NCBI GenBank assembly: GCA_019096065.1
Contig: JAGUCH010000007.1
Location: 3,370,501 to 3,434,500 of the forward strand
Source of the DNA: Paracyclopina nana
Lineage: Eukaryota; Arthropoda; Copepoda; Cyclopoida; Cyclopettidae
Reading direction: 5' to 3'
DNA length: 64,000 nucleotides
Positions 1 through 64,000 of this stretch are shown piece after piece; the stretch's first letter is position 1, and the number at the start of each line of letters is the position of its first letter. A model generated the notes under the pieces. It saw only the letters and a list, made by a program, of their open reading frames with translations. It was not told the DNA's origin and ran no database searches. A program made the translations under genes and the position numbers.

Positions 1-5
1 AAACT

Positions 6-1081
6 TTAAAATTTGCGCAAGTCTTCTGAGAGAGATGCCAAAAGTCGCTCCAATTCATCCTCAGCCTCAGACGGTTTGGTACCAGACAGGCTCTTTTCTT
101 CCTCCTCTTCTTCTTCAGTGTTTTTTGCCTCAATGTCCAAATCGGGCATGGGTGGAAGCAAGCTCAATCTCATGACATCATGATTGTTGCCTTCCAGCAT
201 GAGCTGGCGCGAATTCTGCCGCCGCAAATGAGCGCTCTCGCGGTTTGGAATCGTTGGCATCTGCCCATTCTTCAGTTTGCTCATCTTTGGACGTCTCTGG
301 GAGGTGGCAAACTTCTCCTCCAAAGGCTTGTAAAATATGGCTGGCACTTTTGGCACCAAATTCTCCTCTTTGGCCTCATCCGGAATTTCTTTGGGTTTGG
401 CAGCAAAAATGCTCTCATTTGGCTGGTAGCATCTCCCAATGTGGTCAAGGTCATCATAATTGATGGGAGTCCTCTGGTAGACCTCGTTATGCTTGTAAGA
501 TCTTGGCTGATACTTCCAGGCCTTCTTCCCATTTTGAGCTTTTTTGAACTGAGCTTGATTACCTAAATCAATAAAATTATGATTAGCCAGCAAAATTATT
601 TATAGTTTCTTGCTGAAAACCAAAATTTACCAAAGCCCACTTTCATTTTTTGCAAGGAGGCTTTTTGGTCATAGATTTTGGCTTGGGATGCAATCATGGC
701 AATGTCATGGCTGAGGTGATCCAGATTCTGGCCCAAGTTGGCCATTTTGGCCTCCAAAAGTTCGGCCATGGAGCAGACATTGAATGCTATTGCATTCAAA
801 GCTTGCACAGCAAATTCTCCAGTTTCAATGAGCTCCTCGCTTCCAAAAGGTCCATGCAACTCTTAAAAAATCTTAATGCCTCATCATGTAAAAATTAGAA
901 TTTTTATGATATTACTTGCATTGTCAGCAGTGAGGGGACGATCAGGGACGATTTCTGGCTCTTTGAAGCTCTGCTCGCAAAAATCGGCCAAATTGTTGAG
1001 ATTTTCAGATGCTTCCAAAAGGCCATTTTTGAGGCTCTCAAAAGCATCATCCACTTTCTCGTCTGCTTCTTCAAGCAACAT
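6..1081 (-). CDS. Abi: Abl-interactor (Abi)-like WAVE complex subunit, short form without SH3
   Basis: Three exons in transcript order 1081-916, 861-631, 562-6; they splice in frame to 317 codons plus stop. I start at the Met in MLLEEADEK because it matches the conserved Abi N-terminus; the upstream open frame looks non-coding. Residues about 1-130 form the helical Abi/HHR region that binds WAVE and Abl-family proteins, including the conserved ADFCE segment. A later RTPINYDDLDHIG segment matches the Abi post-helix motif. The family role is actin nucleation through the WAVE regulatory complex. The C-terminus is a Glu-rich stretch (EEEEEEE) and an acidic helix. No C-terminal SH3 domain is present before the stop at 6-8, unlike typical animal Abi. 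An SH3-coding exon to the left of the window, reached by alternative splicing, cannot be excluded. Confidence 0.8.
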
Positions 1082-1257
1082 TTCTCTTACTAGTTTATCA
1101 CATAAAAAGAATGACTTCCCTTTTAGAGTGAAGTGCGATAAAACATAGCTATCAGCTATGGCCAATGCTGCCCGCTGCCGTGCAGCCAGCAAGGAAAAAT
1201 AGCGCCACCTGGCGGCGAAACTTGTATATAAAGCAAATCTGCATGAAATGCAATGCA

Positions 1258-1264
1258 ATTTATT
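1258..1264 (-). terminator. Poly(A) signal of the GRIP-like gene
   Basis: An AATAAA hexamer on the minus strand lies immediately after the second, readthrough stop of the GRIP frame and about 150 nt beyond the first stop. Short 3' UTRs are typical of genes in this window, so the position fits the longer reading frame slightly better. Confidence 0.5.
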
Positions 1265-1411
1265 TCAGAGTTCTGACAGAGTTTTGATGAGTTCATCCAA
1301 TTTGGCCATTTCTGGAGACTCATCTGAAGATGCACCAGCATCGGTCCTTGATGACGAAAAAGCACCATCCCTGATCTCATCATCAGGATCATCAAGGACC
1401 GGGGCTGATTG

Positions 1412-3964
1412 TCAGGATCCTGTATTGGCTGCCAAAGCCTTGAGAGTATCTTCATCCATCCATGGCATGGTGGATCCGGATCCTTGACTGGATCCTCTTC
1501 CAGACCTGAGTGTACAAGATCCATTGTCCTCATGGTTGGACTCTGAGTCATTGCCATCCATTGAGCTAGATCCTCCAGACCTGACTATTAGGAGCTCGAT
1601 TTTGTCACCAGCTGCTGCAATGAGAGGAACAGCCAAGCAGCAATCAAAGTCTTGAGTCCTGGTCTCATTGATCTGCAAGATCTTGTCCATTGGCTTGAGC
1701 AAGTTGACAGCACTGTCAGCTGGCCCTCCAGGCCTGACTCTGGCCACATAGATGCCTTTGTCAAAGAGGCCATCACTGACACTGAATCCAAAATCATCAT
1801 ACACATTGTCCTTGAACAGAGTGATCTTGTGGACTTCAGTGGGTATTGGCTGGCTTCCATTCCTGCAAGATCTAACCCCAGCCAAAAAAGGTTGTTAATG
1901 GTGTACCCTCAAGTTCCGTAACTATTTTACTGACCTTAAAGATGGTGATGACATTAATGAGACTATTGGAGGACCTCTGGACAAGCTACTTGAACAACTG
2001 CTTGACAACCGGTTTGGACTAGGACTTGGCAGAGGGGGTTTCCTGGCATAGATGCAATTTTCACCACTATTTCTCCTCTGGACCAAGGAGTACAATTCAG
2101 GTCTCTCAGGAATACTGATTAGCCTTGCCAGCTTGAGCTTGACTGCCAGGTCCTCACCTTGAGCATCTGAAGTCTGGAGCATGGGGACCACCTCATTGAG
2201 GCACTTGCCCTGCACTGGCACCCCATTGACTTCCACCAGCTGATCATTCACCTGAATGGCCTTTGTTCTATCAGCAAGGCCTCCTGGTGAGACTGCTGAG
2301 ATGTGCAAAGGCCCAGGAGAATCGGCACTTGTCTCAGAGGCCAAAGTGAGTCCTAGGGGTTGTCCTTCAGACTGAAGGTCAACAGTGAAGGTCACATACT
2401 TTTTCCTCTCCTTCTGAAGGCCAAGCACACTTGGCCTGTCAATGTCAGTGAGGGATTGGAATCTGCTGCAAGACCTTCTCCTGGCAAATGTGTGCTGATG
2501 TGGAGTGAAAGCAGCTCTGGTTCTCATTGGACTTGGCAATGAAGCTCTATTTCTGGAATTTTAAATTATTTAGATAATATAGAGAATAATAATTGGTTTG
2601 ATTAACCTGTTGTATAAGAGACTTGGCAAAACTTCAAGCTGAACAATCCTAGCCTCTGGAGGACTCCTGATGAGTTGGCTCACTTGATCCACTTCCAATC
2701 TGGCCACTGATCTTCCATTAATTGCCATGAGTAGATCTCCCACATGTAGAGCACCACATCTCTCTGCCAAACTGGCAGCCTTCACACTCTCAATAAATAT
2801 GTGGCCAGTATCAATGCACTTGTTGAGACCAAAGCCCAAAATGTCCCCTATGTCTCTCTTTATTTCCACCAACAAAGGCCCTGAAGGCCGAGAAGGCCCC
2901 TCACTCATGATATCATATTCCACAGTGAACACTGTGTCCCCATCTTGAGCATAAAGGAGGCTTTGCAGCTGGGGCAGAGTGTCATCATGCAAAGCCTTTC
3001 CATTAATGGCCAAAATCCTGTCTCCTGGCCTTATAGTGCTCTCCACAAAGGCTGAGCCTTGGGGAGCCACATGAATGACTGTGAATGGCCTTTTCCTGGC
3101 TGGTTCCTCATCATAACCACCCCTAATGACCATGCCAAAACTGCCATTCTCCTTCCTTAGTGTGACCTGCAAAAAGAGTCAGCTGTTGAGTGTGACGTCA
3201 CAAACCGGTGTTTTGATGACGTCAACGCCTACCTGAATGACCTTTTTTCGCCTTCCCAGGATGGTAGGCACTGGCGGTAGCCTGTATCTGACTTCCAATT
3301 GGATCCTATCAGATTCATCTAATGTTCTTGCAAGCATAGCATGGCTTAGTGAGTCTGCAGCCAAGCCATTGACAGAGATTATCCTGTCTCCCACACAGAG
3401 GACATCACTTCTCTGAGCCCAACTTCCTGGCACCAATTGTGAAATTCTTCTGGGCTCTTTGTCAGCCACCACCACCCCTAAATAGGTGCCTGGCCTCTTG
3501 ATCAGCTCCACAAAGGTTGTGCCCATTTCTTGGGCTCTGAACTCCTCATAAATGGAGTCATTTCTGCTGCAATTCAAGATTTAAAGGTCACCCTCTTGCT
3601 GCTCAGACAAGCTCATAAAAAAGAGCAGCAATTGTGGCTTAAAGAGTCAACAATAACAGAAAGTTGTAACGTGCTACACAGCAGAAAGCTCATAAAAATG
3701 ACAGGGCTAAGTGGAATTTATGTTTACTTAGATATAAGCTAAATCTCAAGTTCAGATCATCAAACATGCCCTTGAACTGAACATGTATTTTTGATGATGC
3801 TGGCGAAAAAAAAAATATTTTTAAATGTCTGACCTGGAATATTGGCTCCTTCTTCTCCTTGAGGAGCTTGGAGTGGGAGATTCTGTCATTTCTATGGAGG
3901 AAGAAGTGACAGATTGCCTTTTTCTTCTGTCCAGGGTGTTGGCAATTTTGTGCCAGAACTTCAT
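1412..3964 (-). CDS. Grip: GRIP-like multi-PDZ scaffold protein (five PDZ domains)
   Basis: Exons in transcript order: 3964-3834, 3566-3233, 3166-2607, 2552-1935, 1862-1412; all phases agree, giving 697 aa. PDZ domains lie near residues 60-145, 153-240, 253-335, 393-480 and 555-640. The first three match GRIP PDZ1-3 (for example [11 protein letters not shown] in PDZ3) and the last matches GRIP PDZ7 ([13 protein letters not shown]). The fourth best resembles GRIP PDZ6. PDZ4/5 equivalents are missing compared with the usual seven. The N-terminus starts [14 protein letters not shown], basic and Ser-rich. The family clusters membrane receptors and links them to trafficking. The stop TGA at 1412-1414 is followed by CAATCA and 48 further in-frame codons to a second stop at 1265-1267, which abuts an AATAAA; see findings. 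The protein length therefore has two candidate values. Confidence 0.88.
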
Positions 3965-6431
3965 TGTGATAATTGTTGCTTCTTTAAGAGTGCTTCTATG
4001 ATTTCGGCGGTGTTTTACTTAGAGGAAGTCTCACATCTCTCACATTTGGGCTATGTGCCCAGTTAGATAGAACTACTAGCTGTGGGGGAAGCCGTAGAAG
4101 TAGTAGCACTTGTCTTTCACATGGTGTCTCACAAATTTTAGAAAGCTCTTCATTCTTCTACTTCACCTCCATTTTTTTCAACATGCTAAATGAACCTTGC
4201 ATTTGACTTTCAAAAAAACACAATTTTCCACACACGCATAAAATATGACCCAACTCCAAATTTTGGCTTAGATAATGCAATCCCAGAATAATGTTTCATT
4301 CCTTTTTTGCAAAAACGGCAAAAATCCTCATTCATTTCTCCTAATTTTTTGTTCTTACAATTTGCTAATTTCAGCAGCAAAATATCAGGTTAATGCCGGT
4401 GAACATTTGTTATTTGGTTTCCTAGATATAAACTGTTTCCAGAGAGTGATACTTGCAATGCCATCAAGTCCCCGATTTTTGTGCAGAAACGCCACTTTTA
4501 TTGGGACACATTATGAGCCGCTTTGCATGAGAAGAATTAGGCAAAAGAAGTTGCTTCTTCAGTGTTCGCGCGGACACTCAAAGCTTACTTTTCTACTTTT
4601 CATTTGAGCCCTCATAGAGCTGCTTCAGCATGTTCTGTTCCAGATTTCCCCCACAGCCTTTTTTTGCAAAGTGACAAACTAGGATATTTTCCTGATGCCT
4701 GACTTCTCTGCTTTTTGCACTACTGAGGTGTGGTTCACATTCTAGCTGATGAAAAGTAGAAACGCCCCCATGCATGCAAGCTGAAATCTTATCACTTTCA
4801 ACTACTCTCATGGGAAGTTCAAGCTTGCTTTCACCCATTTTCACTTAGAATCCTAGTTAATCTTTTTTGAGGGAGATTTGCGCGCTACCTCAAACAGGAC
4901 AGCCATAATTGGCGTTCATCCTTTTTGAATAACACCATTTAACAGGCAGAGTTACCAGAGCCTGAACAAAAGTTAATGAGAATTTGAAAAGAGAGACACA
5001 TTCCTTCTAATTATTATCTTGGGGAAGAAGTCAACAAACTTGGTAATCCTCTCTTTGACTTCTGCATTCTATCTCTATCTTTTGAAAATTGGGAAAGCAC
5101 GCAGGCAACGCAATAAAAACAGCCAGAAGATGAGACAATGTGCTAGTAAAGTTGGAGATTTAACCCTAATGTTTCCCCCATTGCAACTGGCAAAATAATC
5201 AAGAAAATTGACTTTTACCCACAAAACTCTTCAGCAGACTATTTAAATACGTACATTTTTTACCACCCACCCACAAACAAAAAGAGAAATGAAGAAATTC
5301 CTGATGTGGCCTTTTTTCCTTTTCCTTTTGTCCATGTTTGTCCATGACTTCTCTTCCGCTTGTCGGTTTTATCTGTTTTACTGTAAAGGCATTTTTGTAA
5401 AAAATTTGTATTTTTGAATCGCTCCAGGAGCTCCATCTGCAGACATATAATGAATTTTCTTTTTTGTAATGACAGTTCCAATCTTTGACTTTCATCCAGA
5501 GTTGAAAAATCAAAAATCCATCCACTGACATGGGAGGAAAATGCCCTCAAAGTAGGGTCCGAAAAAGTGAATTTTGGCCATTTTTCAACTAGTTTGTTTA
5601 CGTTTTTCAACTTTTTTTCCCTGACACCTAGAGACCCCCCCAGGGCCTAGATAATTAGGGTATAGTTGATTTCTGGCCATACCCACACCCCCAGCTAGGC
5701 CTCCACTCATTTTTGCCTTAATCTAAACAGCCTTTTGCTTACCGCACCACTTGACCACCCTAGAGTGGTCCAGTGGTCATGAAACTTAATTTTCCAACTT
5801 TTCACACCATTACAAGGGGTTTGGGCCAAAAAACTGATTTTCGAATCCGAAACCTTGTATCAGGATTGCTTGTGGCTTACAGTCAGGAGCTGTTAAACTA
5901 ATGATGAAAAAACTACTGATGTGCTGGCCTTCATGAGTGAAATTCGAACTGAATGTGAAAAATTATTAGGAGGGCAAAGATTCCATTTACATGTGCTTTT
6001 GTGACAAATGGAGGTTTGGTGAGGTGAATGTGCTTTAAGTTCCGCTTCATTAAAGTCAACCCTCTTTTGCTGCTTGAATTTTAGCTTTAATTTTCATGGT
6101 GAATAGTTCAGGTTAATTATTCCATGCTAATTGATTTGCACACCACTCCATCAACTCAACTTGTCAGCTAAAGCAGGAGAGCATATTTTGCCAGAAAGAA
6201 AGAAAGCTAAAATTAGAGCATTTGCTGTTGCTGTCAACTACGACTGCACTCAAGATCGAGTAAGCTGGCAAAAAGCTCTTGAACACGTGCTCTTTAAAAG
6301 TTCACACTGCAATTTGAGGCTGAAAAGAAACATTTGGTCATCTAGCTTGAATTAAAAGCAGCAGGATGCAAATTGTAAGAAGCCATTGTGAATCTTAAGC
6401 TTTTTTTGCTAGCTTTTTTCACTTTTAGGGA
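3965..6431. other. Gene-poor interval between GRIP and SMYD genes
   Basis: About 2.5 kb of AT-rich sequence with only short, low-complexity open frames on both strands. None shows family-like sequence, plausible splice partners or codon bias like the neighbours. It lies between divergently oriented genes, so it probably contains promoters and 5' UTR exons of both. I see no RNA gene or repeat that I can support here. Confidence 0.6.
6402..6428 (+). promoter_or_regulatory. 3' splice acceptor just upstream of the SMYD start codon
   Basis: The sequence runs as a T-rich tract (CTTTTTTTGC...TTTTTTCACTTTTAG) with the AG three bases before the start codon. No coding exon upstream is evident. It marks either a 5' UTR intron or a spliced-leader acceptor. 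A comparable site precedes NDOR1. Confidence 0.5.
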
Positions 6432-8113
6432 ATGGAGCATAATGCTGGCCTCACTGAGGACAAGGATGTAGGCCATTATTTGAAAAGAGACCTGAATCGT
6501 AGGGAAAAACCTCCCTATAAAATCATCAGAGATGAAATTGTTGGCAGGTAATCAAAGGTCATTGATTTGCGGTTTAAAATGAGATAAATTGGCCTTTTTT
6601 AGACATATGGTGGCCTCCAGACAAATAAAGGCTGGTGAGGTCATTTTTAAGGAATTCCCATTGATTTATGGGCCTTCTGAATTGACTAAACCTGTTTGCT
6701 TGGGCTGCTACAAAGAGGTCAACAAAGACACTCCCACTTGTGATAAATGTGGATTCCCTATGTGCTGTGACAAAGTCAAAATGCATCAGGAATTTGAATG
6801 TGAAGCCTTCAGCAAGAATAATTACAAAGTCAATGCTACACAACTCAAGTTTGGCTCTGAGGAGCCAGCTTACGCTGCCATTTCACCAATTAGGACTTTT
6901 TGTTTGAGGCAAAAGCAGCCAGAACTCTTTGACTTAGTCTGGATGCAAATGTCTCACTTGGCCAAAAGAAGAGAATCTGAATTTTGGGTGGCAAAGACTG
7001 GAAAAGTTATTGCACTACTTAAAACTATGATTGGTCTTGAAGAGAAGGACCATGAAGTCATTGAAACCATTTTGGGCATACATCTGGTGAATGACTTTGA
7101 AATCAGCATGCAAGACAGGTCAGTTGAGGAAAACAATGCTTGTCAGTCCATCAGAGGCCTTTTTGGATTGGCCTCAATGCCCAATCATGACTGTGTTGCC
7201 AACACCACTCATGAATTTTCATCTGATGGATTTTGCATGACAGTCAAAGCACTGGTTGACATCAAAGAAAATGAAGACATTACCCATAACTACACTGAGC
7301 CTTTGGATCCTGTGCTGGCTAGGCAGGGAGTTTTGAAAATGGGCAAATTTTTCATGGTACTCGTTTCCCCTTTAGCTTTTTTCAAAGTGATCTTTTTTCA
7401 TGGATTAATTTCAGTGTTCATGCAGACGGTGTTCAGATCCAACGGAGCTTGGCACCTATTCAAGTGCTTTGAAATGTCCAAAGTGCTCCAAAGGCATAGT
7501 GATCTCAAGTGACTCATCTGATCTCAATGCTCCTTGGCAGTGTCAGTCATGCAAGAACTCTGTCAGCTTTGACAATGTGGCCAAAGTGACTCAAGCTGTC
7601 AAGGAGGCCTCTGAGAAACTTGACGCTGATCCCAAAATTGAGGAATTTGAAGCATTCATCAAAAAGTATTCTGGCATGGTGCATGACAACCATGTCATTC
7701 TGGTTGACAAAAAATACACATTGGCAAAGATGTATGGCAGAATGAAGGGATATGAACCAGATGAAATGTCAGATGACCAATTCAGGAGAAAGAGGGATCT
7801 TTGTCAGCAGGTACTCAATGTCTTGGACAAGGTCATGCCTGGCAGGTCAAGGAAACGCGGCATGATTAAGTATGAGCTTCACTTACCTCTTGTCATGGTC
7901 ACCAATCGAAGTTTGCAACGTGGCCCAGCTTGTGGAGTCAGTCCTGACGAGCTTAAGGCTGACCTCAGAGCAGGCCTCAAGAATCTCCAGGAAGCTCTCG
8001 ACATCCTCAGCGATGAACCGGAAGGCTCTTTTGAGAGTAAAATTGTGCAAGGTTCCAAAGAATCCGTCAAGCAACTTGAAGACTGGGTGAAAACCGTTTG
8101 TAACACAATCTGA
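6432..8113 (+). CDS. SmydA-type SET and MYND domain protein
   Basis: Exons 6432-6547, 6603-7356, 7415-8113 give 522 aa in frame. The SET domain starts in exon 1-2 (EIVGRHMVASRQIKAGE), is split by a MYND zinc finger near residues 75-115 (Cys pairs in VCLGCYKEV, CDKCGFPMC, ending with HQEFECE), and resumes with SMPNHDCVANT and EDITHNYTEPL. The post-SET cysteines are C-S-C-R-R-C at the exon 2/3 junction. Family members methylate lysines or act as transcriptional co-repressors; many SmydA proteins have drifted catalytic residues, so activity is uncertain. A strong pyrimidine tract ending in TTTTAG sits 3 nt before the start ATG, so a 5' leader is added by cis- or trans-splicing. AATAAA follows near 8214. 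SmydA is known as an arthropod-expanded group, which supports arthropod origin. Confidence 0.85.
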
Positions 8114-8565
8114 AAAGTCCAGTTGATTCATGCTTTGATTGTTGTTGTTTTTCATCACAGAGTTATTGTTATTATATGACGCTCTAATGGGCTTAAATTG
8201 CGCGAAAAAAGCCAAATAAAGTAAATTCCTGTTCCAACTTCCTGCCCTTGTAAAAATCGCCAATATTCTAATTGTATGCTCTAAAATTACATTTTCAAAA
8301 AATTGATTGATATTTATTGTAATAACGTAACAAATCAAGTTAATTTAGGGCAAATTAGTGATGCAATTCTAATTTAGGGTCATTTCTCTCACTACTCAGG
8401 CGCTGCTGTACATAAAACCTGTTTTAGAAGAAATCTACGCAGCGTTGCATAGTTGTCTCATGGCAAACTGAGTCAAGCAATCTGGTTTGTACTCAACTGA
8501 ACCCAACTGATCTAACCTTGGAGCTTGGATGGAGTCCGCTGAGTCCAGTTTTATCTGAAACCATC

Positions 8566-9057
8566 ATGGAAGAGGTTGGTCAAACACACTATGGTTCTCT
8601 AGAAGCCACCATGAGTGACTGGCAGCCCAAGCCCAAAAAGGCCAAGAAAGTCCAAGAAATGAGAATTTCACCTGACTCTACTGTTGGAAAATTGACTCCA
8701 TCGAGTGAAAGGAGGGTTGGCAGATTCACTGTTTCTTCCCTGCAAAATTCCACAGAAAATTCTTCTGATGAAGAAGACAAAGAAGAAGAAAAAGTAGAAG
8801 ATGAAAAGAAGGTTGTCATAGGAAAATTGCAAATTGAGGAGGAATGCATCCAATGGCCGAGGGTAATTGTGGTATTTAATCCAAAGGAGCAAGTGATGCA
8901 GTCTGTCCTCGTCAAATCTCAGGCTCATCTGACCAGAGATGATTATAGCAGTGATGAGGAAGATTTTGACAATAAGACCATCTCCAATAGCCCTGCCAAA
9001 AAGAAAAAGAAGGCGAAAATGTTTAAATTATTTGGACATTGCATAGGACAAGCCTAA
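8566..9057 (+). CDS. Acidic, lysine-rich unknown protein
   Basis: Single open frame of 163 aa from the first ATG (MEEVGQTHYG); the frame is open upstream but has no earlier ATG. It holds basic patches (PKPKKAKK, KKKKKAK), a long acidic Ser/Asp/Glu tract (NSSDEEDKEEEKVEDE) and a second SSDEED cluster that resembles casein-kinase-2 sites. The composition suggests a nuclear or nucleolar protein. I do not recognise a family. AATAAA at about 9194 follows the stop, and the gene is convergent with IQGAP. Missing upstream or downstream exons are possible. Confidence 0.5.
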   Translation: MEEVGQTHYGSLEATMSDWQPKPKKAKKVQEMRISPDSTVGKLTPSSERRVGRFTVSSLQNSTENSSDEEDKEEEKVEDEKKVVIGKLQIEEECIQWPRVIVVFNPKEQVMQSVLVKSQAHLTRDDYSSDEEDFDNKTISNSPAKKKKKAKMFKLFGHCIGQA

Positions 9058-9268
9058 TTTCCTAAATACCTTGACACGTTTCAGTATTTAAGCAATTGTG
9101 CTCCTTTCAGCTTTAAGACATTTTTAGCAATTATTATTGTTTTTAGGTTATTAACTATTAACTTACACACTCACAATATTCAGTTAACTTGGCCAAATAA
9201 AGGAATCTTGTTTAAACATACATTTTTTGTATTATTTTAAGAGTTAGTGTATGTATATCACAATATTT

Positions 9269-12200
9269 TTAACGCCTTCCATAGAATTTAGCATTGAGGA
9301 AATGCAGCAGCAAGTTGACGTTGATTTTGGCCTTGCCAAACATGTTCATCACTGCAACACCATCGTATTGGAGCTGGAGCAAATCCTGGATGTCCACTTC
9401 CACGTGCTCCAGACGCACACCCATGAACTTGGCATGGATTTGAAACATGCCATCTGTGGTAGTGGGCACAATTTCAAACAGGACATTTTTGAGCTGATTT
9501 TCAGGCAGCCCATCGATCGACACCAAAATGCCTTTTTGATTCAATTTGGCAGCAGAATAACGAAGTGTTTCTCTTTTCCTCATGGTTTGGCCTCCAATCA
9601 GTGTCTAAAAACTAAGGTTCAGAGGCAATAATCAAATAAAATGTTAAGAAAAGTACCGAGTTGCTGGGCGTTTTGAAATGCACCCTCTTTTTTCTGCCCA
9701 CGTGTAAATTGGCCAGACACTGCTTCAAGTACTGATCGTAGTAGTCAGCTTGGGACTCGAGAAACTCGATTTTCTTCTCTAGATCAATGATGGTTTTCCT
9801 CAACTTGAAGATTTCCCTACGACGCCTGGATCTGTAGGATCTTTGGTTGCAAATGTCCCTTGCTAGGGAAGCAACCATGGCAGCACATCCATCCTGGAAA
9901 TCAGCAATTATTTCAAGCATATTTAGTCAAATTGTCTATTTAGCTTACTTTGCTACTGACATAGCCATGTCTCTCAAGGACTTGAAGATTCTTCAAAATG
10001 AGTCGCTTGGTTTCATCCAACGACAACTGTCCTTCATCATCCTACAAATAACAAAATGAATTATTAGAATATTCAATTTTATCTTCTAAAAGATGTTCAA
10101 ACCTTGAAAACATTGGTGTGGTCAATCATGGATGCATTGCTCTTGGCGGCCTCATCAGCCAATTGCTTTTTGGCAATCAAGTCCCAGAATTGGTCATCTT
10201 GGTATTTTTGTGTTATTGACTTGAGGCTGCCAATGAGGGAGTCAGCGTTGGTGCAAGGGAGCACCATCATGATCAAATGTTTGGTCTTGACAAAGAGTCT
10301 GTCCATGTCAATTTGTTGGCCATACAATGGCATCGTGAATTTGTTTGTCAACGTTAGGCATACTTCAGTTTTGGCCAAATGGCCTATACTGGCATCTTCA
10401 GAGGTGTGAGCATTGGCAGCTCCCAAAAGGCTGCAAATGGACGGAGTGTCACCAAGGTCATCAAGAAGCTCTCTCAGAGGATCCTTCTTGTCAGGAGCAA
10501 TTGCGTCCAAGTGCTCAAGCAGGAGCACATGGGTGTCATACAACTCTTGCAGGGAAATGTAAATAATTGGCTTGGCCAGTAAAGTGGCCTCAGTGAACTG
10601 GTCCATGCTGAATGCCTCTTCTGGCTCCGGAACCTAAAAATATACAACAACTCATTATGTAAGGGATTCACTAAGTTCAAGTAGAATTTACCTGACAGCA
10701 TTCCTGGAAGAACTTTTTGAACTTTTCATGACACTCAATGATGTAAGGGTTCAATGACATCAAGTGAGGTGATTCCTCTCCAAAGCCCTTTTTGGTGGCA
10801 GCAAACTGTAGAATTTTCGCCACACTGCCCAAATTCCTCCTCTGGTCATTGTTGAGGCCTCCACTTTCAGCGGAGATGTCGACAATGTTGAAAGCATCAG
10901 GGGCAACAATGGCTGAATTGATGTATCTGTAGTAAATCAGGTTTCCAACCATTTTGAGGATCTCCTTCTCTGGCAGCTGGGGAAACTTGGCTTGGAGGGC
11001 TGCTGAGAGGACTTTAGCCATGTAGAGAATGCCATAAGGCAGTTTGGCCCTGGCTTTAACAATGGTGGCCAAAAACATGGTGGTGACCTGTTTCAGCTTG
11101 GTGATGGAGGTTTGGAGTCTGGATTTCACCTCGTCGTATTTGAGGGCTTCCTCCAGAGTCACATTGTAGGGCATTCCACAGGCAACTCCAGACTCCAATT
11201 CCTTGGCATTGATCCACTGCTTGTAAATCTCCACTGGATTGGTATTGATGTGCAAATCTTTGTTGTTCAAGACTTGCTTGATCATTGGCCCGAGGACCTC
11301 TCGCAATGACACTTGTCCTGGCCCGGATTTGTAAAAGCCCACAATCATTTTGATGACCATGGGATTGCCAGAAGCAATGTCAGAAATGACCACGACTTTC
11401 TTGTCGATTTCCTCATGGAGAGCAGTCTTGAACAGCTTCAGCAGCAAATATTCTTCTCGCTGGTTGGCACCAAAATTGTACAAAGTGAGAATGACAGAGT
11501 CAAGGAATTTCGTGCTGGAACTTTGTGGCATGGCAAAAATGAGCTTTGCCAAATAACTGGGATCCGTTTGGAGCTGGTAGAAGAGATGCTGGTAAGCATC
11601 CAATTTGTCACGACTCTCCTTTTTCAACGCTTTGAGTCCTTTCATTGTTCCATACCCTCCAGGACCTACAGTAAAAGCTATAAGGCAAGAAAGTAGCGTA
11701 CAAAATAACCATTTTACCAGAATGTTGGCTTATGCTGTTGCGGTCCCTGAGCCTTTTGGTCAAATGTTTGCCATGAGCCACAACTTCCTCCATGTCAATC
11801 CTATTCTTCACCAAGAGGCCAATTTTGATATCCATGGAGTCCAGATCCTTTTCAAGGCCTTGAATGAGCCGGATCTTCTTTGTGATGTCCCCTTTGAGAG
11901 TCTGGAGCTCGAGCTCTTGAGCGAAATCCTCTGGCCTCAGATCGAGAAGATGCAAAAACTTGCGCACGGTGGGCACATCCATGTTTTTGTGCACGTTGTT
12001 CGACTCGAGAAGCCTCCTGAATTCCGCCTTGGCTTTCTTGGCCCTCCAGACCCTCTGGATCAACCTGATGTGGTTCTCGTGCTTCCTATAGTAGCTCCAG
12101 GCCCTGAGCGAGTTCTTTATCCTTTTCTCGATGACATCCGCGTATTTGACCCGAACCCGGCGGCCTCTCCACAAAGCCTGGATTTTCACAACTTTCTCCT

Positions 12201-14715
12201 CATTTTCGTAATAGTGGTGGAGCATGGAGAACAGCCTTTGCCTCACAAGGAACCCACGAATTCGGGCTTGAAGCTTCACCACCGCACTGGCCTCAAATTT
12301 GAGCCTGCCATCAGCTTCATTATTAACTTTGCCGATGACATCATCAATCTCGGATGAAGACAAATAGCAAGACCGCAGCCTATAATCGCTGGGTGTCCTC
12401 CAGGCATGAGTGTGGTCTCTTAGGTTCAAGTACACTTTGTCTCCTCCAGACAGGTTGTGAACGATCCAAGGGCTCCTGTCGTTTTCTTTGGCTTCAGCCA
12501 AAGCTGCCAGCTCCTGCTGGTAACGCTTTCTGTAGGAGGGCTCATCGTGGAGACGCTCTTGAAGACCCAAGTCCTCATGGAGAAGAGTCTGAAAGGTGTG
12601 GTATGGATCCTCCTGCATCACTGCCATGTTGACAATGGCCAGAGCAGTGCCAGCCCTTTGAGCCTCTCTTCCATGACTGAGGCCAGAGGCTACGACCTCG
12701 ACAATGTGGTTCATCCACAGCTCCTGATCCTCACTCTCAGCCAAGCTCAAGTTGGCCTTCAAATCCCTGAGCATACACAAAAGATGGATGGCCTCATCAT
12801 CCCCAATGGCCATGAGGTCATTGATGAGCTCCTTGTTGATTTTGCCCAAATCCTGGGCCAGATTCAATTCTGGGTCCAGTAGGGCAGCTCGAAGCCTCGG
12901 AGCATCACATCTCTCCACTGCTTCATTGACTTTTCGCACAGCGTCAATTTTCTTCAGGTCATGGTTGTTGACCGTGTCAATGACTTCTTGGATGTCTCCG
13001 TGGTTGAGCAGCTTGCTCGCTTGTATTGACTTCATTGCTCTTAGGTAGCTGTGAATGTTGTCCTTGGCGACATCTTCAAGACTTGCGCCAGGATTGGTGC
13101 ACAAATTGAAGAAATCCACCGAATTTTGGCTCTCAATGGCTAGATTGATTCGTGCTATGATGGACAAAAACTCGCATAGCTGAAAAGTTGGTATAATATG
13201 CATGAAAAACTGAAATAAAATCAGTTGGTGAAAGCTCACCTTTTTGATTCCCTCGAATCGGATGTCACATTGAGAGCCATCTCGTACATAACTCAGCTCT
13301 TCCAAGTACAATGGGCCAGCAAAAGGCCATATGTACTCGCTGATTCCAAGGCTCGATTCCTTAGAGGCAACATATTGAAAAGTTCATGGCAAATTTTAAA
13401 TAAAGGATAATACCTGCAAAGCTTTGATGAGCTGATCCACATCTTGTTTGGCAAGAGCCGAGTTGACCTTTTGCACCGATTTTTCCCTCAAGGCTGATCC
13501 GGAGCCTTGGTGGTTTACTAAAGACACAGCATTCTCCACGTCTTCCCTCCGCAGAAAATTTAGCCCATCATCACCTTTGGATCCACCACGCAGCCTCTTT
13601 TCTAATTCGATCAAATACAAGGAGATCAAGGAGGTCTTGATGGGCGAGTGCAAGGACAAGTGCCTCGCGTTGAGTGCATATTGAAGGCCCTCGATGTCGT
13701 ACGCCTTGACGCACTCTTCTATGCGCTCCAGAGCCAAAAGCTGGTTAATTTTGTCTATGTGGCTCTGGATTTCCTCTTGCGTGAGTAGTTCGTCATAAGC
13801 ATCATCGTTGTCATTATCCGAGTGTAAAGGTCGGTTATTGGCCAATTTCATCTTTTGGTCTTTGCTCGCCGCCAGGACAAGGTGGTATTTTTTGGCTGGA
13901 TCCGGATCAGGGTCAACGTCAGTCAAGCATGCATTGGGATTTTGCAAGGCTGAAATGCTACTCTTAAGGGGAGAACGATTTAAACCATTTCAGAATAGAG
14001 TACCTTTCAAGGTTGTCCATTGGTCACTGCCATCCAGAGCATTGTTGATAGCCATGATGGCAGCATGCAGAGCAGCCTCATCCACTGGCAACTCCTCAGC
14101 CAAAATGCCACCTATTCTCCGGAATTGAGGCATTGGAAGTCCATAGGCATCCAGAGCAGATTTGATGGCTGACATTTGCTCCGCGGTAAACGTGGCTTTG
14201 CCCATCAAATCCAGCATTTGCGGGGCTTTGCCAAGCTTGTACAGAAACAGGGAGAACGCGTGGAGGCAAAAGATGACTCTTGGCAGATTTTTCGCGTCGT
14301 AAATGTCCGTCGTTTCAGGCGTGAATATTTCGGGCAAACCGATGGCGTCCAATGACTTGAGGAAGTAGTTGATGTTGTCCGTATGCCGAAAATGGAGGCC
14401 GTTTTGCAAGTATCGATTCTGATCGAGATCAAAGATCTTGCGATCAGTTACGATCTGAGGGGTGAATTTGGCGGCCAACTTGGCAAGCACAACTCCGTTG
14501 CGCAAATTCTGCTCGAATTCCGTCACTTCGGGCAAATCCTCGTTTAACACGGCCTCAGTCCACTTTTTGGCCTCTTCGAGCCGACACAAATATTCGTAGG
14601 CAACCAACTCGCGCCGCTCTTCGTCCATTTCTTCGGCAGACTTGATGTGGGAATTGGTGGCCTCGGAGGCCACGGAGGCCGCCAACCTCGACGACGAGGT
14701 CAAAGCCGGGCTCAT
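9269..14715 (-). CDS. IQGAP: IQ motif-containing GTPase-activating-like protein (IQGAP)
   Basis: Nine exons in transcript order: 14715-14004, 13949-13414, 13359-13240, 13179-11718, 11665-10692, 10633-10103, 10041-9949, 9893-9657, 9604-9269. Phases close and give 1666 aa, normal for IQGAP1. Domains in order: calponin-homology domain (about 40-165), IQGAP coiled repeats, WW-like segment (about 692-720), IQ motifs from about residue 756 (KLQARIRGFLVRQR, KIQALWRGRRVR, LIQRVWRAKKAK), GAP-related domain in the 11665-10692 exon (LDAYQHLFYQLQ, YYRYINSAIVAPDAF), and the RasGAP C-terminus (DLLQLQYDGVAVM, ending NAKFYGRR). The protein scaffolds Cdc42/Rac1, calmodulin and actin at the cell cortex. The open frame continues 30 codons upstream of the chosen ATG without another ATG, to an in-frame stop; an upstream first exon joining at a CCCTAG or TTGTCAG acceptor near 14800 is possible. 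Confidence 0.93.
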
Positions 14716-15527
14716 TATGTCTCTGTCAATCAATTCTCCGTTGGCGTGATTTTCGTCACCTTCGCCCGCGCCGTTTGAAAATTTAAATTTCTTATCAGCT
14801 GACAAAACTAGGGTTGGCGCAAACTCTTCTCAAAAGCTGGAATTCAGTCATTTTAGGCAAAATAAAGCACGTAGAATATTCAACTAAATCTGAGAGAACA
14901 AACAACTTTTGCTAATGTTCAGTTATTTCGTATTGATTTTTAACACTGCACCGTTTGATTTGACGGATTTTTTTTAAATTTTAAAATACGGTTTAATCAT
15001 CCCTAAAATTTTCATTCAAAGTAGAAGAAGGGTCGCGTCATGTGCTTCAAGTGACAATGCCCTTGCCATCTACTTTTTGTTTTGGAAAAATACTTTTTTA
15101 ACCGGGCAAATGATGGCATCTGCCCAATATTTCTTATGAGTCCAAATGGTTTTATATTCAACTTGGCATCATACACCTTAAATTACATCAATGTCACTAA
15201 ATACAATTGTTTCTTTCTCATAAAATTGAAGAAAGGATTGTTGATATTTTAGTATTTTCATAAGATCAACCCATTCATAATTTGATAAATTGTTGAAACC
15301 AGTTTTGCACATTACTACATGGAAAAGAAATCTCAAAGCAGCATTTTTATCTATACAAAAAACTACTCATGCAAAATGACCATGCGTGCGTTGAAATCTC
15401 CACCTTTTTTGTCTGTTTGGAAAAAATGGAAAAATGTGCTGTAGCATTGATTTTGATGAGTGGCAAATAATTGCTTAATGTGTAGTATGCAAGTAGCTCA
15501 TCCTTGTGAGCCACCATTTGTGAGACA
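14716..15527. other. Intergenic region upstream of IQGAP and the small secreted protein gene
   Basis: Roughly 800 bp of AT-rich sequence between divergent genes. No supported coding frame or RNA gene. It presumably contains the IQGAP promoter and perhaps its missing 5' exon. Confidence 0.55.
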
Positions 15528-15529
15528 CA

Positions 15530-15536
15530 TATAAAT
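15530..15536 (+). promoter_or_regulatory. TATA box
   Basis: TATAAAT lies about 190 bp upstream of the ATG of the small secreted protein. A GC-richer, initiator-like CTCACTCC-type stretch follows about 30 bp downstream, which fits a focused promoter for a tissue-specific secreted product. Confidence 0.5.
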
Positions 15537-15717
15537 GCGCTGCTCGCGTCTCTGCGCCCGTTCACTCCTTAAAATTTTGTGTGTGTAGTACATGAACGCG
15601 TAGGACGTCGTAAGGCAAGCTAAAGCCAAGCTGGCTCCAGTTTCCACCTTCACCGCACCTGATCTCATCATCATCAGGGTCATGGAGAAATAACAATCAG
15701 CAGCAGCAGCAGCAACC

Positions 15718-16065
15718 ATGAAATCCGCAGCTCTGCTACTATATACCATTGTGGCCTTTGCAGCCTTGACCAAGGCCTACCCGCAGACGCAGTTAAAGTG
15801 GAATTGGGAAGAAGTGATTTTGTCAAGAAACGGGCCTAGCACGACCACCACACCAAGGCCCACCAGCTGGAGCACGACCACGCTCAGGTTTTTGGAGGGA
15901 GATCCTCTGGTGGGATCAGGGAATGGCAGCGTGGAAGATGCCTACATTGTGCCAAGGGCCAGGTCTGATCGGACCACAGGCTCTGGATCACCATCCTTGA
16001 TTTGCAGTGCAACTTTGCTCCTGGCTGCTTCTACAATGCTACTTTTTGGAGGTGAATTCATGTGA
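15718..16065 (+). CDS. Small secreted, Thr/Pro-rich protein with hydrophobic C-terminal tail
   Basis: A single-exon frame of 115 aa. It has an N-terminal signal peptide (MKSAALLLYTIVAFAALTKA), then a short mucin-like segment (STTTTPRPTSWSTTT), one N-glycosylation site (NGS), and a hydrophobic C-terminus (LICSATLLLAASTMLLFGG). The tail could be a GPI-attachment signal or a single membrane anchor. A TATA box precedes it and AATAAA follows at 16168-16173. I do not recognise a family. It lacks the size for an enzyme, so a cuticle, cell-surface or secreted peptide role is only inference. Confidence 0.6.
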   Translation: MKSAALLLYTIVAFAALTKAYPQTQLKWNWEEVILSRNGPSTTTTPRPTSWSTTTLRFLEGDPLVGSGNGSVEDAYIVPRARSDRTTGSGSPSLICSATLLLAASTMLLFGGEFM

Positions 16066-16167
16066 CCTTCATCATCACTGTTATAAGCCAAAAATCTGTG
16101 ATACACGTACTCGTTTAATCCTCAAAAAATATTACTACTAATATCACTATGAAATTAATAATCGTGA

Positions 16168-16173
16168 AATAAA
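16168..16173 (+). terminator. Poly(A) signal of the small secreted protein gene
   Basis: An AATAAA hexamer about 100 nt after the stop codon on the same strand. Confidence 0.5.
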
Positions 16174-16358
16174 AGGCATAATGCAAAGCATCTTTTGTGC
16201 TCCATGAATTGTGTGGGCGTTTCAAACTCGTTTTTTTATTTCACCTCAATCTTGCGGTCACATTCCAAATACTTTAAATAATATTTTGAGTGAATGTCAA
16301 TCATGATTTCAATATGTCTTCCGTATAATAATTATCATTATACATTTGAATTTTTATC

Positions 16359-17492
16359 TCATTGGTTATGAACAAGCATGCAGATCCTCTTGTGGTTTGT
16401 GAGCTTATGCAATTGCGAAAACTCTTTGGAACACTTGACGCAGGTGAAGGTTCGGGATTTGCTCAAAAAGGTCCTGGTTTTGATTTGCCCATGCACTGCT
16501 TGATAATGCTTGGAAAGGGAGCTTCTGGAAGCGTAACTCTTGTCGCACATGTTGCAATGCTTGGGATCCTGGTAATAGCTCCTATGCTGAAAATGCTCTT
16601 CTCGCGTGCACTTTTCGCCACACTTCCTGCAAACGAATCGTTTGGGATTCTCATGCACATCTCGAATATGAGCAGAAAGGAATTGCTCCGAACGGAACTT
16701 CATTTCACAACTGGGACAGTTGAACGTCTCCGGATCCTTATGCTTTGCCTCCATATGGCTGTTCAGGTGAGCCTCGTCCCAAAATCCTTGGCTGCAAATG
16801 TCGCAAGCCAATGCCTTGACACCGTCATGCACAGCACGGACGTGAGCGTTGAGGCAGAGTCTGGCACCAAACTGGTTGCCACAAATGTGGCACTGGATTG
16901 GCACAGCTTGAACATCAGGCGAAAGGCAATACTTTGAGTTGAAGCGGTTGCTGCAAAAGTGACAATGGAATGGCTTCAGGCTTTCATTTGGCACGACTTG
17001 AACTTCATCAGCGACTGGAGTAATGTCGATATGGTCATCGACAACCAGTTCAAGATTTTCGTGCTCAGCTTGAATGTGTTCAGACAGGTACCACGATGAG
17101 ACAAACGTTTTGTCGCAGGCATGACAATCGTAGAGACTCATGGGGAATTTGTCTGACTCGAATACGTCGGGCTTCGATTGAGCTTTTTGCACAGTTTCTT
17201 TGCCATAGTACGCATCAGTTGCTAATGGTTGAAGCTTGTTGTGCGCAACTTGAGCATGAAGCGAAAGCTGCCAATTGGACCCAAATTGCTGGTCGCAAAA
17301 TCTGCACTGATTGACATTCCATTGTAGCGATTCTACAATAGGAGCAGCTTCTTGTGACGCTCGTAACATAATGTCACAAATGTCACTGACGAAATTTTCG
17401 AGGCCTCCTTTATGCACAACCTGGACATGTTTCGTAAGGTCGCCGCTCAAAGTGAAGTGTTCGTCGCAAAAGTGACATTGGAATTCAGGCAT
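16359..17492 (-). CDS. C2H2 zinc-finger protein A
   Basis: Intronless frame of 377 aa from MPEFQCHFCDEHF. About ten C2H2 fingers of the form CxxCxxxFxxxxxLxxHxxxxH run across its length, with short acidic linkers and no recognisable N-terminal effector domain such as BTB or ZAD. Fingers near the C-terminus are closest together (PFHCHFC onward), typical of the DNA-binding block. It is next to, and similar in architecture to, the gene at 17836-19086, so the two look like a tandem duplicate pair. DNA-binding transcription factor by family; target unknown. Confidence 0.85.
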   Translation of the reverse strand: MPEFQCHFCDEHFTLSGDLTKHVQVVHKGGLENFVSDICDIMLRASQEAAPIVESLQWNVNQCRFCDQQFGSNWQLSLHAQVAHNKLQPLATDAYYGKETVQKAQSKPDVFESDKFPMSLYDCHACDKTFVSSWYLSEHIQAEHENLELVVDDHIDITPVADEVQVVPNESLKPFHCHFCSNRFNSKYCLSPDVQAVPIQCHICGNQFGARLCLNAHVRAVHDGVKALACDICSQGFWDEAHLNSHMEAKHKDPETFNCPSCEMKFRSEQFLSAHIRDVHENPKRFVCRKCGEKCTREEHFQHRSYYQDPKHCNMCDKSYASRSSLSKHYQAVHGQIKTRTFLSKSRTFTCVKCSKEFSQLHKLTNHKRICMLVHNQ

Positions 17493-17835
17493 GACTTTGC
17501 TAATGATCTATCGACGTCACAAATGTCACATTTATGTCAGTTTCGGAATTTTCGCGACTGAGCTCATGACAAAAAATGGCGCTTATTTCACCCTTTTATG
17601 CTGAGGGTTATAGCTGACTTTTGCTAACTGCTAGAATAACTCAGTGTTGCTAACGGGTTTAATTAAATAAAGCGTATGAAAGCAGCTAAATCACTGAGAA
17701 CTTTTGTATTCACATTAAGCGTATTTTTGACATTTCAAAAATGTCACATTGGCTAAATGCAATCTATGCATTTATCTATTAATTTTGCCCACTTTAAGAA
17801 AGCATAGCAGAAAGGAAAATGGAAATGTTCCTTTG
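17493..17835. other. Spacer between the two zinc-finger genes
   Basis: About 340 bp of AT-rich sequence without a supported coding frame. It should contain the promoter of zinc-finger gene A and the 3' end of zinc-finger gene B. Confidence 0.5.
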
Positions 17836-19086
17836 TTAAGCATGGAATTTTTCCATGTGCGTTTGAAGATAATCTCTAGAGGACACTGATCTTTGACAAA
17901 TTTCACATTTGATTGGTTTGAGTCCCTTATGCAAAACTCGAATATGCCTTTGAAGGTTGAAGCTCAAGCCGAAGGTACTGTCACAGAATTCGCACTTGAA
18001 AGGCCTCTTTTTCTTATGCCTCAATTCCACATGGCGTCGGAGGGCCCCCTTGCCAGAAAACAATTGGGTGCAAAAGTCACATGGGTGGAGCTGCTTATTC
18101 CTGTGCTCAAGCTTGATATGAGTGCGAAGTTCACTTTTCACGCAGAAATCCCTCCTACATTTGTGGCACTTGAATGGCCTCAGCTTTGGGTGACTCGTCT
18201 CCATATGCAGTTCAAGACTAGATCTTGAGGAATACTTTTTGCCACAGTGTTCGCACACAAATGCTCTGAGCCCCTCATGCACGACTTGAATGTGAGTGGC
18301 AAGGTACCATCTGGACTGGAACGTTTTGTCACAAATATGGCAATGATCTGACATCAATTTTTCAGGCTCTGTAGCCTCACTGACAAGCTCATCATCTTGC
18401 GTTGAGCTTTCGCTACAAGTATCAATTGTTAAAGCGCTAGAAGACTTTGTGTCGTGAGTATCTTGCGATGAGCCTTTGTCACAAATGTCACCACTTGATG
18501 ACCTGGATTCCACATGCACAGATTGGATGTGCTTTTCAAGGTGGATCCCAAGGGCGAATTGGATGCCACAAATGTGGCACTTCAACGGGTTCAGCATGTC
18601 ATGCACCGAAACCACATTGATGTGAAGTTCTTGCGCAGAATAGTCCTCTTCGAAAACGTCATCACTCAAGGGCTCATCGAATGATCCATGGTCATATTGA
18701 ACATGCTCAGAGAGGTGCGATTTGGATGGATACAGTTTGTCACAAATGTGACAGCGGAACGGCTTCAGAGCATCATGATTAGAAAAGTCTTTGCCGATTG
18801 CGTCAATGTCAAAAGGATCAAGATTTCCATGCTCAGCTTGAAGGTGAGTAGACAAGTACCATTTCGATCCAAACTTTTTGTCGCAAACATGACACTGGAT
18901 TGGTTCCAAGTTGTCAAGCAAGGAAGCCGCATGGCCCAGCTCTAAATGTTCTTCGCGTGAAGCTTTCTCTTTAGTGACATCTTCGGTACATTGTTGCAGT
19001 CGCTCATGCATGACTCTGACATGCTTCAAAAGGTTGTGCCACAACACAAAATTCCTGCCACACGCGTCACATTGGAACCTTCCCAT
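17836..19086 (-). CDS. C2H2 zinc-finger protein B
   Basis: Intronless frame of 416 aa from MGRFQCDACGRNF. About nine C2H2 fingers are visible. Early ones are separated by acidic, Ser-rich spacers; the last six (from DHCHICDKTFQSRWYL to the end) are nearly contiguous, including a classic KKRPFKCEFC-type linker. The stop falls just after SSRDYLQTHMEKFHA, so the final finger is complete. Paralogous arrangement with the neighbour at 16359-17492. Probably a nuclear DNA-binding factor; no effector domain recognised. Confidence 0.85.
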   Translation of the reverse strand: MGRFQCDACGRNFVLWHNLLKHVRVMHERLQQCTEDVTKEKASREEHLELGHAASLLDNLEPIQCHVCDKKFGSKWYLSTHLQAEHGNLDPFDIDAIGKDFSNHDALKPFRCHICDKLYPSKSHLSEHVQYDHGSFDEPLSDDVFEEDYSAQELHINVVSVHDMLNPLKCHICGIQFALGIHLEKHIQSVHVESRSSSGDICDKGSSQDTHDTKSSSALTIDTCSESSTQDDELVSEATEPEKLMSDHCHICDKTFQSRWYLATHIQVVHEGLRAFVCEHCGKKYSSRSSLELHMETSHPKLRPFKCHKCRRDFCVKSELRTHIKLEHRNKQLHPCDFCTQLFSGKGALRRHVELRHKKKRPFKCEFCDSTFGLSFNLQRHIRVLHKGLKPIKCEICQRSVSSRDYLQTHMEKFHA

Positions 19087-19716
19087 CTTCTCCTCAAGTT
19101 TCAGTGCAAGTCCATAATCACAAGAATATTTTCAATTTCTTCAAGATTTGCGAAAATACTTTATTCGCAGCAACCGCAAATTGGGCCCTTCAAGACAAAA
19201 TTTCAATAGAATACTGTGGATTTCATTTCCAAAAGTTTCCATAATCCGCCTTAAATTAGTAAAATGTGCCCAAAACGCATACTTTTTTAAAAAAAGACAG
19301 AACTTATCTAGGAGCTCTGTTGAAAACGCGTGAGATTAGCCCGCTTGCTTCCATGTCTGACTTGTCACTTGAGCTCACGCGCTATGTAGTAAGAACAACT
19401 AGCGCCACCTAGGCTAAGACAAACAGATTTGGTGATTTTAGCAAGCAAAACTTGCGTCAAGAATTCACTTACGAGACCCCCCTGGGGCCCAATTTAAAAA
19501 TGTCAGCGTAAACTGACTCAACTCAGCTCAGCTGATTTTAGCTCAGCTCGAACATTTTGAATTTTCGCGCCGCATGTTAGCAGTTTGTTCGCGAAACGAA
19601 ATGTAAACAAACAGCCAAGAATCCCGTGCTCGTTCCTTACAAAGAGGTTTCTCATGAAATATCGCTTACTTTCCTGGTAAGAGCAAATTTTATGCCGAAA
19701 TCAAAGTTTTGTTGTG
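19087..19716. other. Intergenic region upstream of TIM9 and zinc-finger gene B
   Basis: A 630-bp divergent interval with a short pyrimidine-rich stretch and repeated CTCAGCTGA-like motifs (ACTCAACTCAGCTCAGCTGA near 19515), possibly promoter elements. No supported gene. Confidence 0.45.
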
Positions 19717-19989
19717 ATGGCCGCCAACCCTGGAATGTCTGAGGCGGAGCAAATCAAGACTTTCAAGGACTTCTTGAGCAACTACAACAAATTGAGCGAG
19801 CTCTGCTTCAGCGATTGCGTGTGGGATTTCACGACTCGGAAAGTGAGCAAAGGCGAAGACACTTGTGCCATCAACTGCGCGGAAAAGTTCCTCAAGGCCA
19901 ACCAGAGGATCTCCACGAGGTTCCAAGAGTTCCAGATGATCGCCAACGAAAACGCCGTGGCCGCCATGAACAAAGCTGGCGTTTTGTGA
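19717..19989 (+). CDS. Tim9: Mitochondrial import chaperone Tim9
   Basis: Single exon of 90 aa starting at ATGGCC (the in-frame GTG just upstream is not needed). It carries the twin CX3C motifs of small TIM proteins: CFSDC and CAINC, separated by [14 protein letters not shown]. Tim9 with Tim10 forms the hexameric chaperone of the intermembrane space that hands carrier precursors to the TIM22 complex. The stop TGA is only 16 nt before the ATG of Tim22, its pathway partner, so the two coding regions probably share a transcript. No AATAAA lies between them. Confidence 0.93.
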
Positions 19990-20005
19990 TCATACATAAT
20001 TCAAG

Positions 20006-20621
20006 ATGGCTGCTGACAACAGGACTAATGTAGTGTTTACTCCGGAGGAGTTTGAACGTGTGACCAAGTACTTGGTCAACTCTAGTGTGAAATTGTATCC
20101 GAACATTTATGTGCCTCAATCCAATGGCATTGCCAGGATTCAGCCTCGGGAGGAGCTCACAATGCAAAATGTTATGGAGAGCTGCCCCTTCAAAGGCATC
20201 ATGAGTTTTGTCGTTGGCGGAGCTCTCGGTGGCTTCATTGGACTCTTCAGCTCCTCCATAGCTCCGCACCAGACCGCTGTGCCAATGACAACCAAGGAGA
20301 CTTTGATTGACATGAAAAATACCATTACGAGCAACGCGAAGAACTTTGCCATCATTGGCCTCATGTAAGGCGGGAAAATTTCATGATTGGTATGGACCCA
20401 TATTTTGCTTAATTCTTTTTAGGTTCGCCTCGACTGAGTGTGTCATTGAGAGTTACAGGGGGAAATCGGACTTTAAAAACTCCATGTACTCCGGATTTGT
20501 CACTGGTGGCCTTTTGGGCTATCGAGCAGGGCCAACTGCTGCGGTGTGGGGAGGCTGCGGATTTGCTGCCTTTTCCCTCGCCATTGATTACTTCATGCAT
20601 AATTCATCCTTGTTCAAATAA
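20006..20621 (+). CDS. Tim22: Mitochondrial carrier translocase channel Tim22
   Basis: Exons 20006-20364 and 20423-20621 join in phase 2 to give 185 aa. The Tim17/22/23 domain covers most of the protein: GIMSFVVGGALGGFIGLF in helix 1, then a helix ending at the splice junction (AIIGLMF), a Cys-containing loop (STECVIESYRGKSDFKN), and glycine-rich helices (GFVTGGLLGYRAGPTAAVWGG). It inserts metabolite carriers into the mitochondrial inner membrane. It starts 16 nt after Tim9. Its stop overlaps AATAAA (20617-20622), and NDOR1 starts 90 nt further on. Confidence 0.92.
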
Positions 20622-20622
20622 A
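20617..20622 (+). terminator. Poly(A) signal at the Tim22 stop codon
   Basis: AATAAA overlaps the Tim22 TAA stop. Its presence before NDOR1 means any shared Tim9-Tim22-NDOR1 transcript would be cleaved here, as in operons resolved by trans-splicing. Confidence 0.5.
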
Positions 20623-20684
20623 AGAAGCTGAAGAATGCTGTAGATTTGCTATAGAAGAAAAGCATGCGTTGACCTTGTTTCACA

Positions 20685-20702
20685 TCTTTTCTTTTGCTCC
20701 AG
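20685..20702 (+). promoter_or_regulatory. Pyrimidine tract and AG acceptor 9 nt before the NDOR1 start
   Basis: The stretch CATCTTTTCTTTTGCTCCAG ends at 20702 and the ATG follows at 20712. In a 90-nt gap between two same-strand genes this is the layout expected for a spliced-leader acceptor, although a 5' UTR cis-intron would look the same. Confidence 0.45.
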
Positions 20703-20711
20703 ATTTCGTTG

Positions 20712-22553
20712 ATGACAATGATGAACGGTCACTTTGAACGTAAACTGGTTGTCCTCTATGGCAGCCAAACTGGAACTGCTCAAGCTGTCGCAGAGCGAAT
20801 TGGACGAGAGGCCAAAAGGATGCACTTCAAAACCTCAGTGAAATCCATGGATGACTACTTTGATGAGGCCAAAAGTGACATTGCTCAAGAGCCTTTGGTC
20901 GTTTTTGTCTGTGCCACCACTGGCCAAGGTGACCAGCCTGACAACATGGCAAAGTTCTGGAGATTTCTGCTCAAGAGAACTTTGCCCAAGGACCTGCTTC
21001 AAAAAGTCAATTTTGGTGTGCTTGGCCTTGGTGACTCTGGCTATGCTCAGTTCAATTTTGCGTCCAAAAGATTGCATAGGAGACTTGGTCAGTTGGGAGG
21101 GACTGCCATTGTTCCCAATGGACAGGCAGATGACCAGCATGATCTTGGTCAAGAATTTGTGATTGAGCCTTGGATCAAAAGCCTGTGGAGCAAAGTGCTA
21201 GAAATGTTCCCCTTGCCACCAGGATTGGTTCCAATTGAAGATGATGATCCAAAGTTCAAGATTGACTTTGACTTACTCAACGACAATGAGACTGAAAGGA
21301 TTGACAAAGATCCTCACTGCATGGCTAGGATCTCTGAAAATATTCGAGTCACTGCTCAAGATCATTTCCAAGATACCAGGCTCATCACCTTGGACATTTC
21401 TGATCAAGAACTCAATTACAGTCCAGGAGACGTTTGCCAAGTTCAGCCTCGCAACTCCAAGTCCAATATTGACAAGTTTCTGGACTTGTTCAAGCATTTC
21501 GATCCAGATCAGAAATTCCGGCTTGTCCCTGTTGATGACAATGCTGCACTTCCTCCTTTGAGCATTTTGAGTGATCCAAATGGAGTTACAACACTAAGGT
21601 ATACATAGTTTTTTGATGTGGACAGCTTGGGGAAATTTTAAGTTGATGGCTTTTGTAGGGAATGTGCTGAAGATTTGTTTGATCTCCAAGCCATACCAGG
21701 TCGGTACTTCTTTGAGATCCTTGCCAAATTCACTGACAGCGAGCTTGAGAAGGAAAAGTTCCGAGAGTTCACCTCAACTCCAGAAGGTCAGCAAGAAATG
21801 TTTGAATACTGCAACAGACCCAGAAGAACTAGCATTGAGGTCCTCGATGACTTTTCGATCCATGCTGTCCCCTGGATCCCTATGGAGTTCCTCTTTGAGC
21901 TCTTTCCTATGATAAAGCCAAGATCATTTTCCATTGCCAGCTCTCTGAAATCTCATCCTGGGAAAGTGCAATTGCTGGTAGCTGTGGTGAAGTACAGGTC
22001 CAAGTTGACTCAGCCTCGTCTTGGTCTATGCTCCAACTTCCTTGCCAACTCCAATCCTGGAGACAAGGTCAAGATTTGGATCAAGAGGGGGACTCTCAAG
22101 TTCCCACCTGCAGACAAGAGCTTGCCATTGATAATGGTCGGACCTGGAACAGGCGTGGCCCCTTTCAGATCAGCAATCCTGGATGAGCCAAGGTATGGAT
22201 CGGTACTTGTCTTTGGATGCAGGAGCAAGGACAAGGACTACTATTTTGAGCAAGAGTGGAGCAAATTGGAGCAGCAGGGAAAATTGAAAGTCTTGACAGC
22301 CTTCAGTCGTGATCAGGAGGACAAGTACTATGTTCAAGATGTCATAAAAGCTAACAAAGAACTCATCGGTGATATGGTAGTCAACCGTAGTGCATTTTTC
22401 TACATAGCTGGCAGCTCGAAAAATATGCCAGATCAAGTGAAAGAAGCTTTAAAGGAGGCCATTAAAACACATTTAGATCCATATGACAATCCTGATGAGT
22501 ACATCAGTGAAATGACAAAGGACAAACGTCTCCAAATGGAAACTTGGAGCTGA
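20712..22553 (+). CDS. NDOR1: NADPH-dependent diflavin oxidoreductase 1
   Basis: Two exons, about 20712-21598 and 21660-22553, giving about 593 aa (the human protein is about 597). N-terminal flavodoxin domain with FMN loop YGSQTGTAQ, a middle FAD-binding domain (SPGDVCQVQPRN, RPRRTSIEVLDDF, RPRSFSIASSL read as PRSFSIASS), an NADPH-binding domain (MVGPGTGVAPFRSAI, FGCRSKDKDYYFE) and the family C-terminus METWS. It passes electrons from NADPH to the Fe-S protein anamorsin in cytosolic iron-sulfur assembly. At the exon junction the standard sites (AG|GTATAC and GTAG|GAATG) leave the frame one base out, while homology demands LR followed by ECAEDL; see findings. AATAAA follows at about 22591. 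Confidence 0.9.
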
Positions 22554-22631
22554 AAGAATTGTAATTGGATCGTAGTTATTTTTCTAGAACAATAAAGCTA
22601 TTCATATGCATTGTTATCCCAATATGAAAGT

Positions 22632-25600
22632 ATGGCTCTTCATGGATTCGTTTTTGCCTTGGTCATTGGATTTTGCCAAGCTTTTCGAGCTGGAGAGCTA
22701 AGAAAAGTAAGCCCCATTTTTAAAATAAAAAGGCCAAAAATTGTCATGTTTCATAAAAGGAGTTTCTCAACTGGATGGAATATGACGAAGAAACCTGGAA
22801 AATCTTCACGTTCCATCGTTATCAACTCAAGCCAAAAATATCCAATGTCATACAATATGATGAAATTGAAATGTCAGTGCTGAGCAACATCAATATGGAT
22901 TGGTACCCATTATGTGGAACGTGGGCATTTTATTGAACACTTTAATTTATGATCCACTAGTTTTCTTTTTTATCATTGTTAGGGTTGCAGATAGATATTA
23001 TGCATTTTACAGTGTGAGCTTTCTTATTTTGATTTTGATACCTGTCACATTTTTGATGATAACATATTCTATATTTCAGAGCAAATATCTTGCTAAAAAC
23101 TCGGATGTATTTTGCAATTTCCCTTCAACAAACATAGATGTAAATGAACTTTAAAATATTGCTATTAATATCAAATAGCTTTTTTTAGGGCAATGAAGAT
23201 CCACCATTCACCCATCCCTATGTTGGCAGCTTGATCAACAAGGGAAATTATTCTGTGAGTTAATCAGCATTTTCTAAAATGATGCTTTTTTGGACAAATT
23301 AATTTTTAGACACCTTGCCATTCATCCTACTTGATGTATCACCACTTAGGCTTTGACTACTGTGGAAATACAAATGCACTGTAAATATTATCCTAATTTT
23401 CAAACCTATAAATATGTATTAAACTAAGTCTTTATTTTAGGGCCAGATGTTTGGGTAATTTGTATTACTTGTCAAATATGAGCTATTTTCAAGAACCTTG
23501 GGCTACATTGCCAACTGCTTTTGGGCCAGAGTGAGCAAAATTAAGAATCAAAAAGTGCTTTTTTGGAATTAATCTATTTTAGGATTACTAAAGAAGGGTA
23601 TACAACCAATTATTATTATGGCAACGTTGATGCCCACTGCTATGGGTATCCATGTGAAAGTGTGCTCTACATAAAGGTAATACAATATTCTGATACATTT
23701 AATTTTAGTTAAGTTTTCCTATTAGTTTTCTGATAGCGAGTGGCAAATGAAATATGGAGGCTACTACGTGATTGATGGCATTTTATCACGAGATTGCTCA
23801 GATGTCACAGAATACTACAAGTACTCAAAATGGTGCACAAATACCAAAACGAGCAAGGTTAATTTTGCAGTGGAATTGGCCAAAGGCTCACCAAGATACA
23901 GACACTTGTCCAAGCCAGTCTGGTTCCAATCTGGGTACTTCACCCATGGCTTGTCCACCAATGATGAATTTAAAAATTCTGTAAGATGAGTATGACACCT
24001 AAGCTAAAAATTGGCAATTTTGAATTTTAGCACTTCATGGTCAAATTGGTGGAGCTGAAAGAGACAATTTCCAACATAAGTTATTCTGGTGGGAGCATCA
24101 CCAATATAAAGTACTTTTATGAGCCATATGAAGTGACAATCATGACAGCCCTACTTGGTGGCACTGACAAAGCTGACAGGGACAAGTGGACAAGGAATTC
24201 AATGATGTAACCATGTTTAAGCTTTGAATACACCCAAAGAATAACTTTTATCACAGGTCTGAAATTCAGGGCCAAAGGTCACCCAGTGTCAAGGCTCAAT
24301 TTTGCCTGGCATCCATGTTTTCTGAAGTAACAGCTAAGCTTTTGCGTGCATAAATCGTGCTTTCTAATTTCTCCCAAGGGAGTTCTGGACTCGTGGATCA
24401 TTAGGAATCATGCCAACATCTCTGGTTATGATGCAGTCGAATATGGCAAGGAAAACACTTGCTCAGAAGATAGCAAAACTTGCAGAATTCACAATGGAGC
24501 AGGAGGCGTTGAAATTTCCTCTGGAACTGGGCCACCAATCACAGGTCCTTGTGGAGCCTCTTTCAGAGCCTCGGAGAACTTTGCCATCTCCAGTGGGCAT
24601 CAGCCTTTCTTGGTGCAAATTCTGGTCGAGCCCAATGGAGAAGTTGACCCAGAGAGCAGTGCCAGGTGTTTGGGCACTATTTTGACAGTTAGACACGTGC
24701 TCACTGCAGCCACGTGCTTTTGCAACGTTGATTTGGTGGAATATAACCTCAATTGGGGGCCTGAGGGCTGCCAAGCCCACAATGCAAGCCACGTGAGAAG
24801 GCTCTTCCAAACTGTCATTTCTGAGGGCACACCCAACAGAAACTATCCACATGTCCAGGTGTGGCTTGAGCACCAGGATCCCTTAGAGAAGCAAGTGAAA
24901 GGCATCCATTACTTCAACGGCCACAAATACTATGGAGTTGGGGTGCTTTGGGTGGCTGTGCACCCCAAATTTGAGCCAATCACAAGAGAGTTCAATGTGG
25001 GCTTGGTAGGATTAACCTATCCCCTGCAATTTCATGCTCATCTCTACCAGATTTGCCTGCCTTCCACATCATTCACTGACAGCAATGTAGGCAAGTTGAA
25101 TATGGCATAACTGGTTTCACAGTTTCCAGATGCAACACTTTGTACCATGAAAATGGGTGAAAGTGGCACTTTTTTGAATGATTTGGCCAGATTTGAGCAT
25201 GATAAAGAGAATTTTGGTTGCAGATCCTTATGGAGGCTTGAAATACTCTGTAAAAATGCTCTCAAGGGAGGCAGACACCATCAAAGCATTTACTAGCCCC
25301 AATGGGAGAACAATCTATGGTGAATGTGAGGACAACAAGTGCTTATTCAATGATGAAGTTCCTTTTCTACCCAGCAACAAAGATGAGGAGCGATTGTACA
25401 TTCCCTACTCCAACTTTTAAAGAATCTTGCAAAATAATGGCTACCAATTTTAGGTGTCCTTTGCTTAAAAATTCTGATGCTTTCAAAAAGGACCTAAGAA
25501 ACAAATGGTTTGAGCCTCAAGCCCAAGCTCATGTTTACTACCAAGATAGGGATGACATCACTCATGGTACCATGAAAACGAAACTTTTTAGGAGCCATTT

Positions 25601-26952
25601 CTAATAATTGAATTTAGAAATTGTGACAAAAAAGGTCATTTGCTATGACTCAAAAAGGAGGCGTCACATAGGATGGTGCAAAGTGAAGCCACCCACATCG
25701 AAGCAGCAATTTTCAGGGACATTGTATAACAAAAAAATAAGATATTCAATTTTGCTCTTTGCTCCCCATGTTTTTATTAATAAGGTGGGGATATTGTGAT
25801 GATGCAATTGGTCTACCAAAGAAAGATGAACTGGTGGAGCATAGGTTTTTCGAGGTGGAAACCACAGTTTTGCCAAATGATGTGTGCAAATTCTCATCTA
25901 AAAGGTCTAAAAATCTTGCTTAAAACAGGGGATGCTTCAACCTTTTTAAGTACTACATAGGATGCTGACAACAAAACAGTGTACTGGTTATGTGCCACAC
26001 AAGCCCTCAATTTATGAGTTCACCTTTGATAATTCCACTGGGCAGAACAATTTCACGCTTGAAAGATACTTGGGAGGATTTTACAGAGATTTTGTGCCCA
26101 AACTGGTCAGGAGGAAGAGCAGAAGACGCTATGATGATGATGTGTTGATAATCTTGCATCTTACTTAAAATTGATTTTAAAAATATTCCTCTCTAAAAGG
26201 GCAATGCTATGTATGATGGGACAAGAGCTGAATTCCATTTGGGATTTCCAGCTGACTACAAGGTGTGCCATAGGCCCTCCAATAAAATGAGTGACATGGG
26301 AGGTCCAACATATTGGAGGCTGGCAAGGCTCCAGACTCAAATGACCTCAGATGGGACCAGAGACACCACTCAAGAGCCTCAAGATAATGGCCAATCCATA
26401 GTGGTCTTGTCCAGCATCCAATCTGGATATTCTGAAGAGACTGGAGCTACATGTGATCTCAATGAAGGCTTTTACTTGGATGAAGAGATCAGTCTTCTTG
26501 CCACAGGCAAATACCTAATTTTATAGCTGCTATTGAATAATTTCATTAATTTAGGTGTGACTGATTGGCTGGAGTTGGAAATTAGTCAGTTGCCACATTT
26601 TGATAAGATGTACAACTTCAAAAAGGAGAGCTTCAGAAAAGTCATCAACCAAAAAGTGACCACTGCCAATCCTGCTTACACCATATTCACCACCACAATC
26701 ACCACAGCCAAATACACAGTGGGAGTAGACAATGCCACCACGACTTTCAACGAGTACTTGGATGTCATCCAATTTGACCCAGCTGACAATGCTGACATTG
26801 AATTGGATGAGGAGGAGATCAAAGGCCTCTTGCCGGATTATTCTGATAAAAAGACCAATTTTTGGCCAATAAGTGATGCAATTGGAAGCCAAAACGCCGA
26901 TTTCTCACCTTTAATCATCCTCAACTTTTTGGCAGCAATAAATGCTAATTAA
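22632..26952 (+). CDS. Secreted serine-protease homologue with long unknown N-terminal region
   Basis: About 19 small exons. Clear ones: 22632-22706, 22760-22920, 22983-23013, 23080-23139, 23189-23254, 23310-23380, 23441-23530, 23583-23676, 23726-23980, 24031-24206, 24257-24326, 24379-about 25086, then up to 25395, 25454-25566, 25618-25723, 25785-25904, 25961-26141, 26200-26506, 26555-26952. Signal peptide MALHGFVFALVIGFCQAF. Roughly 450 residues of Cys/Tyr-rich sequence I do not recognise precede a trypsin-like fold. Catalytic His is replaced (LTAATC for LTAAHC), Asp position reads FNVGLVGL, and the Ser motif is SDMGGP for GDSGGP, so the domain should be inactive. Such homologues often act as cofactors or binding proteins. 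Splicing at 25087-25250 is unresolved: no choice gives both good signals and full homology. The intron at 26507 appears to use a GC donor. Confidence 0.65.
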
Positions 26953-27987
26953 TTAGGGTCACATAGCACCCTTAAAGAGCGGTCATTTTGCCAAGATCCG
27001 GATGGGCCGTTGAAGACTGAAAATTCACCAGCTTTTCTTGCATCATTGAAGCAAATTGTGCTGTTCACCACACCATACTCCACATTGGCAGACTCAATCC
27101 CGCGACTACTTCCATCAACTGGATCATTGGTGATGACCCAATTAGCTCCCCTGTTTGGGCCCCAATCCCAATAATAAATGTAGCTTCCACCTAAGAAAAA
27201 ATGCAATCCAAACAAAGCAGAATATACGGTGGTAGGAAAACTTGCTCACCTCCTTTTTTGGTGAAGAAATATCTTCCATTTCGTAGGGCTGTTGCCTCAT
27301 ATACTCCAATTCTGGCAGGCTGAAAGGTCTGTCCAATCCCATTGGAAACCAGAGCCACTTTTTCGCAACAAGGCTCCTCAGTGTCGAGACACTCAATTCT
27401 CAAGTAGGTGTCCCTTTGCCAGGAGTTCGTGGTGAAAATGCTGAACGGGAAGCCCGACCTGTTGATGTCAGTGATGCACCAGCCAGAGTTGGAGTTTTGC
27501 AAATTCCTCGATTCTATCCTATGCTCCGAGTTTCGAAAACTCTCCCCAACCATCCAATTTTCACCCTTGTGTAAAAATCTTGCTCATTTCTCCATTTTCA
27601 AATAAAATATATCACTTACCTGACCTCTTCCCCAGTGCCAATAATAAGCATACAAGTCTCCTAAATTAGAGAAAATTGAGCTAAAGAGCAAAATTGGAAA
27701 ACAAAGTTACTTTCTGTGTGTTTGTAGACAAGCCTATTGTTCAATCTTCCTCCAGTGGCCTCATAGATGCCAATCGTCTCAGGCTGGAAGGTTGTCAGCA
27801 TGCTGGAAGCACTGACACGAATCCTCTGGCAGCATTTCAATCCCAATGTTTTGGGCTTCATTGACCAGCCGCTTTTGTAGAACAGAAGAAGCCCAAAAAG
27901 CTGCTAAATAAACATTTGTGAGGAGAGCCTCAACATTTTCTTTCACAATTGTATTTGATCTACCAGGTAGTACAACACTTTCTTCAT
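26949..27987 (-). CDS. Secreted protein with two copies of a Cys-Cys / YYWxWG module
   Basis: Exons in transcript order: 27987-27964, 27903-27711, 27660-27620, 27565-27250, 27190-26949; phases close to give 271 aa. Signal peptide MKKVLYYLQLFGLLLFY. Two tandem copies of one module follow. Each has a CC pair, FQPxxIGxYEAT, an RxxY segment, a YxYYWxWG motif and an NW segment, then a GSWQND or SWQRD end with LRxxC. The same pattern is seen in repeat 1 (GLKCCQRIRV...LYAYYWHWG) and repeat 2 (EPCCEKVALV...YIYYWDWG). I know no established name for it; it looks like an extracellular disulfide-rich binding domain. Its stop codon overlaps the stop of the convergent protease homologue by 2 nt. Confidence 0.7.
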
Positions 27988-28076
27988 TGTGTACAGAAGA
28001 CGTTTTTTCGAGGAGGTGACTGGAAAACAACTATTGCATTGATTGGTGAGAACTTTGAGAGAAAGTGGCACACTGA

Positions 28077-31000
28077 TCACTGCTCTGTCTTTTCTCGAAG
28101 CACTTCACTTATTTTATGCTGCACTTTTTCCAAAGGAATCTTCTCACTCAGCAACTTGATGCCTTCAATGTTGCAGTTTTGAGCGAACGAGTCCAGTGCT
28201 TGAAAAGCAATGACTGTGGCTTGATCCTCATCACCAGATTTCATAAGGAGCTCAGCAGCTACTCTCAAAGAGTGGCCATCAGACTTTTTGGCCAAGGCCA
28301 AGGCTGATTCACGATAGAATCCAGCACCAAGCCAGCATTTGGAGGCCAACTCGTACATTCCATCTTGGATGGCTTGATGGGCCCATTGCTTTAGCAAATC
28401 CTTGATCAAGGGGTGATCGTTTGGCAGCCTGGATTTGGCAAGTGTCACAGCAGCCAAATGGAAATTGGCATTGACAAGGACTTGAATGGCCTTGTCCAAG
28501 TCATGAGCCATGAGGTAGTATGAACTGGCTTTTGTTGCATTGCCCTTTTCCTCCAATTGCTTAGCATAGGTGACACAAGCCCATTTCCAGGTATCATGAT
28601 CTAAAAATGATTAAAATGCCTATAATGGAATCAGTAGCTTAAAATGAGCACATACCAAGAGAGGCTGATAAAGTGACATGAAAGTCTGTAAGATGACCAG
28701 CAGCCTTTTCCAGCATGGCCTTCAACAGTTTGCAATCTCCAGACCAGTGTGCCAATGCCCAAGATTCGTCTCCATACGGCTTGGATACTTCCACAGCTTC
28801 AATCTCTTTAAGGAGCACTTTTTCAATGTCTTCATTGTTGGAGCTAAAAATGCTTAAATGCGGATTTGCCTCCAAGTCTTGAATGGGAGTGTCTTGAATC
28901 ATCAGGTTTTCAATATCTCTGAAAGCAGCCTCTTTGTGAGAGGCCTCATGGCTCATCATGACAGGAAAGTAAGCCTTTTTGTTCAGCTTCTTCACGTAAG
29001 ACTTGTCCTTCAGTGGAGAAACTTCTATTAATACTTCATTGCTGCTGCTGGTCTCAGCGGGAGGCTGTTTTTCGTAGATTTTTCTCGCTTTCTGCCTGGC
29101 ATTTTGAAACCAGACAACAATCACCCTGGGACTGAGGCCTAGCAGTTTGGACAGATACTCCAAATCGTCATCTTTGGGGTAAGCGTTGTTCTCGAAGAAC
29201 TCTTGCAGCACCTTGATTTGGTAATCAGGGAACCTGGTCCAGTTGGCCCTCTTGCCTTGGGTGGATCCCACAGATTGTGGGCTTTGAGGCCGGGGGTTCT
29301 GCCTGGCGAGGGTGTTCAAATAGTCGGGCATGGGCGGGGTGGTGGGAAGGCTGCATGTCGTCATCGGAAAGGCTGGAAAATTTGGCAGCAGAGGCGGAGG
29401 CTGACCTCCAGGGCCCGCAAGGGCGCCTGGAGTCAAGTGCGTACCCAGCAGCCTGGACAGGGTGAGCCCTGCCTCTGCCATGGTGGAGGAACAATTGGTT
29501 TCACTCACGGATGTTAATACTTCACCGGAAGTAGGTATTTCTTTGGGTTCTTTTTTCGGCTCAACTTCATGATTCTCCTCAGGAGAGTCGCGAATCAGCT
29601 CCGCTAAGCTTGTCTTTTCTTTTTTGCTGTTTCCGCTGCCTTTTTTAATTGGGTGAACATAGGGCTGCTTGGTGATGTCCCAAACAATAAGCATGTTATC
29701 TTCAGCACCAGTGAAGATGAGCTCCTTTTCTCCAGAGGGACTCCAAATGCCAGTGAAAACACGGTTGACATGTCCTCTAAAATTAGATAGAGGCTTGGCT
29801 TCTGACACAGCCCAAATCTGCGCAGTTCCATCATATGAAACGGACAACAACTTGTCCTCATCATAGGGACTCCAGGCAAGAGTGATGACTCTTAGTTTGT
29901 GCCCAACTAGAACAATGTCTGGTTTGGTCAAGATGCACTCCTCGTCACTGGCGAGAACATTTGCCAAATTCCAAATATGAATGTCGTACTCATTGGAAGC
30001 CACAGCCAAATAATTATCCATTTTCGAACCTGACGTCGAAGGATGCCAAGCCAAGCTTTGGATCAGTTTTTGGTAGGACTTCAAAGTTGCGACAATTTTA
30101 TGGTCAGATATCCTGCAAATCTCCACAGAGCCATCGTCTGATCCAAGAGCCAAATATTGGCCATTCGGATGAAAGGCCATGTTCGACCTGGATACTGCTC
30201 GTTTGCTCAAGAGGTCCTCGATGTTGAAGCTCTTTTGTCCCTGCTTATGCAAGAACACGACTCCGTCACCGAGGCTATAAAGCACCGTTTCATTAGGATC
30301 TTGCAGAGATGGTCCGTAGCAAAGGTTGTACACGCTGCCTCGGTGCTTGAAGTCCAAAAAGGAGGGATTCGGTCTTGGAGAGAGAGCATCGACAAATCCC
30401 ACACGACCTTCGTTGGTAGCAAAGGCCAGCAAGTTTTCACGTTCTGGGTGCCAAGTCAGCGCAGATATTTCGCACCTCGACAACTTTTGCCAAATTGTGG
30501 TGCAGTCAAACATCAGTTTGGTGGACGCTGTCTTCCACACACGAATTTGGCCATCTCCACTGCCAATGGCCAGAATTGAGGGGTCCACAAAATTGGTGGC
30601 CATGCACACGATCCTCGACGCGAAAGAGGGCAAATTGAAGACCAGTTCGTTTTGCTCAGAGTCGAAGCAAATCAATGATCGGTCATAACCACACGAGTAG
30701 ACATAATCTTGATGAACAGCAAAGGAAAATGCACTCTTTTGATGCTCGTGGTGCAAATATTGGAAATCGTTCTTGTCAGCCTTGATCAAGTTAGCTGAGC
30801 CCTCAGAGCTACACATTAACTTGTCCAAGCTCCAATAGCCGATTTCGCCTTGAGCACAAGATACGAAAACTTTCGATTTCGAGCCCCATTTCAATGTAAT
30901 CCATGGAGACTCCACTTTGGCCTTGCAATCAGGCATTTGCAACAATGCCAATTGTTTTGCAGTCGTTGAGCTCCACAAGCTCACGCTTCGATTGCGACAA

Positions 31001-31841
31001 GACACTGCCAAAACTGGTTCGGCCTCATCTCTAAAGATATCAAGCATCTCATTCTTGGGAGAAAAATCGAGGCCTTGAATGTCCTCATTGTGAGCTCGTA
31101 TCTTATGGATGATTTTTCCCTTCCCACTTATGTTGACGATCAAAGCAAGGCCTAATTTGCAACCCAAAGCCAAAATGCTCTCAGATACAGGATGACTCCG
31201 CATGACCAGGATAGTGTTCCGATTCAAGGACAAGTATCTAGTCTGGTTCAAGGTCGTGTCCCAAATGACAACATTTCCAGCATCATCTCCAGTTGCCACA
31301 ATGGATTCGTTGACCCAACAAACTGCATTGATTTTAGACTTCTGTAAGAAAAAAACCGTGATTTTCATTAAGCCATGCTATAAAATAAAGTGAGGCTTAC
31401 ATTTTGTGACACATCCTTGTGAGTGACATGTGTTTGAATGCAAGCAAGGTTGCTGGTGCCTTGATTGAATGAAAAGAGCTTAGCAATTCCATCATCACTG
31501 CAAGCAGCCAATTGATTTCCTTTAACCGACCAGGACACACCGGTGATCTTGGACTTGTCTCCAAATGCACTATGGCAAAGCGTAGCCTTGGGCCTTCTCC
31601 ATTCTGCCTTATTACGCCAATCAGAATTCTCAGACTTGAGTAATTCTACGAAAGTTTTCATTTTACCTAACAGAACATGAAATAGCAAATAGTCGTATGT
31701 ACCTCGGTTGTGAAACGTTTTCACAATGACAATAGAGTTCTTGGATCCATAAGCTACCAATCCGTGATGAGATGACACGTCCAAAATGTGAGAGCAATAC
31801 CAATTGGGAGCAGGAGGAAGTGAAAACTCAAAGTTCTCCAT
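28077..31841 (-). CDS. Gemin5: Gemin5 (SMN complex WD-repeat protein) with internal ZFH2/ZFHX-type homeodomain
   Basis: Exons in transcript order: 31841-31703, 31666-31401, 31341-28656, 28600-28077; they close in frame at 1204 aa. The start [16 protein letters not shown] matches the Gemin5 N-terminus. Two WD40 propellers fill about residues 15-715 (for example SASYDGTAQ-like [19 protein letters not shown]). Gemin5 recognises the cap and Sm site of snRNAs for snRNP assembly. After an acidic, KE-rich linker, residues about 756-900 are foreign to Gemin5: a Pro/Leu-rich stretch, then a homeodomain at about 832-894 with [25 protein letters not shown] and the recognition helix [18 protein letters not shown], closest to the ZFHX/zfh-2 class. 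Gemin5 TPR-like sequence resumes ([33 protein letters not shown]). The C-terminus stops early, so the decamerisation/RBS2 region of the human protein is missing. Confidence 0.88.
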
Positions 31842-32133
31842 TGTTGCGCCGACTAGGGTTCTAGATATTCCTCCGCGACTTCGTTTTACTACGTAATAGG
31901 GTGAACCGTAGAGAAAATCAGCTGTACTCAAGTACTAGCGCCGACCATAAAGTGAACCCAGCGATTTCGCGGAATATTTTTGTTTACGTCCTTAAAAATT
32001 GCGCAACGACAAACGAACTTTGACGAACATCTCACGCAACCTCGCGACTCCAAATCCTAATATCTTTATTTGGTACCTTAAAAGCTAGCTTTTTTAAAGC
32101 GATAAGAAATGCACGATTTTCAAGGTATTTCAT

Positions 32134-33332
32134 TCAAGATAGCTTTTCAGAGTAGTCAGCTTTTATGCTAGCATCTTCTGCAACAGTTTCCTCTTTGGTA
32201 AAGTCCTCTGATGCTGATATGCTACTGTTCAAAAATTCGTCAATTTCTTCGTCAATGTCATCGTCAAGGCTCAACGATTGAGGCGGATCTTTGTCAGCCT
32301 GGACTGGTGCAGAGACTTTGGTCATAGGCTTGACTTCAACCGACATTTTCACTGATTTGACTTCTGAGTGAGTAATAGAAATTGTGTCATTTTATGGATT
32401 TTTGAGTTGATTTTCTGTTACCTTCTTTAGGTTCATTTTTTACTTTTTCTGCTGGAGAAGGAGCTTTTTTCAATGGTGCTAACCCTTTTTTGCCAGCATT
32501 CGCAGTTGGGTTTGGAGCTCCCAAGGGAGGTAGGTCGCTCAAAAACGACTTTGGCGGAGATTTGAGTAAGCTGTCGTCGTTTCGAGTGTATGTTTTATCC
32601 AATTCAGACTGCTTCTTCACTAGAGAAATTTCTGGACTTTTCAGCTCATTGAGAGATTTGTCGTCACTTCGAATTGAAAGCTCGTCCTCTGATTGCTTGA
32701 AACTAAACCTGCAATAAATTAAAATCTGCAAAATGTCTTCACATTACTCCGTTTCAATTACTGCTTGGATTCACTGGTTGGTGTGGGAGTTTCCGATTTC
32801 AGCACAGAAACCTTCGATAGCTTGATGATTTCTGAGAGCAAAGGAGAGTCCTTGTTCAAAGTCTCTGCAAACCCCAAATGCTCCACTAGTGTCTCCCTAT
32901 CACGGAGAGTGACATTGCGTCCCTCTAATGCCTCAGGCTCAAATACCAAAAGAGAGTAGTCAAGGCCAAAAAATATGAGGAATTCTCTTATGAGCTGAAG
33001 CGCTAATCGTCCCTCTGAAGTAGCAGCAAACTTGTCAAGCCTCGGATTTACATGCTTTGATTTTTTCTGTTAAAAAATGAAATACTAAAAAATAATCAAC
33101 GAGCAAGTGTAAATTACCTTGAGCTCTCCCTCTCCTTCGATAGCGAGATAAACATTGGATCGAAGTTGAGCCTGAAAAGGAGATGTCAGATTATGCAATA
33201 ATAATGCCAATAATGGAGGACCGACCATGATTTTAGTTATTTTACCTTGATTTTACCAAGAACGCCAGAAGTCTGAAGTGTGGCTGAAACCAACTCTCGC
33301 AATTCCGCGTCGTCTTCACCGTCAAAAGACAT
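32134..33332 (-). CDS. CEP43: FGFR1 oncogene partner (FOP/CEP43)-like centrosomal protein
   Basis: Exons in transcript order: 33332-33246, 33171-33118, 33066-32762, 32708-32422, 32363-32134; phases close at 320 aa. The N-terminus (DAELRELVSATLQTSGVL, then AQLRSNVYLAIEG) and LisH-type dimerisation segment (EGRLALQLIREFLIFFGL, SLLVFEPEA) match FOP. The middle is Ser/Lys/Pro-rich and the C-terminus is acidic (DDDIDEEIDEF), as in the human protein. FOP is a centriolar-satellite/centriole component needed for ciliogenesis and microtubule anchoring. It shares a 565-bp upstream region with GPN3 on the other strand. Confidence 0.85.
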
Positions 33333-33897
33333 TTTTCCACAATTGAGACTTTTAAGTAAGTCTAGAAAGCAGCGGGCTGTCAATTGAACCTTTCAATTAT
33401 GCTTTCCTTTGAAGACTTCATCAAAAAAGTCCCACTTTCTTTGAATACCTTGAAAGGTGATTGTACTGTATTTTCGCAATGCAGACGAAATTGTAGAGAA
33501 AAATGCCAGAACTGAGTGATTCTGGCCAATCAATAAGCCAATAGAGGGTTTATTTTTGCCGGCCAAAAACAAAGAATGTAGCAGCAAAAATTAAGGCAAA
33601 ATTTGTTTCTCGGTTTAAATTCATGTTCATCAGCCTAAAAAACATAACAACGAAAAAAGGCGTTCGTTCTGTTTTATTAAAGTTTCGTTGGTATAAAAGC
33701 TCGTTTTTTAGCTAACAGTTTTGGCAATAGAAGAAAAAATAAGAAAAAATATTCTTGACTTATTTTTACGTTACTTCATTACTTTCTTTTCACGTGAAAA
33801 TTCAAAACAAAAGTAAAAAGAAGTTGTGAAATAGAATTCTTGCTGTTTTTCCGTTAACTTGTTGGGTGTCAATTGTCATTCTTCAACTTTGCGCGAA
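33333..33897. promoter_or_regulatory. Candidate bidirectional promoter between FOP and GPN3
   Basis: A 565-bp AT-rich interval separates the two divergent start codons. No coding frame is supported. CACGTG-like and CCAAT-like (GGCCAATC on minus, near 33528) motifs are present, but I assign no factor. Confidence 0.45.
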
Positions 33898-34740
33898 ATG
33901 AGGTACGCTCAGTTGGTCATGGGTCCAGCTGGATCTGGCAAGTCCACATATTGCTCAACTCTGGTGCAACACGCGGAAGCCTCGCGCAGAAGAGTTCATG
34001 TGGTCAACCTTGATCCAGCCGCGGAAAGTTTCGACTACGAGCCCACCGTGGACATTCGTGACCTCATCGGCCTCAACGATGCCATGGACGACGAAGAGCT
34101 CAAATTTGGCCCCAATGGAGGTCTCGTGTTTTGCATGGAGTTTCTCCTTGAAAACATGGACTGGCTAGAAGAACAGTTGGGCGGTCAAGATGACGTTGCC
34201 AGTGATGATGATTACTTTTTGATCGACTGTCCCGGCCAAATTGAGCTGTACACACACATGTCAGTAATGAGGAAATTTGTGGACACGTTGCAAATGTGGA
34301 ATTTCCGAATTTGCGGGGTCTTCATCGTGGACTCCCATTTCATGGTTGATGGTGCCATGTTTTTGTCTGGCACAATGGCCGCCTTGTCAGTCATGGTCAA
34401 CCTGGAAATTCCACATGTCAATGTGCTCTCCAAGATTGACTTGTTGAGTGTGCCTTCGCGGAAAAAGCTGGACACTTTTCTCGAGCCGGATACGCGTGAA
34501 CTGGCTTCAATGTCCTCCTCCTCAAGAACATTTGACCTCAAGTATCAGGCCTTGACTGAGAGTCTTGCAAAAGTGCTGGACGATTACAGCCTGGTCAAGT
34601 ACTTCCCTCTGGACATCACTGACGAGGAGAACATTTCCGACCTGTTCCTCATGATTGACAACACGATACAGTTTGGCGAGGATGCGGACGTCAAAGTGCG
34701 TGATTTCGACGAGGAACAAGAAGACGGAGACGACGATTAG
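33898..34740 (+). CDS. GPN3: GPN-loop GTPase 3
   Basis: Intronless frame of 280 aa from MRYAQLVMGPAGSGKST, which contains the P-loop. The GPN insertion loop is visible in FGPNGGLVFCME, the G3 region in DCPGQIELYTH, and the G4-like element in LSKIDLLS. The tail is acidic (DEEQEDGDDD). GPN3 with GPN1 is required for nuclear import and assembly of RNA polymerase II. The upstream open codons before the ATG are not needed by homology. The stop is 22 bp from the stop of convergent gamma-tubulin. Confidence 0.95.
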   Translation: MRYAQLVMGPAGSGKSTYCSTLVQHAEASRRRVHVVNLDPAAESFDYEPTVDIRDLIGLNDAMDDEELKFGPNGGLVFCMEFLLENMDWLEEQLGGQDDVASDDDYFLIDCPGQIELYTHMSVMRKFVDTLQMWNFRICGVFIVDSHFMVDGAMFLSGTMAALSVMVNLEIPHVNVLSKIDLLSVPSRKKLDTFLEPDTRELASMSSSSRTFDLKYQALTESLAKVLDDYSLVKYFPLDITDEENISDLFLMIDNTIQFGEDADVKVRDFDEEQEDGDDD

Positions 34741-34762
34741 AAAAGAATACATGTATTATTAT

Positions 34763-36317
34763 CTACGCATTGTTCTGCCTGCCCCACGTCAAATATTCCG
34801 GCTTTGTGGCTGCCACATACTCGTCCACCAGATTTTGCACAACGTCTCGCGAATCGTCCATTTCATCCAGGTTCTCGGAAAACATGTCCTCTTTGCGAAA
34901 CTATTCATAATCAAAGAGTAAAAACATCATTTTTAAGAGTGTGATAAGAAATGTATATGTACCTGTTCAATGTAGGCATTGACTCTCCTCATTTTGTCAT
35001 AATCACGCAAAGCTCGTTGGAAGAGGGAAGCAATGGAGGTGTGATTAGCCAACATGAGACCAGACACACGGTGAGTGGTGTGCACATAGGGGCTTTTTCG
35101 TGACAAGGCCACCTGAATGCTCGCAGGCCCCCACGGAATGAATCGAGTCAATTTCCGCTCACGAATACGTTGCAGTGACTTGTGTACTTGAGTGGGATCA
35201 ACTTCTCCCTGAATGATGTTGAGAATGGAGATGTAGCAGTGGTTGACATTCTTGTCGTGCGTCGATGTGGACACCATCATGTTCTTGGGCTGGAGGAGTC
35301 TTCGCATGACATCCAAAACGGTGGTTTTTCTTACGGCAGCATTCTCCGACTCGGTTGTCAGTGGAGTATAGCCTAAATCAAATCAAGTGTCACGAAAAGT
35401 ATGTTCTCTTCTGCGAGGGTTACCTGTCATGAGGAAATGCAGTTTTGGCGTTGGAATCAGGGGAGCGATCAAGCCGATCAAGTCGTTGTTCATGTAAGAG
35501 GGGTAGCGCAGAGTTGCAGTTGACACGCTCATGATGGTTGAGACAAGTTCGTTGATTTGCGAAAACGAGGGCGTTTCGATCCTCAGCCTGTCCGAGGCGA
35601 TCCGATTCAAGGCAGTGTTGTCAAGCACGACAACGCAGTCAGCGCACCGAGTGAGTCGTTTCAGGGTGAGCAGTGAGTTGTACGGCTGCACCACGACATC
35701 ACTCACGCCAATGGAGGAGGTGATTTCTCCAGAGTTGTTTTCCTGGTTGGGGAAAACGCTGTAGGTTTGCACCAGCTTCTTGGGGTACCTTTCGGCCAGC
35801 CTTTCCAGGATGTAGGATCCCATGCCGGATCCAGTTCCACCGGCGATGGAGTGCGTGAGGACGAACCCCTCAAGGGAGTCGCTGCCATCGGCCTCCCTGT
35901 CGATGATGTCAAAAACATCCTCGTTGAATTTTTGCCCCTATAAGAAGTGAAAATTAGGTAGGTAAAGATTAGGGACTTTTTTCGTACTTGGGCGTAACCA
36001 CTGGCCCAGTTGTTTCCAGCTCCGCCGCCATCTTTGGCCAGGTAAATGTTCTCGGGGTTGTACAGCTTTTTGTACTCGGAGTTCATGATGTTGTTGATCA
36101 CTCTTGGCTCGAGGTCGAGCAGAACGGAGCGGGGAATGTAGTGCTCGTCGTCAGCTTGGTAAAAGAAGACATCTTTGCGGTCCAGGCCCTCCGTGGCATG
36201 CTCCTCCAGGATGCCCTCCTTGGAAATGCCATGCTCACGGCACAATTTCTTCCAGAACTCGAATCCGATCTGGTTGCCACACTGCCCCAATTGGAGCATG
36301 ATCATTTCCCGCGGCAT
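34763..36317 (-). CDS. gammaTub: Gamma-tubulin
   Basis: Exons in transcript order: 36317-35988, 35937-35424, 35372-34963, 34900-34763; phases close at 463 aa, normal for the family. Start [18 protein letters not shown]. The tubulin GTP-binding signature reads [11 protein letters not shown]. Gamma-specific segments include [35 protein letters not shown] and [18 protein letters not shown], ending in a short tail after PEYLTWG. It nucleates microtubules in the gamma-TuRC at centrosomes. It shares the locus with FOP, another centrosomal protein, though co-regulation is only inference. Confidence 0.96.
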
Positions 36318-36679
36318 TTCAAACAATGGTTCTCTTTTACCACGTAACAAAATGCGATAATGACTTTCTATAAGTGGAAATTGACACTTTCCAATTTCCC
36401 TCCAAAATCTGTTGAGTTTTTTGTTTTTGTTTTGATCTTTCAGAGCAGCGCCACCAGATTGGATAATACAAGGGATAATATATCTTAATTTCATCTGGTA
36501 GCGCTGACATTTTGAAAAAACGCCAGTTATGGTGCACACGACCTCATTAGTAATCATAAACTGGATTTTTCTGCTGACCTTGCGCTGCTTAATGAGTCTC
36601 AAAAGGATGATTTTGGCATTTGCGCTGATTCGGCGAATTTCTGCGGATTTATTGCAAGAGTTGTCTTCTTGGAAGCAAA
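36318..36679. other. Divergent promoter region of gamma-tubulin and tetraspanin
   Basis: About 360 bp between divergent start codons. Several short open frames are antisense or chance frames. No separate gene is supported. Confidence 0.5.
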
Positions 36680-38667
36680 ATGAACGGACTGGAGGTCGTC
36701 ATTGTGACTCAACTCGTGACTTCCCTAATTCTGATCATTTGGAGCGCAGCTTCGCTATTTTTTGCCTTGGCTCTGCTCAACTTTTTCAAATTCCACCAAC
36801 TGGACTTTGCCAACGTCCTTTTCACTGCACTACCCTTAATCATTACCAGCCTGGCCAGCATCAACTTGATCAACTCAATTTTTGCCGTTTTTGCTGCCTT
36901 GAACCAATCCAAGGCCCAACTTGCCTTGAACGCTCTAATCAATGGTATCCTCGCCATTTTGCAGTGCATTGGCCTCATTTTCGCTTTTGAGCTTCGCTCC
37001 TTTTTGCTCGCACAAAACGTGACATCGTTGAATATTGGCCAATTTCTGTCACTCTATGGCACTGACACGTCTGTGCAGGCCACGTGGGATGACATTCAGC
37101 AATTTTTCAAATGCTGTGGAGCCTATGGAACGACAAATGCCTACGAGATATGGACGAATTACGAGCCTTTCCATGAAGACCGGAGCATTCCTGATAGCTG
37201 CTGTATCAGTCAATCAACTGGATGCGGACACGACCTGCTTTCCGGATCAGACTGCCAAATCTCATCCAAGGTAGTATATTTACAGATTTATTCCTCTTCT
37301 GCTGCTGCTGCATTGCTCAAAATTGGATTATGAGGGCTACTGAGTAAAGGAGCTCGCTCCTGATCGTTAGACCCATAGTCACGTCTAGATTGGATTCCAT
37401 TTTTGACGAGCACAAAAGTCCACACCACTAAAAGTGCCACCAAAACCACAGCAGTGACGATGCCTTTTTTAATGTAAATGAAATTAAATATAGTTGAAAA
37501 AAGGCATTTTCAAGGCTCTTACTTGCACGTTCCACTGTGATGTAATCCCTTTCGTCCCTGGAGTAAAAGATGAATCCTTCAGGAGGGCAATTTCCCCAAA
37601 TTCCCTGATTGGGAAATAAGCCTTGGCATCCAATCAAGTCGAAGCTCTTGTTGAAGCATAGCTTAACTTGGGTAAGAATGGGAGTAGGAAAGTGCAAATA
37701 TTGCTTGCAATCAATGGCTGGCTTGATGCTCGTGTCATTGAGGCCATATTGCAGGGCATCCATGACAACCTGAGATTCGTGGTTGGCACCAGGCAAAAGG
37801 CCAAAATTTTTGAGGAATTGAAAGATGGGATATGCTCGATGCCATTCTAGACCCTTTGAAAAGTACTTTAGCTCATCGTTCAAAGCTTCCAAGCTCAAGG
37901 CACACGATCCATATTTCAACCACTCGTATTGCCACAGAGTGAAGTTCTGGTCAGAGCTGGAATGGTCATTGGTCCACTCCAGGGTGAGCTCGTCAAAAAT
38001 GGACATGATTTTGCTCGGATCAAATCCTATGGAAGTGTTGCAATAGGTCAAAGGACCCTTTTGCACTGAACTTGGCCAAATTCCATGAATGGTCCAACTT
38101 TGGTAGCCTAAACAGTGAAAACTTTATAGTAGTATCAATACTTTCAAGTAACTTTGTACGAGCCTTTTATGCTGCATCCTTGGTGGCTTTCGTTTTGGCT
38201 CAACCAGTCGATGCAGTCAGCCATGGGCCAATCTTGCACGAAAATCAAATAGTCGAAGTTTTCTGCTCTGAAGCTTTGAATGCATTTTATAAGCAGCAAA
38301 GCGGTAAAAATGCTTGACAGCCCAGCTCTCATCTTGACATAAACTGAATTCCATTTGTGTATGAAATAATTATATTACACACTATGTGAAACGAGTTTCA
38401 TTTCCTCAGATTTATAATCGTGGATGTTTGGATGTGATTGAAGAATTGCTCCTTGAAAGAGTGGAGCCAGCTCTGTTTATTTATGCCATCCTGGGAGTGA
38501 TATTCAGCATGATACATCTGCTTGCTCTGGTGATGGACGTGGCTTGCATTGCTGCTATACAAAGAGGAGAAAAAAAGGAGATTCGTGCCCAGAGGAAAAT
38601 GATGCACCCAAATCAAGCAACTTCCAATCCCGAAAAGAAGAACGACGAACACACCGAAATCATGTAA
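36680..38667 (+). CDS. Tetraspanin
   Basis: Exons 36680-37270 and 38410-38667 join in phase 0 to give 282 aa. Four membrane spans are visible: three before the large loop ([46 protein letters not shown]) and one in exon 2 ([20 protein letters not shown]). The large extracellular loop has the tetraspanin CCG motif (FFKCCGAYG), DSCC, and a final Cys before TM4 ([11 protein letters not shown]). Tetraspanins organise membrane microdomains. The 1139-bp intron is far longer than the usual 50-60 bp here and contains a complete gene on the opposite strand. Confidence 0.88.
37288..38332 (-). CDS. Membrane-anchored RNase T2-like pseudoenzyme nested in the tetraspanin intron
   Basis: Exons in transcript order: 38332-38164, 38107-37523, 37463-37288, giving 309 aa; the first intron appears to use a GC donor (AAAAG|GCTCGT). 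Signal peptide [20 protein letters not shown]. RNase T2 fold markers: [15 protein letters not shown] and [13 protein letters not shown] with its His. CAS-II reads [12 protein letters not shown], where active enzymes have WxHEWxKHGTC, so both His are Tyr and RNA cleavage is unlikely. After the ectodomain comes a membrane span ([19 protein letters not shown]) and a short cytosolic tail with a DxxxLL-type sorting signal (QERAPLLSS), which suggests endolysosomal targeting. RNase T2 is normally soluble, so both the anchor and the lost catalytic residues are odd. Confidence 0.85.
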
Positions 38668-39762
38668 TCGATAAGTACCAATAGCTTAATAGCTTAATGT
38701 ATTGATTCATTTTAGGGCTGCATCCCACTTAAAAATATTAAGCAGTAGAGTATTTGTGAAGCAATGCAAATGCCTGATTTTCATATTTTTTGGAAATTTT
38801 CTGGGTCTGTGATGAAGCTTAAGTTTGGCATTTCTGTACCAATTCATAACGTTGAATCATTCTGTTCTACAGGAAACCCCAATTATCTCAATTGAGCTTC
38901 TAACAAATGAGGTGAATTTTCACGCGTAGCTCTGATTTTGCTGCTGCTCCAACTTTTATTAATGACGTTTTTGCGTCAAGTGCCTTTTTAGTTTTTGGGT
39001 ACTGTATAGGATCCGGAAGTCAACCTGGCTACACTAGATGGTACTGAGTTCAGACGGCTTGACGTCATCAGTGCGCATTGCGCAATCGTAGTTGACCCTA
39101 GAGCTCTAGATTTTGATGAGTAGATCGCTCTCAAAACTTAGCTCCAAAAAAACAGCCTAAAGGTAGCCGGCCGGCCCATGCCATGGTAGCACGACATCTG
39201 CCCATTTTTGTTCCATTCATTCCGTTAATTTCATTATGTTATGCTATTTTTTATTTGGTATTTGGAAATTGTACCGAGAAACCATGAACCCCTCAAAATT
39301 TCGTTCCGATCGGAGCTGTTGTTTTTAGCTATAAGGTACAATGGCGTCTGTTACGTAGTACAGTCAGCGCACCCTGGCGTGAAAAGCCGTGTAATATGTT
39401 CACTACAGAGGCAGCTAAATAGCAATTCGAAATTTGCCAAAAAATTGGCCTTCCCATATGATTTCTCAAAAATTCGATAAATAATATTTGAGCCCTATTA
39501 CATTTCATGCCACTTAGTTTAAAAAAATCAGGCCAATCAGCAGAAAAAAAAGCGGGAAAATGTTAAAGCAGAGTTAAATAATGTTGGCTTTTAAATGGCG
39601 CTACCAGATAAAAACCTTTTTCATCGCATAATTTGCGATTTGGGCTGCTTTATGAAAATACTGGCAAATTTTAGCAGCTTTTGAGTGCGTAACCTTAAAA
39701 TATTTTTTTTCACACTTTTCCGTCAAAGCGTCATGCGTAAACAGCTGTACTACCGGTATATC
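38668..39762. other. Intergenic region between tetraspanin and the MULE
   Basis: About 1.1 kb with no supported gene. A GCCGGCCGGCCC palindrome lies near 39167 and loose TTCCGT/TTCCATT-like motifs near 39210 resemble the transposon end just downstream, so the true element boundary may be slightly left of the one given. Confidence 0.45.
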
Positions 39763-39868
39763 TGTTGAAATCCGTGTCCGCAAAAAACCGTGCTGTTATA
39801 TTCCGTTCCGTTAATTTCCGTTCCATTATATTCCGTTCCGTTATATTCCTTTCCGTAAAAATCCGTTT
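39763..39868 (+). repeat. Left terminal inverted repeat of the MULE
   Basis: TTCCGT-rich tandem units (TTATATTCCGTTCCG) with an outer GAAATCCGTGTCCGCAAAAA segment. Its reverse complement closely matches 58937-59073; the right copy has extra internal units. Confidence 0.8.
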
Positions 39869-39925
39869 AAATCATCTCAGTTAAAAACCATTTAATATAT
39901 TTTAATCAACGTTGTCTTTTAGTAG

Positions 39926-40102
39926 TATTCGATAGTAACGTGGCGACGTGTGAAGAGACCGAATGTACTCGTATAAGTGTAGATGCATTTCGGGGTAGCA
40001 AGCTATATATACATAATAGAATGGGTAGTCAACTGTGCGCATAAGCGCGGGTAGAATGAGTCATAGTAGTAGAGAGGGTGTGTACGTACGTAATATACAT
40101 CA
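39926..40102 (-). repeat. Gypsy-1 3' LTR
   Basis: A 177-bp copy, running from TATTCG to TACATCA on the plus strand. Flanked outside by AGTAG and inside by the polypurine tract. Confidence 0.9.
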
Positions 40103-40307
40103 ACTCCCCCCAAGACCAAGATGGAATCGGGGGATGATGCAAAGAACTACTATAGCAACGAAAGGTTGCGTGACTCGGCTACATAAGTAGCGAAGGTTCA
40201 TGATAAAAAAACATACATAATAAGCATGAAAAAAAAGCGATGAAATGCATATGGAAATACAAAAATCACACCAGGCTTCATAAGATGACTGGCTTCAGCT
40301 CTTCTAT

Positions 40308-40763
40308 TCAATCTTGAGAGGTGCTGTCATGTCCCAGCTTGGTGAGGACCTTGTCCACGAGTTGATCAATGAAGCCTTCCACCAGGCGATCTATCTGGGT
40401 GGAAGGATGGGTGTTTTCTTCTGCCATGCGAAGTCTATTGTGGGTCTCAATCGAATCCAAGGCCTGCCTTCTCACCGTGTTTCGTAAGTCCACGATGACT
40501 ACCTGTTGATCGTCTTTTAGCTTGGTGAGGTTCTCCACTCGGTTTTTCATAAAACGAAGGGTTCTGCGAAGTGACTCGATCGTCTTCCTCTGATCGGATA
40601 GCTTTTGCTCGAGCCTTGTCACAAGGGCATTTCGCTGCTCTCGTACGAAAAATACCTCTCCAGAAGACGTGGTAGGGCGATAAGGGCTTCTAGACCTCGC
40701 ACTGGGGGATGACCCTGCTGCAGAGCTGTTCGGCACGACTCGTTGAATCCGTTGGCTTGACAT
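40308..40763 (-). CDS. Gypsy-1 accessory ORF B: coiled-coil protein
   Basis: 151 aa from MSSQRIQRVVPN. A basic Ser/Arg-rich N-terminus (ARSRSPYRP) leads to a long coiled coil of Leu/Arg heptads and a C-terminal helix (DQLVDKVLTKLG). It occupies the place where env would lie, before the 3' LTR. A clear homologue is in Gypsy-2 (51614-52003). I do not recognise a cellular family; a nucleic-acid-binding or structural role is inference. Confidence 0.75.
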   Translation of the reverse strand: MSSQRIQRVVPNSSAAGSSPSARSRSPYRPTTSSGEVFFVREQRNALVTRLEQKLSDQRKTIESLRRTLRFMKNRVENLTKLKDDQQVVIVDLRNTVRRQALDSIETHNRLRMAEENTHPSTQIDRLVEGFIDQLVDKVLTKLGHDSTSQD

Positions 40764-40817
40764 ATTGACTGCAAGATGAAAAGTAGAGCGTAAGTAAGGG
40801 CTGGGGGGCTTTCAATT

Positions 40818-41480
40818 TCACTGTTTCGAGAGGCTCCCTGAGTCTGATGGGGGATAGTGGATGTAAGGACCACTGGGTTCGTCCCCATGGGCAGGAGGTT
40901 GCGGGTAGGCTTGCTGGGAAGCTAAGGGTCTCCGTACATTGCGCGGCGAACTGTCCGGCGATTCATCAAAGCAAACTCGGCGTGATAGCGATCTAGCGCG
41001 ACGAAAAGATCGCCTCAAGGTGGGACCCAAAAATAATTCAGCTAGGGTAGCTAGATCAGGACCTTGGCTGGTGCTGGAAGTTATCGCTGGGACCAGAGCT
41101 TGGGCGAACTGGGGCTGTGGCTGAGGCCGAGGCTGAGGCTGCGTCTGCGTGTATTGGGGACGAGGTGCAGAAACTGTACGTTGAGGCGGTGGGTTCTCTA
41201 TTGAAAGTTCTAGCAGGTCTCGCTGTCTATCGAAGTGAGCTCTCTGAGCTCGTTCAAACCTCCTAGTCTCATGAGTTTCACAAATGTCTTTGCAAAATAG
41301 GTGGCAGCGATACATGGCATAAATAATCACAGTAAGCAGAAGTGCGATGCCAATGGCTCCAAGGGTGTTCTGCCATGAAAACCATGATTCTGAAGTATCC
41401 TGACTATTAACGTTCAGGAGAGCAATGTTCTCCTGCTCATTTGTAATTTTGGGGGTGTCAGATGATGCCGAATTTCCCAT
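40818..41480 (-). CDS. Gypsy-1 accessory ORF A: myristoylation motif plus single membrane span
   Basis: 220 aa. It begins MGNSASS, a good N-myristoylation signal. A membrane span (LGAIGIALLLTVIIYAMY) follows after about 40 residues, then a Cys/His segment (CHLFCKDICETHE), a basic helix (RFERAQRAHFDRQRDLLE) and a Pro/Gln-rich region. No signal peptide or fusion-glycoprotein features are seen, so it is not a standard envelope gene. Homologues are in Gypsy-2 and, by architecture, Gypsy-3. Confidence 0.8.
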   Translation of the reverse strand: MGNSASSDTPKITNEQENIALLNVNSQDTSESWFSWQNTLGAIGIALLLTVIIYAMYRCHLFCKDICETHETRRFERAQRAHFDRQRDLLELSIENPPPQRTVSAPRPQYTQTQPQPRPQPQPQFAQALVPAITSSTSQGPDLATLAELFLGPTLRRSFRRARSLSRRVCFDESPDSSPRNVRRPLASQQAYPQPPAHGDEPSGPYIHYPPSDSGSLSKQ

Positions 41481-41602
41481 CTTACCTCAGCTGCTTAGTA
41501 ACTTATTAAAGTTGAGATTTGAAGTTTCTGAGATTCAAAGCTGGACTGTGCTAACTGCCGTGGTGCTTTGAATTTTATAATGGGGGTGCAAGTGTTTCGA
41601 GG

Positions 41603-42540
41603 TTACTTGCGCGCGTCTCGCTGCTGCTGCTGCTGCTGCTGCTGCTTCGCGATAAAAGCTTGGGATGCGGGGCGAATGAAGCGCTCATTTCGTCTATACG
41701 TTGTCCCATCTGGGAGCTGAACTAAAAAGCTGCGTCCATAAGGGCAAGCTTCTTTTATTACAGCGTGACTGTCCCAAGTCTTTTTGATGGGGTCCTGCAA
41801 AAATACGGTGTCCCCGACGCTTATTTTGGGTGGTTTGCGCTGATTGGCTAATGCGGCTACTTGTCCTTCCGTCTTTTTCGCGGGGCGCGCTGTGATTGGC
41901 TGAGACGGGAGTAGCGCGTCTTGCACTATGGGCAAATGAGTGCGCAAGTTGCGGCCAAGGAATAAACGGGCTGGGCTTATTCCATCAGCGCGCGCTAAGT
42001 TGCGGAACTCTAGCAATTTGGACTGGAAATCGTCAAAGTTTTTGGACTTTTTCATGATTTGCTTAACAGATTTGACCCCGCTTTCACTAAGCCCATTACT
42101 TTCGTGGTTATATGGGCTTGAACAAGTGAAAATGATGTTATTTTTCACGCAAAATGCTTTTATCTCCTTGCTATCAAAATATGGGGCCCCATCGCTTCTA
42201 ATGATGATTGGATAGCCAAAGTTTGTGAAAATGCGCATAAGTGCATTAATTATAGCAGTGGAAGTGTAAGTTTGCATTTGCGTAACAAAAGGCCAACCTG
42301 AATAAGCGTCTACTACTATTAAGTAGTCTTGACCTGCATTGTGGAAAAGGTCAAGTCCAACGCGATGCATGGGGAATCTGGGAATTTGAGTTTCCATGTC
42401 ATGTGTAACATGACTTGATGACATATGAGTTTGGCATTCTAAACAGGCTTCAACAAAATTGCGTATGTCTTTTGTCATGCCTGGCCAGTAATAAAACTGT
42501 CTGGCTGTAGCTAAGGATTTTGTAATTCCTGGGTGGCTTT
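41603..42540 (-). pseudogene. Gypsy-1 integrase segment, out of frame with gag-pol
   Basis: Reads GMTKDIRNF and HHCC-type Cys (ECQTHM) at the N-terminus, then core motifs DAYSGWPF, SDGAPYF and NHESNG with the catalytic Asp, Asp and Glu. A C-terminal SH3-like region (GDTVFLQDPIKK) and a Gln tract encoded by CTG repeats (about 41621-41645 on plus) follow. The frame is separated from the upstream polymerase frame by an 8-bp loss relative to Gypsy-2, so this copy cannot make a normal Pol protein. Confidence 0.85.
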
Positions 42541-45500
42541 CATGAATGGCACACGCTGCCTGGCCTCTTTTGGGATCAGCACTTTAGTGTGATCCATTAG
42601 TATGAGGCCATCTTGAACTGCCAAATCATGCCATAAGCTGACAGGAATGCTGCGAAATGCTGAGCTAATGTCTAGTCTAGTCTTACGCTTGTTCCTATGG
42701 AGGTCGAGCTTAATTGCTTTTATCATCGCATTGTAATCGAGGTCAGCTTCTGCTGCCTCATGAATGTGCTGAAAAATTGGATCTTCTGCAGACTTGATAG
42801 CTATGAATGCATTGATATCATAGTGACCCCCTTTTTCTTCTAAGTAAGGCTTTTCAGAATATCCCACGGGATATCTGGATAAGGCGTCTGCTATAGTATT
42901 GCATTTCCCCTCTAGATAGAACGCTTCGAAGTTAAAGTGTGTCAGTTTTTCTCTTAGTCTAACTAGCCTTTGATTGGGGATGTCAGCTAGGCTTTTTTGA
43001 AATAACCCAATTAGTGATCTGTGGTCTGTTAGAACAGTGAATTTTGGGCAGCCTAGCAAAAAGTGGGCAGCACTTTCGCATGCAAAAACTATTCCAAGTA
43101 GCTCTAGTTCGATAGTCGAGTAATTGAGCTCTGCACTTGAGTTTCGTCTCGATCCGCACATTATAAGGTAACGTTTTGAGGGGTCCAGCTTGTCTTCTTG
43201 CATTAGTATATAGCCTATGCCATAAAGCCTGCTCGCGTCAGAAATAAGAACTGTTTTTCTAGCAGGGTCAAAATGTCGAAGGACAAGTGGTCCCGTGAGA
43301 ACTTTCTTTAATTCCAAAAATTCCTTTTCGTGCTCAGGAAGCCAGACAAAAGCTGTTTTTAGCTGTGTCAATTGTCTGAGAGCTAAGGTCATATGCGCGA
43401 GGTCTGGGAGGAAATTTCCTAATGTTTGACATAAGCCAAGCCAAGACCTGACATCTGTTGCATTTTGGGGTCGGGGGAAGTCTTTTATGGCTTCCAAGCT
43501 CTTTTCGTGTGGCTCAATTCCAGCTGAGCTAACCCAAAAACCCGCAAATTTGACTTTTGGTCCGTAATCTACTTTCTTTGAGGAAAGGCTGATTCCTAAC
43601 TTGGAACAGTTCTTTAATAGGGCCTCTAAAGATATGAGTAAATCGCTTTCAGAATGAGAGTAGATGAGAATGTCATCTACTAACTTGATGCTATTTGATA
43701 TGCCAGATAAGACTTTATCGCTTCTAGCGCACCATTCATCAGACGATGCGTTGAGTCCCATGGGAGCTAGCAAGTATCTATATCTTCCTTGTGGCAGCAA
43801 AAATGTGGTCAAATAGCTACTTTCTTCATCTAGAGGCACTTGGTGATAACCTTGTACAGCATCTAAGGTGATGAAGAACTTTGCATTGGGGGGAATATTT
43901 TTGAGGCAGTAATACGCCGAGACGAACGGGTGAACCGGTCTTAAAACATACTTGTTAAGGGCTACGTAATCCGTTACAAGTCTAACGGACTTGGCGTCTG
44001 CCTTTTGAACAAAAAATCCTCTGCTAGTCCAAGTGGACTGCTCCCCAGAGTCTAATTGCTTTATTATACCGGCTTCTTCTAGCTGAGCCAAGCAAGTGTC
44101 AGCAGCAGCTTTTAGATGAACAGGTATTGCATTTGTTGAGCTGATGCGCATTGGCTTAATGGGGCCATCAATTAGTGATATGTGCATTGGTTCCCCCTTT
44201 CGCATTCTAGTTGGGTCAAGCTCTTTTGCAAAAACAGACTCATATTTCACTTTGAGCTTATCTAAAGTGAGCGTTTCGGTTAAAGTTGCTAAGTGGACTT
44301 CGAGGTTAACCGAATAATTAATTGTGAGCACGCCTAGAGCTGTAGCAGTGTTCCAGTCGAGGATAATCTCATTGTCCTCGAGGTCTACTACATATGGGGA
44401 AATTGTCATAAACTTTGAGTGGAACTTTACGGTGACCGGACACGTTTTTCGTGCGCATATGTCGCTTCCCGCAATTCCCCTTAGTTTTTCCCCAGCTTCA
44501 AAAATGGGCATGCTATACTTTTTGCAGACTTTTTCTGGAAAAACGCTAACCATTGCCCCACTATCTGGTAATGCCCTGGCAGTGAATTTTCTGCCCTTTT
44601 CAGGGGCGAATTCGAATAGTGGGCGTGGCATTGCCGTTGGATTTTCATCTGAATAAGTGGCTGAGCCATGCACTATTGGAAAAACTTTCAAGGCTTGTTT
44701 TGTCTGAGCTTGATGTGCAAAAATCGGTTTGCGTTTGAACTTTGCCCCCTTGCTCCCCTTCAAGCGAAGCTCGATCATCTTGTAAGCTGTGCGCATGGCT
44801 AGCTTAAACTGCTTAGTGTAAAATGCAGGGTATGGCAAAATGCAGCCTTTGAAAAGTCTGTAATTAGTGACTCTAATGCATTTGCATAGATCCTGGCCAT
44901 TAGCTGAATTTGAGCTTGTTTTGACCTGATCTAATTGCTGATCTAGCAGGTCTTCTGTTGCCTCAGGGAATCTAACCGTATCATAGTGTGGAGGGGGGCT
45001 AATTATAGCTTCAAATTCCTGCTTTGTGATGCGCTGAAGAGGTTCAGTTTTGCCAAAGGATGACTTCTCATTGGCATAAGGCTGAGCTACTTGAAAAAGA
45101 GCTTTGTCATCAGCCGGAACAAGCGTAATTCGGGCAATTTTGAAACTGCTAACCTTGGGGGCTTCAGTATTGACTGATCTAACCTTTTTGGGACCCTGTG
45201 GCTTCTTTTCTGGGTCAGATCTACAAACTGGGGCTATATGACCCTGCTTTTTGCATTTGTTGCAGGTAGCCTCACGTTTTGGGCAGTCCTTACGCGCGTG
45301 TGAAGAACTGCCGCAGCTAGCGCATTTATTGGGCTTACTAGCTCCCTTGGGAATGTCCTTGCTAGGGGGTTTGTTGGCAGCTGGCTTAGGGGCTCCCATT
45401 CTTTGAGACTTTTTGTAAGAAGTGGGCTGAGCCTTCTTAATAGAATGTGGCTCCTTGCTTCCTAGCCTAACTGTCATTTTGTCAAATTCCCTGCCCTCGT

Positions 45501-46665
45501 GAACAATGCCCTTGATGTCAAGGTCATTGCGTGAATCCTCCCTAGTTATTGATTTGATTAGGGGCTTGTGGGTGAGTGAAGCGAGTAGAAGGTATTTATA
45601 TATATCCTCCTTTGTCATCTGGTCCCAGAGAGCTGCTCTGGCCAGATCTACGAACTCAGCATAATGACCCCCAAAAACTAGGCTTGTCTGCTTGAAATTG
45701 AAAAAGTCATTGCGACGTCTGTCCATTGGGTAGACTTCCTCATAGAATTCAAGTATCATGTCACAAAGTGACCTGGTGCCCTCCTCTGGGGGGTCTTTGG
45801 AAAAAATGGGAGTGTCTGGTGGGGCTTGATGCAGTCTAGCATACAATTGGGGCCCCACTAGCTTAAGTAGGTATCCGCGCTGCTGAGACAAAGACTGGGT
45901 TAAGTACCCAGAGGCCTCAAAGTAAGGCCAAAGACTGTCCATAAACCGGAATAGTTCCAGTGCAGTGGACGAGTCTTTTAAGTTTTCTGGTCTCAGCGCG
46001 TCATTGCTGCGCGGGGTTCTATTTGAGCCTGAGCTCGGGGTAGATTCCGATCCTGCATTTAGGGGCTTTCCTAAGGTTTGAATTTGCTGCTGTAAGTGTG
46101 CAAGCATCCCTACTGTAGAGCCTGCTTCAGCTTCTGCAATTTTCGCGAAAATTTTGGGCAGAATTTGTGACTTACGCGTTAGTAAAGGCCTTGCTTTGTC
46201 CGCGATGTCATTTACAGCGATTTTGCTTATCGTATCGATGAATGCCTTAAGCTCTACCTCATATGATGCAATTTGATCAGAGAATTCACTTAGCTTTTTG
46301 GAGATGGAAGGCATGGTGGGGAGCTTGAGGTATTCCAGGGCCTCTTGCAGAGATGTCCTTAGGGTGATGTACTTGTCCTTCACCCCTGGTATGAGCATTC
46401 TCAAGTCACTTTCATGTTTCTTGAGAACTTTTGACATGTCTATGTCAAACTCAGGTAGCTCAGGCAAGGTATCCCCGGACGTGTCTTCTTCCTCCTTTTT
46501 CACCGCCAGAAGCTGGGTTAGCTTTTCTGTCGTCAGCGTATTTCCCAGTTCTTCATCCTCCACTGGCGTAGTGGTGCCAGATGCTGTTGATGATCTCGTG
46601 GGCATTGGAGTTCCATGTGGTACCAATCCCTTCCTCCCTGAAGGAGGAGTTCTGTCCAGAGACAT
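42511..46665 (-). CDS. Gypsy-1 gag-protease-reverse transcriptase-RNase H polyprotein
   Basis: A single 1384-aa frame from MSLDRTPPSGRK. Gag occupies about the first 450 residues, followed by two zinc knuckles (CASCGSSSHARKDC and CNKCKKQGHIAPVC). The protease has ALPDSGAMV. Reverse transcriptase shows LDAVQGYHQ, APMGLNAS and the VDDILIYS active box. RNase H follows with ISDASRLYG, IELELLG and VLTDHRSL. The frame then ends early because of the break before integrase. Gag and Pol are in one frame, which is common in some Gypsy lineages. This is a retroelement typical of invertebrates. Confidence 0.93.
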   Translation of the reverse strand: MSLDRTPPSGRKGLVPHGTPMPTRSSTASGTTTPVEDEELGNTLTTEKLTQLLAVKKEEEDTSGDTLPELPEFDIDMSKVLKKHESDLRMLIPGVKDKYITLRTSLQEALEYLKLPTMPSISKKLSEFSDQIASYEVELKAFIDTISKIAVNDIADKARPLLTRKSQILPKIFAKIAEAEAGSTVGMLAHLQQQIQTLGKPLNAGSESTPSSGSNRTPRSNDALRPENLKDSSTALELFRFMDSLWPYFEASGYLTQSLSQQRGYLLKLVGPQLYARLHQAPPDTPIFSKDPPEEGTRSLCDMILEFYEEVYPMDRRRNDFFNFKQTSLVFGGHYAEFVDLARAALWDQMTKEDIYKYLLLASLTHKPLIKSITREDSRNDLDIKGIVHEGREFDKMTVRLGSKEPHSIKKAQPTSYKKSQRMGAPKPAANKPPSKDIPKGASKPNKCASCGSSSHARKDCPKREATCNKCKKQGHIAPVCRSDPEKKPQGPKKVRSVNTEAPKVSSFKIARITLVPADDKALFQVAQPYANEKSSFGKTEPLQRITKQEFEAIISPPPHYDTVRFPEATEDLLDQQLDQVKTSSNSANGQDLCKCIRVTNYRLFKGCILPYPAFYTKQFKLAMRTAYKMIELRLKGSKGAKFKRKPIFAHQAQTKQALKVFPIVHGSATYSDENPTAMPRPLFEFAPEKGRKFTARALPDSGAMVSVFPEKVCKKYSMPIFEAGEKLRGIAGSDICARKTCPVTVKFHSKFMTISPYVVDLEDNEIILDWNTATALGVLTINYSVNLEVHLATLTETLTLDKLKVKYESVFAKELDPTRMRKGEPMHISLIDGPIKPMRISSTNAIPVHLKAAADTCLAQLEEAGIIKQLDSGEQSTWTSRGFFVQKADAKSVRLVTDYVALNKYVLRPVHPFVSAYYCLKNIPPNAKFFITLDAVQGYHQVPLDEESSYLTTFLLPQGRYRYLLAPMGLNASSDEWCARSDKVLSGISNSIKLVDDILIYSHSESDLLISLEALLKNCSKLGISLSSKKVDYGPKVKFAGFWVSSAGIEPHEKSLEAIKDFPRPQNATDVRSWLGLCQTLGNFLPDLAHMTLALRQLTQLKTAFVWLPEHEKEFLELKKVLTGPLVLRHFDPARKTVLISDASRLYGIGYILMQEDKLDPSKRYLIMCGSRRNSSAELNYSTIELELLGIVFACESAAHFLLGCPKFTVLTDHRSLIGLFQKSLADIPNQRLVRLREKLTHFNFEAFYLEGKCNTIADALSRYPVGYSEKPYLEEKGGHYDINAFIAIKSAEDPIFQHIHEAAEADLDYNAMIKAIKLDLHRNKRKTRLDISSAFRSIPVSLWHDLAVQDGLILMDHTKVLIPKEARQRVPFMKATQELQNP

Positions 46666-46785
46666 GAAGTTGTCGTGATGATTTCACAAGGATCTTTCAA
46701 TTTAATAGTCCAGGAGCTCTGGTGTAAATAGTAAAAACTAACAGAGTCCCCTAAGAAAATTAAAAATGATCCAGTTTCGACGCCA

Positions 46786-46962
46786 TATTCGATAGTAACG
46801 TGGCGACGTGTGAAGAGACCGAATGTACTCGTATAAGTGTAGATGCATTTCGGGGTAGCAAGCTATATATACATAATAGAATGGGTAGTCGACTGTGCGC
46901 ATAAGCGCGGGTAGAATGAGTCATAGTAGTAGAGAGGGTGTGTACGTACGTAATATACATCA
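46786..46962 (-). repeat. Gypsy-1 5' LTR
   Basis: A 177-bp copy with one visible difference from the 3' LTR (GTCGACTG against GTCAACTG). Followed on the plus strand by AGTAG. Confidence 0.9.
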
Positions 46963-46967
46963 AGTAG

Positions 46968-47736
46968 AAACTAGATTTAGGAGTCCACAATGTGGACAGC
47001 AGGGAGCGGGCGTTTTAAAAGTTCTTACCTTGGCTTAAAGCGCTCCATAGGCTAATATTCGTACTTTAATTCAGTACCAAAATGCCATTGAAGCAAAGAT
47101 CAAAATGAGCAAATATCTGTAGGCCAGTTTAGCACTATTTGAGCCATTCATCTCTACAAAGTCAATAGCTTTGCTATGTAGTTATGGGGGGCAATCACTT
47201 CTCCCCGGCTCCATTAAAAAAAAATTAAGATGTCCATTTGAAAAGTACACAGAATTGGCCGTTTTTTGGTAGGTGGTCGGAAAAGGGCAGTTGTAGTTTT
47301 TAAAATAGTCTGAAAATTGTTGTAAAATTGTGTGTGAAAACGGCCTCTTGTAAGTCTCTAAATTATACCAGAGACTTAGATTATACCAAATGAGCAGTTT
47401 TCATTGCTAGGAAATTTTCCCAAAAAAGAAGCTGAAAGTTGGTGGCAAAATGAGAATTTGGCGATTTGGCAGAATTTTTCATGCACGTGAAAACAGCTTT
47501 TTGAACCTCTGTGCACCCCAAGATGACTACTTTTTATATTTAGAATTCAGTTAACAATTTTACCTGTCAACTGGACTTTGCTACAAAGAGGTCAACTCGC
47601 ATTCAGTACGCTACTTGTCACCCGGTAACTTCTATTGATAAGATCAATTTTCATTGGTCCTTAATTCTCTAATCTGATTGGTTCCGTCAATTTTTGCCTT
47701 TTGACCGTGTCAGAATGATTTGTGGGAGCCGGCGCG
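46968..47736. other. MULE interior without recognised genes
   Basis: About 770 bp of AT-rich sequence between Gypsy-1 and the OTU relic. Only short chance frames are present. It belongs to the MULE by position. Confidence 0.5.
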
Positions 47737-48340
47737 CTACGCGCGCCCGCTCCCAATAATATTTGTTTCATCCATATATGACAAATCTCGATTTTTCCGT
47801 TTTTTACCAGAATTTTGGGATGGAACTTGGATACTTTGAAGACCAGGGATAAAATCAGTAGTGCTTTCTGGCAATGAATCAATTCGAGGCCTTTGTGCCT
47901 GAAGTGGCCGAATTGACTGGTAATGGGGTCTTAAAAACCTAGACTCACTGTAGTACAAGAGATACAAGTGATCATACCTATCAGCCACATTAAGTGCTGA
48001 TGGAATAATTTCTATTGCTCCAGTACCATTATATCTTCTTCAAAACAATGTAAATTGTGAGCTTTCTATTCAACACTTCAGCAGCCAGCTGAATGAAAAT
48101 TTGGTCAGCAAATTCTCCTTCATTTCTCATCCGAGTAGTCCAATTGTCAATGGTATCTTCTCCACTCCATTCAATTCTGCCAGACATGACCATGATCTGC
48201 ACTGAATTGCACACAAATTTTCGAAAATCTGAATGGTCCATGGACATTTTCTTCAGCATAGGGTCATACAACATTTGATCAAGAAGACAATGCAAGAAAC
48301 AGTTGCCATCAGCTGGCGTATTGACCTGAGACTTTGAAAC
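47737..48340 (-). pseudogene. OTU-type cysteine protease relic in the MULE
   Basis: The upstream part reads PADGNCFLHCLLDQM, the OTU catalytic Cys motif, then SDFRKFVCNS, a GEFADQIFIQLAAEVL helix and IYIVL. After a one-base frame slip near 48030-48050 the frame resumes with YLLYYSESRFLRPHYQSIRPL, where PHY holds the catalytic His. OTU proteases remove ubiquitin; some DNA transposons carry them. An acceptor site (TCTCAG) before VNTPADGNC suggests an upstream exon that I did not find. The frame slip makes it probably inactive. Confidence 0.65.
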
Positions 48341-48671
48341 CTCATAGTGGATACCCCACTACGCAAATTTCTCGCCTTACCTTAGCTGTACCGTCATAAA
48401 TCTCGCGAGAAATTTTCGCCGAATTCTTAATTTTTTTTGAGCTCTATGGTGCCAAACCACTACTTGGCCACGCAGCCTAAACTTCGAGAATTTTGCACAT
48501 TGACTTCCTAGCATAGCTGAAATCTAGTACTACTACACGAAGTCTTACCCTTGAGATTAAGTAAGTGTGCTTCTTGATTAGGGAAGCCAGTGTAGGTGTA
48601 ATTATTGATATGAAGAACTAGATCTCTCGAGATTGTAACTTTGAGATGTAGCAGCTGGTCCAGCACCCGCA

Positions 48672-48730
48672 CCCCTGCACCCGCTGCAGCTCCCGCTCCC
48701 GCTCCCGCTCCCGCTCCCGCTCCCGCTCCC
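48672..48730. repeat. GCTCCC hexanucleotide microsatellite
   Basis: About eight uninterrupted or near-uninterrupted GCTCCC units on the plus strand, read as GGGAGC on the minus strand. It lies in the MULE interior. Confidence 0.85.
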
Positions 48731-48839
48731 ACTTTAACTTGTAATTGTTTCTTTCATCATGTATATATTCTGAGTTTGTAAACTATAGGTAGTTTAGTAT
48801 GTGTATGATCATATCTTGTCTTTGCCAAAGTCCAAGTTT

Positions 48840-49500
48840 TTGCAAGATTGAGATCCAAAATGGCCGGCTCTATGTCCCTGAGCTTGTCTTATTCCAATCC
48901 AAACTTGTCTTTCCCGTAGTCCAAAATTGGCCGGCTCATGAGTCGATTTCGGTAGTGCTGAGCTCGTAGTCTCCAAGCCTGAGTTTTTGCCAAAGTCCAA
49001 GGCCCCTGATGAGCTTGTCTTATTCGAATCCAAACTTGTCTTTCCCATAGTCCAAAATTGGCCGGCTCCCGAGTCAATTTTGGCAGCGCTGAGCTCGTAG
49101 TCTCCAAGCCTGAGTTTTTGCCGAAGTCCAAGGCCCCTGAGCTTGTCTTATTCGAATCCAAACTTGTCTTTCCCGTAGTCCAAATTCGCCGGCTCTGAGT
49201 TGATTTCAGCAGCGCCGAGCTCATAGTCTCCAAGCCTGAGTTTTTGCCAAAGTCCAAGGCCCCTGAGCTAGTCTTATTCGAATCCAAACTTGTCTTTCCC
49301 GTAGTCCAAAATTGGCGGCTCCGAGTTGATTTCAGCAGCGCTGAGCTCGTAGTCTCCAAGCCTGAGTTTTTGCCAAAGTCCAAGGCCCCTGAGCTTGTCT
49401 TATTCGAATCCAAACTTAATTGTCTTTCCCGTAGTCCAAAAACCAAAATTGGCCGGCTCCCGAGTCGATTTCGGCAGCGCCGAGCTCGTCCGCCTCGTAG
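48840..49500. repeat. Tandem repeat, unit about 126-131 bp, five copies
   Basis: The marker ATTCGAATCCAAACTTG (ATTCCAATCC in the first copy) starts at 48891, 49022, 49150, 49276 and 49402. The unit also contains GGCCGGCTC and CTCCAAGCCTGAG. It lies between the transposase end and the OTU relic, inside the MULE. Confidence 0.85.
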
Positions 49501-49810
49501 TGACGGAATGGTGGGAATGCCCTTTGCCGACGGTTAGATTCCGCGTAAACTGTGTGCTGTGATTGGCTGTTGGCATCAGCTTCTGATTGGTCAAACGGTT
49601 TTTTTTGACAAGCACTATATCTCTTGAGATAAAGTTAAAGGCTTTTTACAGAGAACAAGCTTGTGTGAGATCTAGTCTTAGGATAGTACTATATCTCTTG
49701 AGAAATCTCAATGATTTCTTGACTATAACTATAATTGAGATCAAGTTAGTCAACTACAAACTGACTACAAAAATCTAGATTTCTTGCGAGATCTAGTTAG
49801 GCGTATTGTA

Positions 49811-50158
49811 CTAGATCTCCATGAATTCTGGCACCATTGAGATCAAGTTAGTCATAGGCGAGATCAAGGAGCAGCCTAATAAAAATTTGCGTAGTGGGGT
49901 AGATTTAAGTCTAGTTTGCGCAAATAAGTAGCCTTCAATTAAGTCCATTTTGGCTGACACCTCCTGTTGTTGAAGTTGGTGTTGTGGCTGCTGCTGTAGC
50001 TGATCACCTATATTAAGTTGAGACAAGTCCTGCAGCTCTCTCCTCAACCTAAGTGCATCTCCTGCAAGTGATAGGCGTCCATGAGTCTCAAATAACGTAG
50101 TAGAACCAACAACAGTTGAGTCAGGTTCAATTGGCTTGGATCCATCATCAAATTGAAT
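49811..50158 (-). pseudogene. Possible C-terminal continuation of the MULE transposase
   Basis: After the in-frame TGA that ends the conserved transposase block (near 50159) the same frame stays open for over 100 codons, with a Gln-rich stretch (DQLQQQPQHQLQQQ). It may be the original C-terminus behind a nonsense mutation, or a chance open stretch. Confidence 0.4.
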
Positions 50159-50529
50159 TCAGTTGTCAAATTTAAATGCTAATGAGCCAATTGCTTCCAT
50201 GTAAGTTGGCAAGTCAGTTGTTCGTCTCTCAAGACTTTTCATCAACTCCAGCCTACGTGCTTTGTAGATTTTGGGGTACGTAGAGTTTTGCTTTACATTA
50301 GCATTGCCCATTTTTGCACTAAGAGCATCTGCAGAAGCAATTTTCAACTCCTGTTGGAGGACTTCAGCTAGCAAATAAGGATTGGGATGTCTTGGTATGG
50401 CTTTGTTACTTCCCAAACTATTATTGTAGCCTTCCTGGTGATTGTTTGTAGAAACTCCTTGGTGATTGAAGAAATTCCATGTGGAGGGGCTGTAATGACC
50501 CGTAATCCATGTCTTGGACATTAAAAGGG

Positions 50530-51092
50530 GTTTGGTGACCGGGGCCTCAGATGCCTAAATACGTATTCTGCACTCTGGGGCTGGATCGACTTTCCCCTTG
50601 AGACGAGGGGCCTCTACTTCTCTAGTCTACCACTTTGGTCTCCTCGTGGACTGGCAAGTACGACAGTCCTGGTTGGCCCCGAGGGCGCTGTAGCGTCAAT
50701 GCACCTCCAAATCCGGAAACGAGACTCTTGAGAGGCGAGATATCCCACACCGTAGGATCACTACCGAGATGAGAGGCCTCTAGATGAGCTGAGGCTTCGA
50801 ATCGGCGCAATGCGAACAACTCAGGTTGAAAGGCTGAGTTCTCGATGGAGTTTGTTCACTAAAAACCACTGTTTTCGTATTCAATAGGCTGCTTTTATTG
50901 CTATCTCTGACACTCCTGGTCACAAGTCTGCAATCTATAAGTACAGCTAAACTTAAGTGGACATCGCAGTATGGCGTCCCACAAGCGACTCCCTGAGTAT
51001 CTTGGTTCTTCTTAGCTTGGCGCCCTTCCTCGCTCTCCTCGCTAGGCTGCTCCGATCCGCTGCTTGGACTCGCACGGCCCCCGCTATATATC
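50530..51092. mobile_element. LTR-like insertion within the MULE transposase
   Basis: About 560 bp of GC-richer sequence sits between two parts of the transposase that should be adjacent. It carries TATATA near one end and an AATAAA on the minus strand near 50893, both LTR-like. The minus-strand start would be TGTGATATATAGC. I could not identify a target duplication or a partner LTR, so a solo LTR is the best guess. Confidence 0.4.
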
Positions 51093-51247
51093 ACACTTCA
51101 ACATATAAGTGAGAAATTTTTCTCCAAAAGATCGTTGGTCTTTTCTCCATACTTCGTGCAATTCTCTTCAGAACATCCATGCCTTCTGTTAGTCTGTCCA
51201 TTGGAACAAATGCTAAGCCAATAGCTGATCGAATCAAAGATGTCAGG

Positions 51248-51410
51248 TGCTGTGTAGCAAAGTGCGCGTCTATCGAGACCGAAGGTAGTCGTATGAATGT
51301 GAATGCATTTCATGGTAGCAAGCGTATATACATAATAATGGGTAGTCGACTGGGCGCATAAGCGCGGGCAGATGAGTCATAGTAGTGGGTGTGTGCACAA
51401 GAATACATCA
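51248..51410 (-). repeat. Gypsy-2 3' LTR
   Basis: 163 bp from TGCTGTG to TACATCA on the plus strand; outside flank is TCAGG. Confidence 0.92.
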
Positions 51411-51613
51411 GCTCCCCCAATTCCCGAAGTCGAGACGGAGGGGATGATATATGTAAAAAAAACTACTATAGCAACGAAAGGTTGCGTGACTCAGCTACAT
51501 AAGTAGCGAAGGTACATGAAAAAAACATACAAATAGCATGAAAAAGCAGTGAAATGCATATGAAAAAAATCACACCAGGTCTTCATAAGAATGACTGGCT
51601 TCAGCTTCAATCT

Positions 51614-52003
51614 TCAATCTTGAGCTTCATGTCCCATTTTCGTCAAGATCTTGTCAACGAGCTGATCCAAAACTCCGTCCATGAGGCGATCGAATTGGGT
51701 AGAGGGCTGGCTGCTGTCTTCGGCCGCACAGAGGCGGTTATGGGTCCGCTTTGTCAGGGTCTCGACCCGATGCTTGAGAAAGCGAAGACTTCGTCTCAAA
51801 GACTCGATGGTTCGCCTCTGCTCGGTAACGCGTTGCTCGAGTCTTGCGCACGTAGCCATGCCTCGCTCTTCGCGCACGATGAGGACTTCGTCCGAGGCCT
51901 GCGCTGTAGGTCGATAGAATGGGCTCCGAGCTCTGGTGCTGGGTGAGGACCCGGCTGAGTTGACGGTGTTTGGGACCACTCGTTGGATGCGTTGCTGTGG
52001 CAT
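51614..52003 (-). CDS. Gypsy-2 accessory ORF B: coiled-coil protein
   Basis: 129 aa from MPQQRIQRVVPN. It matches the Gypsy-1 coiled-coil protein at both ends, but a segment of about 20 residues in the middle of the coil is absent. The frame is otherwise open. C-terminus DQLVDKILTKMG. Confidence 0.75.
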   Translation of the reverse strand: MPQQRIQRVVPNTVNSAGSSPSTRARSPFYRPTAQASDEVLIVREERGMATCARLEQRVTEQRRTIESLRRSLRFLKHRVETLTKRTHNRLCAAEDSSQPSTQFDRLMDGVLDQLVDKILTKMGHEAQD

Positions 52004-52050
52004 GACTGCAAAAGTGAAGAATAAGCTTAGTTTCTGTGGGCTTGTTGAGT

Positions 52051-52695
52051 TTATTTTGAATTGCCGCCATCTGAAGGTGGGTAGTGGATGAACGGGCCGC
52101 TGGTCTCATCGCCCGGTGGTGGACGAGGGTAGGGTTGATGGGATGCTAAGTGTCTCCTTGCAACACGCGGTGAGCTGTCAGGTGATTCATCGAAGCAAAC
52201 TCTTCGCGAAAATGACAATGTGCGATGAAAGGATCGACGAAAACTGGGAGCCATGAGTAAGTCTGCAACTGCTGCTAGGTCTGGACCTGTATGGGTTATA
52301 GCAGGGACCATGGCTTGTGAGTTAGCTGGCATGGACTGGGCTTGCATGTTTGGCATGGGCTGGGGTGCCCGCTGTGGTTGGGGCCAGGCTCGCGAACCAG
52401 GGGGCGGATTGTCAATTGTAAGTTCTAACAGGTCACGCTGCCTGTCGAAGTGAGCCCTCTGAGCCCTTTCGAAACTTCGAGTCTCGTGCGAGTCGCAAAG
52501 GTCTTTGCAGAAGAGATGGCCCCGATAGATTCCGTATATTATTAATGAAATCAACAAAGTTAGTACCACTGCTCCCAAAGTATTTTGCCAAGTAAACCAT
52601 GAATCCGAAGTGCTTTGGCTGTTCACGTTTAGAAGGGCAATGTTTTCCTGCTCTTGGACCTTAGGGGCTTCAGTAGTCGATTGTGAGCTTCCCAT
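52051..52695 (-). CDS. Gypsy-2 accessory ORF A: myristoylation motif plus membrane span
   Basis: 214 aa from MGSSQSTT. It has the same order as in Gypsy-1: myristoylation signal, LLNVNSQ segment, membrane span (VVLTLLISLIIYGIY), Cys/His segment (HLFCKDLCDSHE), basic helix and Pro-rich region, ending with a RRVCFDESPDSS motif and a YPRPP tail. The frame is intact although pol is not, which suggests independent selection or recent insertion. Confidence 0.8.
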   Translation of the reverse strand: MGSSQSTTEAPKVQEQENIALLNVNSQSTSDSWFTWQNTLGAVVLTLLISLIIYGIYRGHLFCKDLCDSHETRSFERAQRAHFDRQRDLLELTIDNPPPGSRAWPQPQRAPQPMPNMQAQSMPANSQAMVPAITHTGPDLAAVADLLMAPSFRRSFHRTLSFSRRVCFDESPDSSPRVARRHLASHQPYPRPPPGDETSGPFIHYPPSDGGNSK

Positions 52696-52818
52696 CTTAC
52701 CTCAAAGTTTTGTTTGTTGACTTTCGATTGAATCTAGAAAGGTTGAAGATCCAAAGCTGGACTGGTGCAGTCTGAATGAGTGCTTTGGATTTTATAACGG
52801 AAATGCAAGTATACTACT

Positions 52819-53700
52819 TTACTTGCGCGCCTCCTGCAGCTGCTGCTGCTGCTGCTTCGCGAGAAAAGCTTGGGATGCTGGGCGGATGAAGCGCTCGTTT
52901 CGTCTGTACGTGCTACCGTCTGGAAGCTGAACTAAGAAGCTTCGTCCGTAAGGGCAGGCTTCTTTTATTATAGCGTGACTGTCCCAAGTCTTTTTAATGG
53001 GGTCTTGTAAGAAAACTGTGTCCCCGACGCTTATTTTGGGTGGCTTGCGCTGATTGGCTGAAGCTTCTACCTGTTCTTCCGTCTTTTTAGCGGGGCGCGC
53101 TGTGATTGGCTGAGAGATTGCTAGCACGTCTTGCATTATCGGCAAATGGGTGCGCAGATTGCGGCCAAGAAATAAGTGGGCGGGGCTTATCCCATCAGCG
53201 CGAGCTAAGTTGCAGAATTCTAGCAGCTTTGACTGGAAATCGTCAAAGTTCTTAGACTTCTTCATGATTTGCTTAACAGATTTGACCCCGCTTTCACTTA
53301 GCCCATTACTTTCGTGGTTATATGGGCTGGAACAAGTGAAAATGATGTTATTTTTCGCGCAAAATGCTTTCAGCTCTTTACTATCAAAGTATGGTGCGCC
53401 ATCGCTTCTAATTATGATTGGATAACCAAAGTTAATAAAAATGCGCATGAGTGCATTGATTATTGCAGCTGAAGTGTAAGATTGCATTTGCATCACAAAA
53501 GGCCAACCTGAGTAAGCATCTACTGCTATTAGGTAGTCTTGACCTGCATTGTGGAAAATGTCAAGTCCAATGCGATGCATGGGGAATCTGGGGACTTGAG
53601 TCTCCAGGTCATGTGAGCTATGGTTTGATGGCATGTGAGTTTGGCATTCTTTACAAGCTTCTACGAAGTTCCTAATGTCTTTGGTCATGCCTGGCCAATA
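52819..53700 (-). pseudogene. Gypsy-2 integrase segment
   Basis: Same domain order as Gypsy-1 integrase, with DAYSGWPF, SDGAPYF and NHESNG. It is separated from upstream pol by a TAA at 53701-53703 where the related elements have a Tyr codon in a YYW motif. Gln tract at the C-terminus is shorter than in Gypsy-1. Confidence 0.85.
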
Positions 53701-55974
53701 TTAGAACTGTCTGGCAGTAGCTAAAGACTTTGTGATTCCTGGATGGCTTTCATGTATGGTCTCTAGTACGCGCTGTCTAGCTTCCCTTGGGATCAATACT
53801 TTCGTATGATCCATGAGAATAAGGCCATCTTGAATTGCCAAATCATGCCATAAGCTGACTGGAATGCTGCGAAAAGCTGAGCTAGTGTCTAATCTAGATT
53901 TGCGCTTGTTCTTGTGCAGGTCGAGCTTAATTGCTTTAATCATCGCATTGTAATCGAGGTCAGCTTCTGCTGCCTCGTGAATGTGCTGAAAAATTGGATC
54001 TTCTGCAGACTTTATAGCTATGAATGCATTGATTTCATAGTGATCCTTATCCTTTTCTTCTAAGTAGGGCTTTTCGGTATACCCCACTGGATATCTGGAT
54101 AACGCGTCTGCTATGGTGTCTTTTATGGCTTCTAGACTTTTTTCGTGTGGTTCTATCCCGGCTGAACTAACCCAAAAACCTGCAAATTTGACCCTTGGTC
54201 CATAATCTACTTTCTTAGAAGAAAGGCTGATTCCTAGCTTGGAACAGTTCTTTAACAGGGCCTCTAAAGATGTGAGTAGATCGCTTTCAGAGTGAGAGTA
54301 AATGAGTATGTCATCTACTAACTTGATGCTATTTGATATGCCAGATAGAACTTTGTCACTTCTCGCGCACCATTCGTCTGATGATGCGTTGAGTCCCATG
54401 GGAGCTCGTAAGTATCTGTATCTACCTTGGGGCAGTAAAAATGTGGTCAAATAGCTGCTTTCTTCATCTAAAGGTACTTGGTGGTAACCCTGTACTGCAT
54501 CTAGAGTGATGAAGAACTTTGCACTGGGAGGAATATTTTTGAGGCAATAATATGCTGAGACAAACGGATGGACCGGTCTCAGCACGTATTTGTTGAGGGC
54601 TACGTAATCTGTTACTAGTCTAACTGACTTGCCATCTGCCTTTTGAACAAAAAATCCTCTGCTAGTCCAAGTGGACTGCTCCCCAGAGTCTAATTGCTTT
54701 ATTATACCGGCTTCTTCTAGCTGAGCCAAGCAAGTGTCAGCAGCAGCTTTTAGATGAACAGGTATTGCATTTGTTGAGCTGATGCGCATTGGCTTAATGG
54801 GGCCATCAATTAGTGATATGTGCATTGGTTCCCCCTTTCGCATTCTAGTTGGGTCAAGCTCTTTTGCAAAAACAGACTCGTATTTCACTTTGAGCTTCTC
54901 TAAAGTGAGCGTTTCGGTTAAAGTTGCTAGGTGGATTTCGAGGCTAGCTGAGTAATTGACTGTGACCACGCCCAAGGCGCTGGCAGTATTCCAGTCAAGT
55001 ATGATCTCATTGTCTTCAAGATCTACTACATATGGGGTGATTTTCATAGACTTTGAGTGGAATTTTACGGTGACTGGACAAGTCTTTCGTGCGCATATGT
55101 CACTTCCCGCTATTCCCCTAAGCTTTTCCCCTGCTTCAAAAATGGGCATACTGTACTTTTTGCATACTTTTTCTGGGAAGACAGTGACCATTGCCCCGGT
55201 ATCAGGCAGTGCCCTGGCAGTGAACTTCCTGCCTTTTTCGGGTGCAAACTCGAAAAGTGGGCGTGGCATGGCCGTTGGGTTGTCTGCAGAGTAATTTGCT
55301 GAGCCCTGGACTATTGGAAGCATTATTGGAAGTAGACTCAAAGATTGCTTTGCCTGGACTTTGTGCGCTGTAATAGTCTTAAACTTTGCCCCCCTTGACC
55401 TCCCCACGAAGTGCTGAATCATCTTGTATGCAGTGCACATAGCTAATTTGAACTGCTTGCCATAAAAAGCTGGGTAAGGCGAAATGAAGCCTTTGAAGAG
55501 TCTGTAATTAGTGACTCTAATGCATTTGCATAGATCATTGCCATTAGATGAATTTGCTGTTTTGGCTGCCTGCTGATTTATGGGTTGCTCAGCATGCTGA
55601 TCCATTAGCTTTTCGATTGCCATGGGGAATCTAACCGTATCATAGTGTGGCGGGGGGTTGATTATGATTCCAAAGTCAGCTTTTCCATAGCGCTGGTCAA
55701 TTTTGCCAAAAGTTGAGTTTTCCTTAGCATATGGCTGAGCTACTTGAAAAAGAGCTTTCTCATCAGCCGGTACCAGCGTAATGCGTGCAATTTTGAAGCT
55801 GCTAACTTTGGGGGGCTCTGTATTGACTGATCTAACCTTTTTAGGGCCCTGGGGCTTCTTGTCTGGGTCAGACCTGCAAACGGATGCCAAATGGCCCTGC
55901 TTTTTGCACTTATTGCAGGTGGCATCGCGTTTAGGGCAGTCTTTACGCAAATGTGAAACTGCCGCAGCTGGCAC
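53701..55974 (-). pseudogene. Gypsy-2 protease-reverse transcriptase with RNase H deleted
   Basis: Includes the second zinc knuckle, protease (ALPDTGAMV), and reverse transcriptase (LDAVQGYHQ, VDDILIYS). Directly after LEAIKD the reading jumps to TIADALSRYPVGY, so about 200 codons holding the RNase H domain are lost in frame (near 54118). It ends at a nonsense codon just before integrase. Confidence 0.88.
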
Positions 55975-57316
55975 ACTTATTGTTGGGCTTGTTAGCGGCT
56001 CCCTTGGGAGTGTCGCCTTGGGATTTGGCAGCTGGCTTTGTTGCTCCCATTCTTTGAGACTTTTTGTAAGAAGTGGGTTGAGCTTTCTTAATTGCGTGTG
56101 GCTCTTTGTTTCCTAGCCTAACTGTCATTTTATCGAATTCCCTGCCCTCATGAACAATTCCCTTGATGTCAAGGTCATTGCGTGAATCCTCCCTAGTAAT
56201 TGCTTTGATTAAGGGCTTGTGAGTGAGTGAAGCAAGTAACAGGTACTTATAAATGTCCTCTTTTGTCATCTGGTCCCAGAGGGCTGCTCTGGCCAAATCT
56301 ACAAACTCAGCATAATGGCCCCCAAAAACTAGGTTTTTCTGCTTGAAATTGAAGAAATCATTGCGGCGCCTGTCCATTGGGTAGACTTCCTCGTAAAATT
56401 CAAGTATCATGTCACAAAGTGACGTGGTGCCCTCTTGTGGGGGGTCTTTAGAAAAAATGGGTGCATCTGGTGGGGCTTGATGCAGTCTAGCATACAATTG
56501 AGGCCCCACTAGCTTAAGTAAGTAACCGCGTTGCTGAGATAGAGACTGGGTCAAGTACCCAGAGGCCTCAAAGTAGGGCCAGAGACCGTCCATAAACCTG
56601 AATAATTCAAGTGCAGCGGACGAGTCTCTTAAGTTCTCTGGTCTCAGCGCCTCATTGCTGCGCGGGGTTCTATTTGAGCCTGAGCTCGTGGTAAGTTCCG
56701 ATCCGGCATTAAGGGGCTTTCCCAGGGTTTGAATTTGTTGCTGCAAATGTTCAAGCATCCCTACTGTGGAGCTTGACTCAGCTTCTGCAATTTTCGTAAA
56801 AATTTGGGGCAGAATCTGAGATTTTCGCGTAAACAGTGGTCTTGTTTTCTCGGCGATGTCATTTACAGCTATCTTGCTTATCGTGCTAATGAATCCCTTG
56901 AGCTCTACCTCGTGCGCGTTAATGGTATCGGAAATTTCACTTAGCTTTTTGGAGATGGACGGTGTGGTGGGGAGCTTGAGGTATGCCAATGCTTCTTGCA
57001 GTGTAGATCTCAGGGTGATGTACTTGTCCTTAACCCCTGGTATCAGCATTCTCAAGTCATTGATATGTTTCTTGAGAACCTTTGACATCTCAATGTCAAA
57101 CTCAGGTAGTTCAGGCAAGGTATCCCCTGGCGTTTCTTCATCCTCCTTCTTCACCAAAAGCTGGGTCAGCTTTTCTGCGGTGACCGTGTCCCCATACTCG
57201 TCTTCTTCCACTGACGTGGTGGAGCCAGATGCTGCTGAAGATCTGGATGGCATTGGTGTGCCTGGGGGCTGTCCGAGTGCCTTTCTCACCGAGGGGGGTG
57301 TTCTATCCAGAGACAT
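55943..57316 (-). CDS. Gypsy-2 gag protein
   Basis: 457 aa from MSLDRTPPSVRK, co-linear with Gypsy-1 Gag through CASCGS in the first zinc knuckle. A 2-bp loss there relative to Gypsy-1 shifts the frame and ends the protein, and the pol frame continues from the overlapping frame at 55974. Gag therefore lacks intact zinc knuckles. Confidence 0.85.
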   Translation of the reverse strand: MSLDRTPPSVRKALGQPPGTPMPSRSSAASGSTTSVEEDEYGDTVTAEKLTQLLVKKEDEETPGDTLPELPEFDIEMSKVLKKHINDLRMLIPGVKDKYITLRSTLQEALAYLKLPTTPSISKKLSEISDTINAHEVELKGFISTISKIAVNDIAEKTRPLFTRKSQILPQIFTKIAEAESSSTVGMLEHLQQQIQTLGKPLNAGSELTTSSGSNRTPRSNEALRPENLRDSSAALELFRFMDGLWPYFEASGYLTQSLSQQRGYLLKLVGPQLYARLHQAPPDAPIFSKDPPQEGTTSLCDMILEFYEEVYPMDRRRNDFFNFKQKNLVFGGHYAEFVDLARAALWDQMTKEDIYKYLLLASLTHKPLIKAITREDSRNDLDIKGIVHEGREFDKMTVRLGNKEPHAIKKAQPTSYKKSQRMGATKPAAKSQGDTPKGAANKPNNKCASCGSFTFA

Positions 57317-57441
57317 CAGTCAGCTGTTTTGTCGTGATGTAACAAGGATCTTTTATTCTAAAATTCCAGGAGCTCTGGTGTAAATAGTATAAACTAACAG
57401 AGTCCCCTAAGAAAATTAAAATATTTCTTGTTGCGACGCCA

Positions 57442-57604
57442 TGCTGTGTAGCAAAGTGCGCGTCTATCGAGACCGAAGGTAGTCGTATGAATGTGAATGC
57501 ATTTCATGGTAGCAAGCGTATATACATAATAATGGGTAGTCGACTGGGCGCATAAGCGCGGGCAGATGAGTCATAGTAGTGGGTGTGTGCACAAGAATAC
57601 ATCA
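57442..57604 (-). repeat. Gypsy-2 5' LTR
   Basis: 163 bp, no difference from the 3' LTR found by eye; outside flank is TCAGG. Confidence 0.92.
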
Positions 57605-58936
57605 TCAGGTTTTCATTTTCAGGCTTGGAGTAGGCAGTTTTCATTCCCCAGTCAACAACTTTGCTCCACAATGCCTTGGAATAATGAAAGTGGCAACCTA
57701 ATCAATTCATTAGATTTAAAACTGGCATTCAATGCTATCATTTATGAAGTATACCTTTTATATGAACATCTGGAAGCTGTTCTGCCACAGCTTTCCTGAT
57801 TCCTAGTTCAAAATCTGCCATGAACCACCGGGAGGACAAGGACAAGTTATTGTCTGCAAGACATTTTTTCAAGGATGAGAAAAAGAGCTTGTAGGTCTCA
57901 TATGTCTTGTCAGGTAGATAGGAGAAAACACAAGGTACCCAGATATCTGGCTTGACTTCACAGGACAGAATGAAGAGTTGACTCCATAGCTTATGGGCAG
58001 TCTTAAATGTGCCATCTCTAGATATTGTGTCACTCCTTGCAAGAATGTCCAGAGATTCCTTGGTTGCAAAAGTAACTATTCTTCCTCCATTAGTGTTGAA
58101 AATGTCACACTTTACCAAGCTCTCTGTCATGTCAGGGGCAATAAAAAACCAGTCAGATTCTGCTCTGAAGTCATCATATGATGTTGGCTCTCGTGGAATG
58201 AACTCTCTCCTATACTTATAAAGTCCAGCTTGCAAATTTCGAAATGAACTGACTTCTTGCAAAAAACTTGTTTTGCTTTCAAGACTGAGCTTTCCAATGA
58301 ATTCCAGTTTTACTGAATCGTAGATCTTCATCACAGATTTTGTTGGCTCTTCATACAACCTTTTGTTGAACTGCCTTAATAAATGCTCAGTAGGGGATGG
58401 AGTACATGAATGATGATCTGGCAACTTGTTCAACTTAAATGTTGGAACACCATCAATTGTAGTCTTAAAACCTTTTGCATAAACATTTTTCACTCCAAGT
58501 CTAGTGCAAAAGTTGCATGTAAAGGTGACCAAACCTTGACTTCCCCTGCAATCCTTGTTTCTGCTGAAAGTGTATGGGGGAACTTCTAAAGAGACCAGCC
58601 ATCTCGTTTGTCCAGCCTTTTTTCCAGTTTTGAATTCTTCCTTTTTCACGACAAATTTGTGGTTTACCATATGTTCTTCATCTGAATCACTGTTTTCTGC
58701 ATCACTGACTGGTTGAGCCCAACACACACAAAAGGTAGAAAAGAGCACTGCTAGCAGAATGAGCAATTCCAGCATCATTTCTTGCTTGATAATTGTTTCA
58801 CATTAATTTTCCTAGTCCGGTAGCATGACAACAAAAGAGTTGCGCGCGCACCTTTTGATGATAGCTGATGCGCAATCACTGTAGCAACTTTAAAATTGAA
58901 CTCACCAAACCTTCTAAAGAAAAAGATTACCCCACC

Positions 58937-59073
58937 AAACGGATTTTAACGGAACAGAATATGACGGAATGGAATATAACGGAATGGAATATAACGGAAC
59001 GGAATCTAATGGAACAGAATATAATGAAACGGAAAATAACGGCACAGTTTTTTGCGGATACGGATTTGAACAG
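58937..59073 (-). repeat. Right terminal inverted repeat of the MULE
   Basis: Units of GGAATATAACGGAA type and an outer TTTTTTGCGGATACGG segment, inverted relative to 39763-39868. The similarity may extend outward to about 59110, where it becomes weak. Confidence 0.8.
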
Positions 59074-59109
59074 TACATTCGTACTACCTTACAGTGGCGT
59101 CATCTAGCA

Positions 59110-59570
59110 TGATAAAGGGGCCGTGAGCTTAAGGATTTCAGGCCAAAAAGGGACATGACTCTTAATAAGTCGAGATTCATGACAAAAACCAGACTTTTAT
59201 TCACATACATTGTAAATAAACAGTTAATAAGAGAATGTTAGACAAAAACATGATCTACTATAGCCATATGATATGAAAAAAAGAGTTGACAAGTTAAATT
59301 GCTGTTACAAGCATATACATGAACTCCATCTAGTGGGCAAAAATTGCATTTAAAGTAATCAAAAATAAACACGCAACCTTTCACATTGGACATTCCTGAA
59401 GCTAGCTGAGAAAAAACGGAACAATATATGCAGACAACAAAACCTCCATCAAAATTCGGATTTTTCAAAGAAATACGAACGGCCGAACGCTCGGAACAAT
59501 GCTCAAGTGCGCCGGTCAACTAGAACAACGGCAATACTAAAGCACGCCGTTTCTTGCGCAATAAACGTTG
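59110..59570. other. Interval between MULE and minisatellite
   Basis: About 460 bp of unique AT-rich sequence with no supported gene. Confidence 0.5.
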
Positions 59571-59702
59571 GAATTCACCAAGTAAAAAGTAAAGGAATTC
59601 ACCAATTAAAAAGTCAAGGAATTCACCAAAAAAATAGTAAAGGAATTCACCAAAATAAAAAATAAAGGAATTCACCAAATAAAAAGAAAAGGAATTCACC
59701 AA
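59571..59702. repeat. Minisatellite GGAATTCACCAA plus A-rich spacer, six copies
   Basis: GGAATTCACCAA recurs about every 22-27 bp, separated by variable A-rich spacers such as GTAAAAAGTAAA. Short minus-strand open frame through it is a by-product. Confidence 0.85.
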
Positions 59703-59757
59703 CTTGAAATAATAAAGTTTTTAGTCTTCTCCTGCTTGTTATTGGCCATTTAACTTA

Positions 59758-60717
59758 GCTAACTTATTCTAAATGCAAATGAATTTGTCTGAGTTAGCAA
59801 TTGGACAGATGGAAACCAAAGCTAAGTTGGTTAGTTGTTCCTACATACAGATTGGACTGAGAAACTGTAACAGTGTCTGCGCAAGAGCAAACAACTGAGT
59901 ATGTTTCTCCATGTGGCCATGTCAAGCTCTGTGGAACTTGAAGCCAATCTGCTAGTTAGAGGCCTTATCCATCAAACTTTGTCAACTTATTCTATCCTGC
60001 AAATGGATTGGACATGGTTAGCAGTGTTAGTGCCATTTTTGATTAAAATGTGGAACTTGTGGACTCAAGCACAATGCTTGGTTATGTCTCATTTTGGACA
60101 CTTGGAAGCAAAGCTTAGTTGGTTAGTTGTTCCTACACACAGATTGGACTGAGAAACTGTAACAGTGTCTGCGCAAGAGCAAACAACTGAGTGTGCTTCT
60201 CCATGTGGCCATGTCAAGCTCTGTGGAACTTGAAGCCAATCTGCTTGTTAGAGGCCTTATCCATCAAACTTTGTCAACTTATTCTAACCCGCAAATGGAT
60301 TGGACTTAGTTAGCAATGTTAGTGCCATTTTTGATTAAACTGTGGAAGTTGTGGACTCAAGCTTAGGGCTTGTTTATGTCTCATTTTGGACACTTGGAAG
60401 CAATGCTAAGTTGGTTAGTTGTTCCTAGACACAGATTGGACTGAGATACTATAACAGTGTCTGCCCAAGAGCAAACAACTGAGTATGCATCTCCATGTGG
60501 CCATGTCAAGCTCTGTGGAACTTGAAGCCAATCTGCTTGTTAGAGGCCTTATCCATCAAACTTTGTCAACTTATTCTAACCCGCAAATGGATTGGACTTG
60601 GTTAGCAGTGTTAGTGCCATTTTTGATTAAAATGTGGAACTTGTGGACTCAAGCACAATGCTTGGTTATGTCTCATTTTGGACACTTGGAAGCAAAGCTT
60701 AGTTGGTTAGTTGTTCC
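59758..60717. repeat. Satellite array, 292-bp unit
   Basis: The marker ATTGGACTGAG begins at 59851, 60143 and 60435, exactly 292 bp apart. Copies share CCATGTGGCCATGTCAAGC and AGAGGCCTTATCCATC segments with few differences. The first unit is degenerate at its left edge and the last is cut by the LTR of Gypsy-3. Copies 1 and 3 keep an open frame of about 80 codons, the middle one does not, so it is probably not coding. Confidence 0.88.
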
Positions 60718-61011
60718 TGGTGGATCCCGACCTCGTGGGTGTCACTTAAGGCACTACTACTCGAGCTAAGTCGGTTGGATCCCTGGTCTTGTACCAAGAA
60801 ACCGTGAGCACTACTACGCCGAGATGTACCAGATCGAGGTGAACGTATCCTCGTGATACGAGATGTGTACTGAGTGTATTTTACGTGTAAGCTGTAAGCA
60901 AGACAGAAAGAATGAATACACGTGCGCGCTGGGGTAACAAGGGAGTATCTACTATAGCTATAATACACGTGAGAGTCAATATAGGGAAGTACGCTTCAAC
61001 GTGATACAACA
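60718..61011 (-). repeat. Gypsy-3 3' LTR
   Basis: Left boundary set where the satellite repeat stops matching, right boundary by CA next to the polypurine tract. The partner LTR is not in the window, so exact ends are tentative. Confidence 0.6.
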
Positions 61012-61290
61012 CCTCCCCCAAGTGGGTACGGATACCCCTGGGTAGCTGTAATCACTAACATATTAGCCTATCAATTGACCTCGAACTACACTAATTTTGG
61101 GGTCTAGGATTTATGACATACCTAGCAAGCGAGAATTTCGATAAGAGCATAAAAAACCTAACAAAAATAGAAAAATAGGAAAAATGCATAGTGTATCAAA
61201 ATTCAGTTCCATCATCCGATCCAGTGTCTTCATTTCTCTATGTTGCTCTTCAAGGCGATGTCATCAAGGCAACCTCCCCTCCATTGGTCA

Positions 61291-62043
61291 TCATTTTGAG
61301 CACCATATGAACATTCCAACACCAATAGCTACCATTGCAGCTATCAACATGCCGTACTTCTGGCGATCATCTTTGACTACTCTGGCCAACTCGTCACGCT
61401 TCAAGTCCATGATCTTGGCGACCTCGGACTTCGTGACAGGGGCTTCAACATCAGAGCCATCATCCAAGTGGGATGCCTTGTCCAGTTGACCAAATCCAAT
61501 GAGCTCGGCCTCCAGCATTATGCCTTGACGGGTGTATGCTTTGCCAGCCCTGGCCGCGTACCCATCATGCTTGGCAGATTCCGCGTCCTCGTAACACGGT
61601 CTGGAGATTCTGCGGACCCCTTCGGCGTCAACAACTACCCTCAGGGGTGTCATGGGGACAATCCGAGTCCGCTTCCATTTCTTGCCAGGCGAGTTCATGG
61701 CCTTGTGGATATTGTCAAAGATTTTGTCCAGCATTCGCCTGTAGCCATTGTAGTGGTGCTTCAAATCCGCACGCAGCACATCCTTTGTCCAAATGAGGTC
61801 CCTGACCTCCTCGTTGGCCTCAGCCAGATTATGCTCCAGTTCGCTGATCCTGTACTGGGCATCGTAGATTTCCTCCTTGGCCTTCGCCAATTCGGCTTTG
61901 AGCTTGGCTACATCGTCCAACTCATTGAGGGTGGCTACATCAAGTGGCGCTGGTGCGATTAGGCGCTCATCAACAGGTGCGTTGGGGTCCCAATCCGGAT
62001 GATCCCAATCTACGGGGGAACGGTTAGCTTGGCTTTCTGACAT
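61291..62043 (-). CDS. Gypsy-3 accessory ORF B: coiled coil with C-terminal membrane anchor
   Basis: 250 aa from MSESQANRSP. A long coiled coil (LKAELAKAKEEIYDAQYRIS onward) is followed by a basic region and a C-terminal hydrophobic span (GMLIAAMVAIGVGMFIWC). The position matches the coiled-coil frames of Gypsy-1 and -2, but the tail anchor is specific to this element. Confidence 0.7.
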   Translation of the reverse strand: MSESQANRSPVDWDHPDWDPNAPVDERLIAPAPLDVATLNELDDVAKLKAELAKAKEEIYDAQYRISELEHNLAEANEEVRDLIWTKDVLRADLKHHYNGYRRMLDKIFDNIHKAMNSPGKKWKRTRIVPMTPLRVVVDAEGVRRISRPCYEDAESAKHDGYAARAGKAYTRQGIMLEAELIGFGQLDKASHLDDGSDVEAPVTKSEVAKIMDLKRDELARVVKDDRQKYGMLIAAMVAIGVGMFIWCSK

Positions 62044-62067
62044 GCCTGCAACATAGAGAAAAACACT

Positions 62068-62670
62068 TTAGATATTGTTGTAAGAGATGGCAAAAAGACG
62101 ATTTCGCCGTCTCTGCTCCTCCTCCTGCAAGGGGGGTGAGTCAGGATGCGAAACCGTTGGTGAACTTCCCAGCGGGGAGGCTCCATAGGCCATGTTTGGC
62201 ATGCTCTGTACAACTCCTGGAAACGGTTGATAAACCATCGGATGAGGGGTCGGGGCGATGGACATTGTCGAGGCGAAGGGCGTGACATAGGGTGACGCGT
62301 AGCCTGGACAGCCATATGGGGCAGGGGCTTGTTGGGGGTAGACCTGTGGCTGCACATTTGCAGCCGCTTGAGAGTGCATGATCAATAGTGAGTCTCTGGC
62401 TCTTTTCTTCGCGCTGACCTTCTTCCGCCATTTTCTGAGCCGGAGCCCGATCCATAGCAAAGCCATCAAAGCGCAAAAGGCCACTCCATAGAAGATCCAA
62501 TGCGTGACATCTCTGCCAGTTGCCTCGGCAGCTGACTTGTCCTCTTCACTGGAGCCTTGCGGGACCATAATATCAATATCCGCAAGTCTAATACCAGTGT
62601 GGCTGGTCTCATCAACAACCTGAGTCTTCGCTTTGTCAGCGCTGTTGGTTGTACTTTGACCCGAGCCCAT
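62068..62670 (-). CDS. Gypsy-3 accessory ORF A: myristoylation motif plus membrane span
   Basis: I start at MGSGQSTT (ATG 62670-62668) and not at the upstream Met, because this recreates the N-myristoylation motif seen in Gypsy-1 and -2. A membrane span (WIFYGVAFCALMALLWIGL) and a strongly basic segment (RLRKWRKKVSAKKRAR) follow, then a Pro/Gln-rich region. Length about 200 aa. The upstream in-frame codons to 62820 may be leader or a longer isoform. Confidence 0.7.
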   Translation of the reverse strand: MGSGQSTTNSADKAKTQVVDETSHTGIRLADIDIMVPQGSSEEDKSAAEATGRDVTHWIFYGVAFCALMALLWIGLRLRKWRKKVSAKKRARDSLLIMHSQAAANVQPQVYPQQAPAPYGCPGYASPYVTPFASTMSIAPTPHPMVYQPFPGVVQSMPNMAYGASPLGSSPTVSHPDSPPLQEEEQRRRNRLFAISYNNI

Positions 62671-62916
62671 AATAACCTCCAACCAGGTGCAATTTACAGG
62701 GGGACAATTTTTTACAAGGCTTTTTGCAATTAGGGCAACTAACTTCTCTTCGTTTTTCTTAGCCTCTTCTGCGGTCGGTGTGTTCAAAGTACCAAGCCAA
62801 CTGGTGTATGTATACATCAAAAGAGACTTACTGAGTGCTGATGGAAAATATTCTGTTATCCTGGAGAAGGTGTTGCTGCAAAAGCTGGGCGTTGAGTGAG
62901 GTGCTTCTATTACTAG

Positions 62917-64000
62917 TCATAAAGATGCATTTGCATTGAGGTCAGCCGCCTGCGCCTTATGCTTACGTATGAAGCGTTTGTTCCTCACACTGATCACACC
63001 ATCATCGTTTTTGATGACGTAGCTTCTACCGGAATGCCGAACTTCGAGGATGACTCCGAACTCCTCCCATAGCTTAGTGAGTGCATTTTGCATGCGCAGT
63101 TTTTCCCCCACCTTGAAATCTGGAATGATCTCGTTTGGCAATTGCTTTTCAGCTCTGGGTTCTGGCATCTCAAGCTTTGTCATCTCATGCAAGATTGGTA
63201 ATTTCGTCCTTAAATGACGGCCCAAAAACATCTTCGCGGGGGATTTGCCTTCTGCTCGTGCCAGATTTCGAAATTCCAGCACAGCGGCATTCATCTCCCT
63301 TAGGGTCTTGGTTTTCATAACCAGCCTTTTCATGTTTTTCACACTAGCTTCCGCGGTCCCATTGGACTCGTGGTGATAAGGGCTGCTGGTGGTGGCAATT
63401 ATGCCATGCTCTTTACAAAACTCACGCATTTCATGAGAGGTGAAGCATCCAGCATTGTCGGATCTCATCACGATCGGGTACCCAAATGTGGCACAAATGA
63501 TCGTCAACTTCTTGATGATTTCCTCACTAGTGTATCTTACCATCTTGAAAATCCAAGGCCAACCACTGAAGGTGTCCACAACTATCAAATAGTCTGCCCC
63601 GTCATGATGGCCCAAATCCATTGCAATACTCTGCATTGGGGCCGTTGGTACCATGTCTTCGCCTTCTTCATCATGCGGTAAAGAGGCCATGCACTTTTGG
63701 CACATTTCGCACTCTTCTACTGATTGTCTGATATCCTTGGTCATACCACTCCAATAGTAGAATTGTCTGGCCGTAGCCAGGCTCTTCGTTTGCCCAGGAT
63801 GCGCAATATGAAGAGTCCTCAAGATGAATGGACGTGCTTCCTTTGGTACGAAGACATGTTTCCCATCAATGACAACCATTCCATCTTGGACCGAAAGCTG
63901 CCCCCAAAGGTTTTGGGGCACCAGCTTTAATGCATGAATGGCCACACCCTTCTTCTTATGATGATGAAGGTCTTCCTGGATGGCCTCAATCAGATCCTGA
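62917..64000 (-). CDS. Gypsy-3 integrase (partial, open at right edge)
   Basis: Reads back from the window edge through GQLSVQDGMVV, FYYWSGMTKDIR and CEMCQKC, then the core motifs DTFSGWPW, SDNAGCF and HHESNGTAEASV with the catalytic Asp, Asp and Glu, and a C-terminal SH3-like region. The YYW motif is intact here, unlike in Gypsy-2. It may be functional, but the rest of pol is outside the window. Confidence 0.85.
   Translation of the reverse strand, partial: QDLIEAIQEDLHHHKKKGVAIHALKLVPQNLWGQLSVQDGMVVIDGKHVFVPKEARPFILRTLHIAHPGQTKSLATARQFYYWSGMTKDIRQSVEECEMCQKCMASLPHDEEGEDMVPTAPMQSIAMDLGHHDGADYLIVVDTFSGWPWIFKMVRYTSEEIIKKLTIICATFGYPIVMRSDNAGCFTSHEMREFCKEHGIIATTSSPYHHESNGTAEASVKNMKRLVMKTKTLREMNAAVLEFRNLARAEGKSPAKMFLGRHLRTKLPILHEMTKLEMPEPRAEKQLPNEIIPDFKVGEKLRMQNALTKLWEEFGVILEVRHSGRSYVIKNDDGVISVRNKRFIRKHKAQAADLNANASL

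Follow-up and report, generated by a model that had tools for sequence, protein, structure and literature searches.

In the survey of domain gains in animal proteins by Buljan et al. (2010, PMC2926785), 71% of gains were terminal, the main route being the joining of exons of adjacent genes. Segments copied from one locus and inserted elsewhere have been described in humans as templated sequence insertion polymorphisms, divided into class 1, with a target-site duplication, a poly(A) tract and a LINE site, and class 2, with microhomology and no duplication (PMC5110952). In Daphnia, break repair leaving short direct repeats is the model for recent intron gains; 43% of gained introns are reported to carry such repeats at their junctions, and the sequence origin of new introns is often unknown (PMC3443670).

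The locus described here lies in the copepod Paracyclopina nana, in a 64,000-nucleotide stretch of DNA analysed as a whole (the window), where a segment of a zfh-2 exon interrupts exon 3 of Gemin5. As in the surveyed animal gains, a protein has gained a domain; unlike in them, the domain entered the middle of an existing exon and its source stands on another contig, so that, measured against the survey (PMC2926785), the arrival of a whole DNA-binding domain mid-exon in an unrelated gene looks an uncommon route. The locus resembles the Daphnia introns (PMC3443670) in that foreign sequence sits in coding sequence between short direct repeats, apparently recently and in a crustacean; it departs from them in having a known nuclear exon as its source, an in-frame insert and no good in-phase acceptor for its removal. 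With the templated insertions it shares the copying of a segment from a distant locus, and it differs from either class alone (PMC5110952): a target-site duplication is present without poly(A) or TTTT/A, leaving the duplication as the only class 1 trait, and the 2-3 bp of microhomology that recall class 2 occur together with that duplication. The features are the following.

28077 to 28600, minus strand: last Gemin5 exon found, with the TPR-like domain and the stop codon (open reading frame 28077-28610).
28656 to 31341, minus strand: Gemin5 exon 3, open throughout although interrupted by the block (open reading frame, putative splice sites, Gemin5 PDB and Pfam matches).
29028 to 29038, no strand: first copy of the target-site duplication, TTAATACTTCA, sharing its last 3 bases with the donor (microhomology).
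29036 to 29515, minus strand: block copied from one zfh-2 paralogue exon, with 5 substitutions (donor G000:C1:14535892 onward, minus strand).
29068 to 29070, minus strand: Asn to Lys at codon 62, immediately past the homeodomain (comparison with the donor).
29074 to 29253, minus strand: 60-residue ZFHX-type homeodomain (Pfam PF00046), in which base 29241 accounts for the change of Arg5 to Trp and base 29229 for that of Thr9 to Pro.
29514 to 29524, no strand: second copy of the target-site duplication, TTAATACTTCA, sharing its first 2 bases with the donor (microhomology).

Exon 3 of Gemin5 is 2.7 kb long, on the minus strand, and a splice-site scan places a putative donor at 28655 and a putative acceptor before 31341. 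The stop-to-stop frame in the list of open reading frames comprises 912 codons (28639-31377, minus strand) and runs without a stop through the propellers, a linker, a Pro-rich stretch, the homeodomain and a Gemin5-like C-terminal part. Residues 25-589 match the tandem WD propellers of solved Gemin5 structures (PDB chains 5h3s/5gxh, E about 1e-80) and residues 714-766 match PF00046 at 58.8 bits; frame and matches together confirm the proposal of an earlier note, made from the letters alone, that a homeodomain is fused in frame inside a Gemin5 exon. The Pro-rich block that it described before the homeodomain is present, and alignment with five Gemin5-like relatives bears out its description of Gemin5 sequence resuming after the homeodomain.

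A putative 55-nt intron from 28655 precedes the last Gemin5 exon found, which on reading resembles the end of relative P0001. Residues 621-830 of P0001 match the TPR-like domain of PDB 6rnq, and the domain is assigned to the present gene by C-terminal alignment to this relative, the protein on which the match was tested. Gemin5 here and in P0001 stops soon after the TPR-like domain. Vertebrate Gemin5 carries a long C-terminal part, which in the copepod gene seems either absent or located in exons not found. Among the 50 of 98 candidates scored in the genome (92 Mb, 10 contigs), none was a second Gemin5. The start codon lies, by reading, at 31841. Just upstream, one arm of a miniature inverted-repeat element (31846-31945) is flanked by the 8-bp direct repeat GCGCCGAC at 31846 and 31938; about 80 genome matches to the element were listed, and a fuller copy (L032) consists of two 73-nt arms. 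Downstream of the gene, small open frames at 26949-27903 have by eye a common aromatic pattern like YYWDWG...NW. Elsewhere in the window, a dispersed repeat of about 425 bp (39329-39755) recurs dozens of times across contigs C1-C9, with 81-95% identity among the matches (39 of 490 candidates were scored), and a local duplication links 41184-45999 with 52399-56650, stretches of which are 82-85% identical. Rfam at gathering scores returned nothing in the window. In a tree of GPN3, encoded by a neighbouring gene, the window's protein falls with the copepod Eurytemora in a group of 25 rows (support 100/99), in which Eurytemora alone is named as a copepod; by this tree the animal would probably be a copepod. 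COX1 gave no match.

The zfh-2 donor still stands elsewhere in the same genome, on contig C1, in an exon with an open frame of 1407 codons. Block and donor are 98% identical in protein and agree at 99% of 483 bases; compared base by base they differ at six positions, one of which (29516) falls outside the block, in the duplicated target, leaving five in about 480. The net gain is 486 bp, or 162 codons in the donor's own frame, and 475 bp separate the repeat copies. A second zfh-2 paralogue, about 60 kb from the donor, is 66% identical over the block; the two paralogues (L009 and L011) face in opposite directions on C1, and their open frames, of 1407 and 1944 codons, contain several homeodomains. 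Within the genome, the donor exon matched the Gemin5 copy, the other paralogue, two short stretches of 35 bp and nothing else, and a wider genomic spread of the segment was rejected on that basis. The block differs from its flanks in base composition, as had been remarked from the letters (GC 0.55 in 29000-29499 against 0.42-0.49 in most neighbouring intervals), and the near-identical donor segment stands out in the same way (0.56 against 0.45 in the rest of the exon).

The search for a zfh-2 gene in the same genome that the earlier note had suggested thus retrieved both the donor paralogue and its neighbour, and the inferred insertion of a zfh-2-like coding piece into Gemin5 is upheld by the donor exon, its five differences and the flanking duplication. 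Its interval, 29035..29495, was nearly right at the start and fell short at the end, as identity with the donor runs 29036-29515; the donor exon and the 11-bp flanking repeat are features beyond what it had described.

That repeat, TTAATACTTCA, stands exactly at both ends of the block and is absent from the donor. Three junction bases on one side and two on the other are common to target and donor, so the duplication measures 6-11 bp. When places in the window were paired at random 300,000 times, a match of at least 11 bp in any of 7 registers turned up in 13 pairs. The two copies are offset by 486 bp, a multiple of 3, and in the sense direction only the common frame is open. By hand calculation, about 1 random patch in 18 would combine sense orientation, the right frame and a frame-neutral length, and selection against a broken Gemin5 may therefore have filtered the patch. 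Direct reading of the block revealed neither a poly(A) tract nor a junction matching TTTT/A. Carriage by a transposon was also considered and rejected, the block being donor sequence without an added element; the check for terminal inverted repeats was by eye only.

The block begins at about residue 621, the propellers end at residue 589 (PDB matches), and in P0001, which has no insert, the TPR-like domain follows 75-79 residues past the propellers; taken together, these positions place the entry point in a linker, past the WD propellers and ahead of the TPR-like domain. Given this location and the preserved frame, Gemin5 probably stays functional. An AlphaFold2 model of the block with its flanks (18 sequences; mean pLDDT 55.5, pTM 0.33) contains the three helices of a homeodomain; 42 of its residues reach pLDDT 90 or more, and confidence in the remainder is mostly low. 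The homeodomain of the Gemin5 copy therefore looks still foldable in the model, which does not gauge the effect of single substitutions.

Relatives of both parents were searched for the same arrangement. The closest Gemin5 among the matches listed was P0001 (73% identity over 63% of the query), and this protein and four other Gemin5-like relatives align on both sides of the block without containing it. The homeodomain motif WFQN occurred in none of the 16 Gemin5-like proteins fetched, in agreement with the earlier remark that Gemin5 homologues have no homeodomain. With 267 residues centred on the block as query, the matches carried the homeodomain Pfam mark and none spanned the block together with Gemin5 flanks (120 of 184 matches listed); the Gemin5-wide query likewise returned no match spanning both parents (120 of 222 listed). 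Proteins with at least six five-residue words of both parents numbered zero among 360 fetched, a set that includes 120 GPN3 matches, which could not be fusions. A near-identical transcript did not appear among the matches listed. Five zfh-2 relatives (putative orthologues among the matches listed) showed 86-90% identity over 51-54% of the 267-residue query, below the donor's 98%, so that the copying probably took place after those lineages had branched off. In openly licensed PMC articles, the titles and abstract starts listed for Gemin5 with homeodomain show no fusion of the two, and the article that holds both Gemin5 and copepod is, by its title, unrelated.

The inserted domain is a ZFHX-type homeodomain by its PF00046 match, its 98% identity to a zfh-2 paralogue and its three predicted helices. 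It resembles the ZFHX/zfh-2 (ATBF1) homeodomain in being identical to that of the donor at 58 of 60 residues and in matching the solved homeodomain 2da2; it is unlike ZFHX/zfh-2 proteins in that the copy comprises only an upstream stretch and one donor homeodomain, has no zinc fingers, and is changed at Arg5, Thr9 and Asn62. Among the zfh-2 homeodomains it resembles HD3, and the residue numbers 5, 9 and 62 follow standard homeodomain numbering. Two of the five substitutions are silent; the other three alter amino acids, turning Arg5 into Trp, Thr9 into Pro and Asn62 into Lys. With the second paralogue as outgroup, four of the five arose in the Gemin5 copy, the fifth site not being alignable; the two N-terminal-arm changes already suspected from the letters are real, and both belong to the copy. 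Positions 5, 9 and 62 are invariant in 104/104 ZFHX homologues of a first set (108 matches, P0013-P0120, of which 104 have a homeodomain, in 25 distinct sequences, and 4 are propeller proteins). In a wider set of 180 homeodomain-holding proteins out of the 360 fetched, Arg5 was present in 179; position 9 carried Thr in 167 proteins and Ser in 13, and Asn occupied position 62 in 156, Lys in 3. The copy thus has Trp where the N-terminal arm of a ZFHX/zfh-2 homeodomain has Arg5.

Over the 65 codons of the homeodomain region, copy and donor differ in three codons, all amino-acid changing, and between the zfh-2 paralogues 29 codons but a single amino acid are different; under the paralogue pattern, that of the copy has a hypergeometric P of about 0.0008 (by hand from codon counts). 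For the whole block, three nonsynonymous changes out of five give P values of 0.24, 0.07 and 0.014 at dN/dS of 0.2, 0.1 and 0.05, respectively, which is weaker evidence for relaxation than the 65-codon comparison would provide, five changes being few. Former constraint on the homeodomain nevertheless seems relaxed, and three changes in three codons would also be the pattern expected from positive selection. In Ubx, mutating five DNA-contact residues together, Arg5 among them, abolished DNA binding (PMC4705621). Weakened binding is thus a more likely result of losing Arg5 than a new specificity, and the suggestion of an altered DNA specificity found no support, the substitutions fitting lost constraint.

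We consider it probable that the block is a recent ectopic templated insertion, that Gemin5 remains functional and that the homeodomain is a tolerated passenger. A double-strand break with staggered ends would have occurred in exon 3 of Gemin5; filling in of those ends would account for the duplication of 6-11 bp, and some 480 bp copied from one exon of a zfh-2 paralogue would have been joined in as a patch through microhomology of 2-3 bp. Duplication plus microhomology without poly(A) is as expected from a filled-in, patched staggered break. A patch of reverse-transcribed RNA would be indistinguishable from one of DNA, because the segment lies within one exon. That the patch is sense-oriented, in the donor's frame and frame-neutral may be ascribed to luck and selection. 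The block would be translated without being spliced, and the homeodomain would since have been drifting, its Arg5 DNA contact included.

The reading closest to the Daphnia model takes the block for an established or emerging intron that arose through break repair, so that it would be spliced out and the Gemin5 protein would have no homeodomain. Short direct repeats at the junctions are the signature reported for new Daphnia introns (PMC3443670), and 11-bp repeats are present here; the coding-5' edge also offers a good 5' site (TCC/GTGAGT at 29508, 5.4 bits, against a range of 1.4-8.9 in 20 putative introns), although an identical GTGAGT lies inside the donor exon. A usable acceptor that would remove the block was not found: of the 23 AG sites listed for 28900-29110, the strongest (28951) reaches 1.8 bits but is out of phase, and the strongest that is in phase with 29508 (29052) reaches -0.7 bits, whereas none of the 20 putative introns falls below 6.6 (phases by hand). 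The gap is overstated, because these comparison introns were chosen partly for their pyrimidine tract, and the comparison therefore leans against an intron. Stronger acceptors at 29372 (8.1 bits), 28843 (5.1) and 28664 (5.8) are out of phase with 29508. The comparison introns come from a second intron finder, an earlier one having kept 7 candidates. Preservation of the frame would, moreover, be unneeded in an intron. Clean splicing-out of the block, an outcome the earlier note had named as fatal to its claim, is accordingly made unlikely, and we regard an intron as an unlikely, weak reading. A LINE-type insertion of a zfh-2 RNA fragment mediated by a retrotransposon would likewise explain a target-site duplication, which at 5 bp or more is a class 1 trait (PMC5110952); given the absent poly(A) tract, both ends in mid-exon and a junction unlike TTTT/A, we hold it to be improbable.

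If instead Gemin5 had acquired, through the homeodomain, new contacts with chromatin, DNA, RNA or proteins that selection preserved, then the open in-frame fusion, the predicted fold and the protein-changing nature of all three substitutions in the homeodomain region, as adaptive change could produce, would find an explanation. Set against this are the near-universal presence of Arg5, a DNA-contact residue in Ubx (PMC4705621), and the invariance of the three changed positions in the first set; and in so young an event selection for a function could not be shown. A functional chimera has in our estimate only a slim chance, and so has its variant in which a translated fused Gemin5, with its homeodomain freed of the Arg5 contact, would now be undergoing remodelling by selection into an RNA-, chromatin- or protein-binding module. 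The working DNA-binding Gemin5 envisaged earlier is unsupported and, while possible, is not the best reading, since the substitutions fit lost constraint. An assembly chimera or artefact, which the use of a single assembly could suggest and which the earlier note had listed as a way of being wrong, was rejected: a misjoin does not generate a flanking 11-bp duplication or five private substitutions, with Gemin5 intact to either side, and we judge misassembly highly improbable.

Under the favoured reading, a patch retained as a tolerated passenger, the locus offers a clean and probably young example of domain entry mid-exon, in which donor, duplication, frame and first substitutions can still be read. 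Since this type of insertion has also been proposed as a source of new introns, it lets one ask whether a patch is kept as protein or spliced. It also carries a warning, in that an annotated domain label, here homeodomain and hence DNA binding, may describe a passenger.
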